From Delphinus delphis (Eukaryota; Chordata; Mammalia; Artiodactyla; Delphinidae), in NCBI RefSeq assembly GCF_949987515.2, contig NW_027192659.1, positions 1,612,001-1,676,000 on the forward strand: DNA of 64,000 nucleotides, in the 5' to 3' direction. The position numbers and the translations under genes were made by a program. Shown one piece after another: positions 1-64,000 of this stretch (position 1 is its first letter; every line of letters starts with the position of its first letter). The notes beneath the pieces are model-generated. The model did not search any database, had not been told where the DNA came from, and saw only the letters and a list, made by a program, of their open reading frames with translations.

Positions 1-1580
1 ACTCACCTTTCCCCTTAAGCAAGCATAAGTTGGTTTTCTAAATTTGAGACCCTGTTCTGTTTTGGAATGCAGTTCCTGTGTAGCCAAGTTTACATTCCGT
101 GTATTAGTGATATCTTATGATGTTTCTTTTTCTGTGTGACTTATTTCAGTTAGAATCATCATACCTGAATCCACTCATTGTGCTGCTAAGGGCCTGATGA
201 CACAGATTTCATTGCTGAGTGATATTGCTTTGTAAGTAAATACCACAACTTCTTTATCCATTTTTCACTTTCTGCGATGTTGAACTTGTACTGTAAACGA
301 GGTTCTTGTAAACAGAGCCGTTCCAAACTTTGGGGTGGCTGTGTCTTTTTCATTTTAATTTCCCTAAGCTATAGGACCATAAGTGGAAGTGCCCTAGGTT
401 CTGTTGCTTTGTTTTTTAGATGTTTCAGGAAACACCATACACTTCTCCCAAGTGGTTGTTGGCAAATTACATCCCGCCCATCAGCATAACAAGGCTCCCA
501 GTTGTCCATGGCCTGTCCTGCCTTTCTGGATTTTACACTTTTTTCAGATGGCCCTTTTGACCGGGGGGAAGTGAGACTTCATTGTAGTGCAGATTTCCTT
601 TGCAAGCTTGCTTGGTTGGCCAAAAAGTGCGTATGCGTTTTTTCCTGAATATATTCAGGAAAAAACGCATACGCCCTTTTTGGCCAAGTGCATCATTGTG
701 GACGTTCTGCCTCTTTTCCTATGCTTTCAATGCAATTCCAGTCTACCTCCTGAAATCGGTTTCCTGCAATTCTGCCCCGCTTTCAAGTCCTCTTGGCAGC
801 CTTACTTCAGTCTATTTTTCGACGATAGCTGTCATTTATAACTCTGCAGGTTTGTGAATTACAGTGCCCCTGAGCTCCTTTCTTCAACTCGCTTTCTTGT
901 GACCTGGCCGCAACACCGCAGGATGGCTTCAGGCCCTAATCTGGTTCCGGCCCGGCATGCTGAGCCTTTGGTTAATTCCTCTTCCTGGTGGGAAATGAGA
1001 GTTGAATTTGCCCGTCCAGACACCTCCAGCTAGCCTCTCATTGGTTCTCGCTATTCCTGTTCATCTTCCGCAGAAATTGCAAACTGGGCCAAACAGGAGG
1101 TTAAAGGGACTGACTCTCCAAGTCGGGAGAGTGTTAGTAAAGCGTCTGGAATGTTGCACCCGAGTACCAGGGTACGAAAACTGAGACATATTTGAACACG
1201 TCTCCCGTTCACATGGTTGATCATACTCTGGGTTCCACATGCATGTTTTAGCTGAAGGAAGAATACCTTAAACCTGGGGAGTTGAGACCCGTGTAATGGG
1301 TACCATGCAATATGACTTCAAAGGGTCTTCATTTGCTCACCGAACCTCTCCAATCCTATCACTGCTGCGTTTATGCCCCTGTACACACGCTTGATTCTCT
1401 TTTGGAGACATAGCAATCCATAGGTTTTAAGATACTTACAAGTCAGGTACATTCTTAGGCGTTTAATATGGGGTTTTGAGTCCGTTTCATTGAGCAAGGA
1501 GTAGCTCTTGTCTATTCCATATTTGGCTTAAGGAACTTTATCTGTGCTCATTTCAATCTCTGGTTTTATGCAGCACCCCA
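1..1580. repeat. Satellite unit 1 (A-type, 1,580 bp)
   Basis: Carries the A-type tags GGTACGAAAA and TCCGTTTC. The hairpin at 616-687 has one mismatch (left arm GTGCG). It is a near twin of unit 17, with AGATGTTTCAGG and TTGGCAAATTAC; I count differences at 504, 1278, 1440 and 1489. Confidence 0.97.
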
Positions 1581-2296
1581 ACTCACCTTTCCCCTTAAGC
1601 AAGCATAAGTTGGTTTTCTAAATTTGAGACCCTGTTCTGTTTTGGAATGCAGTTCCTGTGTAGCCAAGTTTACATTCCGTGTATTAGTGATATCTTATGA
1701 TGTTTCTTTTTCTGTGTGACTTATTTCAGTTAGAATCATCATACCTGAATCCACTCATTGTGCTGCTAAGGGCCTGATGACACAGATTTCATTGCTGAGT
1801 GATATTGCTTTGTAAGTAAATACCACAACTTCTTTATCCATTTTTCACTTTCTGCGATGTTGAACTTGTACTGTAAACGAGGTTCTTGTAAACAGAGCCG
1901 TTCCAAACTTTGGGGTGGCTGTGTCTTTTTCATTTTAATTTCCCTAAGCTATAGGACCATAAGTGGAAGTGCCCTAGGTTCTGTTGCTTTGTTTTTTAGT
2001 TGTTTCAGGAAACACCATACACTTCTCCCAAGTGGTTCTTGGCAATTTACATCCCGCCCATCAGCATAACAAGGCTCCCAGTTCTCCATGGCCTGTCCTG
2101 CCTTTCTGGATTTTACCCTTTTTTCAGATGGCCCTTTTGACCGGGGGGAAGTGAGACTTCATTGTAGTGCAGATTTCCTTTGCAAGCTTGCTTGGTTGGC
2201 CAAAAAGGGCGTATGCGTTTTTTCCTGAATATATTCAGGAAAAAACGCATACGCCCTTTTTGGCCAAGTGCATCATTGTGGACGTTCTGCCTCTTT
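1425..2296 (-). mobile_element. L1-derived part of the unit (antisense), model copy
   Basis: Read on the plus strand, this stretch follows the reverse complement of a cetartiodactyl L1 3' end: 3' UTR first, then the end of ORF2. Recognisable steps are the CACCTTTCCCCTTAAGCA stretch, TGATATCTTATGAT, the CTGAGTGATATTGCTTTGTA / TACCACA / TTCTTTATCCATTTTTC series, and GATGGCCCTTTTGACCGG followed by AAGTGAGACTTCATTGTAG. The same arrangement recurs in every unit across the unit junction. The match is old and diverged. It is confirmed by minus-strand ORF2 peptides in units 32, 35, 39 and 40. The 72-bp inverted repeat at 2196-2267 interrupts it. Its ends are approximate. Confidence 0.85.
2196..2267. 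mobile_element. 72-bp perfect inverted repeat, mariner-type foldback MITE (model copy)
   Basis: The arms are 36 bp each and meet with no spacer at the centre of CCTGAATA/TATTCAGG. The outer ends are TTGGCCAAAAAGGGCG and its complement. This layout (TTGGCCAAAAAG at one end, CTTTTTGGCCAA at the other, a short T-rich inner part) is that of the mariner-derived foldback MITEs abundant in ruminants and whales, which also gave rise to the bovine miR-2284/2285 hairpins; this family link is from memory. It lies inside antisense L1 ORF2, between the counterparts of GATTTGCATTTCTC and GTGATGTTGAGC. Copies occur in all 40 units; 22 of the first 38 are perfect (units 2-14, 16, 18-23, 35 and 37). Confidence 0.7.
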
Positions 2297-3004
2297 TCCT
2301 ATGCTTTCAATGCAATTCCAGTCTACCTCCTGAAATCGGTTTCCTGCAATTCTGCCCCGCTTTCAAGTCCTCTTGGCAGCCTTACTTCAGTCTATTTTTC
2401 GACGATAGCTGTCATTTATAACTCTGCAGGTTTGTGAATTACAGTGCCCCTGAGCTCCTTTCTTCAACTCGCTTTCTTGTGACCTGGCCGCAACACCGCA
2501 GGATGGCTTCAGGCCCTAATCTGGTTCCGGCCCGGCATGCTGAGCCTTTGGTGAATTCCTCTTCCTGGTGGGAAATGAGAGTTGAATTTGCCCGTCCAGA
2601 CTGCTCCAGCTAGCCTCTCATTGGTTCTCGCTATTCCTGTTCATCTTCCGCAGAAATTGCAAACTGGGCCAAACAGGAGGTTAAAGGGACTGACTCTCCA
2701 AGTCGGGAGAGTGTTAGTAAAGCGTCTGGAATGTTGCACCCGAGTACCAGGGGAGGAAAACTGAGACATATTTGAACACGTCTCCCGTTCACATGGTTGA
2801 TCATACTCTGGGTTCCACATGCATGTTTTAGCTGAAGGAAGAATACCTTAAACCTGGAGAGTTGAGACCCGTGTAATGGGTACCATGCAATATGACTTCA
2901 AAGGGTCTTCATTTGCTCACCGAACCTCTCCAATCCTATCACTGCTGCGTTTATGCCCCTGTACACACGCTTGATTCTCTTTTGGAGACATAGCAATCCA
3001 TAGG
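2297..3004. repeat. Unit block of unknown origin (model copy)
   Basis: About 700 bp of every unit that I cannot match to L1 or any other element I know. It runs from just after CTTTTCCTATGC to just before the L1 3' UTR part at TTTTAAGATACTTAC. It is fairly rich in CpG (GGTTCCGGCCCGGCATGC, CCGCAACACCGCAGG) and holds a small hairpin with a 7-bp stem (ACTCTCC / GGAGAGT, loop of 6; 1113-1132 in unit 1). The longer decayed units carry about 167 more bases inside this block. No open frame in it shows coding features. Confidence 0.6.
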
Positions 3005-3160
3005 TTTTAAGATACTTACTAGTCAGGTACATTCTTAGGCGTTTAATATGGGGTTTTGAGTCCATTTCGTTGAGCAAGGAGTAGCTCTTGTCTATTCCAT
3101 ATTTGGCTTAAGGAACTTTATCTGTGCTCATTTCAATCTCTGGTTTTATGCAGCACCCCA

Positions 3161-4740
3161 ACTCACCTTTCCCCTTAAGCAAGCATAAGTTGGTTTTCTA
3201 AATTTGAGACCCTGTTCTGTTTTGGAATGCAGTTCCTGTGTAGCCAAGTTTACATTCCGTGTATTAGTGATATCTTATGATGTTTCTTTTTCTGTGTGAC
3301 TTATTTCAGTTAGAATCATCATACCTGAATCCACTCATTGTGCTGCTAAGGGCCTGATGACACAGATTTCATTGCTGAGTGATATTGCTTTGTAAGTAAA
3401 TACCACAACTTCTTTATCCATTTTTCACTTTCTGCGATGTTGAACTTGTACTGTAAACGAGGTTCTTGTAAACAGAGCCGTTCCAAACTTTGGGGTGGCT
3501 GTGTCTTTTTCATTTTAATTTCCCTAAGCTATAGGACCATAAGTGGAAGTGCCCTAGGTTCTGTTGCTTTGTTTTTTAGTTGTTTCAGGAAACACCATAC
3601 ACTTCTCCCAAGTGGTTCTTGGCAATTTACATCCCGCCCATCAGCATAACAAGGCTCCCAGTTCTCCATGGCCTGTCCTGCCTTTCTGGATTTTACACTT
3701 TTTTCAGATGGCCCTTTTGACCGGGGGGAAGTGAGACTTCATTGTAGTGCAGATTTCCTTTGCAAGCTTGCTTGGTTGGCCAAAAAGGGCGTATGCGTTT
3801 TTTCCTGAATATATTCAGGAAAAAACGCATACGCCCTTTTTGGCCAAGTGCATCATTGTGGACGTTCTGCCTCTTTTCCTATGCTTTCAATGCAATTCCA
3901 GTCTACCTCCTGAAATCGGTTTCCTGCAATTCTGCCCCGCTTTCAAGTCCTCTTGGCAGCCTTACTTCAGTCTATTTTTGGACGATAGCTGTCATTTATA
4001 ACTCTGCAGGTTTGTGAATTACAGTGCCCCTGAGCTCCTTTCTTCAACTCGCTTTCTTGTGACCTGGCCGCAACACTGCAGGATGGCTTCAGGCCCTAAT
4101 CTGGTTCCGGCCCTGCATGCTGAGCCTTTGGTTAATTCCTCTTCCTGGTGGGAAATGAGAGTTGAATTTGCCCGTCCAGACACCTCCAGCTAGCCTCTCA
4201 TTGGTTCTCGCTATTCCTGTTCATCTTCCGCAGAAATTGCAAACTGGGCCAAACAGGAGGTTAAAGGGACTGACTCTCCAAGTCGGGAGAGTGTTAGTAA
4301 AGCGTCTGGAATGTTGCACCCGAGTACCAGGGTACGAAAACTGAGACATATTTGAACACGTCTCCCGTTCACATGGTTGATCATACTCTGGGTTCCACAT
4401 GCATGTTTTAGCTGAAGGAAGAATACCTTAAACCTGGAGAGTTGAGACCCGTGTAATGGGTACCATGCAATATGACTTCAAAGGGTCTTCATTTGCTCAC
4501 CGAACCTCTCCAATCCTATCACTGCTGCGTTTATGCCCCTGTACACACGCTTGATTCTCTTTTGGAGACATAGCAATCCATAGGTTTTAAGATACTTACT
4601 AGTCAGGTACATTCTTAGGCGTTTAATATGGGGTTTTGAGTCCGTTTCGTTGAGCAAGGAGTAGCTCTTGTCTATTCCATATTTGGCTTAAGGAACTTTA
4701 TCTGTGCTCATTTCAATCTCTGGTTTTATGCAGCACCCCA
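3161..4740. repeat. Satellite unit 3 (A-type, 1,580 bp)
   Basis: Tags GGTACGAAAA and TCCGTTTCG. CCCTGCATGC in place of CCCGGCATGC is shared with unit 9. Hairpin 3776-3847, perfect. Confidence 0.97.
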
Positions 4741-6320
4741 ACTCACCTTTCCCCTTAAGCAAGCATAAGTTGGTTTTCTAAATTTGAGACCCTGTTCTGT
4801 TTTGGAATGCAGTTCCTGTGTAGCCAAGTTTACATTCCGTGTATTAGTGATATCTTATGATGTTTCTTTTTCTGTGTGACTTATTTCAGTTAGAATCATC
4901 ATACCTGAATCCACTCATTGTGCTGCTAAGGGCCTGATGACACAGATTTCATTGCTGAGTGATATTGCTTTGTAAGTAAATACCACAACTTCTTTATCCA
5001 TTTTTCACTTTCTGCGATGTTGAACTTGTACTGTAAACGAGGTTCTTGTAAACAGAGCCGTTCCAAACTTTGGGGTGGCTGTGTCTTTTTCATTTTAATT
5101 TCCCTAAGCTATAGGACCATAAGTGGAAGTGCCCTAGGTTCTGTTGCTTTGTTTTTTAGTTGTTTCAGGAAACACCATACACTTCTCCCAAGTGGTTCTT
5201 GGCAATTTACATCCCGCCCATCAGCATAACAAGGCTCCCAGTTCTCCATGGCCTGTCCTGCCTTTCTGGATTTTACCCTTTTTTCAGATGGCCCTTTTGA
5301 CCGGGGGGAAGTGAGACTTCATTGTAGTGCAGATTTCCTTTGCAAGCTTGCTTGGTTGGCCAAAAAGGGCGTATGCGTTTTTTCCTGAATATATTCAGGA
5401 AAAAACGCATACGCCCTTTTTGGCCAAGTGCATCATTGTGGACGTTCTGCCTCTTTTCCTATGCTTTCAATGCAATTCCAGTCTACCTCCTGAAATCGGT
5501 TTCCTGCAATTCTGCCCCGCTTTCAAGTCCTCTTGGCAGCCTTACTTCAGTCTATTTTTGGACGATAGCTGTCATTTATAACTCTGCAGGTTTGTGAATT
5601 ACAGTGCCCCTGAGCTCCTTTCTTCAACTCGCTTTCTTGTGACCTGGCCGCAACACCGCAGGATGGCTTCAGGCCCTAATCTGGTTCCGGCCCGGCATGC
5701 TGAGCCTTTGGTTAATTCCTCTTCCTGGTGGGAAATGAGAGTTGAATTTGCCCGTCCAGACACCTCCAGCTAGCCTCTCATTGGTTCTCGCTATTCCTGT
5801 TCATCTTCCGCAGAAATTGCAAACTGGGCCAAACAGGAGGTTAAAGGGACTGACTCTCCAAGTCGGGAGAGTGTTAGTAAAGCGTCTGGAATGTTGCACC
5901 CGAGTACCAGGGGAGGAAAACTGAGACATATTTGAACACGTCTCCCGTTCACATGGTTGATCATACTCTGGGTTCCACATGCATGTTTTAGCTGAAGGAA
6001 GAATACCTTAAACCTGGAGAGTTGAGACCCGTGTAATGGGTACCATGCAATATGACTTCAAAGGGTCTTCATTTGCTCACCAAACCTCTCCAATCCTATC
6101 ACTGCTGCGTTTATGCCCCTGTACACACGCTTGATTCTCTTTTGGAGACATAGCAATCCATAGGTTTTAAGATACTTACTAGTAAGGTACATTCTTAGGC
6201 GTTTAATATGGGGTTTTGAGTCCATTTCGTTGAGCAAGGAGTAGCTCTTGTCTATTCCATATTTGGCTTAAGGAACTTTATCTGTGCTCATTTCAATCTC
6301 TGGTTTTATGCAGCACCCCA
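4741..6320. repeat. Satellite unit 4 (B'-type, 1,580 bp)
   Basis: AGTAAGGTAC marks the B' type, which directly follows an A-type unit here as in units 7 and 9. CACCAAACCT is shared with unit 5. Hairpin 5356-5427, perfect. Confidence 0.97.
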
Positions 6321-7900
6321 ACTCACCTTTCCCCTTAAGCAAGCATAAGTTGGTTTTCTAAATTTGAGACCCTGTTCTGTTTTGGAATGCAGTTCCTGTG
6401 TAGCCAAGTTTACATTCCGTGTATTAGTGATATCTTATGATGTTTCTTTTTCTGTGTGACTTATTTCAGTTAGAATCATCATACCTGAATCCACTCATTG
6501 TGCTGCTAAGGGCCTGATGACACAGATTTCATTGCTGAGTGATATTGCTTTGTAAGTAAATACCACAACTTCTTTATCCATTTTTCACTTTCTGCGATGT
6601 TGAACTTGTACTGTAAACGAGGTTCTTGTAAACAGAGCCGTTCCAAACTTTGGGGTGGCTGTGTCTTTTTCATTTTAATTTCCCTAAGCTATAGGACCAT
6701 AAGTGGAAGTGCCCTAGGTTCTGTTGCTTTGTTTTTTAGTTGTTTCAGGAAACACCATACACTTCTCCCAAGTGGTTCTTGGCAATTTACATCCCGCCCA
6801 TCAGCATAACAAGGCTCCCAGTTCTCCATGGCCTGTCCTGCCTTTCTGGATTTTACACTTTTTTCAGATGGCCCTTTTGACCGGGGGGAAGTGAGACTTC
6901 ATTGTAGTGCAGATTTCCTTTGCAAGCTTGCTTGGTTGGCCAAAAAGGGCGTATGCGTTTTTTCCTGAATATATTCAGGAAAAAACGCATACGCCCTTTT
7001 TGGCCAAGTGCATCATTGTGGACGTTCTGCCTCTTTTCCTATGCTTTCAATGCAATTCCAGTCTACCTCCTGAAATCGGTTTCCTGCAATTCTGCCCCGC
7101 TTTCAAGTCCTCTTGGCAGCCTTACTTCAGTCTATTTTTGGACGATAGCTGTCATTTATAACTCTGCAGGTTTGTGAATTACAGTGCCCCTGAGCTCCTT
7201 TCTTCAACTCGCTTTCTTGTGACCTGGCCGCAACACCGCAGGATGGCTTCAGGCCCTAATCTGGTTCCGGCCCGGCATGCTGAGCCTTTGGTTAATTCCT
7301 CTTCCTGGTGGGAAATGAGAGTTGAATTTGCCCGTCCAGACACCTCCAGCTAGCCTCTCATTGGTTCTCGCTATTCCTGTTCATCTTCCGCAGAAATTGC
7401 AAACTGGGCCAAACAGGAGGTTAAAGGGACTGACTCTCCAAGTCGGGAGAGTGTTAGTAAAGCGTCTGGAATGTTGCACCCGAGTACCAGGGGAGGAAAA
7501 CTGAGACATATTTGAACACGTCTCCCGTTCACATGGTTGATCATACTCTGGGTTCCACATGCATGTTTTAGCTGAAGGAAGAATACCTTAAACCTGGAGA
7601 GTTGAGACCCGTGTAATGGGTACCATGCAATATGACTTCAAAGGGTCTTCATTTGCTCACCAAACCTCTCCAATCCTATCACTGCTGCGTTTATGCCCCT
7701 GTACACACGCTTGATTCTCTTTTGGAGACATAGCAATCCATAGGTTTTAAGATACTTACTAGTCAGGTACATTCTTAGGCGTTTAATATGGGGTTTTGAG
7801 TCCATTTCGTTGAGCAAGGAGTAGCTCTTGTCTATTCCATATTTGGCTTAAGGAACTTTATCTGTGCTCATTTCAATCTCTGGTTTTATGCAGCACCCCA
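6321..7900. repeat. Satellite unit 5 (1,580 bp)
   Basis: B-type. Shares CACCAAACCT with unit 4 but has AGTCAGG. Hairpin 6936-7007, perfect. Confidence 0.97.
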
Positions 7901-9480
7901 ACTCACCTTTCCCCTTAAGCAAGCATAAGTTGGTTTTCTAAATTTGAGACCCTGTTCTGTTTTGGAATGCAGTTCCTGTGTAGCCAAGTTTACATTCCGT
8001 GTATTAGTGATATCTTATGATGTTTCTTTTTCTGTGTGACTTATTTCAGTTAGAATCATCATACCTGAATCCACTCATTGTGCTGCTAAGGGCCTGATGA
8101 CACAGATTTCATTGCTGAGTGATATTGCTTTGTAAGTAAATACCACAACTTCTTTATCCATTTTTCACTTTCTGCGATGTTGAACTTGTACTGTAAACGA
8201 GGTTCTTGTAAACAGAGCCGTTCCAAACTTTGGGGTGGCTGTGTCTTTTTCATTTTAATTTCCCTAAGCTATAGGACCATAAGTGGAAGTGCCCTAGGTT
8301 CTGTTGCTTTGTTTTTTAGTTGTTTCAGGAAACACCATACACTTCTCCCAAGTGGTTCTTGGCAATTTACATCCCGCCCATCAGCATAACAAGGCTCCCA
8401 GTTCTCCATGGCCTGTCCTGCCTTTCTGGATTTTACCCTTTTTTCAGATGGCCCTTTTGACCGGGGGGAAGTGAGACTTCATTGTAGTGCAGATTTCCTT
8501 TGCAAGCTTGCTTGGTTGGCCAAAAAGGGCGTATGCGTTTTTTCCTGAATATATTCAGGAAAAAACGCATACGCCCTTTTTGGCCAAGTGCATCATTGTG
8601 GACGTTCTGCCTCTTTTCCTATGCTTTCAATGCAATTCCTGTCTACCTCCTGAAATCGGTTTCCTGCAATTCTGCCCCACTTTCAAGTCCTCTTGGCAGC
8701 CTTACTTCAGTCTATTTTTGGACGATAGCTGTCATTTATAACTCTGCAGGTTTGTGAATTACAGTGCCCCTGAGCTCCTTTCTTCAACTCGCTTTCTTGT
8801 GACCTGGCCGCAACACCGCAGGATGGCTTCAGGCCCTAATCTGGTTCCGGCCCGGCATGCTGAGCCTTTGGTTAATTCCTCTTCCTGGTGGGAAATGAGA
8901 GTTGAATTTGCCCGTCCAGACACCTCCAGCTAGCCTCTCATTGGTTCTCGCTATTCCTGTTCATCTTCCGCAGAAATTGCAAACTGGGCCAAACAGGAGG
9001 TTAAAGGGACTGACTCTCCAAGTCGGGAGAGTGTTAGTAAAGCGTCTGGAATGTTGCACCCGAGTACCAGGGTACGAAAACTGAGACATATTTGAACACG
9101 TCTCCCGTTCACATGGTTGATCATACTCTGGGTTCCACATGCATGTTTTAGCTGAAGGAAGAATACCTTAAACCTGGAGAGTTGAGACCCGTGTAATGGG
9201 TACCATGCAATATGACTTCAAAGGGTCTTCATTTGCTCACCGAACCTCTCCAATCCTATCACTGCTGCGTTTATGCCCCTGTACACACGCTTGATTCTCT
9301 TTTGGAGACATAGCAATCCATAGGTTTTAAGATACTTACTAGTCAGGTACATTCTTAGGCGTTTAATATGGGGTTTTGAGTCCGTTTCGTTGAGCAAGGA
9401 GTAGCTCTTGTCTATTCCATATTTGGCTTAAGGAACTTTATCTGTGCTCATTTCAATCTCTGGTTTTATGCAGCACCCCA
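7901..9480. repeat. Satellite unit 6 (A-type, 1,580 bp)
   Basis: Tags GGTACGAAAA and TCCGTTTCG. Private changes CAATTCCTGTC and CTGCCCCACT, the latter a lost CpG. Hairpin 8516-8587, perfect. Confidence 0.97.
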
Positions 9481-11060
9481 ACTCACCTTTCCCCTTAAGC
9501 AAGCATAAGTTGGTTTTCTAAATTTGAGACCCTGTTCTGTTTTGGAATGCAGTTCCTGTGTAGCCAAGTTTACATTCCGTGTATTAGTGATATCTTATGA
9601 TGTTTCTTTTTCTGTGTGACTTATTTCAGTTAGAATCATCATACCTGAATCCACTCATTGTGCTGCTAAGGGCCTGATGACACAGATTTCATTGCTGAGT
9701 GATATTGCTTTGTAAGTAAATACCACAACTTCTTTATCCATTTTTCACTTTCTGCGATGTTGAACTTGTACTGTAAACGAGGTTCTTGTAAACAGAGCCG
9801 TTCCAAACTTTGGGGTGGCTGTGTCTTTTTCATTTTAATTTCCCTAAGCTATAGGACCATAAGTGGAAGTGCCCTAGGTTCTGTTGCTTTGTTTTTTAGT
9901 TGTTTCAGGAAACACCATACACTTCTCCCAAGTGGTTCTTGGCAATTTACATCCCGCCCATCAGCATAACAAGGCTCCCAGTTCTCCATGGCCTGTCCTG
10001 CCTTTCTGGATTTTACCCTTTTTTCAGATGGCCCTTTTGACCGGGGGGAAGTGAGACTTCATTGTAGTGCAGATTTCCTTTGCAAGCTTGCTTGGTTGGC
10101 CAAAAAGGGCGTATGCGTTTTTTCCTGAATATATTCAGGAAAAAACGCATACGCCCTTTTTGGCCAAGTGCATCATTGTGGACGTTCTGCCTCTTTTCCT
10201 ATGCTTTCAATGCAATTCCAGTCTACCTCCTGAAATCGGTTTCCTGCAATTCTGCCCCGCTTTCAAGTCCTCTTGGCAGCCTTACTTCAGTCTATTTTTG
10301 GACGATAGCTGTCATTTATAACTCTGCAGGTTTGTGAATTACAGTGCCCCTGAGCTCCTTTCTTCAACTCGCTTTCTTGTGACCTGGCCGCAACACCGCA
10401 GGATGGCTTCAGGCCCTAATCTGGTTCCGGCCCGGCATGCTGAGCCTTTGGTTAATTCCTCTTCCTGGTGGGAAATGAGAGTTGAATTTGCCCGTCCAGA
10501 CACCTCCAGCTAGCCTCTCATTGGTTCTCGCTATTCCTGTTCATCTTCCGCAGAAATTGCAAACTGGGCCAAACAGGAGGTTAAAGGGACTGACTCTCCA
10601 AGTCGGGAGAGTGTTAGTAAAGCGTCTGGAATGTTGCACCCGAGTACCAGGGGAGGAAAACTGAGACATATTTGAACACGTCTCCCGTTCACATGGTTGA
10701 TCATACTCTGGGTTCCACATGCATGTTTTAGCTGAAGGAAGAATACCTTAAACCTGGAGAGTTGAGACCCGTGTAATGGGTACCATGCAATATGACTTCA
10801 AAGGGTCTTCATTTGCTCACCGAACCTCTCCAATCCTATCACTGCTGCGTTTATGCCCCTGTACACACGCTTGATTCTCTTTTGGAGACATAGCAATCCA
10901 TAGGTTTTAAGATACTTACTAGTAAGGTACATTCTTAGGCGTTTAATATGGGGTTTTGAGTCCATTTCGTTGAGCAAGGAGTAGCTCTTGTCTATTCCAT
11001 ATTTGGCTTAAGGAACTTTATCTGTGCTCATTTCAATCTCTGGTTTTATGCAGCACCCCA
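9481..11060. repeat. Satellite unit 7 (B'-type, 1,580 bp)
   Basis: AGTAAGGTAC tag, following A-type unit 6. Hairpin 10096-10167, perfect. Confidence 0.97.
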
Positions 11061-12640
11061 ACTCACCTTTCCCCTTAAGCAAGCATAAGTTGGTTTTCTA
11101 AATTTGAGACCCTGTTCTGTTTTGGAATGCAGTTCCTGTGTAGCCAAGTTTACATTCCGTGTATTAGTGATATCTTATGATGTTTCTTTTTCTGTGTGAC
11201 TTATTTCAGTTAGAATCATCATACCTGAATCCACTCATTGTGCTGCTAAGGGCCTGATGACACAGATTTCATTGCTGAGTGATATTGCTTTGTAAGTAAA
11301 TACCACAACTTCTTTATCCATTTTTCACTTTCTGCGATGTTGAACTTGTACTGTAAACGAGGTTCTTGTAAACAGAGCCGTTCCAAACTTTGGGGTGGCT
11401 GTGTCTTTTTCATTTTAATTTCCCTAAGCTATAGGACCATAAGTGGAAGTGCCCTAGGTTCTGTTGCTTTGTTTTTTAGTTGTTTCAGGAAACACCATAC
11501 ACTTCTCCCAAGTGGTTCTTGGCAATTTACATCCCGCCCATCAGCATAACAAGGCTCCCAGTTCTCCATGGCCTGTCCTGCCTTTCTGGATTTTACCCTT
11601 TTTTCAGATGGCCCTTTTGACCGGGGGGAAGTGAGACTTCATTGTAGTGCAGATTTCCTTTGCAAGCTTGCTTGGTTGGCCAAAAAGGGCGTATGCGTTT
11701 TTTCCTGAATATATTCAGGAAAAAACGCATACGCCCTTTTTGGCCAAGTGCATCATTGTGGACGTTCTGCCTCTTTTCCTATGCTTTCAATGCAATTCCA
11801 GTCTACCTCCTGAAATCGGTTTCCTGCAATTCTGCCCCGCTTTCAAGTCCTCTTGGCAGCCTTACTTCAGTCTATTTTTGGACGATAGCTGTCATTTATA
11901 ACTCTGCAGGTTTGTGAATTACAGTGCCCCTGAGCTCCTTTCTTCAACTCGCTTTCTTGTGACCTGGCCGCAACACCGCAGGATGGCTTCAGGCCCTAAT
12001 CTGGTTCCGGCCCGGCATGCTGAGCCTTTGGTTAATTCCTCTTCCTGGTGGGAAATGAGAGTTGAATTTGCCCGTCCAGACACCTCCAGCTAGCCTCTCA
12101 TTGGTTCTCGCTATTCCTGTTCATCTTCCGCAGAAATTGCAAACTGGGCCAAACAGGAGGTTAAAGGGACTGACTCTCCAAGTCGGGAGAGTGTTAGTAA
12201 AGCGTCTGGAATGTTGCACCCGAGTACCAGGGTACGAAAACTGAGACATATTTGAACACGTCTCCCGTTCACATGGTTGATCATACTCTGGGTTCCACAT
12301 GCATGTTTTAGCTGAAGGAAGAATACCTTAAACCTGGAGAGTTGAGACCCGTGTAATGGGTACCATGCAATATGACTTCAAAGGGTCTTCATTTGCTCAC
12401 CGAACCTCTCCAATCCTATCACTGCTGCGTTTATGCCCCTGTACACACGCTTGATTCTCTTTTGGAGACATAGCAATCCATAGGTTTTAAGATACTTACT
12501 AGTCAGGTACATTCTTAGGCGTTTAATATGGGGTTTTGAGTCCGTTTCGTTGAGCAAGGAGTAGCTCTTGTCTATTCCATATTTGGCTTAAGGAACTTTA
12601 TCTGTGCTCATTTCAATCTCTGGTTTTATGCAGCACCCCA
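11061..12640. repeat. Satellite unit 8 (A-type, 1,580 bp)
   Basis: Tags GGTACGAAAA and TCCGTTTCG. Hairpin 11676-11747, perfect. Confidence 0.97.
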
Positions 12641-14220
12641 ACTCACCTTTCCCCTTAAGCAAGCATAAGTTGGTTTTCTAAATTTGAGACCCTGTTCTGT
12701 TTTGGAATGCAGTTCCTGTGTAGCCAAGTTTACATTCCGTGTATTAGTGATATCTTATGATGTTTCTTTTTCTGTGTGACTTATTTCAGTTAGAATCATC
12801 ATACCTGAATCCACTCATTGTGCTGCTAAGGGCCTGATGACACAGATTTCATTGCTGAGTGATATTGCTTTGTAAGTAAATACCACAACTTCTTTATCCA
12901 TTTTTCACTTTCTGCGATGTTGAACTTGTACTGTAAACGAGGTTCTTGTAAACAGAGCCGTTCCAAACTTTGGGGTGGCTGTGTCTTTTTCATTTTAATT
13001 TCCCTAAGCTATAGGACCATAAGTGGAAGTGCCCTAGGTTCTGTTGCTTTGTTTTTTAGTTGTTTCAGGAAACACCATACACTTCTCCCAAGTGGTTCTT
13101 GGCAATTTACATCCCGCCCATCAGCATAACAAGGCTCCCAGTTCTCCATGGCCTGTCCTGCCTTTCTGGATTTTACCCTTTTTTCAGATGGCCCTTTTGA
13201 CCGGGGGGAAGTGAGACTTCATTGTAGTGCAGATTTCCTTTGCAAGCTTGCTTGGTTGGCCAAAAAGGGCGTATGCGTTTTTTCCTGAATATATTCAGGA
13301 AAAAACGCATACGCCCTTTTTGGCCAAGTGCATCATTGTGGACGTTCTGCCTCTTTTCCTATGCTTTCAATGCAATTCCAGTCTACCTCCTGAAATCGGT
13401 TTCCTGCAATTCTGCCCCGCTTTCAAGTCCTCTTGGCAGCCTTACTTCAGTCTATTTTTGGACGATAGCTGTCATTTATAACTCTGCAGGTTTGTGAATT
13501 ACAGTGCCCCTGAGCTCCTTTCTTCAACTCGCTTTCTTGTGACCTGGCCGCAACACCGCAGGATGGCTTCAGGCCCTAATCTGGTTCCGGCCCTGCATGC
13601 TGAGCCTTTGGTTAATTCCTCTTCCTGGTGGGAAATGAGAGTTGAATTTGCCCGTCCAGACACCTCCAGCTAGCCTCTCATTGGTTCTCGCTATTCCTGT
13701 TCATCTTCCGCAGAAATTGCAAACTGGGCCAAACAGGAGGTTAAAGGGACTGACTCTCCAAGTCGGGAGAGTGTTAGTAAAGCGTCTGGAATGTTGCACC
13801 CGAGTACCAGGGGAGGAAAACTGAGACATATTTGAACACGTCTCCCGTTCACATGGTTGATCATACTCTGGGTTCCACATGCATGTTTTAGCTGAAGGAA
13901 GAATACCTTAAACCTGGAGAGTTGAGACCCGTGTAATGGGTACCATGCAATATGACTTCAAAGGGTCTTCATTTGCTCACCGAACCTCTCCAATCCTATC
14001 ACTGCTGCGTTTATGCCCCTGTACACACGCTTGATTCTCTTTTGGAGACATAGCAATCCATAGGTTTTAAGATACTTACTAGTAAGGTACATTCTTAGGC
14101 GTTTAATATGGGGTTTTGAGTCCATTTCGTTGAGCAAGGAGTAGCTCTTGTCTATTCCATATTTGGCTTAAGGAACTTTATCTGTGCTCATTTCAATCTC
14201 TGGTTTTATGCAGCACCCCA
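12641..14220. repeat. Satellite unit 9 (B'-type, 1,580 bp)
   Basis: AGTAAGGTAC tag, following A-type unit 8. CCCTGCATGC shared with unit 3. Hairpin 13256-13327, perfect. Confidence 0.97.
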
Positions 14221-15800
14221 ACTCACCTTTCCCCTTAAGCAAGCATAAGTTGGTTTTCTAAATTTGAGACCCTGTTCTGTTTTGGAATGCAGTTCCTGTG
14301 TAGCCAAGTTTACATTCCGTGTATTAGTGATATCTTATGATGTTTCTTTTTCTGTGTGACTTATTTCAGTTAGAATCATCATACCTGAATCCACTCATTG
14401 TGCTGCTAAGGGCCTGATGACACAGATTTCATTGCTGAGTGATATTGCTTTGTAAGTAAATACCACAACTTCTTTATCCATTTTTCACTTTCTGCGATGT
14501 TGAACTTGTACTGTAAACGAGGTTCTTGTAAACAGAGCCGTTCCAAACTTTGGGGTGGCTGTGTCTTTTTCATTTTAATTTCCCTAAGCTATAGGACCAT
14601 AAGTGGAAGTGCCCTAGGTTCTGTTGCTTTGTTTTTTAGTTGTTTCAGGAAACACCATACACTTCTCCCAAGTGGTTCTTGGCAATTTACATCCCGCCCA
14701 TCAGCATAATAAGGCTCCCAGTTCTCCATGGCCTGTCCTGCCTTTCTGGATTTTACCCTTTTTTCAGATGGCCCTTTTGACCGGGGGGAAGTGAGACTTC
14801 ATTGTAGTGCAGATTTCCTTTGCAAGCTTGCTTGGTTGGCCAAAAAGGGCGTATGCGTTTTTTCCTGAATATATTCAGGAAAAAACGCATACGCCCTTTT
14901 TGGCCAAGTGCATCATTGTGGACGTTCTGCCTCTTTTCCTATGCTTTCAATGCAATTCCAGTCTACCTCCTGAAATCGGTTTCCTGCAATTCTGCCCCGC
15001 TTTCAAGTCCTCTTGGCAGCCTTACTTCAGTCTATTTTTCGACGATAGCTGTCATTTATAACTCTGCAGGTTTGTGAATTACAGTGCCCCTGAGCTCCTT
15101 TCTTCAACTCGCTTTCTTGTGAGCTGGCCGCAACACCGCAGGATGGCTTCAGGCCCTAAACTGGTTCCGGCCCGGCATGCTGAGCCTTTGGTTAATTCCT
15201 CTTCCTGGTGGGAAATGAGAGTTGAATTTGCCCGTCCAGACACCTCCAGCTAGCCTCTCATTGGTTCTCGCTATTCCTGTTCATCTTCCGCAGAAATTGC
15301 AAACTGGGCCAAACAGGAGGTTAAAGGGACTGACTCTCCAAGTCGGGAGAGTGTTAGTAAAGCGTCTGGAATGTTGCACCCGAGTACCAGGGGAGGAAAA
15401 CTGAGACATATTTGAACACGTCTCCCGTTCACATGGTTGATCATACTCTGGGTTCCACATGCATGTTTTAGCTGAAGGAAGAATACCTTAAACCTGGAGA
15501 GTTGAGACCCGTGTAATGGGTACCATGCAATATGACTTCAAAGGGTCTTCATTTGCTCACCGAACCTCTCCAATCCTATCACTGCTGCGTTTATGCCCCT
15601 GTACACACGCTTGATTCTCTTTTGGAGACATAGCAATCCATAGGTTTTAAGATACTTACTAGTCAGGTACATTCTTAGGCGTTTAATATGGGGTTTTGAG
15701 TCCATTTCGTTGAGCAAGGAGTAGCTCTTGTCTATTCCATATTTGGCTTAAGGAACTTTATCTGTGCTCATTTCAATCTCTGGTTTTATGCAGCACCCCA
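14221..15800. repeat. Satellite unit 10 (1,580 bp)
   Basis: TTTTTCGACGATAG and GAGCTGGCCG variants, both also present in units 13 and 14 (13 with GCTG). Private CAGCATAAT. Hairpin 14836-14907, perfect. Confidence 0.97.
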
Positions 15801-17380
15801 ACTCACCTTTCCCCTTAAGCAAGCATAAGTTGGTTTTCTAAATTTGAGACCCTGTTCTGTTTTGGAATGCAGTTCCTGTGTAGCCAAGTTTACATTCCGT
15901 GTATTAGTGATATCTTATGATGTTTCTTTTTCTGTGTGACTTATTTCAGTTAGAATCATCATACCTGAATCCACTCATTGTGCTGCTAAGGGCCTGATGA
16001 CACAGATTTCATTGCTGAGTGATATTGCTTTGTAAGTAAATACCACAACTTCTTTATCCATTTTTCACTTTCTGCGATGTTGAACTTGTACTGTAAACGA
16101 GGTTCTTGTAAACAGAGCTGTTCCAAACTTTGGGGTGGCTGTGTCTTTTTCATTTTAATTTCCCTAAGCTATAGGACCATAAGTGGAAGTGCCCTAGGTT
16201 CTGTTGCTTTGTTTTTCAGTTGTTTCAGGAAACACCATACACTTCTCCCAAGTGGTTCTTGGCAATTTACATCCCGCCCATCAGCATAACAAGGCTCCCA
16301 GTTCTCCATGGCCTGTCCTGCCTTTCTGGATTTTACCCTTTTTTCAGATGGCCCTTTTGACCGGGGGGAAGTGAGACTTCATTGTAGTGCAGATTTCCTT
16401 TGCAAGCTTGCTTGGTTGGCCAAAAAGGGCGTATGCGTTTTTTCCTGAATATATTCAGGAAAAAACGCATACGCCCTTTTTGGCCAAGTGCATCATTGTG
16501 GACGTTCTGCCTCTTTTCCTATGCTTTCAATGCAATTCCAGTCTACCTCCTGAAATCGGTTTCCTGCAATTCTGCCCCGCTTTCAAGTCCTCTTGGCAGC
16601 CTTACTTCAGTCTATTTTTGGACGATAGCTGTCATTTATAACTCTGCAGGTTTGTGAATTACAGTGCCCCTGAGCTCCTTTCTTCAACTCGCTTTCTTGT
16701 GACCTGGCCGCAACACCGCAGGATGGCTTCAGGCCCTAATCTGGTTCCGGCCCGGCATGCTGAGCCTTTGGTTAATTCCTCTTCCTGGTGGGAAATGAGA
16801 GTTGAATTTGCCCGTCCAGACACCTCCAGCTAGCCTCTCATTGGTTCTCGCTATTCCTGTTCATCTTCCGCAGAAATTGCAAACTGGGCCAAACAGGAGG
16901 TTAAAGGGACTGACTCTCCAAGTCGGGAGAGTGTTAGTAAAGCGTCTGGAATGTTGCACCCGAGTACCAGGGGAGGAAAACTGAGACATATTTGAACACG
17001 TCTCCCGTTCACATGGTTGATCATACTCTGGGTTCCACATGCATGTTTTAGCTGAAGGAAGAATACCTTAAACCTGGAGAGTTGAGACCCGTGTAATGGG
17101 TACCATGCAATATGACTTCAAAGGGTCTTCATTTGCTCACCGAACCTCTCCAATCCTATCACTGCTGCGTTTATGCCCCTGTACACACGCTTGATTCTCT
17201 TTTGGAGACATAGCAATCCATAGGTTTTAAGATACTTACTAGTCAGGTACATTCTTAGGCGTTTAATATGGGGTTTTGAGTCCATTTCGTTGAGCAAGGA
17301 GTAGCTCTTGTCTATTCCATATTTGGCTTAAGGAACTTTATCTGTGCTCATTTCAATCTCTGGTTTTATGCAGCACCCCA
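15801..17380. repeat. Satellite unit 11 (1,580 bp)
   Basis: First of five consecutive units (11-15) with GTTTTTCAGTTG. GAGCTGTTCC is a lost CpG shared with unit 13. Hairpin 16416-16487, perfect. Confidence 0.97.
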
Positions 17381-18960
17381 ACTCACCTTTCCCCTTAAGC
17401 AAGCATAAGTTGGTTTTCTAAATTTGAGACCCTGTTCTGTTTTGGAATGCAGTTCCTGTGTAGCCAAGTTTACATTCCGTGTATTAGTGATATCTTATGA
17501 TGTTTCTTTTTCTGTGTGACTTATTTCAGTTAGAATCATCATACCTGAATCCACTCATTGTGCTGCTAAGGGCCTGATGACACAGATTTCATTGCTGAGT
17601 GATATTGCTTTGTAAGTAAATACCACAACTTCTTTATCCATTTTTCACTTTCTGCGATGTTGAACTTGTACTGTAAACGAGGTTCTTGTAAACAGAGCCG
17701 TTCCAAACTTTGGGGTGGCTGTGTCTTTTTCATTTTAATTTCCCTAAGCTATAGGACCATAAGTGGAAGTGCCCTAGGTTCTGTTGCTTTGTTTTTCAGT
17801 TGTTTCAGGAAACACCATACACTTCTCCCAAGTGGTTCTTGGCAATTTACATCCCGCCCATCAGCATAACAAGGCTCCCAGTTCTCCATGGCCTGTCCTG
17901 CCTTTCTGGATTTTACCCTTTTTTCAGATGGCCCTTTTGACCGGGGGGAAGTGAGACTTCATTGTAGTGCAGATTTCCTTTGCAAGCTTGCTTGGTTGGC
18001 CAAAAAGGGCGTATGCGTTTTTTCCTGAATATATTCAGGAAAAAACGCATACGCCCTTTTTGGCCAAGTGCATCATTGTGGACGTTCTGCCTCTTTTCCT
18101 ATGCTTTCAATGCAATTCCAGTCTACCTCCTGAAATCGGTTTCCTGCAATTCTGCCCCGCTTTCAAGTCCTCTTGGCAGCCTTACTTCAGTCTATTTTTG
18201 GACGATAGCTGTCATTTATAACTCTGCAGGTTTGTGAATTACAGTGCCCCTGAGCTCCTTTCTTCAACTCGCTTTCTTGTGACCTGGCCGCAACACCGCA
18301 GGATGGCTTCAGGCCCTAATCTGGTTCCGGCCCGGCATGCTGAGCCTTTGGTTAATTCCTCTTCCTGGTGGGAAATGAGAGTTGAATTTGCCCGTCCAGA
18401 CACCTCCAGCTAGCCTCTCATTGGTTCTCGCTATTCCTGTTCATCTTCCGCAGAAATTGCAAACTGGGCCAAACAGGAGGTTAAAGGGACTGACTCTCCA
18501 AGTCGGGAGAGTGTTAGTAAAGCGTCTGGAATGTTGCACCCGAGTACCAGGGGAGGAAAACTGAGACATATTTGAACACGTCTCCCGTTCACATGGTTGA
18601 TCATACTCTGGGTTCCACATGCATGTTTTAGCTGAAGGAAGAATACCTTAAACCTGGAGAGTTGAGACCCGTGTAATGGGTACCATGCAATATGACTTCA
18701 AAGGGTCTTCATTTGCTCACCGAACCTCTCCAATCCTATCACTGCTGCGTTTATGCCCCTGTACACACGCTTGATTCTCTTTTGGAGACATAGCAATCCA
18801 TAGGTTTTAAGATACTTACTAGTCAGGTACATTCTTAGGCGTTTAATATGGGGTTTTGAGTCCATTTCGTTGAGCAAGGAGTAGCTCTTGTCTATTCCAT
18901 ATTTGGCTTAAGGAACTTTATCTGTGCTCATTTCAATCTCTGGTTTTATGCAGCACCCCA
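17381..18960. repeat. Satellite unit 12 (1,580 bp)
   Basis: GTTTTTCAGTTG variant, otherwise close to the local consensus. Hairpin 17996-18067, perfect. Confidence 0.97.
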
Positions 18961-20540
18961 ACTCACCTTTCCCCTTAAGCAAGCATAAGTTGGTTTTCTA
19001 AATTTGAGACCCTGTTCTGTTTTGGAATGCAGTTCCTGTGTAGCCAAGTTTACATTCCGTGTATTAGTGATATCTTATGATGTTTCTTTTTCTGTGTGAC
19101 TTATTTCAGTTAGAATCATCATACCTGAATCCACTCATTGTGCTGCTAAGGGCCTGATGACACAGATTTCATTGCTGAGTGATATTGCTTTGTAAGTAAA
19201 TACCACAACTTCTTTATCCATTTTTCACTTTCTGCGATGTTGAACTAGTACTGTAAACGAGGTTCTTGTAAACAGAGCTGTTCCAAACTTTGGGGTGGCT
19301 GTGTCTTTTTCATTTTAATTTCCCTAAGCTATAGGACCATAAGTGGAAGTGCCCTAGGTTCTGTTGCTTTGTTTTTCAGTTGTTTCAGGAAACACCATAC
19401 ACTTCTCCCAAGTGGTTCTTGGCAATTTACATCCCGCCCATCAGCATAACAAGGCTCCCAGTTCTCCATGGCCTGTCCTGCCTTTCTGGATTTTACCCTT
19501 TTTTCAGATGGCCCTTTTGATCGGGGGGAAGTGAGACTTCATTGTAGTGCAGATTTCCTTTGCAAGCTTGCTTGGTTGGCCAAAAAGGGCGTATGCGTTT
19601 TTTCCTGAATATATTCAGGAAAAAACGCATACGCCCTTTTTGGCCAAGTGCATCATTGTGGACGTTCTGCCTCTTTTCCTATGCTTTCAATGCAATTCCA
19701 GTCTACCTCCTGAAATCGGTTTCCTGCAATTCTGCCCCGCTTTCAAGTCCTCTTGGCAGCCTTACTTCAGTCTATTTTTCGACGATAGCTGTCATTTATA
19801 ACTCTGCAGGTTTGTGAATTACAGTGCCCCTGAGCTCCTTTCTTCAACTCGCTTTCTTGTGAGCTGGCTGCAACACCGCAGGATGGCTTCAGGCCCTAAT
19901 CTGGTTCCGGCCCGGCATGCTGAGCCTTTGGTTAATTCCTCTTCCTGGTGGGAAATGAGAGTTGAATTTGCCCGTCCAGACACCTCCAGCTAGCCTCTCA
20001 TTGGTTCTCGCTATTCCTGTTCATCTTCCGCAGAAATTGCAAACTGGGCCAAACAGGAGGTTAAAGGGACTGACTCTCCAAGTCGGGAGAGTGTTAGTAA
20101 AGCGTCTGGAATGTTGCACCCGAGTACCAGGGGAGGAAAACTGAGACATATTTGAACACATCTCCCGTTCACATGGTTGATCATACTCTGGGTTCCACAT
20201 GCATGTTTTAGCTGAAGGAAGAATACCTTAAACCTGGAGAGTTGAGACCCGTGTAATGGGTACCATGCAATATGACTTCAAAGGGTCTTCATTTGCTCAC
20301 CGAACCTCTCCAATCCTATCACTGCTGCGTTTATGCCCCTGTACACACGCTTGATTCTCTTTTGGAGACATAGCAATCCATAAGTTTTAAGATACTTACT
20401 AGTCAGGTACATTCTTAGGCGTTTAATATGGGGTTTTGAGTCCATTTCGTTGAGCAAGGAGTAGCTCTTGTCTATTCCATATTTGGCTTAAGGAACTTTA
20501 TCTGTGCTCATTTCAATCTCTGGTTTTATGCAGCACCCCA
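18961..20540. repeat. Satellite unit 13 (1,580 bp)
   Basis: GTTTTTCAGTTG, TTTTTCGACG, GAGCTGGCTG, and GAACACATC shared only with unit 14. Private GAACTAGTAC at about 19241. Hairpin 19576-19647, perfect. Confidence 0.97.
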
Positions 20541-22120
20541 ACTCACCTTTCCCCTTAAGCAAGCATAAGTTGGTTTTCTAAATTTGAGACCCTGTTCTGT
20601 TTTGGAATGCAGTTCCTGTGTAGCCAAGTTTACATTCCGTGTATTAGTGATATCTTATGATGTTTCTTTTTCTGTGTGACTTATTTCAGTTAGAATCATC
20701 ATACCTGAATCCACTCATTGTGCTGCTAAGGGCCTGATGACACAGATTTCATTGCTGAGTGATATTGCTTTGTAAGTAAATACCACAACTTCTTTATCCA
20801 TTTTTCACTTTCTGCGATGTTGAACTTGTACTGTAAACGAGGTTCTTGTAAACAGAGCCGTTCCAAACTTTGGGGTGGCTGTGTCTTTTTCATTTTAATT
20901 TCCCTAAGCTATAGGACCATAAGTGGAAGTGCCCTAGGTTCTGTTGCTTTGTTTTTCAGTTGTTTCAGGAAACACCATACACTTCTCCCAAGTGGTTCTT
21001 GGCAATTTACATCCCGCCCATCAGCATAACAAGGCTCCCAGTTCTCCATGGCCTGTCCTGCCTTTCTGGATTTTACCCTTTTTTCAGATGGCCCTTTTGA
21101 CCGGGAGGAAGTGAGACTTCATTGTAGTGCAGATTTCCTTTGCAAGCTTGCTTGGTTGGCCAAAAAGGGCGTATGCGTTTTTTCCTGAATATATTCAGGA
21201 AAAAACGCATACGCCCTTTTTGGCCAAGTGCATCATTGTGGACGTTCTGCCTCTTTTCCTATGCTTTCAATGCAATTCCAGTCTACCTCCTGAAATCGGT
21301 TTCCTGCAATTCTGCCCCGCTTTCAAGTCCTCTTGGCAGCCTTACTTCAGTCTATTTTTCGACGATAGCTGTCATTTATAACTCTGCAGGTTTGTGAATT
21401 ACAGTGCCCCTGAGCTCCTTTCTTCAACTCGCTTTCTTGTGAGCTGGCCGCAACACCGCAGGATGGCTTCAGGCCCTAATCTGGTTCCGGCCCGGCATGC
21501 TGAGCCTTTGGTTAATTCCTCTTCCTGGTGGGAAATGAGAGTTGAATTTGCCCGTCCAGACACCTCCAGCTAGCCTCTCATTGGTTCTCGCTATTCCTGT
21601 TCATCTTCCGCAGAAATTGCAAACTGGGCCAAACAGGAGGTTAAAGGGACTGACTCTCCAAGTCGGGAGAGTGTTAGTAAAGCGTCTGGAATGTTGCACC
21701 CGAGTACCAGGGGAGGAAAACTGAGACATATTTGAACACATCTCCCGTTCACATGGTTGATCATACTCTGGGTTCCACATGCATGTTTTAGCTGAAGGAA
21801 GAATACCTTAAACCTGGAGAGTTGAGACCCGTGTAATGGGTACCATGCAATATGACTTCAAAGGGTCTTCATTTGCTCACCGAACCTCTCCAATCCTATC
21901 ACTGCTGCGTTTATGCCCCTGTACACACGCTTGATTCTCTTTTGGAGACATAGCAATCCATAGGTTTTAAGATACTTACTAGTCAGGTACATTCTTAGGC
22001 GTTTAATATGGGGTTTTGAGTCCATTTCGTTGAGCAAGGAGTAGCTCTTGTCTATTCCATATTTGGCTTAAGGAACTTTATCTGTGCTCATTTCAATCTC
22101 TGGTTTTATGCAGCACCCCA
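20541..22120. repeat. Satellite unit 14 (1,580 bp)
   Basis: Shares GAACACATC and TTTTTCGACG with unit 13. Private CCGGGAGGAAG. Hairpin 21156-21227, perfect. Confidence 0.97.
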
Positions 22121-23700
22121 ACTCACCTTTCCCCTTAAGCAAGCATAAGTTGGTTTTCTAAATTTGAGACCCTGTTCTGTTTTGGAATGCAGTTCCTGTG
22201 TAGCCAAGTTTACATTCCGTGTATTAGTGATATCTTATGATGTTTCTTTTTCTGTGTGACTTATTTCAGTTAGAATCATCATACCTGAATCCACTCATTG
22301 TGCTGCTAAGGGCCTGATGACACAGATTTCATTGCTGAGTGATATTGCTTTGTAAGTAAATACCACAACTTCTTTATCCATTTTTCACTTTCTGCGATGT
22401 TGAACTTGTACTGTAAACGAGGTTCTTGTAAACAGAGCCGTTCCAAACTTTGGGGTGGCTGTGTCTTTTTCATTTTAATTTCCCTAAGCTATAGGACCAT
22501 AAGTGGAAGTGCCCTAGGTTCTGTTGCTTTGTTTTTCAGTTGTTTCAGGAAACACCATACACTTCTCCCAAGTGGTTCTTGGCAATTTACATCCCGCCCA
22601 TCAGCATAACAAGGCTCCCAGTTCTCCATGGCCTGTCCTGCCTTTCTGGATTTTACCCTTTTTTCAGATGGCCCTTTTGACCGGGGGGAAGTGAGACTTC
22701 ATTGTAGTGCAGATTTCCTTTGCAAGCTTGCTTGGTTGGCCAAAAAGGGCGTATGCGTTTTTTCCTGAATATATTCAGGAAAAAACGCATACGCCCTTAT
22801 TGGCCAAGTGCATCATTGTGGACGTTCTGCCTCTTTTCCTATGCTTTCAATGCAATTCCAGTCTACCTCCTGAAATCGGTTTCCTGCAATTCTGCCCCGC
22901 TTTCAAGTCCTCTTGGCAGCCTTACTTCAGTCTATTTTTCGACGATAGCTGTCATTTATAACTCTGCAGGTTTGTGAATTACAGTGCCCCTGAGCTCCTT
23001 TCTTCAACTCGCTTTCTTGTGACCTGGCCGCAACACCACAGGATGGCTTCAGGCCCTAATCTGGTTCCGGCCCGGCATGCTGAGCCTTTGGTTAATTCCT
23101 CTTCCTGGTGGGAAATGAGAGTTGAATTTGCCCATCCAGACACCTCCAGCTAGCCTCTCATTGGTTCTCGCTATTCCTGTTCATCTTCCGCAGAAATTGC
23201 AAACTGGGCCAAACAGGAGGTTAAAGGGACTGACTCTCCAAGTCGGGAGAGTGTTAGTAAAGCGTCTGGAATGTTGCACCCGAGTACCAGGGGAGGAAAA
23301 CTGAGACATATTTGAACACGTCTCCCGTTCACATGGTTGATCATACTCTGGGTTCCACATGCATGTTTTAGCTGAAGGAAGAATACCTTAAACCTGGAGA
23401 GTTGAGACCCGTGTAATGGGTACCATGCAATATGACTTCAAAGGGTCTTCATTTGCTCACCGAACCTCTCCAATCCTATCACTGCTGCGTTTATGCCCCT
23501 GTACACACGCTTGATTCTCTTTTGGAGACATAGCAATCCATAGGTTTTAAGATACTTACTAGTCAGGTACATTCTTAGGCGTTTAATATGGGGTTTTGAG
23601 TCCATTTCGTTGAGCAAGGAGTAGCTCTTGTCTATTCCATATTTGGCTTAAGGAACTTTATCTGTGCTCATTTCAATCTCTGGTTTTATGCAGCACCCCA
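22121..23700. repeat. Satellite unit 15 (1,580 bp)
   Basis: GCCCATCCAG shared with unit 16 and ACACCACAGG, both lost CpGs. Hairpin 22736-22807 has one mismatch (CCCTTATTGG), a change seen again in units 25 and 28. Confidence 0.97.
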
Positions 23701-25280
23701 ACTCACCTTTCCCCTTAAGCAAGCATAAGTTGGTTTTCTAAATTTGAGACCCTGTTCTGTTTTGGAATGCAGTTCCTGTGTAGCCAAGTTTACATTCCGT
23801 GTATTAGTGATATCTTATGATGTTTCTTTTTCTGTGTGACTTATTTCAGTTAGAATCATCATACCTGAATCCACTCATTGTGCTGCTAAGGGCCTGATGA
23901 CACAGATTTCATTGCTGAGTGATATTGCTTTGTAAGTAAATACCACAACTTCTTTATCCATTTTTCACTTTCTGCGATGTTGAACTTGTACTGTAAACGA
24001 GGTTCTTGTAAACAGAGCCGTTCCAAACTTTGGGGTGGCTGTGTCTTTTTCATTTTAATTTCCCTAAGCTATAGGACCATAAGTGGAAGTGCCCTAGGTT
24101 CTGTTGCTTTGTTTATTAGTTGTTTCAGGAAACACCATACACTTCTCCCAAGTGGTTCTTGGCAATTTACATCCCGCCCATCAGCATAACAAGGCTCCCA
24201 GTTCTCCATGGCCTGTCCTGCCTTTCTGGATTTTACACTTTTTTCAGATGGCCCTTTTGACCGGGGGGAAGTGAGACTTCATTGTAGTGCAGATTTCCTT
24301 TGCAAGCTTGCTTGGTTGGCCAAAAAGGGCGTATGCGTTTTTTCCTGAATATATTCAGGAAAAAACGCATACGCCCTTTTTGGCCAAGTGCATCATTGTG
24401 GACGTTCTGCCTCTTTTCCTATGCTTTCAATGCAATTCCAGTCTACCTCCTGAAATCGGTTTCCTGCAATTCTGCCCCGCTTTCAAGTCCTCTTGGCAGC
24501 CTTACTTCAGTCTATTTTTGGACGATAGCTGTCATTTATAACTCTGCAGGTTTGTGAATTACAGTGCCCCTGAGCTCCTTTCTTCAACTCGCTTTCTTGT
24601 GACCTGGCCGCAACACCGCAGGATGGCTTCAGGCCCTAATCTGGTTCCGGCCCGGCATGCTGAGCCTTTGGTTAATTCCTCTTCCTGGTGGGAAATGAGA
24701 GTTGAATTTGCCCATCCAGACACCTCCAGCTAGCCTCTCATTGGTTCTCGCTATTCCTGTTCATCTTCCGCAGAAATTGCAAACTGGGCCAAACAGGAGG
24801 TTAAAGGGACTGACTCTCCAAGTCGGGAGAGTGTTAGTAAAGCGTCTGGAATGTTGCACCTGAGTACCAGGGGAGGAAAACTGAGACATATTTGAACACG
24901 TCTCCCGTTCACATGGTTGATCATACTCTGGGTTCCACATGCATGTTTTAGCTGAAGGAAGAATACCTTAAACCTGGAGAGTTGAGACCCGTGTAATGGG
25001 TACCATGCAATATGACTTCAAAGGGTCTTCATTTGCTCACCGAACCTCTCCAATCCTATCACTGCTGCGTTTATGCCCCTGTACACACGCTTGATTCTCT
25101 TTTGGAGACATAGCAATCCATAGGTTTTAAGATACTTACTAGTCAGGTACATTCTTAGGCGTTTAATATGGGGTTTTGAGTCCATTTCGTTGAGCAAGGA
25201 GTAGCTCTTGTCTATTCCATATTTGGCTTAAGGAACTTTATCTGTGCTCATTTCAATCTCTGGTTTTATGCAGCACCCCA
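23701..25280. repeat. Satellite unit 16 (1,580 bp)
   Basis: Private GTTTATTAG and CACCTGAGTACC; GCCCATCCAG shared with unit 15. Hairpin 24316-24387, perfect. Confidence 0.97.
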
Positions 25281-26860
25281 ACTCACCTTTCCCCTTAAGC
25301 AAGCATAAGTTGGTTTTCTAAATTTGAGACCCTGTTCTGTTTTGGAATGCAGTTCCTGTGTAGCCAAGTTTACATTCCGTGTATTAGTGATATCTTATGA
25401 TGTTTCTTTTTCTGTGTGACTTATTTCAGTTAGAATCATCATACCTGAATCCACTCATTGTGCTGCTAAGGGCCTGATGACACAGATTTCATTGCTGAGT
25501 GATATTGCTTTGTAAGTAAATACCACAACTTCTTTATCCATTTTTCACTTTCTGCGATGTTGAACTTGTACTGTAAACGAGGTTCTTGTAAACAGAGCCG
25601 TTCCAAACTTTGGGGTGGCTGTGTCTTTTTCATTTTAATTTCCCTAAGCTATAGGACCATAAGTGGAAGTGCCCTAGGTTCTGTTGCTTTGTTTTTTAGA
25701 TGTTTCAGGAAACACCATACACTTCTCCCAAGTGGTTGTTGGCAAATTACATCCCGCCCATCAGCATAACAAGGCTCCCAGTTCTCCATGGCCTGTCCTG
25801 CCTTTCTGGATTTTACACTTTTTTCAGATGGCCCTTTTGACCGGGGGGAAGTGAGACTTCATTGTAGTGCAGATTTCCTTTGCAAGCTTGCTTGGTTGGC
25901 CAAAAAGTGCGTATGCGTTTTTTCCTGAATATATTCAGGAAAAAACGCATACGCCCTTTTTGGCCAAGTGCATCATTGTGGACGTTCTGCCTCTTTTCCT
26001 ATGCTTTCAATGCAATTCCAGTCTACCTCCTGAAATCGGTTTCCTGCAATTCTGCCCCGCTTTCAAGTCCTCTTGGCAGCCTTACTTCAGTCTATTTTTC
26101 GACGATAGCTGTCATTTATAACTCTGCAGGTTTGTGAATTACAGTGCCCCTGAGCTCCTTTCTTCAACTCGCTTTCTTGTGACCTGGCCGCAACACCGCA
26201 GGATGGCTTCAGGCCCTAATCTGGTTCCGGCCCGGCATGCTGAGCCTTTGGTTAATTCCTCTTCCTGGTGGGAAATGAGAGTTGAATTTGCCCGTCCAGA
26301 CACCTCCAGCTAGCCTCTCATTGGTTCTCGCTATTCCTGTTCATCTTCCGCAGAAATTGCAAACTGGGCCAAACAGGAGGTTAAAGGGACTGACTCTCCA
26401 AGTCGGGAGAGTGTTAGTAAAGCGTCTGGAATGTTGCACCCGAGTACCAGGGTACGAAAACTGAGACATATTTGAACACGTCTCCCGTTCACATGGTTGA
26501 TCATACTCTGGGTTCCACATGCATGTTTTAGCTGAAGGAAGAATACCTTAAACCTGGAGAGTTGAGACCCGTGTAATGGGTACCATGCAATATGACTTCA
26601 AAGGGTCTTCATTTGCTCACCGAACCTCTCCAATCCTATCACTGCTGCGTTTATGCCCCTGTACACACGCTTGATTCTCTTTTGGAGACATAGCAATCCA
26701 TAGGTTTTAAGATACTTACTAGTCAGGTACATTCTTAGGCGTTTAATATGGGGTTTTGAGTCCGTTTCGTTGAGCAAGGAGTAGCTCTTGTCTATTCCAT
26801 ATTTGGCTTAAGGAACTTTATCTGTGCTCATTTCAATCTCTGGTTTTATGCAGCACCCCA
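25281..26860. repeat. Satellite unit 17 (A-type, 1,580 bp)
   Basis: Near copy of unit 1, exactly 25,280 bp downstream: AGATGTTTCAGG, GGCAAATTAC, left hairpin arm GTGCG, GGTACGAAAA and TCCGTTTCG. Hairpin 25896-25967, one mismatch. Confidence 0.97.
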
Positions 26861-28440
26861 ACTCACCTTTCCCCTTAAGCAAGCATAAGTTGGTTTTCTA
26901 AATTTGAGACCCTGTTCTGTTTTGGAATGCAGTTCCTGTGTAGCCAAGTTTACATTCCGTGTATTAGTGATATCTTATGATGTTTCTTTTTCTGTGTGAC
27001 TTATTTCAGTTAGAATCATCATACCTGAATCCACTCATTGTGCTGCTAAGGGCCTGATGACACAGATTTCATTGCTGAGTGATATTGCTTTGTAAGTAAA
27101 TACCACAACTTCTTTATCCATTTTTCACTTTCTGCGATGTTGAACTTGTACTGTAAACGAGGTTCTTGTAAACAGAGCCGTTCCAAACTTTGGGGTGGCT
27201 GTGTCTTTTTCATTTTAATTTCCCTAAGCTATAGGACCATAAGTGGAAGTGCCCTAGGTTCTGTTGCTTTGTTTTTTAGTTGTTTCAGGAAACACCATAC
27301 ACTTCTCCCAAGTGGTTCTTGGCAATTTACATCCCGCCCATCAGCATAACAAGGCTCCCAGTTCTCCATGGCCTGTCCTGCCTTTCTGGATTTTACCCTT
27401 TTTTCAGATGGCCCTTTTGACCGGGGGGAAGTGAGACTTCATTGTAGTGCAGATTTCCTTTGCAAGCTTGCTTGGTTGGCCAAAAAGGGCGTATGCGTTT
27501 TTTCCTGAATATATTCAGGAAAAAACGCATACGCCCTTTTTGGCCAAGTGCATCATTGTGGACGTTCTGCCTCTTTTCCTATGCTTTCAATGCAATTCCA
27601 GTCTACCTCCTGAAATCGGTTTCCTGCAATTCTGCCCCGCTTTCAAGTCCTCTTGGCAGCCTTACTTCAGTCTATTTTTGGACGATAGCTGTCATTTATA
27701 ACTCTGCAGGTTTGTGAATTACAGTGCCCCTGAGCTCCTTTCTTCAACTCGCTTTCTTGTGACCTGGCCGCAACACCGCAGGATGGCTTCAGGCCCTAAT
27801 CTGGTTCCGGCCCGGCATGCTGAGCCTTTGGTGAATTCCTCTTCCTGGTGGGAAATGAGAGTTGAATTTGCCCGTCCAGACTGCTCCAGCTAGCCTCTCA
27901 TTGGTTCTCGCTATTCCTGTTCATCTTCCGCAGAAATTGCAAACTGGGCCAAACAGGAGGTTAAAGGGACTGACTCTCCAAGTCGGGAGAGTGTTAGTAA
28001 AGCGTCTGGAATGTTGCACCCGAGTACCAGGGGAGGAAAACTGAGACATATTTGAACACGTCTCCCGTTCACATGGTTGATCATACTCTGGGTTCCACAT
28101 GCATGTTTTAGCTGAAGGAAGAATACCTTAAACCTGGAGAGTTGAGACCCGTGTAATGGGTACCATGCAATATGACTTCAAAGGGTCTTCATTTGCTCAC
28201 CGAACCTCTCCAATCCTATCACTGCTGCGTTTATGCCCCTGTACACACGCTTGATTCTCTTTTGGAGACATAGCAATCCATAGGTTTTAAGATACTTACT
28301 AGTCAGGTACATTCTTAGGCGTTTAATATGGGGTTTTGAGTCCATTTCGTTGAGCAAGGAGTAGCTCTTGTCTATTCCATATTTGGCTTAAGGAACTTTA
28401 TCTGTGCTCATTTCAATCTCTGGTTTTATGCAGCACCCCA
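26861..28440. repeat. Satellite unit 18 (1,580 bp)
   Basis: Near copy of unit 2 (GGTGAATTCC, ACTGCTCCAGC). The one difference I find is TTTTTGGACG here against TTTTTCGACG there. Hairpin 27476-27547, perfect. Confidence 0.97.
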
Positions 28441-30020
28441 ACTCACCTTTCCCCTTAAGCAAGCATAAGTTGGTTTTCTAAATTTGAGACCCTGTTCTGT
28501 TTTGGAATGCAGTTCCTGTGTAGCCAAGTTTACATTCCGTGTATTAGTGATATCTTATGATGTTTCTTTTTCTGTGTGACTTATTTCAGTTAGAATCATC
28601 ATACCTGAATCCACTCATTGTGCTGCTAAGGGCCTGATGACACAGATTTCATTGCTGAGTGATATTGCTTTGTAAGTAAATACCACAACTTCTTTATCCA
28701 TTTTTCACTTTCTGCGATGTTGAACTTGTACTGTAAACGAGGTTCTTGTAAACAGAGCCGTTCCAAACTTTGGGGTGGCTGTGTCTTTTTCATTTTAATT
28801 TCCCTAAACTATAGGACCATAAGTGGAAGTGCCCTAGGTTCTGTTGCTTTGTTTTTTAGTTGTTTCAGGAAACACCATACACTTCTCCCAAGTGGTTCTT
28901 GGCAATTTACATCCCGCCCATCAGCATAACAAGGCTCCCAGTTCTCCATGGCCTGTCCTGCCTTTCTGGATTTTACCCTTTTTTCAGATGGCCCTTTTGA
29001 CCGGGGGGAAGTGAGACTTCATTGTAGTGCAGATTTCCTTTGCAAGCTTGCTTGGTTGGCCAAAAAGGGCGTATGCGTTTTTTCCTGAATATATTCAGGA
29101 AAAAACGCATACGCCCTTTTTGGCCAAGTGCATCATTGTGGACGTTCTGCCTCTTTTCCTATGCTTTCAATGCAATTCCAGTCTACCTCCTGAAATCGGT
29201 TTCCTGCAATTCTGCCCCGCTTTCAAGTCCTCTTGGCAGCCTTACTTCAGTCTATTTTTGGACGATAGCTGTCATTTATAACTCTGCAGGTTTGTGAATT
29301 ACAGTGCCCCTGAGCTCCTTTCTTCAACTCGCTTTCTTGTGAGCTGGCCGCAACACCGCAGGATGGCTTCAGGCCCTAATCTGGTTCCGGCCCGGCATGC
29401 TGAGCCTTTGGTTAATTCCTCTTCCTGGTGGGAAATGAGAGTTGAATTTGCCCGTCCAGACACCTCCAGCTAGCCTCTCATTGGTTCTCGCTATTCCTGT
29501 TCATCTTCCGCAGAAATTGCAAACTGGGCCAAACAGGAGGTTAAAGGGACTGACTCTCCAAGTCGGGAGAGTGTTAGTAAAGCGTCTGGAATGTTGCACC
29601 CGAGTACCAGGGGAGGAAAACTGAGACATATTTGAACACGTCTCCCGATCACATGGTTGATCATACTCTGGGTTCCACATGCATGTTTTAGCTGAAGGAA
29701 GAATACCTTAAACCTGGAGAGTTGAGACCCGTGTAATGGGTACCATGCAATATGACTTCAAAGGGTCTTCATTTGCTCACCGAACCTCTCCAATCCTATC
29801 ACTGCTGCGTTTATGCCCCTGTACACACGCTTGATTCTCTTTTGGAGACATAGCAATCCATAGGTTTTAAGATACTTACTAGTCAGGTACATTCTTAGGC
29901 GTTTAATATGGGGTTTTGAGTCCATTTCGTTGAGCAAGGAGTAGCTCTTGTCTATTCCATATTTGGCTTAAGGAACTTTATCTGTGCTCATTTCAATCTC
30001 TGGTTTTATGCAGCACCCCA
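28441..30020. repeat. Satellite unit 19 (1,580 bp)
   Basis: Private CTAAACTATAGG; GAGCTGGCCG; CTCCCGATCAC, a variant otherwise seen at the equivalent site in the right-hand units 30 and, in part, 28 and 35. Hairpin 29056-29127, perfect. Confidence 0.97.
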
Positions 30021-31600
30021 ACTCACCTTTCCCCTTAAGCAAGCATAAGTTGGTTTTCTAAATTTGAGACCCTGTTCTGTTTTGGAATGCAGTTCCTGTG
30101 TAGCCAAGTTTACATTCCGTGTATTAGTGATATCTTATGATGTTTCTTTTTCTGTGTGACTTATTTCAGTTAGAATCATCATACCTGAATCCACTCATTG
30201 TGCTGCTAAGGGCCTGATGACACAGATTTCATTGCTGAGTGATATTGCTTTGTAAGTAAATACCACAACTTCTTTATCCATTTTTCACTTTCTGCGATGT
30301 TGAACTTGTACTGTAAACGAGGTTCTTGTAAACAGAGCCGTTCCAAACTTTGGGGTGGCTGTGTCTTTTTCATTTTAATTTCCCTAAGCTATAGGACCAT
30401 AAGTGGAAGTGCCCTAGGTTCTGTTGCTTTGTTTTTCAGTTGTTTCAGGAAACACCATACACTTCTCCCAAGTGGTTCTTGGCAATTTACATCCCGCCCA
30501 TCAGCATAACAAGGCTCCCAGTTCTCCATGGCCTGTCCTGCCTTTCTGGATTTTACCCTTTTTTCAGATGGCCCTTTTGACCGGGGGGAAGTGAGACTTC
30601 ATTGTAGTGCAGATTTCCTTTGCAAGCTTGCTTGGTTGGCCAAAAAGGGCGTATGCGTTTTTTCCTGAATATATTCAGGAAAAAACGCATACGCCCTTTT
30701 TGGCCAAGTGCATCATTGTGGACGTTCTGCCTCTTTTCCTATGCTTTCAATGCAATTCCAGTCTACCTCCTGAAATCGGTTTCCTGCAATTCTGCCCCGC
30801 TTTCAAGTCCTCTTGGCAGCCTTACTTCAGTCTATTTTTGGACGATAGCTGTCATTTATAACTCTGCAGGTTTGTGAATTACAGTGCCCCTGAGCTCCTT
30901 TCTTCAACTCGCTTTCTTGTGACCTGGCCGCAACACCGCAGGATGGCTTCAGGCCCTAATCTGGTTCCGGCCCGGCATGCTGAGCCTTTGGTTAATTCCT
31001 CTTCCTGGTGGGAAATGAGAGTTGAATTTGCCCGTCCAGACACCTCCAGCTAGCCTCTCATTGGTTCTCGCTATTCCTGTTCATCTTCCGCAGAAATTGC
31101 AAACTGGGCCAAACAGGAGGTTAAAGGGACTGACTCTCCAAGTCGGGAGAGTGTTAGTAAAGCGTCTGGAATGTTGCACCCGAGTACCAGGGGAGGAAAA
31201 CTGAGACATATTTGAACACGTCTCCCGTTCACATGGTTGATCATACTCTGGGTTCCACATGCATGTTTTAGCTGAAGGAAGAATACCTTAAACCTGGAGA
31301 GTTGAGACCCGTGTAATGGGTACCATGCAATATGACTTCAAAGGGTCTTCATTTGCTCACCGAACCTCTCCAATCCTATCACTGCTGCGTTTATGCCCCT
31401 GTACACACGCTTGATTCTCTTTTGGAGACATAGCAATCCATAGGTTTTAAGATACTTACTAGTCAGGTACATTCTTAGGCGTTTAATATGGGGTTTTGAG
31501 TCCATTTCGTTGAGCAAGGAGTAGCTCTTGTCTATTCCATATTTGGCTTAAGGAACTTTATCTGTGCTCATTTCAATCTCTGGTTTTATGCAGCACCCCA
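30021..31600. repeat. Satellite unit 20 (1,580 bp)
   Basis: GTTTTTCAGTTG variant as in units 11-15. Hairpin 30636-30707, perfect. Confidence 0.97.
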
Positions 31601-33180
31601 ACTCACCTTTCCCCTTAAGCAAGCATAAGTTGGTTTTCTAAATTTGAGACCCTGTTCTGTTTTGGAATGCAGTTCCTGTGTAGCCAAGTTTACATTCCGT
31701 GTATTAGTGATATCTTATGATGTTTCTTTTTCTGTGTGACTTATTTCAGTTAGAATCATCATACCTGAATCCACTCATTGTGCTGCTAAGGGCCTGATGA
31801 CACAGATTTCATTGCTGAGTGATATTGCTTTGTAAGTAAATACCACAACTTCTTTATCCATTTTTCACTTTCTGCGATGTTGAACTTGTACTGTAAACGA
31901 GGTTCTTGTAAACAGAGCCGTTCCAAACTTTGGGGTGGCTGTGTCTTTTTCATTTTAATTTCCCTAAGCTATAGGACCATAAGTGGAAGTGCCCTAGGTT
32001 CTGTTGCTTTGTTTTTCAGTTGTTTCAGGAAACACCATACACTTCTCCCAAGTGGTTCTTGGCAATTTACATCCCGCCCATCAGCATAACAAGGCTCCCA
32101 GTTCTCCATGGCCTGTCCTGCCTTTCTGGATTTTACCCTTTTTTCAGATGGCCCTTTTGACCGGGGGGAAGTGAGACTTCATTGTAGTGCAGATTTCCTT
32201 TGCAAGCTTGCTTGGTTGGCCAAAAAGGGCGTATGCGTTTTTTCCTGAATATATTCAGGAAAAAACGCATACGCCCTTTTTGGCCAAGTGCATCATTGTG
32301 GACGTTCTGCCTCTTTTCCTATGCTTTCAATGCAATTCCAGTCTACCTCCTGAAATCGGTTTCCTGCAATTCTGCCCCGCTTTCAAGTCCTCTTGGCAGC
32401 CTTACTTCAGTCTATTTTTGGACGATAGCTGTCATTTATAACTCTGCAGGTTTGTGAATTACAGTGCCCCTGAGCTCCTTTCTTCAACTCGCTTTCTTGT
32501 GACCTGGCCGCAACACCGCAGGATGGCTTCAGGCCCTAATCTGGTTCCGGCCCGGCATGCTGAGCCTTTGGTTAATTCCTCTTCCTGGTGGGAAATGAGA
32601 GTTGAATTTGCCCGTCCAGACACCTCCAGCTAGCCTCTCATTGGTTCTCGCTATTCCTGTTCATCTTCCGCAGAAATTGCAAACTGGGCCAAACAGGAGG
32701 TTAAAGGGACTGACTCTCCAAGTCGGGAGAGTGTTAGTAAAGCGTCTGGAATGTTGCACCCGAGTACCAGGGGAGGAAAACTGAGACATATTTGAACACG
32801 TCTCCCGTTCACATGGTTGATCATACTCTGGGTTCCACATGCATGTTTTAGCTGTAGGAAGAATACCTTAAACCTGGAGAGTTGAGACCCGTGTAATGGG
32901 TACCATGCAATATGATTTCAAAGGGTCTTCATTTGCTCACCGAACCTCTCCAATCCTATCACTGCTGCGTTTATGCCCCTGTACACACGCTTGATTCTCT
33001 TTTGGAGACATAGCAATCCATAGGTTTTAAGATACTTACTAGTCAGGTACATTCTTAGGCGTTTAATATGGGGTGTTGAGTCCATTTCGTTGAGCAAGGA
33101 GTAGCTCTTGTCTATTCCATATTTGGCTTAAGGAACTTTATCTGTGCTCATTTCAATCTCTGGTTTTATGCAGCACCCCA
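31601..33180. repeat. Satellite unit 21 (1,580 bp)
   Basis: GTTTTTCAGTTG; private GCTGTAGGAAG; GGGTGTTGAG near 33074 is a right-hand-type variant. Hairpin 32216-32287, perfect. Confidence 0.97.
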
Positions 33181-34759
33181 ACTCACCTTTCCCCTTAAGC
33201 AAGCATAAGTTGGTTTTCTAAATTTGAGACCCTGTTCTGTTTTGGAATGCAGTTCCTGTGTAGCCAAGTTTACATTCCGTGTATTAGTGATATCTTATGA
33301 TGTTTCTTTTTCTGTGTGACTTATTTCAGTTAGAATCATCATACCTGAATCCACTCATTGTGCTGCTAAGGGCCTGATGACACAGATTTCATTGCTGAGT
33401 GATATTGCTTTGTAAGTAAATACCACAACTTCTTTATCCATTTTTCACTTTCTGCGATGTTGAACTTGTACTGTAAACGAGGTTCTTGTAAACAGAGCCG
33501 TTCCAAACTTTGGGGTGGCTGTGTCTTTTTCATTTTAATTTCCCTAAGCTATAGGACCATAAGTGGAAGTGCCCTAGGTTCTGTTGCTTTGTTTTTTAGT
33601 TGTTTCAGGAAACACCATACACTTCTCCCAAGTGGTTCTTGGCAATTTACATCCCGCCCATCAGCATAACAAGGCTCCCAGTTCTCCATGGCCTGTCCTG
33701 CCTTTCTGGATTTTACACTTTTTTCAGATGGCCCTTTTGACCGGGGGGAAGTGAGACTTCATTGTAGTGCAGATTTCCTTTGCAAGCTTGCTTGGTTGGC
33801 CAAAAAGGGCGTATGCGTTTTTTCCTGAATATATTCAGGAAAAAACGCATACGCCCTTTTTGGCCAAGTGCATCATTGTGGACGTTCTGCCTCTTTTCCT
33901 ATGCTTTCAATGCAATTCCAGTCTACCTCCTGAAATCGGTTTCCTGCAATTCTGCCCCGCTTTCAAGTCCTCTTGGCAGCCTTACTTCAGTCTATTTTTG
34001 GACGATAGCTGTCATTTATAACTCTGCAGGTTTGTGAATTACAGTGCCCCTGAGCTCCTTTCTTCAACTCGCTTTCTTGTGACCTGGCCGCAACACCGCA
34101 GGATGGCTTCAGGCCCTAATCTGGTTCCGGCCCGGCATGCTGAGCCTTTGGTTAATTCCTCTTCCTGGTGGGAAATGAGAGTTGAATTTGCCCGTCCAGA
34201 CACCTCCAGCTAGCCTCTCATTGGTTCTCGCTATTCCTGTTCATCTTCCGCAGAAATTGCAAACTGGGCCAAACAGGAGGTTAAAGGGACTGACTCTCCA
34301 AGTGGGGAGAGTGTTAGTAAAGCGTCTGGAATGTTGCACCGAGTACCAGGGGAGGAAAACTGAGACATATTTGAACACGTCTCCCGTTCACATGGTTGAT
34401 CTTACTCTGGGTTCCACATGCATGTTTTAGCTGAAGGAAGAATACCTTAAACCTGGAGAGTTGAGACCCGTGTAATGGGTACCATGCAATATGACTTCAA
34501 AGGGTCTTCATTTGCTCACCGAACCTCTCCAATCCTATCACTGCTGCGTTTATGCCCCTGTACACACGCTTGATTCTCTTTTGGAGACATAGCAATCCAT
34601 AGGTTTTAAGATACTTACTAGTCAGGTACATTCTTAGGCGTTTAATATGGGGTTTTGAGTCCATTTCGTTGAGCAAGGAGTAGCTCTTGTCTATTCCATA
34701 TTTGGCTTAAGGAACTTTATCTGTGCTCATTTCAATCTCTGGTTTTATGCAGCACCCCA
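33181..34759. repeat. Satellite unit 22 (1,579 bp)
   Basis: First length change in the array: one C is missing at about 34340 (TGCACCGAGTACC). Also AAGTGGGGAG and GATCTTACTC. Hairpin 33796-33867, perfect. Confidence 0.97.
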
Positions 34760-36339
34760 ACTCACCTTTCCCCTTAAGCAAGCATAAGTTGGTTTTCTAA
34801 ATTTGAGACCCTGTTCTGTTTTGGAATGCAGTTCCTGTGTAGCCAAGTTTACATTCCGTGTATTAGTGATATCTTATGATGTTTCTTTTTCTGTGTGACT
34901 TATTTCAGTTAGAATCATCATACCTGAATCCACTCATTGTGCTGCTAAGGGCCTGATGACACAGATTTCATTGCTGAGTGATATTGCTTTGTAAGTAAAT
35001 ACCACAACTTCTTTATCCATTTTTCACTTTCTGCGATGTTGAACTTGTACTGTAAACGAGGTTCTTGTAAACAGAGCCATTCCAAACTTTGGGGTGGCTG
35101 TGTCTTTTTCATTTTAATTTCCCTAAGCTATAGGACCATAAGTGGAAGTGCCCTAGGTTCTGTTGCTTTGTTTTTCAGTTGTTTCAGGAAACACCATACA
35201 CTTCTCCCGAGTGGTTGTTGGCAATTTACATCCCGCCCATCAGCATAACAAGGCTCCCAGTTCTCCATGGCCTGTCCTGCCTTTCTGGATTTTACCCTTT
35301 TTTCAGATGGCCCTTTTGACCGGGGGGAAGTGAGACTTCATTGTAGTGCAGATTTCCTTTGCAAGCTTGCTTGGTTGGCCAAAAAGGGCGTATGCGTTTT
35401 TTCCTGAATATATTCAGGAAAAAACGCATACGCCCTTTTTGGCCAAGTGCATCATTGTGGACGTTCTGCCTCTTTTCCTATGCTTTCAATGCAATTCCAG
35501 TCTACCTCCTGAAATCGGTTTCCTGCAATTCTGCCCCGCTTTCAAGTCCTCTTGGCAGCCTTACTTCAGTCTATTTTTGGACGATAGCTGTCATTTATAA
35601 CTCTGCAGGTTTGTGAATTACAGTGCCCCTGAGCTCCTTTCTTCAACTCGCTTTCTTGTGAGCTGGCCGCAACACCGCAGGATGGCTTCAGGCCCTAATC
35701 TGGTTCCGGCCCGGCATGCTGAGCCTTCGGTTAATTCCTCTTCCTGGTGGGAAATGAGAGTTGAATTTGCCCGTCCAGACACCTCCAGCTAGCCTCTCAT
35801 TGGTTCTCGCTATTCCTGTTCATCTTCCGCAGAAATTGCAAACTGGGCCAAACAGGAGGTTAAAGGGACTGACTCTCCAAGTCGGGAGAGTGTTAGTAAA
35901 GCGTCTGGAATGTTGCACCCGAGTACCAGGGGAGGAAAACTGAGACATATTTGAACACGTCTCCCGTTCACATGGTTGATCATACTCTGGGTTCCACATG
36001 CATGTTTTAGCTGAAGGAAGAATACCTTAAACCTGGAGAGTTGAGACCCGTGGAATGGGTACCATGCAATATGACTTCAAAGGGTCTTCATTTGCTCACC
36101 GAACCTCTCCAATCCTATCACTGCTGCGTTTATGCCCCTGTACACACGCTTGATTCTCTTTTGGAGACATAGCAATCCATAGGTTTTAAGATACTTACTA
36201 GTCAGGTACATTCTTAGGCGTTTAATATGGGGTTTTGAGTCCATTTCGTTGAGCAAGGAGTAGCTCTTGTCTATTCCATATTTGGCTTAAGGAACTTTAT
36301 CTGTGCTCATTTCAATCTCTGGTTTTATGCAGCACCCCA
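34760..36339. repeat. Satellite unit 23 (1,580 bp), last of the homogeneous block
   Basis: AGAGCCATTCC (lost CpG), GTTTTTCAG, CTCCCGAGTGG and GTGGAATGGG; the last two are right-hand-type variants, so the change of type is gradual here. Hairpin 35375-35446, perfect. Confidence 0.97.
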
Positions 36340-37916
36340 ACTCACCTTTCCCCTTAAGCAAGCATAAGTTGGTTTTCTAAATTTGAGACCCTGTTCTGTT
36401 TTGGAATGCAGTTCTTGTGTAGCCAAGTTTACATTCCGTGTATTACTGATATCTTATGATGTTTCTTTTTCTGTGTGACTTATTTCAGTTAGAATCATCA
36501 TACCTTAATCCACTCATTATGGTGCTACGGGCCTGATGACATAGATTTCATTGCTGAGTGATACTGCATTGTACGTAAGTACCACAAGTTCTTTATCCAT
36601 TTTTCACTTTCTGCGATGTTGAACTTGTACTGTAAACGAGGTTCTTGTAAACAGAGCCGTTCCAAACTTTGGGGTGGCTGTGTCTTTTTCATTTTAAATT
36701 CCCTAAGCTATAGGACCATAAGTGGAAGTGCCCTAGGCTCTGTTGCTTTGTTTTTTAGATGTTTCAGGAAACACCATACACTTCTCCGGAGTGGTTGTTG
36801 GCAATTTACATCCCGCCCATCAGCATAACAAGGCTCCCAGTTCTCCATGGCCTGTCCTGTCTTTCTGGATTTTACACTTTTTTCAGATGGCCCTTTTGAC
36901 CGGGGGGAAGTGAGACTTCATTGTAGTGCAGATTTCCTTTGCAAGCTTGCTTGGTTGGCCGAAAAAGGCATATGCGTTTTTTCCTGAATATATTCAGGAA
37001 AAAATTCATACGCCCTTTTTGGCCAAGTGCATCATTGTGGACGTTCTGCCTCTTTTCCTATGCTTTCAATGCAATTCCAGTCTACCTCCTGAAATCGGTT
37101 TCCTGCAATTCTGCCCCGCTTTCAAGTCCTCTTGGCAGCCTTACTTCAGTCTATTTTTGGACGATAGCTGTCATTTATAACTCTGCAGGTTTGTGAATTA
37201 CAATGCCCCTGAGCTCGTTTCTTCAACTCGCTTTCTTGTGACCTGGCCGCAACACCGCAGGATGGCTTCAGGCCCTAATCTGGTTCCGGCACGGCACGCT
37301 GAGCCTTTGGTTATTTCCTCTTCCTGGTGGGAAATGAGAGTTAAATTTGCCCGTCCACACACCTCCAGCTAGTCTCATTGGTTCTCGCTATTCCTGTTCA
37401 TCCTCCGCAGAAATTGCAAACTGGGCCAAACAGGAGGTTAAAGGCGCTGACTCTCCAAGTGGGGAGAGTGTTAGTAAAGTGTCTGGAATGTTGCACCCGA
37501 GTACCAGGGGAGGAAAACTGAGACATATTTGAACACGTCTCCCGTTCACATGGTTGATCATACTTGGGTTCCACATGCATGTTTTAGCTGAAGGAAGAAT
37601 ACCTTAAACCTGGGTATTTGAAACCCGTGGAATGGGTACCATGCAATATGACTTCAAAGGGTCTTCATTTGCTCACCGAACCTCTCCAATCCTATCACTG
37701 CTGCGTTTATGCCCCTGTACACATGCTTGATTCTCTTTCGGAGACATAGCAATCCATAGGTTTTAAGATACTTACTAGTCAGGTACATTCTTAGGCGTTT
37801 AATATGCGGTGTTGAGTCCATTTCGTTGAGCAAGGAGTAGCTCTTGTCTATTCCATATTTGGCTTAAGGAACTTTATCTGTGCTCATTTCAATCTCTGGT
37901 TTTATGCAGCACCCCA
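36340..37916. repeat. Satellite unit 24 (1,577 bp), first of the diverged block
   Basis: Starts left-type (TTTTGGAATGCAG), then turns at about 36,410 into an L1-closer form (GTGCTACGGGC, GATACTGCATTGTACGTAAG) shared with unit 33. Short because of a 2-bp loss in CTAGTCTCATTGG and a 1-bp loss in CATACTTGGG. Hairpin 36955-37026, several mismatches. Confidence 0.96.
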
Positions 37917-39495
37917 ACTCACCTTTCCCCTTAAGCAAGCATAAGTTGGTTTTCTAAATTTGAGACCCTGTTCTGTTCTGTAATTCAGTTCCTGTGTAGC
38001 CAAGTTTACATTCCGTGTATTACTGATATCTTATGATGTTTCTTTTTCTGTGTGACTTATTTCAGTTAGAATCATCATACCTGAATCCACTCATTGTGCT
38101 GCTAAGGGCCTGATGACACAGATTTCATTGCTGAGTGATATTGCTTTGTAAGTAAATACCACAACTTCTTTATCCATTTTTCACTTTCTGCGATGTTGAA
38201 CTTGTACTGTAAACGAGGTTCTTGTAAACAGAGCCGTTCCAAACTTTGGGGTGGCTGTGTCTGTTTGATTTTAATTTCCCTAAGCTATAGGACCATAAGT
38301 GGAAGTGCCCTAGGCTCTGTTGCTTTGTTTTTTAGATGTTTCAGGAAACACCATACACTTCTCCGGAGTGTTTGTTGGCAATTTACATCCCGCCCATCAG
38401 CATAACAAGGCTCCCAGTTCTCCATGGCCTGTCCTGCCTTTCTGGATTTTACACTTTTTTCAGATGGCCCTTTTGACCGGGGGGAAGTGAGACTTCATTG
38501 TAGTGCAGATTTCCTTTGCAAGCTTGCTTGGTTGGCCAAAAAGGGCGTATGCGTTTTTTCCTGAATATATTCAGGAAAAAACGCATACGCCCTTATTGGC
38601 CAAGTGCATCATTGTGGACGTTCTGCCTCTTTTCCTATGCTTTCAATGCAATTCCAGTCTACCTCCTGAAATCGGTTTCCTGCAATTCTGCCCCGCTTTC
38701 AAGTCCTCTTGGCAGCCTTACTTCAGTCTATTTTTGGACGATAGCTGTCATTTATAACTCTGCAGGTTTGTGAATTACAGTGCCCCTGAGCTGCTTTCTT
38801 CAACTCGCTTTCTTTTGAGCTGGCCGCAACACCGCAGGATGTCTTCAGGCCCTAATCTGGTTCCGGCACGGCACGCTGAGCCTTTGGTTATTTCCTCTTC
38901 CTGGTGGGAAATGAGAGTTAAATTTGCCCGTCCAGACACCTCCAGCAAGCCTCTCATTGGTTCTCGCTATTCCTGTTCATCTTCCGCAGAAATTGCAAAC
39001 TGGGCCAAACAGGAGGTTAAAGGCGCTGACTTTCCAAGTGGGGAGAGTGTTAGTAAAGCGTCTGGAATGTTGCACCCGAGTACCAGGGTACGAAAACTGA
39101 GACATATTTGAACACGTCTCCCGTTCACATGGTTGATCATACTTGGGTTCCACATGCATGTTTTAGCTGAAGGAAGAATACCTAAAACCTGGGTAGTTGA
39201 AACCCGTGGAATGGGTACCATGCAATATGACTTCAAAGGGTCTTCATTTGCTCACCGAACCTCTCCAATCCTATCACTGCTGCGTTTATGCCCCTGTACA
39301 CATGCTTGATTCTCTTTCGGAGACATAGCAATCCATAGGTTTTAAGATACTTACTAGTCAGGTACATTCTTAGGCGTTTAATATGCGGTGTTGAGTCCAT
39401 TTCGTTGAGCAAGGAGTAGCTCTTGTCTATTCCATATTTGGCTTAAGGAACTTTATCTGTGCTCATTTCAATCTCTGGTTTTATGCAGCACCCCA
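37917..39495. repeat. Satellite unit 25 (1,579 bp)
   Basis: CTGTTCTGTAATTCAG type. GGTACGAAAAC. CTCCAGCAAGCC removes a recurrent stop, so a 113-codon frame appears at 38770-39111; it is not a gene. Hairpin 38532-38603, one mismatch. Confidence 0.96.
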
Positions 39496-41072
39496 ACTCA
39501 CCTTTCCCCTTAAGCAAGCATAAGTTGGTTTTCTAAATTTGAGACCCTGTTCTGTTTTGGAATGCAGTTCCTGTGTAGCCAAGTTTACATTCCGTGTATT
39601 AGTGATATCTTATGATGTTTCTTTTTCTGTGTGACTTATTTCAGTTAGAATCATCATACCTGAATCCACTCATTGTGCTGCTAAGGGCCTGATGACACAG
39701 ATTTCATTGCTGCGTGATATTGCTTTGTAAGTAAATACCACAACTTCTTTCTCCATTTTTCACTTTCTGCGATGTTGAACTTGTACTGTAAACGAGGTTC
39801 TTGTAAACAGAGCCGTTCCAAACTTTGGGGTGGCTGTGTCTTTTTGATTTTAATTTCCCTAAGCTATAGGACCATAAGTGGAAGTGCCCTAGGTTCTGTT
39901 GCTTTGTTTTTTAGATGTTTCAGGAAACACCATACACTTCTCCCGAGTGGTTGTTGGCAATTTACATCCCGCCCATCAGCATAACAAGGCTCCCAGTTCT
40001 CCATGGCCTATCCTGCCTTTCTGGATTTTACACTTTTTTCAGATGGCCCTTTTGACCGGGGGGAAGTGAGACTTCATTGTAGTGCAGATTTCCTTTGCAA
40101 GCTTGCTTGGTTGGCCAAAAAGGGCGTATGCGTTTTTTCCTGAATATATTCAGGAAAAAATGCATATGCCCTTTTTGGCCAAGTGCATCATTGTGGACGT
40201 TCGGCCTCTTTTCCTATGCTTTCAATGCAATTCCAGTCTACCTCCTGAAATCGGTTTCCTGCAATTCTGCCCTGCTTTCAAGTCCTCTTGGCAGCCTTAC
40301 TTCAGTCTATTTTTGGACGATAGCTGTCATTTATAACTCTGCAGGTTTGTGAATTACAGTGCCCCTGAGCTCATTTCTTCAACTCGCTTTCTTGTGACCT
40401 GGCCGCAACACCGCAAGATGGCTTCAGGCCCTAATCTGGTTCCGGCACGGCATGCTGAGCCTTTGGTTATTTCCTCTTCCTGGTGGGAAATGAGAGTTAA
40501 ATTTGCCCGTCCAGACACCTCCAGCTAGTCTCATTGGTTCTCGCTATTCCTGTTCATCTTCCGCAGAAATTGCAAACTGGGCCAAACAGGAGGTTAAAGG
40601 GACTGACTCTCCAAGTCGGGAGAGTGTTAGTAAAGCGTCTGGAATGTTGCACCCGAATACCAGGGGAGGAAAACTGAGACATATTTGAACACGTCTCCCG
40701 TTCACATGGTTGATCATACTTGGGTTCCACATGCATGTTTTAGCTGAAGGAAGAATACCTTAAACCTGGTTATTTGAAACCCGTGGAATGGGTACCATGC
40801 AATATGACTTCAAAGGGTCTTCATTTGCTCACCAAACCTCTCCAATCCTATCACTGCTGCGTTTATGCCCCTGTACACATGCTTGATTCTCTTTCGGAGA
40901 CATAGCAATCCATAGGTTTTAAGATACTTACTAGTCAGGTACATTCTTAGGCGTTTAATATGCGGTGTTGAGTCCATTTCGTTGAGCAAGGAGTAGCTCT
41001 TGTCTATTCCATATTTGGCTTAAGGAACTTTATCTGTGCTCATTTCAATCTCTGGTTTTATGCAGCACCCCA
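39496..41072. repeat. Satellite unit 26 (1,577 bp)
   Basis: First part is left-type (TTTTGGAATGCAG). From about 40,010 it is a twin of unit 27: GGCCTATCCTG, GTTCGGCCTC, GAGCTCATTTC, CGCAAGATGG, CCCGAATACC. Hairpin 40111-40182 with mismatches (ATGCATATGCCC). Confidence 0.96.
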
Positions 41073-42649
41073 ACTCACCTTTCCCCTTAAGCAAGCATAA
41101 GTTGGTTTTCTAAATTTGAGACCCTGTTCTGTTCTGTAATTCAGTTCCTGTGTAGCCAAGTTTACATTCCGTGTATTACTGATATCTTATGATGTTTCTT
41201 TTTCTGTGTGACTTATTTCAGTTAGAATCATCATACCTGAATCCACTCATTGTGCTGCTAAGGGCCTGATGACACAGATTTCATTGCTGAGTGATATTGC
41301 TTTGTAAGTAAATACCACAACTTCTTTATCCATTTTTCACTTTCTGCGATGTTGAACTTGTACTGTAAACGAGGTTCTTGTAAACAGAGCCGTTCCAAAC
41401 TTTGGGGTGGCTGTGTCTTTTTGATTTTAATTTCCCTAAGCTATAGGACCATAAGTGGAAGTGCCCTAGGTTCTGTTGCTTTGTTTTTTAGATGTTTCAG
41501 GAAACACCATACACTTCTCCCGAGTGGTTGTTGGCAATTTACATCCCGCCCATCAGCATAACAAGGCTCCCAGTTCTCCATGGCCTATCCTGCCTTTCTG
41601 GATTTTACACTTTTTTCAGATGGCCCTTTTGACCGGGGGGAAGTGAGACTTCATTGTAGTGCAGATTTCCTTTGCAAGCTTGCTTGGTTGGCCAAAAAGG
41701 GCGTATGCGTTTTTTCCTGAATATATTCAGGAAAAAATGCATACGCCCTTTTTGGCCAAGTGCATCATTGTGGACGTTCGGCCTCTTTTCCTATGCTTTC
41801 AATGCAATTCCAGTCTACCTCCTGAAATCGGTTTCCTGCAATTCTGCCCTGCTTTCAAGTCCTCTTGGCAGCCTTACTTCAGTCTATTTTTGGACGATAG
41901 CTGTCATTTATAACTCTGCAGGTTTGTGAATTACAGTGCCCCTGAGCTCATTTCTTCAACTCGCTTTCTTGTGACCTGGCCGCAACACCGCAAGATGGCT
42001 TCAGGCCCTAATCTGGTTCCGGCCCGGCATGCTGAGCCTTTGGTTATTTCCTCTTCCTGGTGGGAAATGAGAGTTAAATTTGCCCGTCCAGACACCTCCA
42101 GCTAGTCTCATTGGTTCTCGCTATTCCTGTTCATCTTCCGCAGAAATTGCAAACTGGGCCAAACAGGAGGTTAAAGGGACTGACTCTCCAAGTCGGGAGA
42201 GTGTTAGTAAAGCGTCTGGAATGTTGCACCCGAATACCAGGGGAGGAAAACTGAGACATATTTGAACACGTCTCCCGTTCACATGGTTGATCATACTTGG
42301 GTTCCACATGCATGTTTTAGCTGAAGGAAGAATACCTTAAACCTGGTTATTTGAAACCCTTGGAATGGGTACCATGCAATATGACTTCAAAGGGTCTTCA
42401 TTTGCTCACTGAACCTCTCCAATCCTATCACTGCTGCGTTTATGCCCCTGTACACATGCTTGATTCTCTTTCGGAGACATAGCAATCCATAGGTTTTAAG
42501 ATACTTACTAGTCAGGTACATTCTTAGGCGTTTAATATGCGGTGTTGAGTCCATTTCGTTGAGCAAGGAGTAGCTCTTGTCTATTCCATATTTGGCTTAA
42601 GGAACTTTATCTGTGCTCATTTCAATCTCTGGTTTTATGCAGCACCCCA
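41073..42649. repeat. Satellite unit 27 (1,577 bp)
   Basis: Twin of unit 26 over about 41,587-42,350, with the same private changes and the same 2-bp loss in CTAGTCTCATTGG. Hairpin 41688-41759, one mismatch (ATGCATACGCCC). Confidence 0.96.
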
Positions 42650-44229
42650 ACTCACCTTTCCCCTTAAGCAAGCATAAGTTGGTTTTCTAAATTTGAGACC
42701 CTGTTCTGTTCTGTAATTCAGTTCCTGTGTAGCCAAGTTTACATTCCGTGTATTACTGATATCTTATGATGTTTCTTTTTCTGTGTGACTTATTTCAGTT
42801 AGAATCATCATACCTGAATCCACTCATTGTGCTGCTAAGGGCCTGATGACACAGATTTCATTGCTGAGTGATATTGCTTTGTAAGTAAATACCACAACTT
42901 CTTTATCCATTTTTCACTTTCTGCGATGTTGAACTTGTACTGTAAACGAGGTTCTTGTAAACAGAGCCGTTCGAAACTTTGGGGTGGCTGTGTCTTTTTG
43001 ATTTTAATTTCCCTAAGCTATAGGACCATAAGTGGAAGTGCCCTAGGCTCTGTTGCTTTGTTTTTTAGATGTTTCAGGAAACACCATACACTTCTCCCGA
43101 GTGTTTGTTGGCAATTTACATCCCGCCCATCAGCATAACAAGGCTCCCAGTTCTCCATGGCCTGTCCTGCCTTTCTGGATTTTACACTTTTTTCAGATGG
43201 CCCTTTTGACCGGGGGAAAGTGAGACTTCATTGTAGTGCAGATTTCCTTTGCAAGCTTGCTTGGTTGGCCAAAAAGGGCGTATGCGTTTTTTCCTGAATA
43301 TATTCAGGAAAAAACGCATACGCCCTTATTGGCCAAGTGCATCATTGTGGACGTTCTGCCTCTTTTCCTATGCTTTCAATGCAATTCCAGTCTACCTCCT
43401 GAAATCGGTTTCCTGCAATTCTGCCCCGCTTTCAAGTCCTCTTGGCAGCCTTACTTCAGTCTATTTTTGGACGATAGCTGTCATTTATAACTCTGCAGGT
43501 TTGTGAATTACAGTGCCCCTGAGCTGCTTTCTTCAACTCGCTTTCTTTTGAGCTGGCCGCAACACCGCAGGATGTCTTCAGACCCTAATCTGGTTCCAGC
43601 ACGGCACGCTGAGCCTTTGGTGAATTCCTCTTCCTGGTGGGAAATGAGAGTTAAATTTGCCCGTTCAGACACCTCCAGCTAGCCTCTCATTGGTTCTCGC
43701 TATTCCTGTTCATCTTCCGCAGAAATTGCAAACTGGGCCAAACAGGAGGTTAAAGGCGCTGACTCTCCAAGTGGGGAGAGTGTTAGTAAAGCGTCTGGAA
43801 TGTTGCACCCGAGTACCAGGGGAGGAAAACTGAGACATATTTGAACACGTCTCCTGATCACATGGTTGATCATACTCTAGGTTCCACATGCATGTTTTAG
43901 CTGAAGGAAGAATACCTAAAACCTGGGTAGTTGAAACCCGTGGAATGGGTACCATGCAATATGATTTCAAAGGGTCTTCATTTGCTCACAGAACCTCTCC
44001 AATCCTATCACTGCTGCGTTTATGCCCCTGTACACATGCTTGATTCTCTTTCGGAGACATAGCAATCCCTAGATTTTAAGATACTTACTAGTCAGGTACA
44101 TTCTTAGGCGTTTAATATGCGGTGTTGAGTCCATTTCTTTGAGCAAGGAGTAGCTCTTGTCTATTCCATATTTGGCTTAAGGAACTTTATCTGTGCTCAT
44201 TTCAATCTCTGGTTTTATGCAGCACCCCA
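42650..44229. repeat. Satellite unit 28 (1,580 bp)
   Basis: TCCTGATCACATGG, AATCCCTAGATTTT and CATTTCTTTGAGC; the last two recur in unit 30. Hairpin 43265-43336, one mismatch. Confidence 0.96.
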
Positions 44230-45808
44230 ACTCACCTTTCCCCTTAAGCACGCATAAGTTGGTTTTCTAAATTTGAGACCCTGTTCTGTTCTGTAATTCA
44301 GTTCCTGTGTAGCCAAGTTTACATTCCGTGTATTAGTGATATCTTATGATGTTTCTTTTTCTGTGTGACTTATTTCAGTTGGAATCATCATACCTGAATC
44401 CACTCATTGTGCTACTAAGGGCCTGATGACACAGATTTCATTGCTGAGTGATATTGCTTTGTAAGTAAATACCACAAATTTTTTATCCATTTTTCACTTT
44501 CTGCGATGTTGAACTTGTACTGTAAACGAGGTTCTTGTAAACAGAGCCGTTCCAAACATTGGGGTGGCTGTGTCTTTTTGATTTTAAATTCCCTAAGCTA
44601 TAGGACCATAAGTGGAAGTGCCCTACGCTCTGTTGCTTTGTTTTTTAGATGTTTCAGGAAACACCATACACTTCTCCCGAGTGGTTGTTGGCAATTTACA
44701 TCCCGCCCTTCAGCATAACAAGGCTCCCAGTTCTCCATGGCCTGTCCTGCCTTTCTGGATTTTACACTTTTTTCAGATGGCCCTTTTGACCGGGGGGAAG
44801 TGAGACTTCATTGTAGTGCAGATTTCCTTTGCAAGCTTGCTTGGATGGCCAAAAAGTGCGTATGCGTTTTTTCCTGAATATATTCAGGAAAAAACGCATA
44901 CGCCCTTTTTGGCCAAGTGCATCATTGTGGACGTTCTGCCTCTTTTCCTATGCTTTCAATGCAATTCCAGTCTACCTCCTGAAATCGGTTTCCTGCAATT
45001 CTGCCCCGCTTTCAAGTCCTCTTGGCAGCCTTACTTCAGTCTATTTTTGGACGATAGCTGTCATTTATAACTCTGCAGGTTTGTGAATTACAGTGCCCCT
45101 GAGCTCCTTTCTTCAACTCGCTTTCTTGTGAGCTGGCTGCAACACCGCAGGATGGCTTCAGGCCCTAATCTGGTTCCGGCACGGCACGCTGAGCCTTTGG
45201 TTATTTCCTCTTCCTGGTGGGAAATGAGAGTTAAATTTGCCCGTCCAGACACCTCCAGCTAGTCTCTCATTGGTTCTCGCTATTCCTGTTCATCTTCCGC
45301 AGAAATTGCAAACTGGGCCAAACAGGAGGTTAAAGGCGCTGACTCTCCAAGTGGGGAGAGTGTTAGTAAAGCGTCTGGAATGTTGCACCCGAGTACCAGG
45401 GGAGGAAAACTGAGACATATTTGAACACGTCTCCCGTTCACATGGTTGATCATACTTGGGTTCCACATGCATGTTTTAGCTGAAGGAAGAATACCTTAAA
45501 CCTGGAGAGTTAAGACCCGTGTAATGGGTACCATGCAATATGACTTCAAAGGGTCTTCATTGGCTCACCGAACCTCTCCAATCCTATCACTGCTGCGTTT
45601 ATGCCCCTGTACACATGCTTGATTCTCTTTCAGAGACATAGCAATCCATAGGTTTTAAGATACTTACTAGTCAGGTACATTCTTAGGCGTTTAATATGTG
45701 GTGTTGAGTCCATTTCGTTGAGCAACGAGTAGCTCTTGTCTATTCCATATTTGGCTTAAGGAACTTTATCTGTGCTCATTTCAATCTCTGGTTTTATGCA
45801 GCACCCCA
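44230..45808. repeat. Satellite unit 29 (1,579 bp)
   Basis: AAGCACGCATAAG and GTGCTACTAAGG, recurring in units 31 and 32. AAACATTGGGG also in unit 32. Hairpin 44845-44916, arms GTGCG and GGATGGCC mismatched. Confidence 0.96.
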
Positions 45809-47388
45809 ACTCACCTTTCCCCTTAAGCAAGCATAAGTTGGTTTTCTAAATTTGAGACCCTGTTCTGTTCTGTAATTCAGTTCCTTTGTAGCCAAGTTTA
45901 CATTCCGTGTATTACTGATATCTTATGATGTTTCTTTTTCTGTGTGACTTATTTCAGTTGGAATCATCATACCTGAATCCACTCATTGTGCTGCTAAGGG
46001 CCTGATGACACAGATTTCATTGCTGAGTGATATTGCTTTGTAAGTAAATACCACAACTTCTTTATCCATTTTTCACTTTCTGCGATGTTGAACTTGTACT
46101 GTAAACGAGGTTCTTGTAAACAGAGCCGTTCCAAACTTTGGGGTGGCTGTGTCTTTTTTATTTTAATTTCCCTAAGCTATAGGACCATAAGTGGAAGTGC
46201 CCTAGGTTCTGTTGCTTTGTTTTTTAGATGTTTCAGGAAACACCATACACTTCTCCCGAGTGGTTGTTGGCAATTTACATCCCGCCCATCAGCATAACAA
46301 GGCTCCCAGTTCTCCATGGCCTGTCCTGCCTTTCTGGATTTTACACTTTTTTCAGATGGCCCTTTTGACCGGGGGGAAGTGAGACTTCATTGTAGTGCAG
46401 ATTTCCTTTGCAAGCTTGCTTGGTTGGCCAAAAAGTGCGTATGCGTTTTTTCCTGAATATATTCAGGAAAAAACACATACGCCCTTTTTGGCCAAGTGCA
46501 TCATTGTGGACGTTCTGCCTCTTTTCCTATGCTTTCAATGCAATTCCAGTCTACCTCCTGAAATCGGTTTCCTGCAATTCTGCCCCGCTTTCAAGTCCTC
46601 TTGGCAGCCTTACTTCAGTCTATTATTGGACGATAGCTGTCATTTATAACTCTGCAGGTTTGTGAATTACAGTGCCCCTGAGCTCCTTTCTTCAACTTGC
46701 TTTCTTGTGACCTGGCCGCAACACCGCAGGATGGCTTCAGGCCCTAATCTGGTTCCGGCACGGCACGCTGAGCCTTTGGTTATTTCCTCTTCCTGGTGGG
46801 AAATGAGAGTTAAATTTGCCCGTCCAGACACCTCCAGCTAGTCTCTCATTGGTTCTCGCTATTCCTGTTCATCTTCCGCAGAAATTGCAAACTGGGCCAA
46901 ACAGGAGGTTAAAGGCGCTGACTCTCCAAGTGGGGAGAGTGTTAGTAAAGCGTCTGGAATGTTGCACCCGAGTACCAGGGGAGGAAAACTGAGACATATT
47001 TGAACACGTCTCCCGATCACATGGTTGATCATACTCTGGGTTCCACATGCATGTTTTAGCTGAAGGAAGAATACCTAAAACCTGGGTAGTTGAAACCCGT
47101 GGAATGGGTACCATGCAATATGACTTCAAAGGGTCTTCATTTGCTCACCGAACCTCTCCAATCCTATCACTGCTGCGTTTATGCCCCTGTACACATGCTT
47201 GATTCTCTTTCGGAGACATAGCAATCCCTAGATTTTAAGATACTTACTAGTCAGGTACATTCTTAGGCGTTTAATATGCGGTGTTGAGTCCATTTCTTTG
47301 AGCAAGGAGTAGCTCTTGTCTATTCCATATTTGGCTTAAGGAACTTTATCTGTGCTCATTTCAATCTCTGGTTTTATGCAGCACCCCA
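45809..47388. repeat. Satellite unit 30 (1,580 bp)
   Basis: TCCCGATCACATGG, AATCCCTAGATTTT and CATTTCTTTGAGC link it to unit 28. Hairpin 46424-46495, two mismatches (GTGCG, ACACATAC). Confidence 0.96.
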
Positions 47389-48967
47389 ACTCACCTTTCC
47401 CTTTAAGCACGCATAAGTTGGTTTTCTAAATTTGAGACCCTGTTCTGTTCTGTAATTCAGTTCCTGTGTAGCCAAGTTTACATTCCGTGTATTAGTGATA
47501 TCTTATGATGTTTCTTTTTCTGTGTGACTTATTTCAGTTAGAATCATCATACCTGAATCCACTCATTGTGCTACTAAGGGCCTGATGACACAGATTTCAT
47601 TGCTGAGTGATATTGCTTTGTAAGTAAATACCACAACTTTTTTATCCATTTTTCACTTTCTGCGATGTTGAACTTGTACTGTAAACGAGGTTCTTGTAAA
47701 CAGAGCCGTTCCAAACTTTGGGGTGGCTGTGTCTTTTTGATTTTAAATTCCCTAAGCTATAGGACCATAAGTGGAAGTGCCCTAGGCTCTGTTGCTTTGT
47801 TTTTTAGATGTTTCAGGAAACACCATAGACTTCTCCTGAGTGGTTGTTGGCAATTTACATCCCGCCCTTCAGCATAACAAGGCTCCCAGTTCTCCATGGC
47901 CTGTCCTGCCTTTCTGGATTTTACACTTTTTTCAGATGGCCCTTTTGACCAGGGGGAAGTGAGACTTCATTGTAGTGCAGATTTCCTTTGCAAGCTTGCT
48001 TGGTTGGCCAAAAAGGTCGTATGCGTTTTTTCCTGAATATATTCAGGAAAAAACTCATACGCCCTTTTTGGCCAAGTGCATCATTGTGGACGTTCGGCCT
48101 CTTTTCCTATGCTTTCAATGCAATTCCAGTCTACCTCCTGAAATCGGTTTCCTGCAATTCTGCCCCGCTTTCAAGTCCTCTTGGCAGCCTTACTTCAGTC
48201 TATTTTTGGACGATAGCTGTCATTTATAACTCTGCAGGTTTGTGAATTACAGTGCCCCTGAGCTCCTTTCTTCAACTCGCTGTCTTTTGAGCTGGCCGCA
48301 ACACCGCAGGATGGCTTCAGGCCCTAATCTGGTTCCGGCACGGCACGCTGAGCCTTTGGTTATTTCCTCTTCCTGGTGGGAAATGAGAGTTAAATTTGCC
48401 CGTCCAGACACCTCCAGCTAGCCTCTCATTGGTTCTCACTATTCCTGTTCATCTTCCGCAGAAATTGCAAACTGGGCCAAACAGGAGGTTAAAGGCGCTG
48501 ACTCTCCAAGTGGGGAGAGTGTTAGTAAAGCGTCTGGAATGTTGCACCCGAGTACCAGGGGAGGAAAACTGAGACATATTTGAACACGTCTCTCGTTCAC
48601 ATGGTTGATCATACTTGGGTTCCACATGCATGTTTTAGCTGAAGGAAGAATACCTTAAACCTGGAGAGTTGAGACCCGTGTAATGGGTACCATGCAATAC
48701 GACTTCAAAGGGTCTTCATTTGCTCACCGAACCTCTCCAATCCTATCACTGCTGCGTTTATGCCCCTGTACACACGCTTGATTCTCTTTCGGAGACATAG
48801 CAATCCATAGGTTTTAAGATACTTACTAGTCAGGTACATTCTTAGGCGTTTAATATGCGGTGTTGAGTCCATTTCGTTGAGCAAGGAGTAGCTCTTGTCT
48901 ATTCCATATTTGGCTTAAGGAACTTTATCTGTGCTCATTTCAATCTCTGGTTTTATGCAGCACCCCA
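47389..48967. repeat. Satellite unit 31 (1,579 bp)
   Basis: AAGCACGCATAAG and GTGCTACTAAGG link it to unit 29. Hairpin 48004-48075, mismatches (GGTCG, ACTCATAC). Confidence 0.96.
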
Positions 48968-50548
48968 ACTCCCCTTTCCCCTTAAGCACGCATAAGTTGG
49001 TTTTCTAAATTTGAGACCCTGTTCTGTTCTGTAATTCAGTTCCTGTGTAGCCAAGTTTACATTCCGTGTATTAGTGATATCTTATGATGTTTCTTTTTCT
49101 GTGTGACTTATTTCAGTTGGAATCATCATACCTGAATCCACTCATTGTGCTACTAAGTGCCTGATGACACAGATTTCATTGCTGAGTGATATTGCTTTGT
49201 AAGTAAATACCACAAATTTTTTATCCATTTTTCACTTTCTGCGATGTTGAACTTGTACTGTAAACGAGGTTCTTGTAAACAGAGCCGTTCCAAACATTGG
49301 GGTGGCTGTGTCTTTTTGATTTTAAATTCCCTAAGCTATAGGACCATAAGTGGAAGTGCCCTAGGCTCTGTTGCTTTGTTTTTTAGATGTTTCAGGAAAC
49401 ACCATACACTTCTCCCCAGTGTCTGTTGGCAATTTACATCCCGCCCATCAGCATAACAAGGCTCCCAGTTCTCCATGGCCTGTCCTGCCTTTCTGGATTT
49501 TACACTTTTTTCAGATGGCCCTTTTGACCTGGGGGGAAGTGAGACTTCATTGTAGTGCAGATTTCCTTTGCAAGCTTGCTTGGTTGGCCAAAAAGGGCGT
49601 ATGCGTTTTTTCCTGAATATATTCAGGAAAAGAAGCATACGCCCTTTTTGGCCAAGTGCATCATTGTGGATGTTCTGCCTCTTTTCCTATGCTTTCAATG
49701 CAATTCCAGTCTACCTCCTGAAATCGGTTTCCTGCAATTCTGCCCCGCTTTCAAGTCCTCTTGGCAGCCTTACTTCAGTCAATTATTGGATGATAGCTGT
49801 CATTTATAACTCTGCAGGTTTGTGAATTACAGTGCCCCTGAGCTCCTTTCTTCAACTCGCTTTCTTGTGACCTGGCCGCAACACCGCAGGATGGCTTCAG
49901 GCCCTAATCTGGTTCCGGCCCGGCATGCTGAGCCTTTGGTTAATTCCTCTTCCTGGTGGGAAATGAGAGTTAAATTTGCCCGTCCAGACACCTGCAGCTA
50001 GCCTCTCATTGGTTCTCGCTATTCCTGTTCATCTTCCGCAGAAATTGCAAACTGGGCCAAACAGGAGGTTAAAGGGACTGACTCTCCAAGTCGGGAGAGT
50101 GTTAGTAAAGCGTCTGGAGTGTTGCACCCGAGTACCAGGGTAGGAAAACTGAGACATATTTGAACACGTCTCCCATTCACATGGTTGATCATATTCTGGG
50201 TTCCACATGCATGTTTTAGCTGAAGGAAGAATACCTTAAACCTGGAGAGTTGAGACCCGTGGAATGGGTACTGTGCAATATGACTTCAAAGGGTCTTCAT
50301 TTGCTCACCGAACCTCTCCAATCCTATCACTGCTGCATTTATGCCCCTGTACACACGCTTGATTCTCTTTTGGAGACATAGCAATCCATAGGTTTTACGA
50401 TACTTACTAGTCAGGTACATTCGTAGGCGTTTAATATGGGGTTTTGAGTCCATTTCGTTGAGCAAGGAGTAGCTCTTGTCTATTCCATATTTGGCTTAAG
50501 GAACTTTATCTGTGCTCATTTCAATCTCTGGTTTTATGCAGCACCCCA
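48968..50548. repeat. Satellite unit 32 (1,581 bp), chimeric
   Basis: First half like units 29 and 31. From about 49,860 most sites are of the left-hand type (GGCCCGGCATGC, TATGGGGTTTTGAG). One inserted T in GACCTGGGGGG. Hairpin 49584-49655, with AAAAGAAGC on the right arm. Confidence 0.96.
49336..49638 (-). pseudogene. L1 ORF2 remnant plus hairpin, unit 32
   Basis: A 100-codon minus-strand frame. Its first ~20 codons are the translated foldback element. The rest follows decayed L1 ORF2 (CKGNLHYNEVSLPP for the R-E-M-Q-I-K-x-x-M-R-Y-H-L-T-P part, then LGRSVWCFLKHLKNKA for the W-R-T-V-W-R-F-L-K-K-L-K part). It is open by chance in this unit and closed in most others, so it is a relic and not a gene. 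Confidence 0.75.
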
Positions 50549-52127
50549 ACTCACCTTTCCCCTTAAGCAAGCATAAGTTGGTTTTCTAAATTTGAGACCC
50601 TGTTCTGTTTTGGAATGCAGTTCCTGTGTAGCCAAGTTTACATTCCGTGTATTAGTGATATCTTATGATGTTTCTTTTTCTGTGTGACTTATTTCAGTTA
50701 GAATCATCGTACCTGAATCCACTCATTATGCTGCTACGGGCCTGATGACATAGATTTCATTGCTGAGTGATACTGCATTGTACGTAAGTACCACAAGTTC
50801 TTTATCCATTTTTCACTTTCTGTGATATTGAACTTGTACGGTAAACGAGGTTCTTGTAAACGGAGGCGTCCCAAACTTTGGGGTGGCTGTGTCTTTTTTA
50901 TTTTAATTTCCCTAAGCTATAGGACCATAAGTGGAAGTGCCCTAGGCTCTATTGCTTTGTTTTTTAGATGTTTCAGGAAACACCATACACTTCTCCTGAG
51001 TGTCTGTTGGCAATTTACATCCCGCCCATCAGCATAACAAGGCTCCCAGTTCTCCATGGCCTGTCCTGCCTTTCTGGATTTTACACTTTTTTCAGATGGC
51101 CCTTTTGACCGGGGGGAAGTGAGACTTCATTGTAGTGCAGATTTCCTTTGCAAGTTTGCTTGGTTGGCCAAAAAGTGCGTATGCGTTTTTTCCTGAATAT
51201 ATTCAGGAAAAAACGCATACGCCCTTTTTGGCCAAGTGCATCATTGTGGACGTTCTGCCTCTTTTCCTATGCTTTCAATGCAATTCCAGTCTACCTCCTG
51301 AAATCGGTTTCCTGTAATTCTGCCCTGCTTTCAAGTCCTCTTGGCAGCCTTACTTCAGTATATTTTTGGACGATAGCTGTTATTTATAACTCTGCAGGTT
51401 TGTGAATTACAGTGCCCCTGAGCTCCTTTCTTCAACTCGCTTTCTTGTGACCTGGCCGCAACACCACAGGATGTCTTCAGGCCCTAATCTGGTGCTGGCA
51501 CGGCACGCTGAGCCTTTGGTTAATTCCTCTTCCTGGTGGGAAATGAGAGTTAAATTTGCCCATCCAGACACCTCCAGCTAGTCTCTCATTGGTTCTCGCT
51601 ATTCCTGTTCATATTCCACAGAAATTGCAAACTGGGCCAAACAGGAGGTTAAAGGGACTGACTCTCCAAGTCGGGAGAGTGTTAGTAAAGCATCTGGAAT
51701 GTTGCACCCGAGTACCAGGTTACGAAAACTGAGACATATTTGAACACGTCTCCCGTTCACATGGTTGATCATACTTGGGTTCCACATGCATGTTTTAGCT
51801 GAAGGAAGAATACCTTAAACCTGGAGAGTTAAGACCCGTGTAATGGGTACCATGCAATATGTCTTCAAAGGGTTTTCATTTGCTCACCGAACCTCTCCAA
51901 TCCTATCACTGCTGCGTTTATGCCCCTGTACACATGCTTGATTCTCTTTCGGAGACATAGCAATCCATAGGTTTTAAGATACTTACTAGTCAGGTACATT
52001 CTTAGGCGTTTAATATGGGGTGTTGAGTCCATTTCGTTGAGCAAGAAGTAGCTCTTGTCTATTCCATATTTGGCTTAAGGAACTTTATCTGTGCTCATTT
52101 CAATCTCTGGTTTTATGCAGCACCCCA
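50549..52127. repeat. Satellite unit 33 (1,579 bp)
   Basis: Starts left-type (TTTTGGAATGCAG), then GCTGCTACGGGC and GATACTGCATTGTACGTAAG as in unit 24. Hairpin 51164-51235, one mismatch (GTGCG). Confidence 0.96.
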
Positions 52128-53706
52128 ACTCACCTTTACCCTTAAGCAAGCATAAGTTGGTTTTCTAAATTTGAGACCCTGTTCTGTTCTGTAATTCAGT
52201 TCCTGTGTAGCCAAGTTTACATTCCGTGTATTACTGATATCTTATGATATTTCTTTTTCTGTGTGACTTATTTCAGTTAGAATCATCATACCTGAATCCA
52301 CTCATTGTGCTGCTAAGGGCCAGATGACACAGATTTCATTGCTGAGTGATATTGCTTTGTAAGTAAATACCACAACTTCTTTATCCATTTTTCACTTTCT
52401 GTGATGTTGAACTTGTACTGTAAACGAGGTTCTTGTAAACAGAGCCATTCCAAACTTTGGGGTGGCTGTGTCTTTTTGATTTTAATTTCCCTAAGCTATA
52501 GGACCATAAGTGGAAGTGCCCTAGGTTCTGTTGCTTTGTTTTTTAGATGTTTCAGGAAACACCATACACTTCTCCCGAGTGGTTGTTGGCAATTTACATC
52601 CCGCCCATCAGCATAACAAGGCTCCCAGTTCTCCATGGCCTGTCCTGCCTTTCTAGATTTTACCCTTTTTTCAGATGGCCCTTTTGACCGGGGGGAAGTG
52701 AGACTTCATTGTAGTGCAGATTTCCTTTGCAAGCTTGCTTGGTTGGCCAAGAAGTGCGTATGCGTTTTTTCCTGAATATATTCAGGAAAAAACGCATACG
52801 CCCTTTTTGGCCAAGTGCATCATTGTGGACGTTCTGCCTCTTTTCCTATGCTTTCAATGCAATTCCAGTCTACCTCCTGAAATCGGTTTCCTGCAATTCT
52901 GCCCCGCTTTCAAGTCCTCTTGGCAGCCTTACTTCAGTCTATTTTTGGACGATAGCTGTCATTTATAACTCTGCAGGTTTGTGAATTACAGTGACCCTGA
53001 GCTCCTTTCTTCAACTCGCTTTCTTTTGAGCTGGCCGCAACACCGCAGGATGGCTTCAGGCCCTAATCTGGTTCCGGCACGGCAAGCTGAGCCTTTGGTT
53101 AATTCCTCTTCCTGGTGGGAAATGAGAGTTAAATTTGCCCGTCCAGACACCTCCAGCTAGCCTCTCATTGCTTCTCGCTATTCCTGTTCATCTTCCGCAG
53201 AAATTGCAAACTGGGCCAAACAGGAGGTTAAAGGCGCTGACTCTCCAAGTGGGGAGAGTGTTAGTAAAGCATCTGGAATGTTGCACCCGAGTACCAGGGG
53301 AGGAAAACTGAGACATATTTGAACACGTCTCTCGTTCACATGGTTGATCATACTTGGGTTCCACATGCATGTTTTAGCTGAAGGAAGAATACCTTAAACC
53401 TGGAGAGTTGAGACCCGTGTAATGGGTATCATGCAATATGACTTCAAAGGGTCTTCATTTGCTCACCGAACCTCTCCAATCCTATCACTGCTGCGTTTAT
53501 GCCCCTGTACACACGCTTGATTCTCTTTCGGAGACATAGCAATCCATAGGTTTTAAGATACTTACTAGTCAGGTACATTCGTAGGCGTTTAATATGGGGT
53601 TTTGAGTCCATTTCGTTGAGCAAGGAGTAGCTCTTGTCTATTCCATATTTGGCTTAAGGAACTTTATCTGTGCTCATTTCAATCTCTGGTTTTATGCAGC
53701 ACCCCA
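52128..53706. repeat. Satellite unit 34 (1,579 bp)
   Basis: Right-hand type. CACCTTTACCC and GGGCCAGATG private. Hairpin 52743-52814, mismatches in the left arm (CCAAGAAGTGCG). Confidence 0.96.
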
Positions 53707-55288
53707 ACTCACCTTTCCCCTTAAGCAAGCATAAGTTGGTTTTCTAAATTTGAGACCCTGTTCTGTTCTGTAATTCAGTTCCTGTGTAGCCAAGTTTACA
53801 TTCCGTGCATTACTGATATCTTATGATGTTTCTTTTTCTGTGTGACTTATTTCAGTTAGAATCATCATACCTGAATCCACTCATTGTGCTGCTAAGGGCC
53901 TGATGACACAGATTTCATTGCTGAGTGATATTGCTTTGTAAGTAAATACCACAACTTCTTTATCCATTTTTCACTTTCTGCGATGTTGAACTTGTACTGT
54001 AAACGAGGTTCTTGTAAACAGAGGCGTCCAAAACTTTGGGGTGGCTGTGTCTTTTTGATTTTAATTTCCCTAAGCTATAGGACCATAAGTGGCAGTGCCC
54101 TAGGCTCTGTTGCTTTGTTTTTTAGATGTTTCAGGAAACACCATACACTTCTCCCGAGTGTCTGTTGGCAATTTACATCCCGCCCATCAGCATAACAAGG
54201 CTCCCAGTTCTCCATGGCCTGTCCTGCCTTTCTGGATTTTACACTTTTTTCAGATGGCCCTTTTGACCGGGGGGGGAAGTGAGACTTCATTGTAGTGCAG
54301 ATTTCCTTTGCAAGCTTGCTTGGTTGGCCAAAAAGGGCGTATGCGTTTTTTCCTGAATATATTCAGGAAAAAACGCATACGCCCTTTTTGGCCAAGTGCA
54401 TCATTGTGGACGTTCTGCCTCTTTTTCTATGCTTTCAATGCAATTCCAGTCTACCTCCTGAAATCGGTTTCCTGCAATTCTGCCCCGCTTTCAAGTCCTC
54501 TTGGCAGCCTTACTTCAGTCTATTTTTGGACGATAGCTGTCATTTATAACTCTGCAGGTTTGTGAATTACAGTGCCCCTGAGCTCCTTTCTTCAACTTGC
54601 TTTCTTGTGACCTGGCCGCAACACCGCAGGATGGCTTCAGGCCCTAATCTGGTTCTGGCACGGCACGCTGAGCCTTTGGTTAATTCCTCTTCCTGGTGGG
54701 AAATGAGAGTTAAATTTGCCCGTCCAGACACCTCCAGCTAGTCTCTCATTGGTTCTCGCTATTCCTGTTCATCTTCCGCAGAAATTGCAAACTGGGCCAA
54801 ACAGGAGGTTAAAGGGACTGACTCTCCAAGTGGGGAGAGTGTTAGTAAAGCGTCTGGAATGTTGCACCCGAGTACCAGGGTACGAAAACTGAGACATATT
54901 TGAACACGTCTCCTGATCACATGGTTGATCATATTCTAGGTTCCACATGCATGTTTTAGCTGAAGGAAGAATACCTTAAACCTGGGTAGTTGAAACCTGT
55001 GGAATGGGTACCATGCAATATGACTTCAAAGGGTCTTCATTTGCTCACCGAACCTCTCCAATCCTATCACTGCTGCGTTTATGCCCCTGTACACATGCTT
55101 GATTCTCTTTCAGAGACATAGCAATCCCTAGGTTTTAAGATACTTACTAGTCAGGTACATTCTTAGGCGTTTAATATGCGGTGTTGAGTCCATTTCGTTG
55201 AGCAAGGAGTAGCTCTTGTCTTTTCCATATTTGGCTTAAGGAACTTTATCTGTGCTCATTTCAATCTCTGGTTTTATGCAGCACCCCA
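53707..55288. repeat. Satellite unit 35 (1,582 bp)
   Basis: Two extra G in the run at about 54269 (eight instead of six). TCCTGATCACATGG and AATCCCTAGG as in units 28/30. Hairpin 54324-54395, perfect. Confidence 0.96.
54075..54290 (-). pseudogene. L1 ORF2 remnant, unit 35
   Basis: A 71-codon minus-strand frame containing LGRSVWCFLKHLKNKA, the same decayed ORF2 C-terminal segment as in unit 32. It is one visible instance of a relic that every unit carries with varying stops and frameshifts. Confidence 0.7.
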
Positions 55289-56867
55289 ACTCACCTTTCC
55301 CCTTAAGCAAGCATAAGTTGGTTTTCTAAATTTGAGACCCTGTTCTGTTCTGTAATTCAGTTCCTGTGTAGCCAAGTTTAAATTCCGTGTATTACTGATA
55401 TCTTATGATGTTTCTTTTTCTGTGTGACTTATTTCAGTTAGAATCATCGTACCTGAATCCACTCATTGTGCTGCTAAGGGCCTGATGACATAGATTTCAT
55501 TGCTGAGTGATATTGCTTTGTAAGAGAATACCACAACTTCTTTATCCATTTTTCACTTTCTGCGATGTTGAACTTGTACTGTAAATGAGGTTCTTGTAAA
55601 CAGAGCCGTTCCAAACTTTGGGGTGGCTGTGTCTTTTTGATTTTAATTTCCCTAAGCTATAGGACCATAAGTGGAAGTGCCCTAGGCTCTGTTGCTTTGT
55701 TTTTTAGATGTTTCAGGAAACACCATACACTTCTCCCAAGTGTCTGTTGGCAATTTACATCCCGCCCATCAGCATAACAAGGCTCCCAGTTCTCCATGGC
55801 CTGTCCTGCCTTTCTGGATTTTACACTTTTTTCAGATGGCCCTTTTGACCGGGGGGAAGTGAGACTTCATTGTAGTGCAGATTTCCTTTGCAAGCTTGCT
55901 TGGTTGGCCAAAAAGGCCGTATGCGTTTTTTCCTGAATATATTCAGGAAAAAACGCATACGCCCTTTTTGGCCAAGTGCATCATTGTGGACGTTCTGCCT
56001 CTTTTCCTATGCTTTCAATGCAATTCCAGTCTACCTCCTGAAATCGGTTTCCTGCAATTCTGCCCCGCTTTCAAGTCCTCTTGGCAGCCTTACTTCAGTC
56101 TATTTTTGGACAATAGCTGTCATTTATAACTCTGAAGGTTTGTGAATTACAGTGCCCCTGAGCTCCTTTCTTCAACTCGCTTTCTTTTGAGCTGGCCGCA
56201 ACACCGCAGGATGGCTTCAGGCCCTAATCTGTTTCCGGCACGGCACACTGAGCCTTTGGATATTTCCACTTCCTGGTGGGAAATGAGAGTTAAATTTGCC
56301 CGTCCAGACACCTCCAGCTAGCCTCTCATTGGTTCTCGCTATTCCTGTTCATCTTCCGCAGAAATTGCAAACTGGGCCAAACAGGAGGTTAAAGGCGCTG
56401 ACTCTCCAAGTCGGGAGAGTGTTAGTAAAGCGTCTGGAATGTTGCACCCGAGTACCAGGGGAGGAAAACTGAGACATATTTGAACACGTCGCCCGTTCAC
56501 ATGGTTGATCATACTCGGGTTCCACATGCATGTTTTAGCTGAAGGAAGAATACCTTAAACCTGAAGAGTTGAGACCCGTGTAATGGGTACCATGCAATAT
56601 GACTTCAAAGGGTCTTCATTTGCTCACCGAACCTCTCCAATCCTATCACTGCTGCGTTTATGCCCCTGTACACATGCTTGATTCTCTTTTGGAGACATAG
56701 CAATCCATAGGTTTTACGATACTTACTAGTCAGGTACATTCTTACGCGTTTAATATGCGGTGTTGAGTCCATTTCGTTGAGCAAGGAGTAGCTCTTGTCT
56801 ATTCCATATTTGACTTAAGGAACTTTATCTGTGCTCATTTCAATCTCTGGTTTTATGCAGCACCCCA
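55289..56867. repeat. Satellite unit 36 (1,579 bp)
   Basis: Many private changes (TAAGAGAATACC, TCTGAAGGTTTG, GATATTTCCACTTCC). Hairpin 55904-55975, one mismatch (GGCCG). Confidence 0.96.
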
Positions 56868-58446
56868 ACTCACCTTTCCCCTTAAGCAAGCATAAGTTGG
56901 TTTTCTAAATTTGAAACCCTGTTCTGTTCTGTAATTCAGTTCCTGTGTAGCCAAGTTTACATTCCGTGTATTACTGATATCTTATGATGTTTCTTTTTCT
57001 GTGTGACTTATTTCAGTTAGAATCATCATACCTGAACCCACTCATTGTGCTTCTAAGGGCCTGATGACATAGATTTCATTGCTGAGTGATATTGCTTTGT
57101 AAGTAAATACCACAACTTCTTTATCCATTTTTCACTTTCTGCGATGTTGAACTTGTACTGTGAACGAGGTTCTTATAAACAGAGGCGTCCCAAACTTTGG
57201 GGTGGCTGTGTCTTTCTGATTTTAATTTCCCTAAGCTATAGGACCATAAGTGGAAGTGCCCTAGGCTCTGTTGCTTTGTCTTTTAGATGTTTCAGGAAAC
57301 ACCATACACTTCTCCCGAGTGTCTGTTGGCAATTTACATCCCGCCCATCAGCATAACAAGGCTCCCAGTTCTCCATGGCCTGTCCTGCCTTTCTGGATTT
57401 TACACTTTATTCAGATGGCCCTTTTGACCGGGGGGAAGTGAGACTTCATTGTAGTGCAGATTTCCTTTGCAAGCTTGCTTGGTTGGCCAAAAAGGGCGTA
57501 TGCGTTTTTTCCTGAATATATTCAGGAAAAAACGCATACGCCCTTTTTGGCCAAGTGCATCATTGTGGACGTTCTGCCTCTTTTCCTATGCTTTCAATGC
57601 AATTCCAGTCTACCTCCTGAAATCGGTTTCCTGCAATTCTGCCCCGCTTTCAAGTCCTCTTGGCAGCCTTACTTCAGTCTATTTTTGGGCGATAGCTGTC
57701 ATTTATAACTCTGCAGGTTTGTGAATTACAGTGCCCCTGAGCTCCTTTCTTCAACTCGCTTTCTTGTGAGCTGGCCGCAACACCGCAGGATGCCTTCAGG
57801 CCCTAATCTGGTTCCGGCACGGTACCCTGAGCCTTTGGTTAATTCCTCTTCCTGGTGGGAAATGAGAGTTAAATTTGCCCGTCCAGACACCTCCAGCTAG
57901 CCTCTCATTGGTTCTCGCTATTCCTGTTCATCTTTCGCAGAAATTGCAAACTGGGCCAAACAGGAGGTTAAAGGGACTGACTCTCCAAGACGGGAGTGTG
58001 TTAGTAAAGCGTCTGGAATGTTGCACCCGAGTACCAGGGGGGGAAAACTGAGACATATTTGAACACGTCTCCCGTTCACATGGTTGATCATACTCTGGGT
58101 TCCACATGCATGTTTTAGCTGAAGGAAGAATACCTTAAACCTGGGTAGTTGAAACCCGTGGAATGGGTACCATGCAATATGACTTCAAAGGGTCTTCATT
58201 TGCTCATGAACCTCTCCAATCCTATCACTGCTGTGTTTATGCCCCTGTACACATGCTTGATTCTCTTTTGGAGACATAGCAATCCATAGGTTTTAAGATA
58301 CTTACTAGTCAGGTATATTCTTAGGCGTTTAATATGGGGTGTTGAGTCCATTTCGTTGAGCAAGGAGTAGCTCTTGTCTATTCCATATTTGGCTTAAGGA
58401 ACTTTATCTGTGCTCATTTCAATCTCTGGTTTTATGCAGCACCCCA
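56868..58446. repeat. Satellite unit 37 (1,579 bp), last short unit
   Basis: Last unit of about 1,580 bp. Private CTGTGAACGAGG, TTTGGGCGATAG, GGTACCCTGAG and TTGCTCATGAACC. Hairpin 57483-57554, perfect. Confidence 0.96.
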
Positions 58447-60190
58447 ACTCACCTTTCCCCTTAAGCACGCATATGTTGGTTTTCTAAATTTGAGACACTG
58501 TTCTGTTCTGTAATTCAGTTCCTGTGTAGCCAAGTTTACATTCCGTGTATTACTGATATCTTATGATGTTTCTTTTTCTGTGTGACTTATTTCAGTTCGA
58601 ATCATCATACCTGAATCCACTCATTGTGATGCTAAGGGCCTGATGACACAGATTTCATTGCTGAGTGATATTGCTTTGTAAGTAAATACCACAAGTTCTT
58701 TATCCATTTTTCACTTTCTGCGATATTGAACTTGTACTGTAAACGAGGTTCTTGTAAACAGAGCCGTTCCAAACTTTGGGGTGCTGTGTCTTTTTGATTT
58801 TAATTTCCCGAAGCTATAGGACCATAAGTGGAAGTGCCCTAGGCTCTGTTGCTTTGTTTTTTAGATGTTTCAGGAAACACCATACACTTCTCCAGAGTGT
58901 CTGTTGGCAATTTACATCCCGCCCATCAGCATAAGAAGGCTCCCAGTTCTCCATGGCCTGTCCTGCCTTTCTGGATTTTACACTTTTTTCAGATGGCCCT
59001 TTTGACCGGGTGGAAGTGAGACTTCATTGTAGTGCAGATTTCCTTTGCAAGCTTGCTTGGTTGGCCAAAAAGTGCGTATGCGTTTTTTCCTGAATATATT
59101 CAGGAAAAAACGCATACGCCCTTTTTGGCCAAGTGCATCATTGTCGAGTTTCTGACTCTCTTCGTATGTTTTCAATGCAATTCCAGTCTACCTCCTGAAA
59201 TCGGTTTCCTGCAATTCTGCCTTGCTTTCAATGCCTCTTCATAGCCTTACCTCAATATATTTTTTAAAAATAGTTGGCCTTTATAACTCTGCAGGTTTTT
59301 GAATTGCAGTGGCCCTTAGCTCCATTTTTTAGCTCTTATTTTTGTGGTCTTGCCCCATAACCACAGGATTCCTTGAAGCCCTATTTTTCTTCTGGGGCAC
59401 CTGCTGTGCCTTTGGTTAATTCTTCTTACTGATGTGATATTAGAGTGACATGTGCCCATTGAAACCGCTACAGCTAGTTTCTCACTGGTTCCCCCTATTC
59501 CCATTCATCCTCTGCACTAACTGCAGACTGTGCGATACCAGAACTTAAAGGCATTGACTCCATGTGGGGATGTTGTTAGTAAAGCGGCTGGAATGTCGAT
59601 CCGGAGCCCCAGGAGAGGAAAAATGAGGTGCGTTTTAGAAACCTTTCCCGATCATATGGTATACCAGTCGCTGGGTTTCCCAAGCATGGTTTAGCTGTAG
59701 GAAGATTCCCTTCAACCTGGAGTGTTGGGACCCTTGGACTGAGTAGCATGAAGTATTGCATTAAACTTTCGGCAGTTGCTCACCAAAGCTCACCAATCCT
59801 GTCAGCCCCAAGTGTCCAGCCTTATGTCTTATCCAGCTGTGGGTTTATATGTGGTCAATCCAGGTTGCATCACAGCCCCTGAGTGAATTTTGTAAGAATT
59901 TTTCTCTCTTTCATTGTTTCAGCGTTTTGTTTTTAAAATTTATTTCTATAATGGGGTTTAGCTCCTTTTCACTGCTGTGTTTGTGCCGCTCTGCACACAC
60001 TTGATTCCCTTATGGAGATATATCAATACATGGGTTTTAAGATTCTTATTCCTCAGATATATTTCTCTGCGGTGTATAGGGTGTGTTGAGGCCTGTTCAT
60101 TGAGCAAGGTGTAGATCTTGTCTAATACCTATTTGGTTTATTGAACGGTATCTGTGCTAATTTCAAACTCTGGTTTTATGCATCACCCCA
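58447..60190. repeat. Satellite unit 38 (1,744 bp), long form, half homogenised and half decayed
   Basis: The first ~700 bp, through the hairpin at 59061-59132 (left arm GTGCG, one mismatch), are as close to the array as its neighbours are. From about 59,145 identity falls sharply, apart from a matching stretch at about 59,170-59,221. The extra length is a segment of about 167 bp at 59,805-59,971 that units 1-37 lack. Landmark spacing to the next unit (58723 to 60470) is 1,747 bp. Confidence 0.93.
59805..59971. repeat. Segment of about 167 bp absent from all 1,580-bp units
   Basis: In units 1-37 the text runs CAATCCTATCA directly into CTGCTGCGTTTATG. In this unit the counterparts, CAATCCTGTCA and CTGCTGTGTTTGTG, are separated by this segment. 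TCA occurs at both ends (59802-59804 and 59969-59971), as expected for a deletion at 3-bp microhomology. Unit 39 carries a diverged version at the same place, so the short form is the derived one. Confidence 0.88.
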
Positions 60191-60445
60191 CCTCTCCTTT
60201 CCCCTTAAGCTGACATAAGTGTGTTTTCTAAATGTGAGACACTGTTCTGTTCTGTAATTCATTTCTTGTGCAGCCATATTTACCCTCCCTCTATAAGTGA
60301 TATCTTATGATATGTTTCTTTTTCTGTTTGACTTATTTCAAGTAGTATTATCGGACCTAAATCCACTCTTTATCCTTCTACTAGCCTTATTACATTGATT
60401 TCATGGTGAAGAGATATTCCATTGTACATAAGTACCACATCTTCT

Positions 60446-60703
60446 TTATCCATTGTTCTCTTTCCTGGGATATTTAAGGTGTACTGAAGTTGAGGTTCTT
60501 GTAAACAGAGTAGCCCTAAACTGTGGTGTGCTTGTGTCTTGTTGATTTTTAGACTTCCCTAGATATACTCCCATGATTGGAAGAGTCCTATGCTCTGTAG
60601 CTCTGTTTTTTAGATGATTTAGGAACCACCATACACTTCTCCAGAGTGGCTCTCGGCAGTTCACACACTGCCCATCAGCGTATAAAGGCTCCCTGTTCTC
60701 CAT
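60446..60703 (-). pseudogene. L1 ORF2 C-terminal fragment in unit 39
   Basis: The minus strand reads through 85 codons that follow the C-terminal end of L1 ORF2 protein. PLWRSVWWFLNHLKNRA corresponds to the conserved W-R-x-V-W-x-F-L-x-x-L-K segment, followed by a T-L-P-I-M-G-V-Y counterpart of the usual IPLLGIYP and by QQDTSTPQF. This region lies beyond the endonuclease and reverse transcriptase, so nothing catalytic is present. It is broken on both sides and is evidence of origin only. The unit's L1 part therefore runs antisense to the plus strand. Confidence 0.85.
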
Positions 60704-60809
60704 GGCCTGTCCTGCATTTCTGGTTTTTACAATTTTTTAGGATGGCCCTTTTGACCGGTGGGAAGTGAGACTTCTTTGTTGTGCACATTTGCATTGCTTG
60801 CTTGCTTCG

Positions 60810-60881
60810 TTGCCCATAAAGTGCGTATGCGTTTTTTCCTGGATATAATCAGGAAAAAACGCATACGCCCTTTTGGGCCAA
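60810..60881. mobile_element. Foldback MITE copy in decayed unit 39
   Basis: 72 bp, still strongly palindromic: GTGCGTATGCG and CGCATACGCCC arms around CCTGGATATAATCAGG. I count about six changes from the array hairpin, fewer than in neighbouring stretches of the same length. The right end reads GGCCAAC, one base closer to a mariner end (GGTTGGCC/GGCCAACC) than in the array. Confidence 0.7.
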
Positions 60882-61553
60882 CTGCATCATTGTCGAAATT
60901 CTGCCGCTTTTCATGTGCGTTAAAGACGAGTCTAATCTATCTCTTGAAATCTGTTTCTTGCAATTCTGTCTTGCATTCAGATCCTCTTCTTTGCCTTACC
61001 TCAACATATTTTTGGACGTTAGTTTTCATTTATAACTCTGCAGGTTTGTGAATTGCAGTGACCCTGAGCTCCATTTTTTAAGTTGCTCTTTTGTGAGCTG
61101 GCCTCAAACCCGCAGGATTGCTTCAGGCCCTATTTTGGCTCCGGCGAGGCAGGCTGAGCCTTTCTTTAATTCTTATTCTTAATGGGAAATTAGAGTGATA
61201 TGTGCCCGTCCAAACCCCTACAACTCTTCTCTCATTGGTTCCCCCTCTTCCCGTTCATCCTCCTCACAATTTGCAAAATGTGTGAAACAGAAGTTTAAAT
61301 GTGCTGATTCTCCAAGTGGGGAGATTCTAAGTAGCGTGGCTGGAATGGTGAACAGGAGCACCAGGAGAGGATAAATGAGGTGCATTTTAGACACATCTCC
61401 CGATCACATGGTGTACAGTCCTCTGGGTTTTCCATGCATGTTTTAGCTGTAGGAAGATCCCTTGAACCTGCAGATTTGGGACCCATTGAATGGGTACCAG
61501 GTAGTATTACTTTAAAGGGTGTGCATTTCCTCACCCAACCTCACATTTCTCTT

Positions 61554-61717
61554 AGCGCAAACAGTTTCCAGCCTTATGTCTCATCCTGCTGTGGGTCTAG
61601 ATGTGTTCAATCCATGTTGCATCACCGTCCCTGAGGAAAAGTTGTAAGAGGTTTTCTCTGTCTCTCTGTCGTTTATTTTTTTCAATTTATTACTATATTG
61701 GTTACAGCTGATTTTCA
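61554..61717. repeat. Second copy of the segment missing from the short units
   Basis: Matches 59,805-59,971 in order: CAGCCTTATGTCT, CTGTGGGT, TCAATCCA, GTTGCATCAC, CCCTGAG, TTTATT. It is diverged, as the rest of unit 39 is. Its ends are approximate. Confidence 0.82.
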
Positions 61718-62122
61718 AAGCTCTGTTTCTTGCTGCTGTACATCCACTTGATTCGCGTACAGAGAGACATCAATAAATTCTTTTTCAGATTCTTACCAGT
61801 CGTATATATTCTTTTCCGGTGACTTGAGTGTGCTGAGTGCAGTTCTTTTAGCTACCGTGTAGGCCTTGTTGATTATCAGTTTGGTATTTGGAATGGTATC
61901 TTTGCTAATTTCAACCTCCTGGATGATGCCTCACCCCTCCCCACCTTTCCCGTTTAGCAGCCTTATGCGTGTTTTCTACATATTTGACTATGTTTTTGTT
62001 TTGTAATTTATTTCATGTGTAGCCATTTTGGATTCCACCTTTAAGTGATATCTTATGATATGTGTCTTTTTCTTTTTGAATTCTGTCACTTAGAATGATC
62101 ATACGTAACTCCTCCGGAGTCG

Positions 62123-62374
62123 TTACAACTGGCCATATTTCATTGATTTCCAGGCTGAATAATATTCCACTCTACCTAAGTACCACATCTCTATCCATTT
62201 TTCCCCTCCAGAGACATTTAAGTTATATCCTAGTCGAGGATCTTTTAAACAGAGAGGGGGTAAACATTGGGGTGCCTGTGTCCTCTCGATTTTTGTTTTT
62301 CCCAAGATATACGCCCATGAGTGCAAGTGCCCTATGCTCTGTAGCTCATTTTTTAGATGCTTTAGTAAACACAA
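62123..62374 (-). pseudogene. L1 ORF2 C-terminal fragment in unit 40
   Basis: Minus-strand frame of 83 codons. EKWIEMWYLGRVEYYSA matches the conserved D-E-W-I-x-K-M-W-Y-x-x-x-M-E-Y-Y-S-A end of L1 ORF2 protein, and LLKHLKNELQ matches the W-R-F-L-K-K-L-K-I-E-L segment. This is the clearest proof that the satellite unit contains L1 ORF2 in antisense, because this oldest unit kept the most readable copy. No catalytic part; decayed. Confidence 0.9.
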
Positions 62375-62551
62375 TACACTTCTCCAGAATGGCCGTTGGC
62401 AATATACATTTCCACTATAAGTCTCACAGGGCTCCCTCTTCTCGTTGCCCTGTCCTGCATTTCTGTTGTTTACGCTTTATGAGGATGGCTCTTCTGACTG
62501 ATGCGAAGTGATATCTTTTGTAGTATTGACTTCCAGTGCCCACCTGTTTGG

Positions 62552-62621
62552 TTGGCTAAAAAAGTGTATGCCCTTTTCTTGAATATATACAGAAAAGAAC
62601 GCATACACCCTTTTTGGCCAA
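62552..62621. mobile_element. Foldback MITE copy in unit 40
   Basis: Inverted repeat of about 70 bp. The left arm (TTGGCTAAAAAAGTGTATG) is decayed; the right arm (GCATACACCCTTTTTGGCCA) is closer to the array. The centre reads TTGAATATATACAG. Arms no longer pair fully. Confidence 0.65.
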
Positions 62622-63215
62622 CTGCAATGTTGGCAATGTTCAGCTCCTTTTCTTGTGCTTAATGGCGAGTCCTTTCTACCTCCTCAAATCCCTTTCCTGC
62701 CATTCTCCCTTGCTTACAAGTCCTTTTCTCTGACTTTCCTCAAGACATTTTTCAGTGATGGATATTTTCAACTCTGCAGTTTTGTGAATTTTACTGCCCC
62801 TGAGTTCCATTGTTCAACTCGTGTTTATGGGAACTGGCCACAAAGCAGCGGGATTTCCTCAAGCCCTATACTGTTTCCATGGGCAACCCTAGCCTTTGGT
62901 CAATTCGTCTTCCTGATTGGAAATTAGAGTGACATGTGCCTGTCTGAACACCTAGGACTTGTCTCTCATTGTTCCTCATCCTTCCGCTTCATCCTCTGGA
63001 CAAATTCCAAACTGTACGCAACAGGATGTTGACAGTGCTGACATCTCCAAGTGGGGAGACTGTTAGTAAAGACGCTGGAGGGGTGAACCCGAGCACCAGG
63101 AGATGAGGAGATGAGATGCCTTTTCCAAACTCTTCCCGATCAGACGGTATACCATCCTCTGGGTGTGACAGACATGTTTTAGCAGTAGGAAGAGTCCCAT
63201 TCATGTAAGGAGAAC

Positions 63216-63420
63216 ACCAGGGCTTTTTCAAAATCAGTGTCTCCCCGAAACCCAAACTGGGGAATTTTTTAAGCTACGGCTACACATATGTTCATTAAGG
63301 GCCTTGGGAAGTAGGCAGAGTCCAAACTTTAGATGATTGAAGTCTTCAGGGTCAGAAGCACTCACCACCAGCTTCCCTTAGGCTACACTTTAACTGTCAT
63401 TGATAGATGATGTCAATAAA
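63216..63420. other. Flank sequence, unrecognised
   Basis: Between the last recognisable satellite base and an L1 fragment. It does not align to the corresponding part of units 38 or 39. I do not recognise it; it could be an old repeat. No convincing gene. Confidence 0.5.
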
Positions 63421-63612
63421 AATATCTATTCTTTTTCAGATTATTTCCCCTTATAGGTTATTGCAAAATGTTGAGTGTAGTTCCCTGTGCTATACAGTAG
63501 TTCCTTGTTGATGATCTATTTTATACATAACAGTGTGTATGTGTTAATTCCAAACTGTTAATTTATCCCTCCTCCCACCTTTCCCCTTTGGTAATAATAA
63601 ATTATAAGATTT
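63421..63612 (-). mobile_element. L1 3' UTR fragment (antisense), outside the array
   Basis: On the plus strand it reads TTGAGTGTAGTTCCCTGTGC, TATACAGTAG, CCTTGTTGATGATCTATTTT, GTGTGTATGTGTTAATTCC, TTTATCCCTCCTCCCACC, TTTCCCCTTTGGTAA. This is the reverse complement of the end of cetartiodactyl L1 elements, visibly closer to the L1 consensus than the equivalent stretch inside the satellite unit. It lies in the same orientation as the L1 part of the units. Confidence 0.85.
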
Positions 63613-64000
63613 TATACTTCTCAAAAATGGGGGAGCCGAAAGAGAGGTATCATTTTCAATGGAAAAGCATTTAAAACAAGATTGAAGGTTTAACCAAGAT
63701 TATTAGCTGTACATCCTTGGAAAGAAATCACTTCGTTTCTCTAATATTGACCTGACAAATAAGACAAACCTTTTCACTGAACTTGCTTATAAAAAGTGAT
63801 GGAAATATCAAATGGAAGTGTTAAAAACATCTTATTTTACCCGAGCCTTATACACTGTTCTATGTTAACTACAGTTTGGCTCACACATCTGTTCATTGAG
63901 GTTACAATAGTCTCAATTTCTGTTACTGATCCTCCAGAGTGGACCCCAACAAGTGTCCCCCTGCCCAGTGTCATTGGGGCCAACAGATCGAGACTGAGTT
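63613..64000. other. Flanking DNA, no feature recognised
   Basis: AT-rich non-satellite sequence to the end of the window. I see no convincing open frame, repeat family or regulatory element. AATAAA occurs just inside the left edge but has no gene upstream. Confidence 0.5.

Follow-up and report, generated by a model that had tools for sequence, protein, structure and literature searches.

The common cetacean satellite has a repeat unit of about 1,760 bp in baleen whales and of ~1,580 bp in toothed whales, and human alpha satellite is familiar for age-graded arrays with older monomers at their edges. The 1,579-bp repeat of the killer whale is due to Widegren et al. 1985 (cited in PMC7763226). 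According to a review, this satellite family is similar to the 3' part of L1 (PMC9659126; Kapitonov et al. 1998, also cited in PMC7763226).

The array described here belongs to the toothed-whale form of this satellite: it has a tandem unit of ~1,580 bp, L1 3' similarity, a Delphinus delphis host and a very high copy number. With the common cetacean satellite it shares the unit of 1,577-1,582 bp, the very high copy number and the dolphin host. It differs from that satellite, as described in the literature searched, in its relic long units and in arrays made up of long units alone. At 1,743-1,749 bp, the relic units come close to the baleen form of ~1,760 bp, a likeness in length. The L1-derived origin (Kapitonov et al. 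1998) agrees with the L1 3' similarity that we found independently; in addition to that origin, the analysis locates the L1 terminus and A-tail within the long unit, and the deletion that gave rise to the short form is the one that removed them. Both the satellite and its origin from L1 were already known; added here are the relic layers, the resolved deletion and the replacement of one form by another, read inside one genome. Neither relic long units nor the 167-bp deletion was found in the literature searched, in which most subscription papers, including the original satellite papers, were not represented. Satellite replacement is usually inferred across species, and here a single genome contains both the old and the derived form, together with a close relative of the pre-deletion molecule.

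Organization of the array

The window, that is, the whole stretch of DNA analysed (64,000 bp), corresponds to C35:1,612,001-1,676,000, and the genome searched comprises 2,663,394,344 bases in 630 contigs. The features of the window are as follows, with slashes marking breakpoints here and below.

1-59,144, plus strand: short (1.58-kb) units forming a homogenised array, 37 of them complete when counted in anchor phase from 435 (anchor, consensus identity, junction pattern)
58,225-58,227, plus strand: deletion scar TCA in the last short unit, CCTATCA/CTGCTG (sequence, alignment)
59,061-59,132, no strand: 72-bp inverted repeat, of which each unit has one; the arms of this copy differ by a single mismatch
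59,146-60,894, plus strand: unit 38, long and decayed, its phase beginning after the inverted repeat (alignment, consensus identity)
59,805-59,971, plus strand: 167-bp ancestral segment of unit 38, absent from 37 of 37 short units (alignment)
59,924-59,971, minus strand (antisense on plus): L1 3' terminus and A-tail within the segment, collinear with L1 across the right breakpoint (L1 comparison)
60,895-62,629, plus strand: unit 39, long and decayed, of a sublineage older than that of unit 38 (consensus identity, tree)
61,555-61,717, plus strand: segment in unit 39, 163 bp (alignment)
62,630-63,198, plus strand: unit 40, truncated ahead of the segment position (sequence)
63,199-64,000, no strand: non-satellite flank, 802 bp, 98.9-100% identical in nine other fetched edge copies

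A 91-bp anchor located 40 unit starts in the window, 37 of them spaced at 1,577-1,582 bp and the next two at 1,749 and 1,743 bp (anchor phase). An earlier note on this DNA had given the last two lengths as 1,744 and 1,748 bp; the two long units stand, and the exact values depend on the phase. The extra segment, defined by an alignment of 7 of the 39 units, spans 59,805-59,971 (167 bp) in unit 38 and 61,555-61,717 (163 bp) in unit 39. Anchor and alignment together bear out the claim that a segment of ~167 bp is common to these two units and absent from the 37 to their left; its coordinates were exact for unit 38, and in unit 39 it begins at 61,555 instead of 61,554. The short-junction pattern (≤4 mismatches) matches 37 times in the window. 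Between the two segment copies, 129 of 161 aligned bases are identical (score 174, against a maximum of 14 over 1,000 mononucleotide shuffles), a level comparable to that of the 167-bp flanks beside them (129/164 and 116/166). Unit 40 (62,630 to about 63,198) ends before the segment position. Tandem Repeats Finder, for which the longest period handled is 500, reported no array in the window. The L1 3' region is also resembled at about 63,428-63,603, inside the non-satellite flank.

Identity to the short-unit consensus falls edgeward, from 99.3-99.9% in units 1-22 to 96.8-98.7% in units 23-37, and then to 81% in unit 38 and 77% in unit 39. The array is thus age-graded and resembles human alpha satellite in its homogenised core, its outwardly rising divergence and the position of its oldest units at the edge. 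Unlike in alpha satellite, the layers are set apart by a single resolved deletion, and 15 near-identical copies exist of the edge together with its flank. Homogeneity drops sharply at units 22/23 (about 35,200), where a younger expansion adjoins an older one.

The homogenised array ends between 59,145 and about 59,222, so that the first 265 bp of unit 38 (anchor phase) belong to it. Within the diverged part of this unit, ~50 bp at 59,170-59,221 match the short form again in the alignment, and this stretch is perhaps a conversion patch. The inverted repeat was considered as the exact end of the homogenised array and was ruled out by this short-form match, for which reason the end is given as a range.

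Relic arrays and edge copies elsewhere in the genome

A genome-wide search with the segment returned at least 26 places, 15 at 98-100% identity, spread over 13 contigs among which is that of the window, and 11 at 74-90%; these counts are lower bounds, since the L009 locus alone has five segments. The 24 places inspected, all except C68 and C64:735,264, without exception lie in satellite sequence, which at L019 is an isolated fragment. The near-identical places, 15 with the window's own, are copies of the window's edge: at 9 of 9 edge loci fetched at 10 kb, the 4.86 kb from 59,145 to 64,000 is matched at 99.0-99.9%. Because the edge recurs at nine other places along with its 802-bp flank, we conclude that array ends are exchanged together with flanking DNA.

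Eight of the 11 more diverged places (L009, L010, L012, L013, L014, L015, L017 and L018) are decayed arrays with 31 segment copies among them. Every unit seen at the segment position is of the long type, and no short junction was found in these eight loci at ≤4 mismatches; they are long-only relic arrays. In one relic unit (L018:4109-5571), a different deletion has taken out part of the segment.

The earlier note had also proposed looking for long units at other array edges, and within this genome the expectation held. Another array edge is represented twice, by L011 and L016 (95% identity over 7.6 kb, counted as one event), and in it short units are followed by a truncated unit that retains the segment. 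To the left of the segment, these edge units are 90.0% and 92.0% identical to a short unit of the window.

A second tandem repeat adjoins this edge (L016:5,660-9,970), with a period of about 1.2 kb and ~69% identity between copies. Its L1-like pieces match the L1 part of the satellite at ~59%, and the ~1.2-kb repeat at L016 and L011 is a second L1-derived repeat.

The deletion joint

The pattern for the long junction is CCAATCCTNTCAGCCCCAAG. At the left breakpoint, most long rows of the alignment read CCTCTCA, unit 38 and three of its copies read CCTGTCA, and CCTATCA is found in the L016 and L011 edge units, in one L017 unit and in all 19 short rows. The right side of the L011 and L016 edge units reads TTTTCA/CTGCTG. 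These edge units (CCTATCA/GCCCC...TTTTCA/CTGCTG) thus present the pre-deletion state, and joining their breakpoints at TCA yields CCTATCACTGCTG, which is the exact short junction, with exactly 3 shared bases. The claim that the deletion joins two TCA triplets is exact for unit 38; in unit 39 the left triplet is TTA. By our own formula, a random joint shows microhomology of ≥3 bp ~5% of the time, so the 3-bp TCA joint, as found, agrees with the suggested loss at microhomology or by slippage but says little about the mechanism, and the repair route is an inference. The breakpoint offers a marker for dating across whales, and the presence of all these forms in one genome makes visible where homogenisation ends.

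Spread of the short form and proposed history

The short junction occurs in 148,758 copies genome-wide (≤2 mismatches; controls 0 and 1), all on C1 among the matches listed. By multiplication, the short form makes up roughly 235 Mb or 9% of the assembly. We regard it as highly probable that the original unit of ~1.75 kb carried an L1 end, that a single 167-bp deletion at TCA produced the short form, and that this form replaced the long one, leaving relics at array edges and in old arrays. The ancestral unit would have comprised the L1 3' end, its A-tail and ~120 bp beyond. One molecule would have lost 167 bp between two TCA triplets, and with them the L1 tail junction, through microhomology-mediated joining or replication slippage as candidate repair routes. 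The short form would then have displaced the long form in growing arrays via unequal exchange and conversion, as suggested by the nested tree, the near-identical units and the copy number. Where exchange had stopped, at the edges of arrays and in old, silenced ones, units would have kept the segment and decayed, and the edge of the window with its flank would later have been copied to other places.

Age and substitution spectrum

Under this history the relics would predate the split between baleen and toothed whales. An appreciable, less probable alternative accepts the long form as ancestral and places the deletion and its relics much later than that split, or the deletion earlier, any real length difference between the two groups being a separate event. 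It gains from a substitution spectrum that makes clock dating unsafe. Against it stand the large distances (K2P 0.255 between units 1 and 38 and 0.327 between units 1 and 39), which fit a great age if rates were ordinary.

Between units 1 and 38 there are 123 transitions and 213 transversions. Within the set of 37 short units, the minor alleles comprise 122 transitions and 123 transversions; the ordinary mammalian ratio is nearer 2:1. Pairs of relic copies gave transition:transversion counts of 29:8, 42:32 and 61:41, and two copies of unit 38, a recent relic pair, are also transversion-rich (9:11). Because relic pairs vary to this extent, a difference in spectrum between active and silenced arrays is only suggestive. 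A clock date for the relics was dropped, since the transversion-rich spectrum is unusual and makes divergence unusable as a clock. It is conceivable, and in our judgement rather doubtful, that the deletion founded a form which displaced nearly the whole family (about 149,000 units) beside a surviving graded series of relic long layers, that this takeover ran through error-prone copying, visible as the transversion-rich spectrum of active arrays, and that loss of the L1 tail may have favoured the short form.

L1 content of the segment

The L1 3' end motif has 7,105 matches in the genome (controls 0). Compared with the natural L1 3' end in L019, 9 of 9 long units scored 27.5-42.5, each above the best of its own 300 dinucleotide shuffles (22.5-28.5); the short unit tested scored 17.0, below the 25.0 of its best shuffle. 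Taken alone, the final 48 bp of the segment (8 units) beat all 100 shuffles for 4 to 10 of 12 L1 ends, the result being weakest in unit 38 and L016 (4/12). From these matches it follows that the L1 terminus, the A-tail and ~120 bp beyond them were lost in the deletion. No significant PDB match was obtained for the translated L1-like piece of unit 39 (best E 0.66), exact L1 or satellite motifs were not found in a viral collection or a prokaryote genome collection, and a distant search of E. coli genomes returned nothing.

Direction of change

Two sets of trees bear on the order of the forms. The first, of 57 rows, was built with the segment columns removed and an arbitrarily chosen root, and contains 9 of the 37 short units of the window; the near-copy edge loci L022, L024, L025, L027 and L028 were left out. 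Its 19 short units form one clade (100/95), with one change of state, and the long units form a ladder that ends in L017 and then in the L011 and L016 edge units. Unit 38 is placed beside the group of short and L017 units (91/93). The tree assigns units 38 and 39 to different old sublineages, in agreement with the proposal that they decayed independently.

The second set is rooted with L1 and covers the L1-derived right part of the unit, which unit 40 lacks, so that this unit is not included. Its outgroup consists of 10 L1 pieces from the same genome, out of 12 (L034 and L039 omitted) taken from plus-strand places among the first 100 listed of the 7,105 matches, all in the first 8 Mb of C1. 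Nineteen short and four long rows form a clade (100/100) within the long rows. The short clade on its own has a support of 35/67 and appears in 38% of the 200 bootstrap replicates, an effect of the two partial edge units, in which only 15-16% of the columns are filled; when these are removed, it is recovered at 100/100. Constraining the 35 long rows to a clade (L1 root, partial edge units out) lowers the lnL by 112 and is rejected (p-AU 2.5e-6). The edge units branch outside the core units in the rooted tree. Unlike in the 57-row tree, unit 38 groups with other long units (96/86).

Columns that are fixed in short units and differ from them in 7 or more of 10 deep long rows (n = 206) served as diagnostic columns. 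The short state was found at 89 columns and the deep state at 8 in the L016 edge unit, with values of 86 and 13 in the L011 edge unit, 130-132 and 57-59 in two L017 units, and 85 and 94 in unit 38.

The long form is ancestral, and the short form has a single origin among the sampled units. The earlier note had reached the first conclusion from the presence of the segment in two decayed units, an argument insufficient alone; the conclusion itself holds because of the L1-rooted trees, the arrays that consist of long units only and the presence of the L1 3' end within the segment. With L1 serving as an outside root, both the order and the single origin of a large turnover become testable.

The reverse order, in which the short form is ancestral and the 167 bp were inserted once in an ancestor of the long units, fits units 38 and 39 taken alone, which leave the direction of change undetermined, and segment copies that are as similar as their flanks. 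We consider it very improbable, since the L1-rooted trees nest the short units within the long ones and reject a long clade (p-AU as above), which refutes it if L1 is the right outgroup, and since the right end of the segment continues the L1 3' end that lies across the breakpoint. Separate insertions of a mobile element into units 38 and 39, the case that would have undone the earlier note's reading, have a negligible probability: the segment shares one position and a flank-like divergence in both units, lies at that position in the 31 copies at eight further loci, and was satellite at all 24 places inspected of the 26. An assembly chimera of a short array and long units is just as improbable. 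In its favour, the contig that holds the window is unplaced and the assembly is rich in repeats; against it, the 4.86-kb edge recurs, with differences of 0.1-1%, at nine other places (9 of 9 fetched).

Inverted repeat

Ancestral long units and derived short units alike carry the 72-bp inverted repeat. Across 14 diverged long units it is the most conserved 70-column stretch (0.922, compared with 0.868 elsewhere) and ranks first among 1,667 windows for conservation. Its arms are perfect in two short units tested and also at L009:4344, in which one arm has changed and the other carries the matching change.
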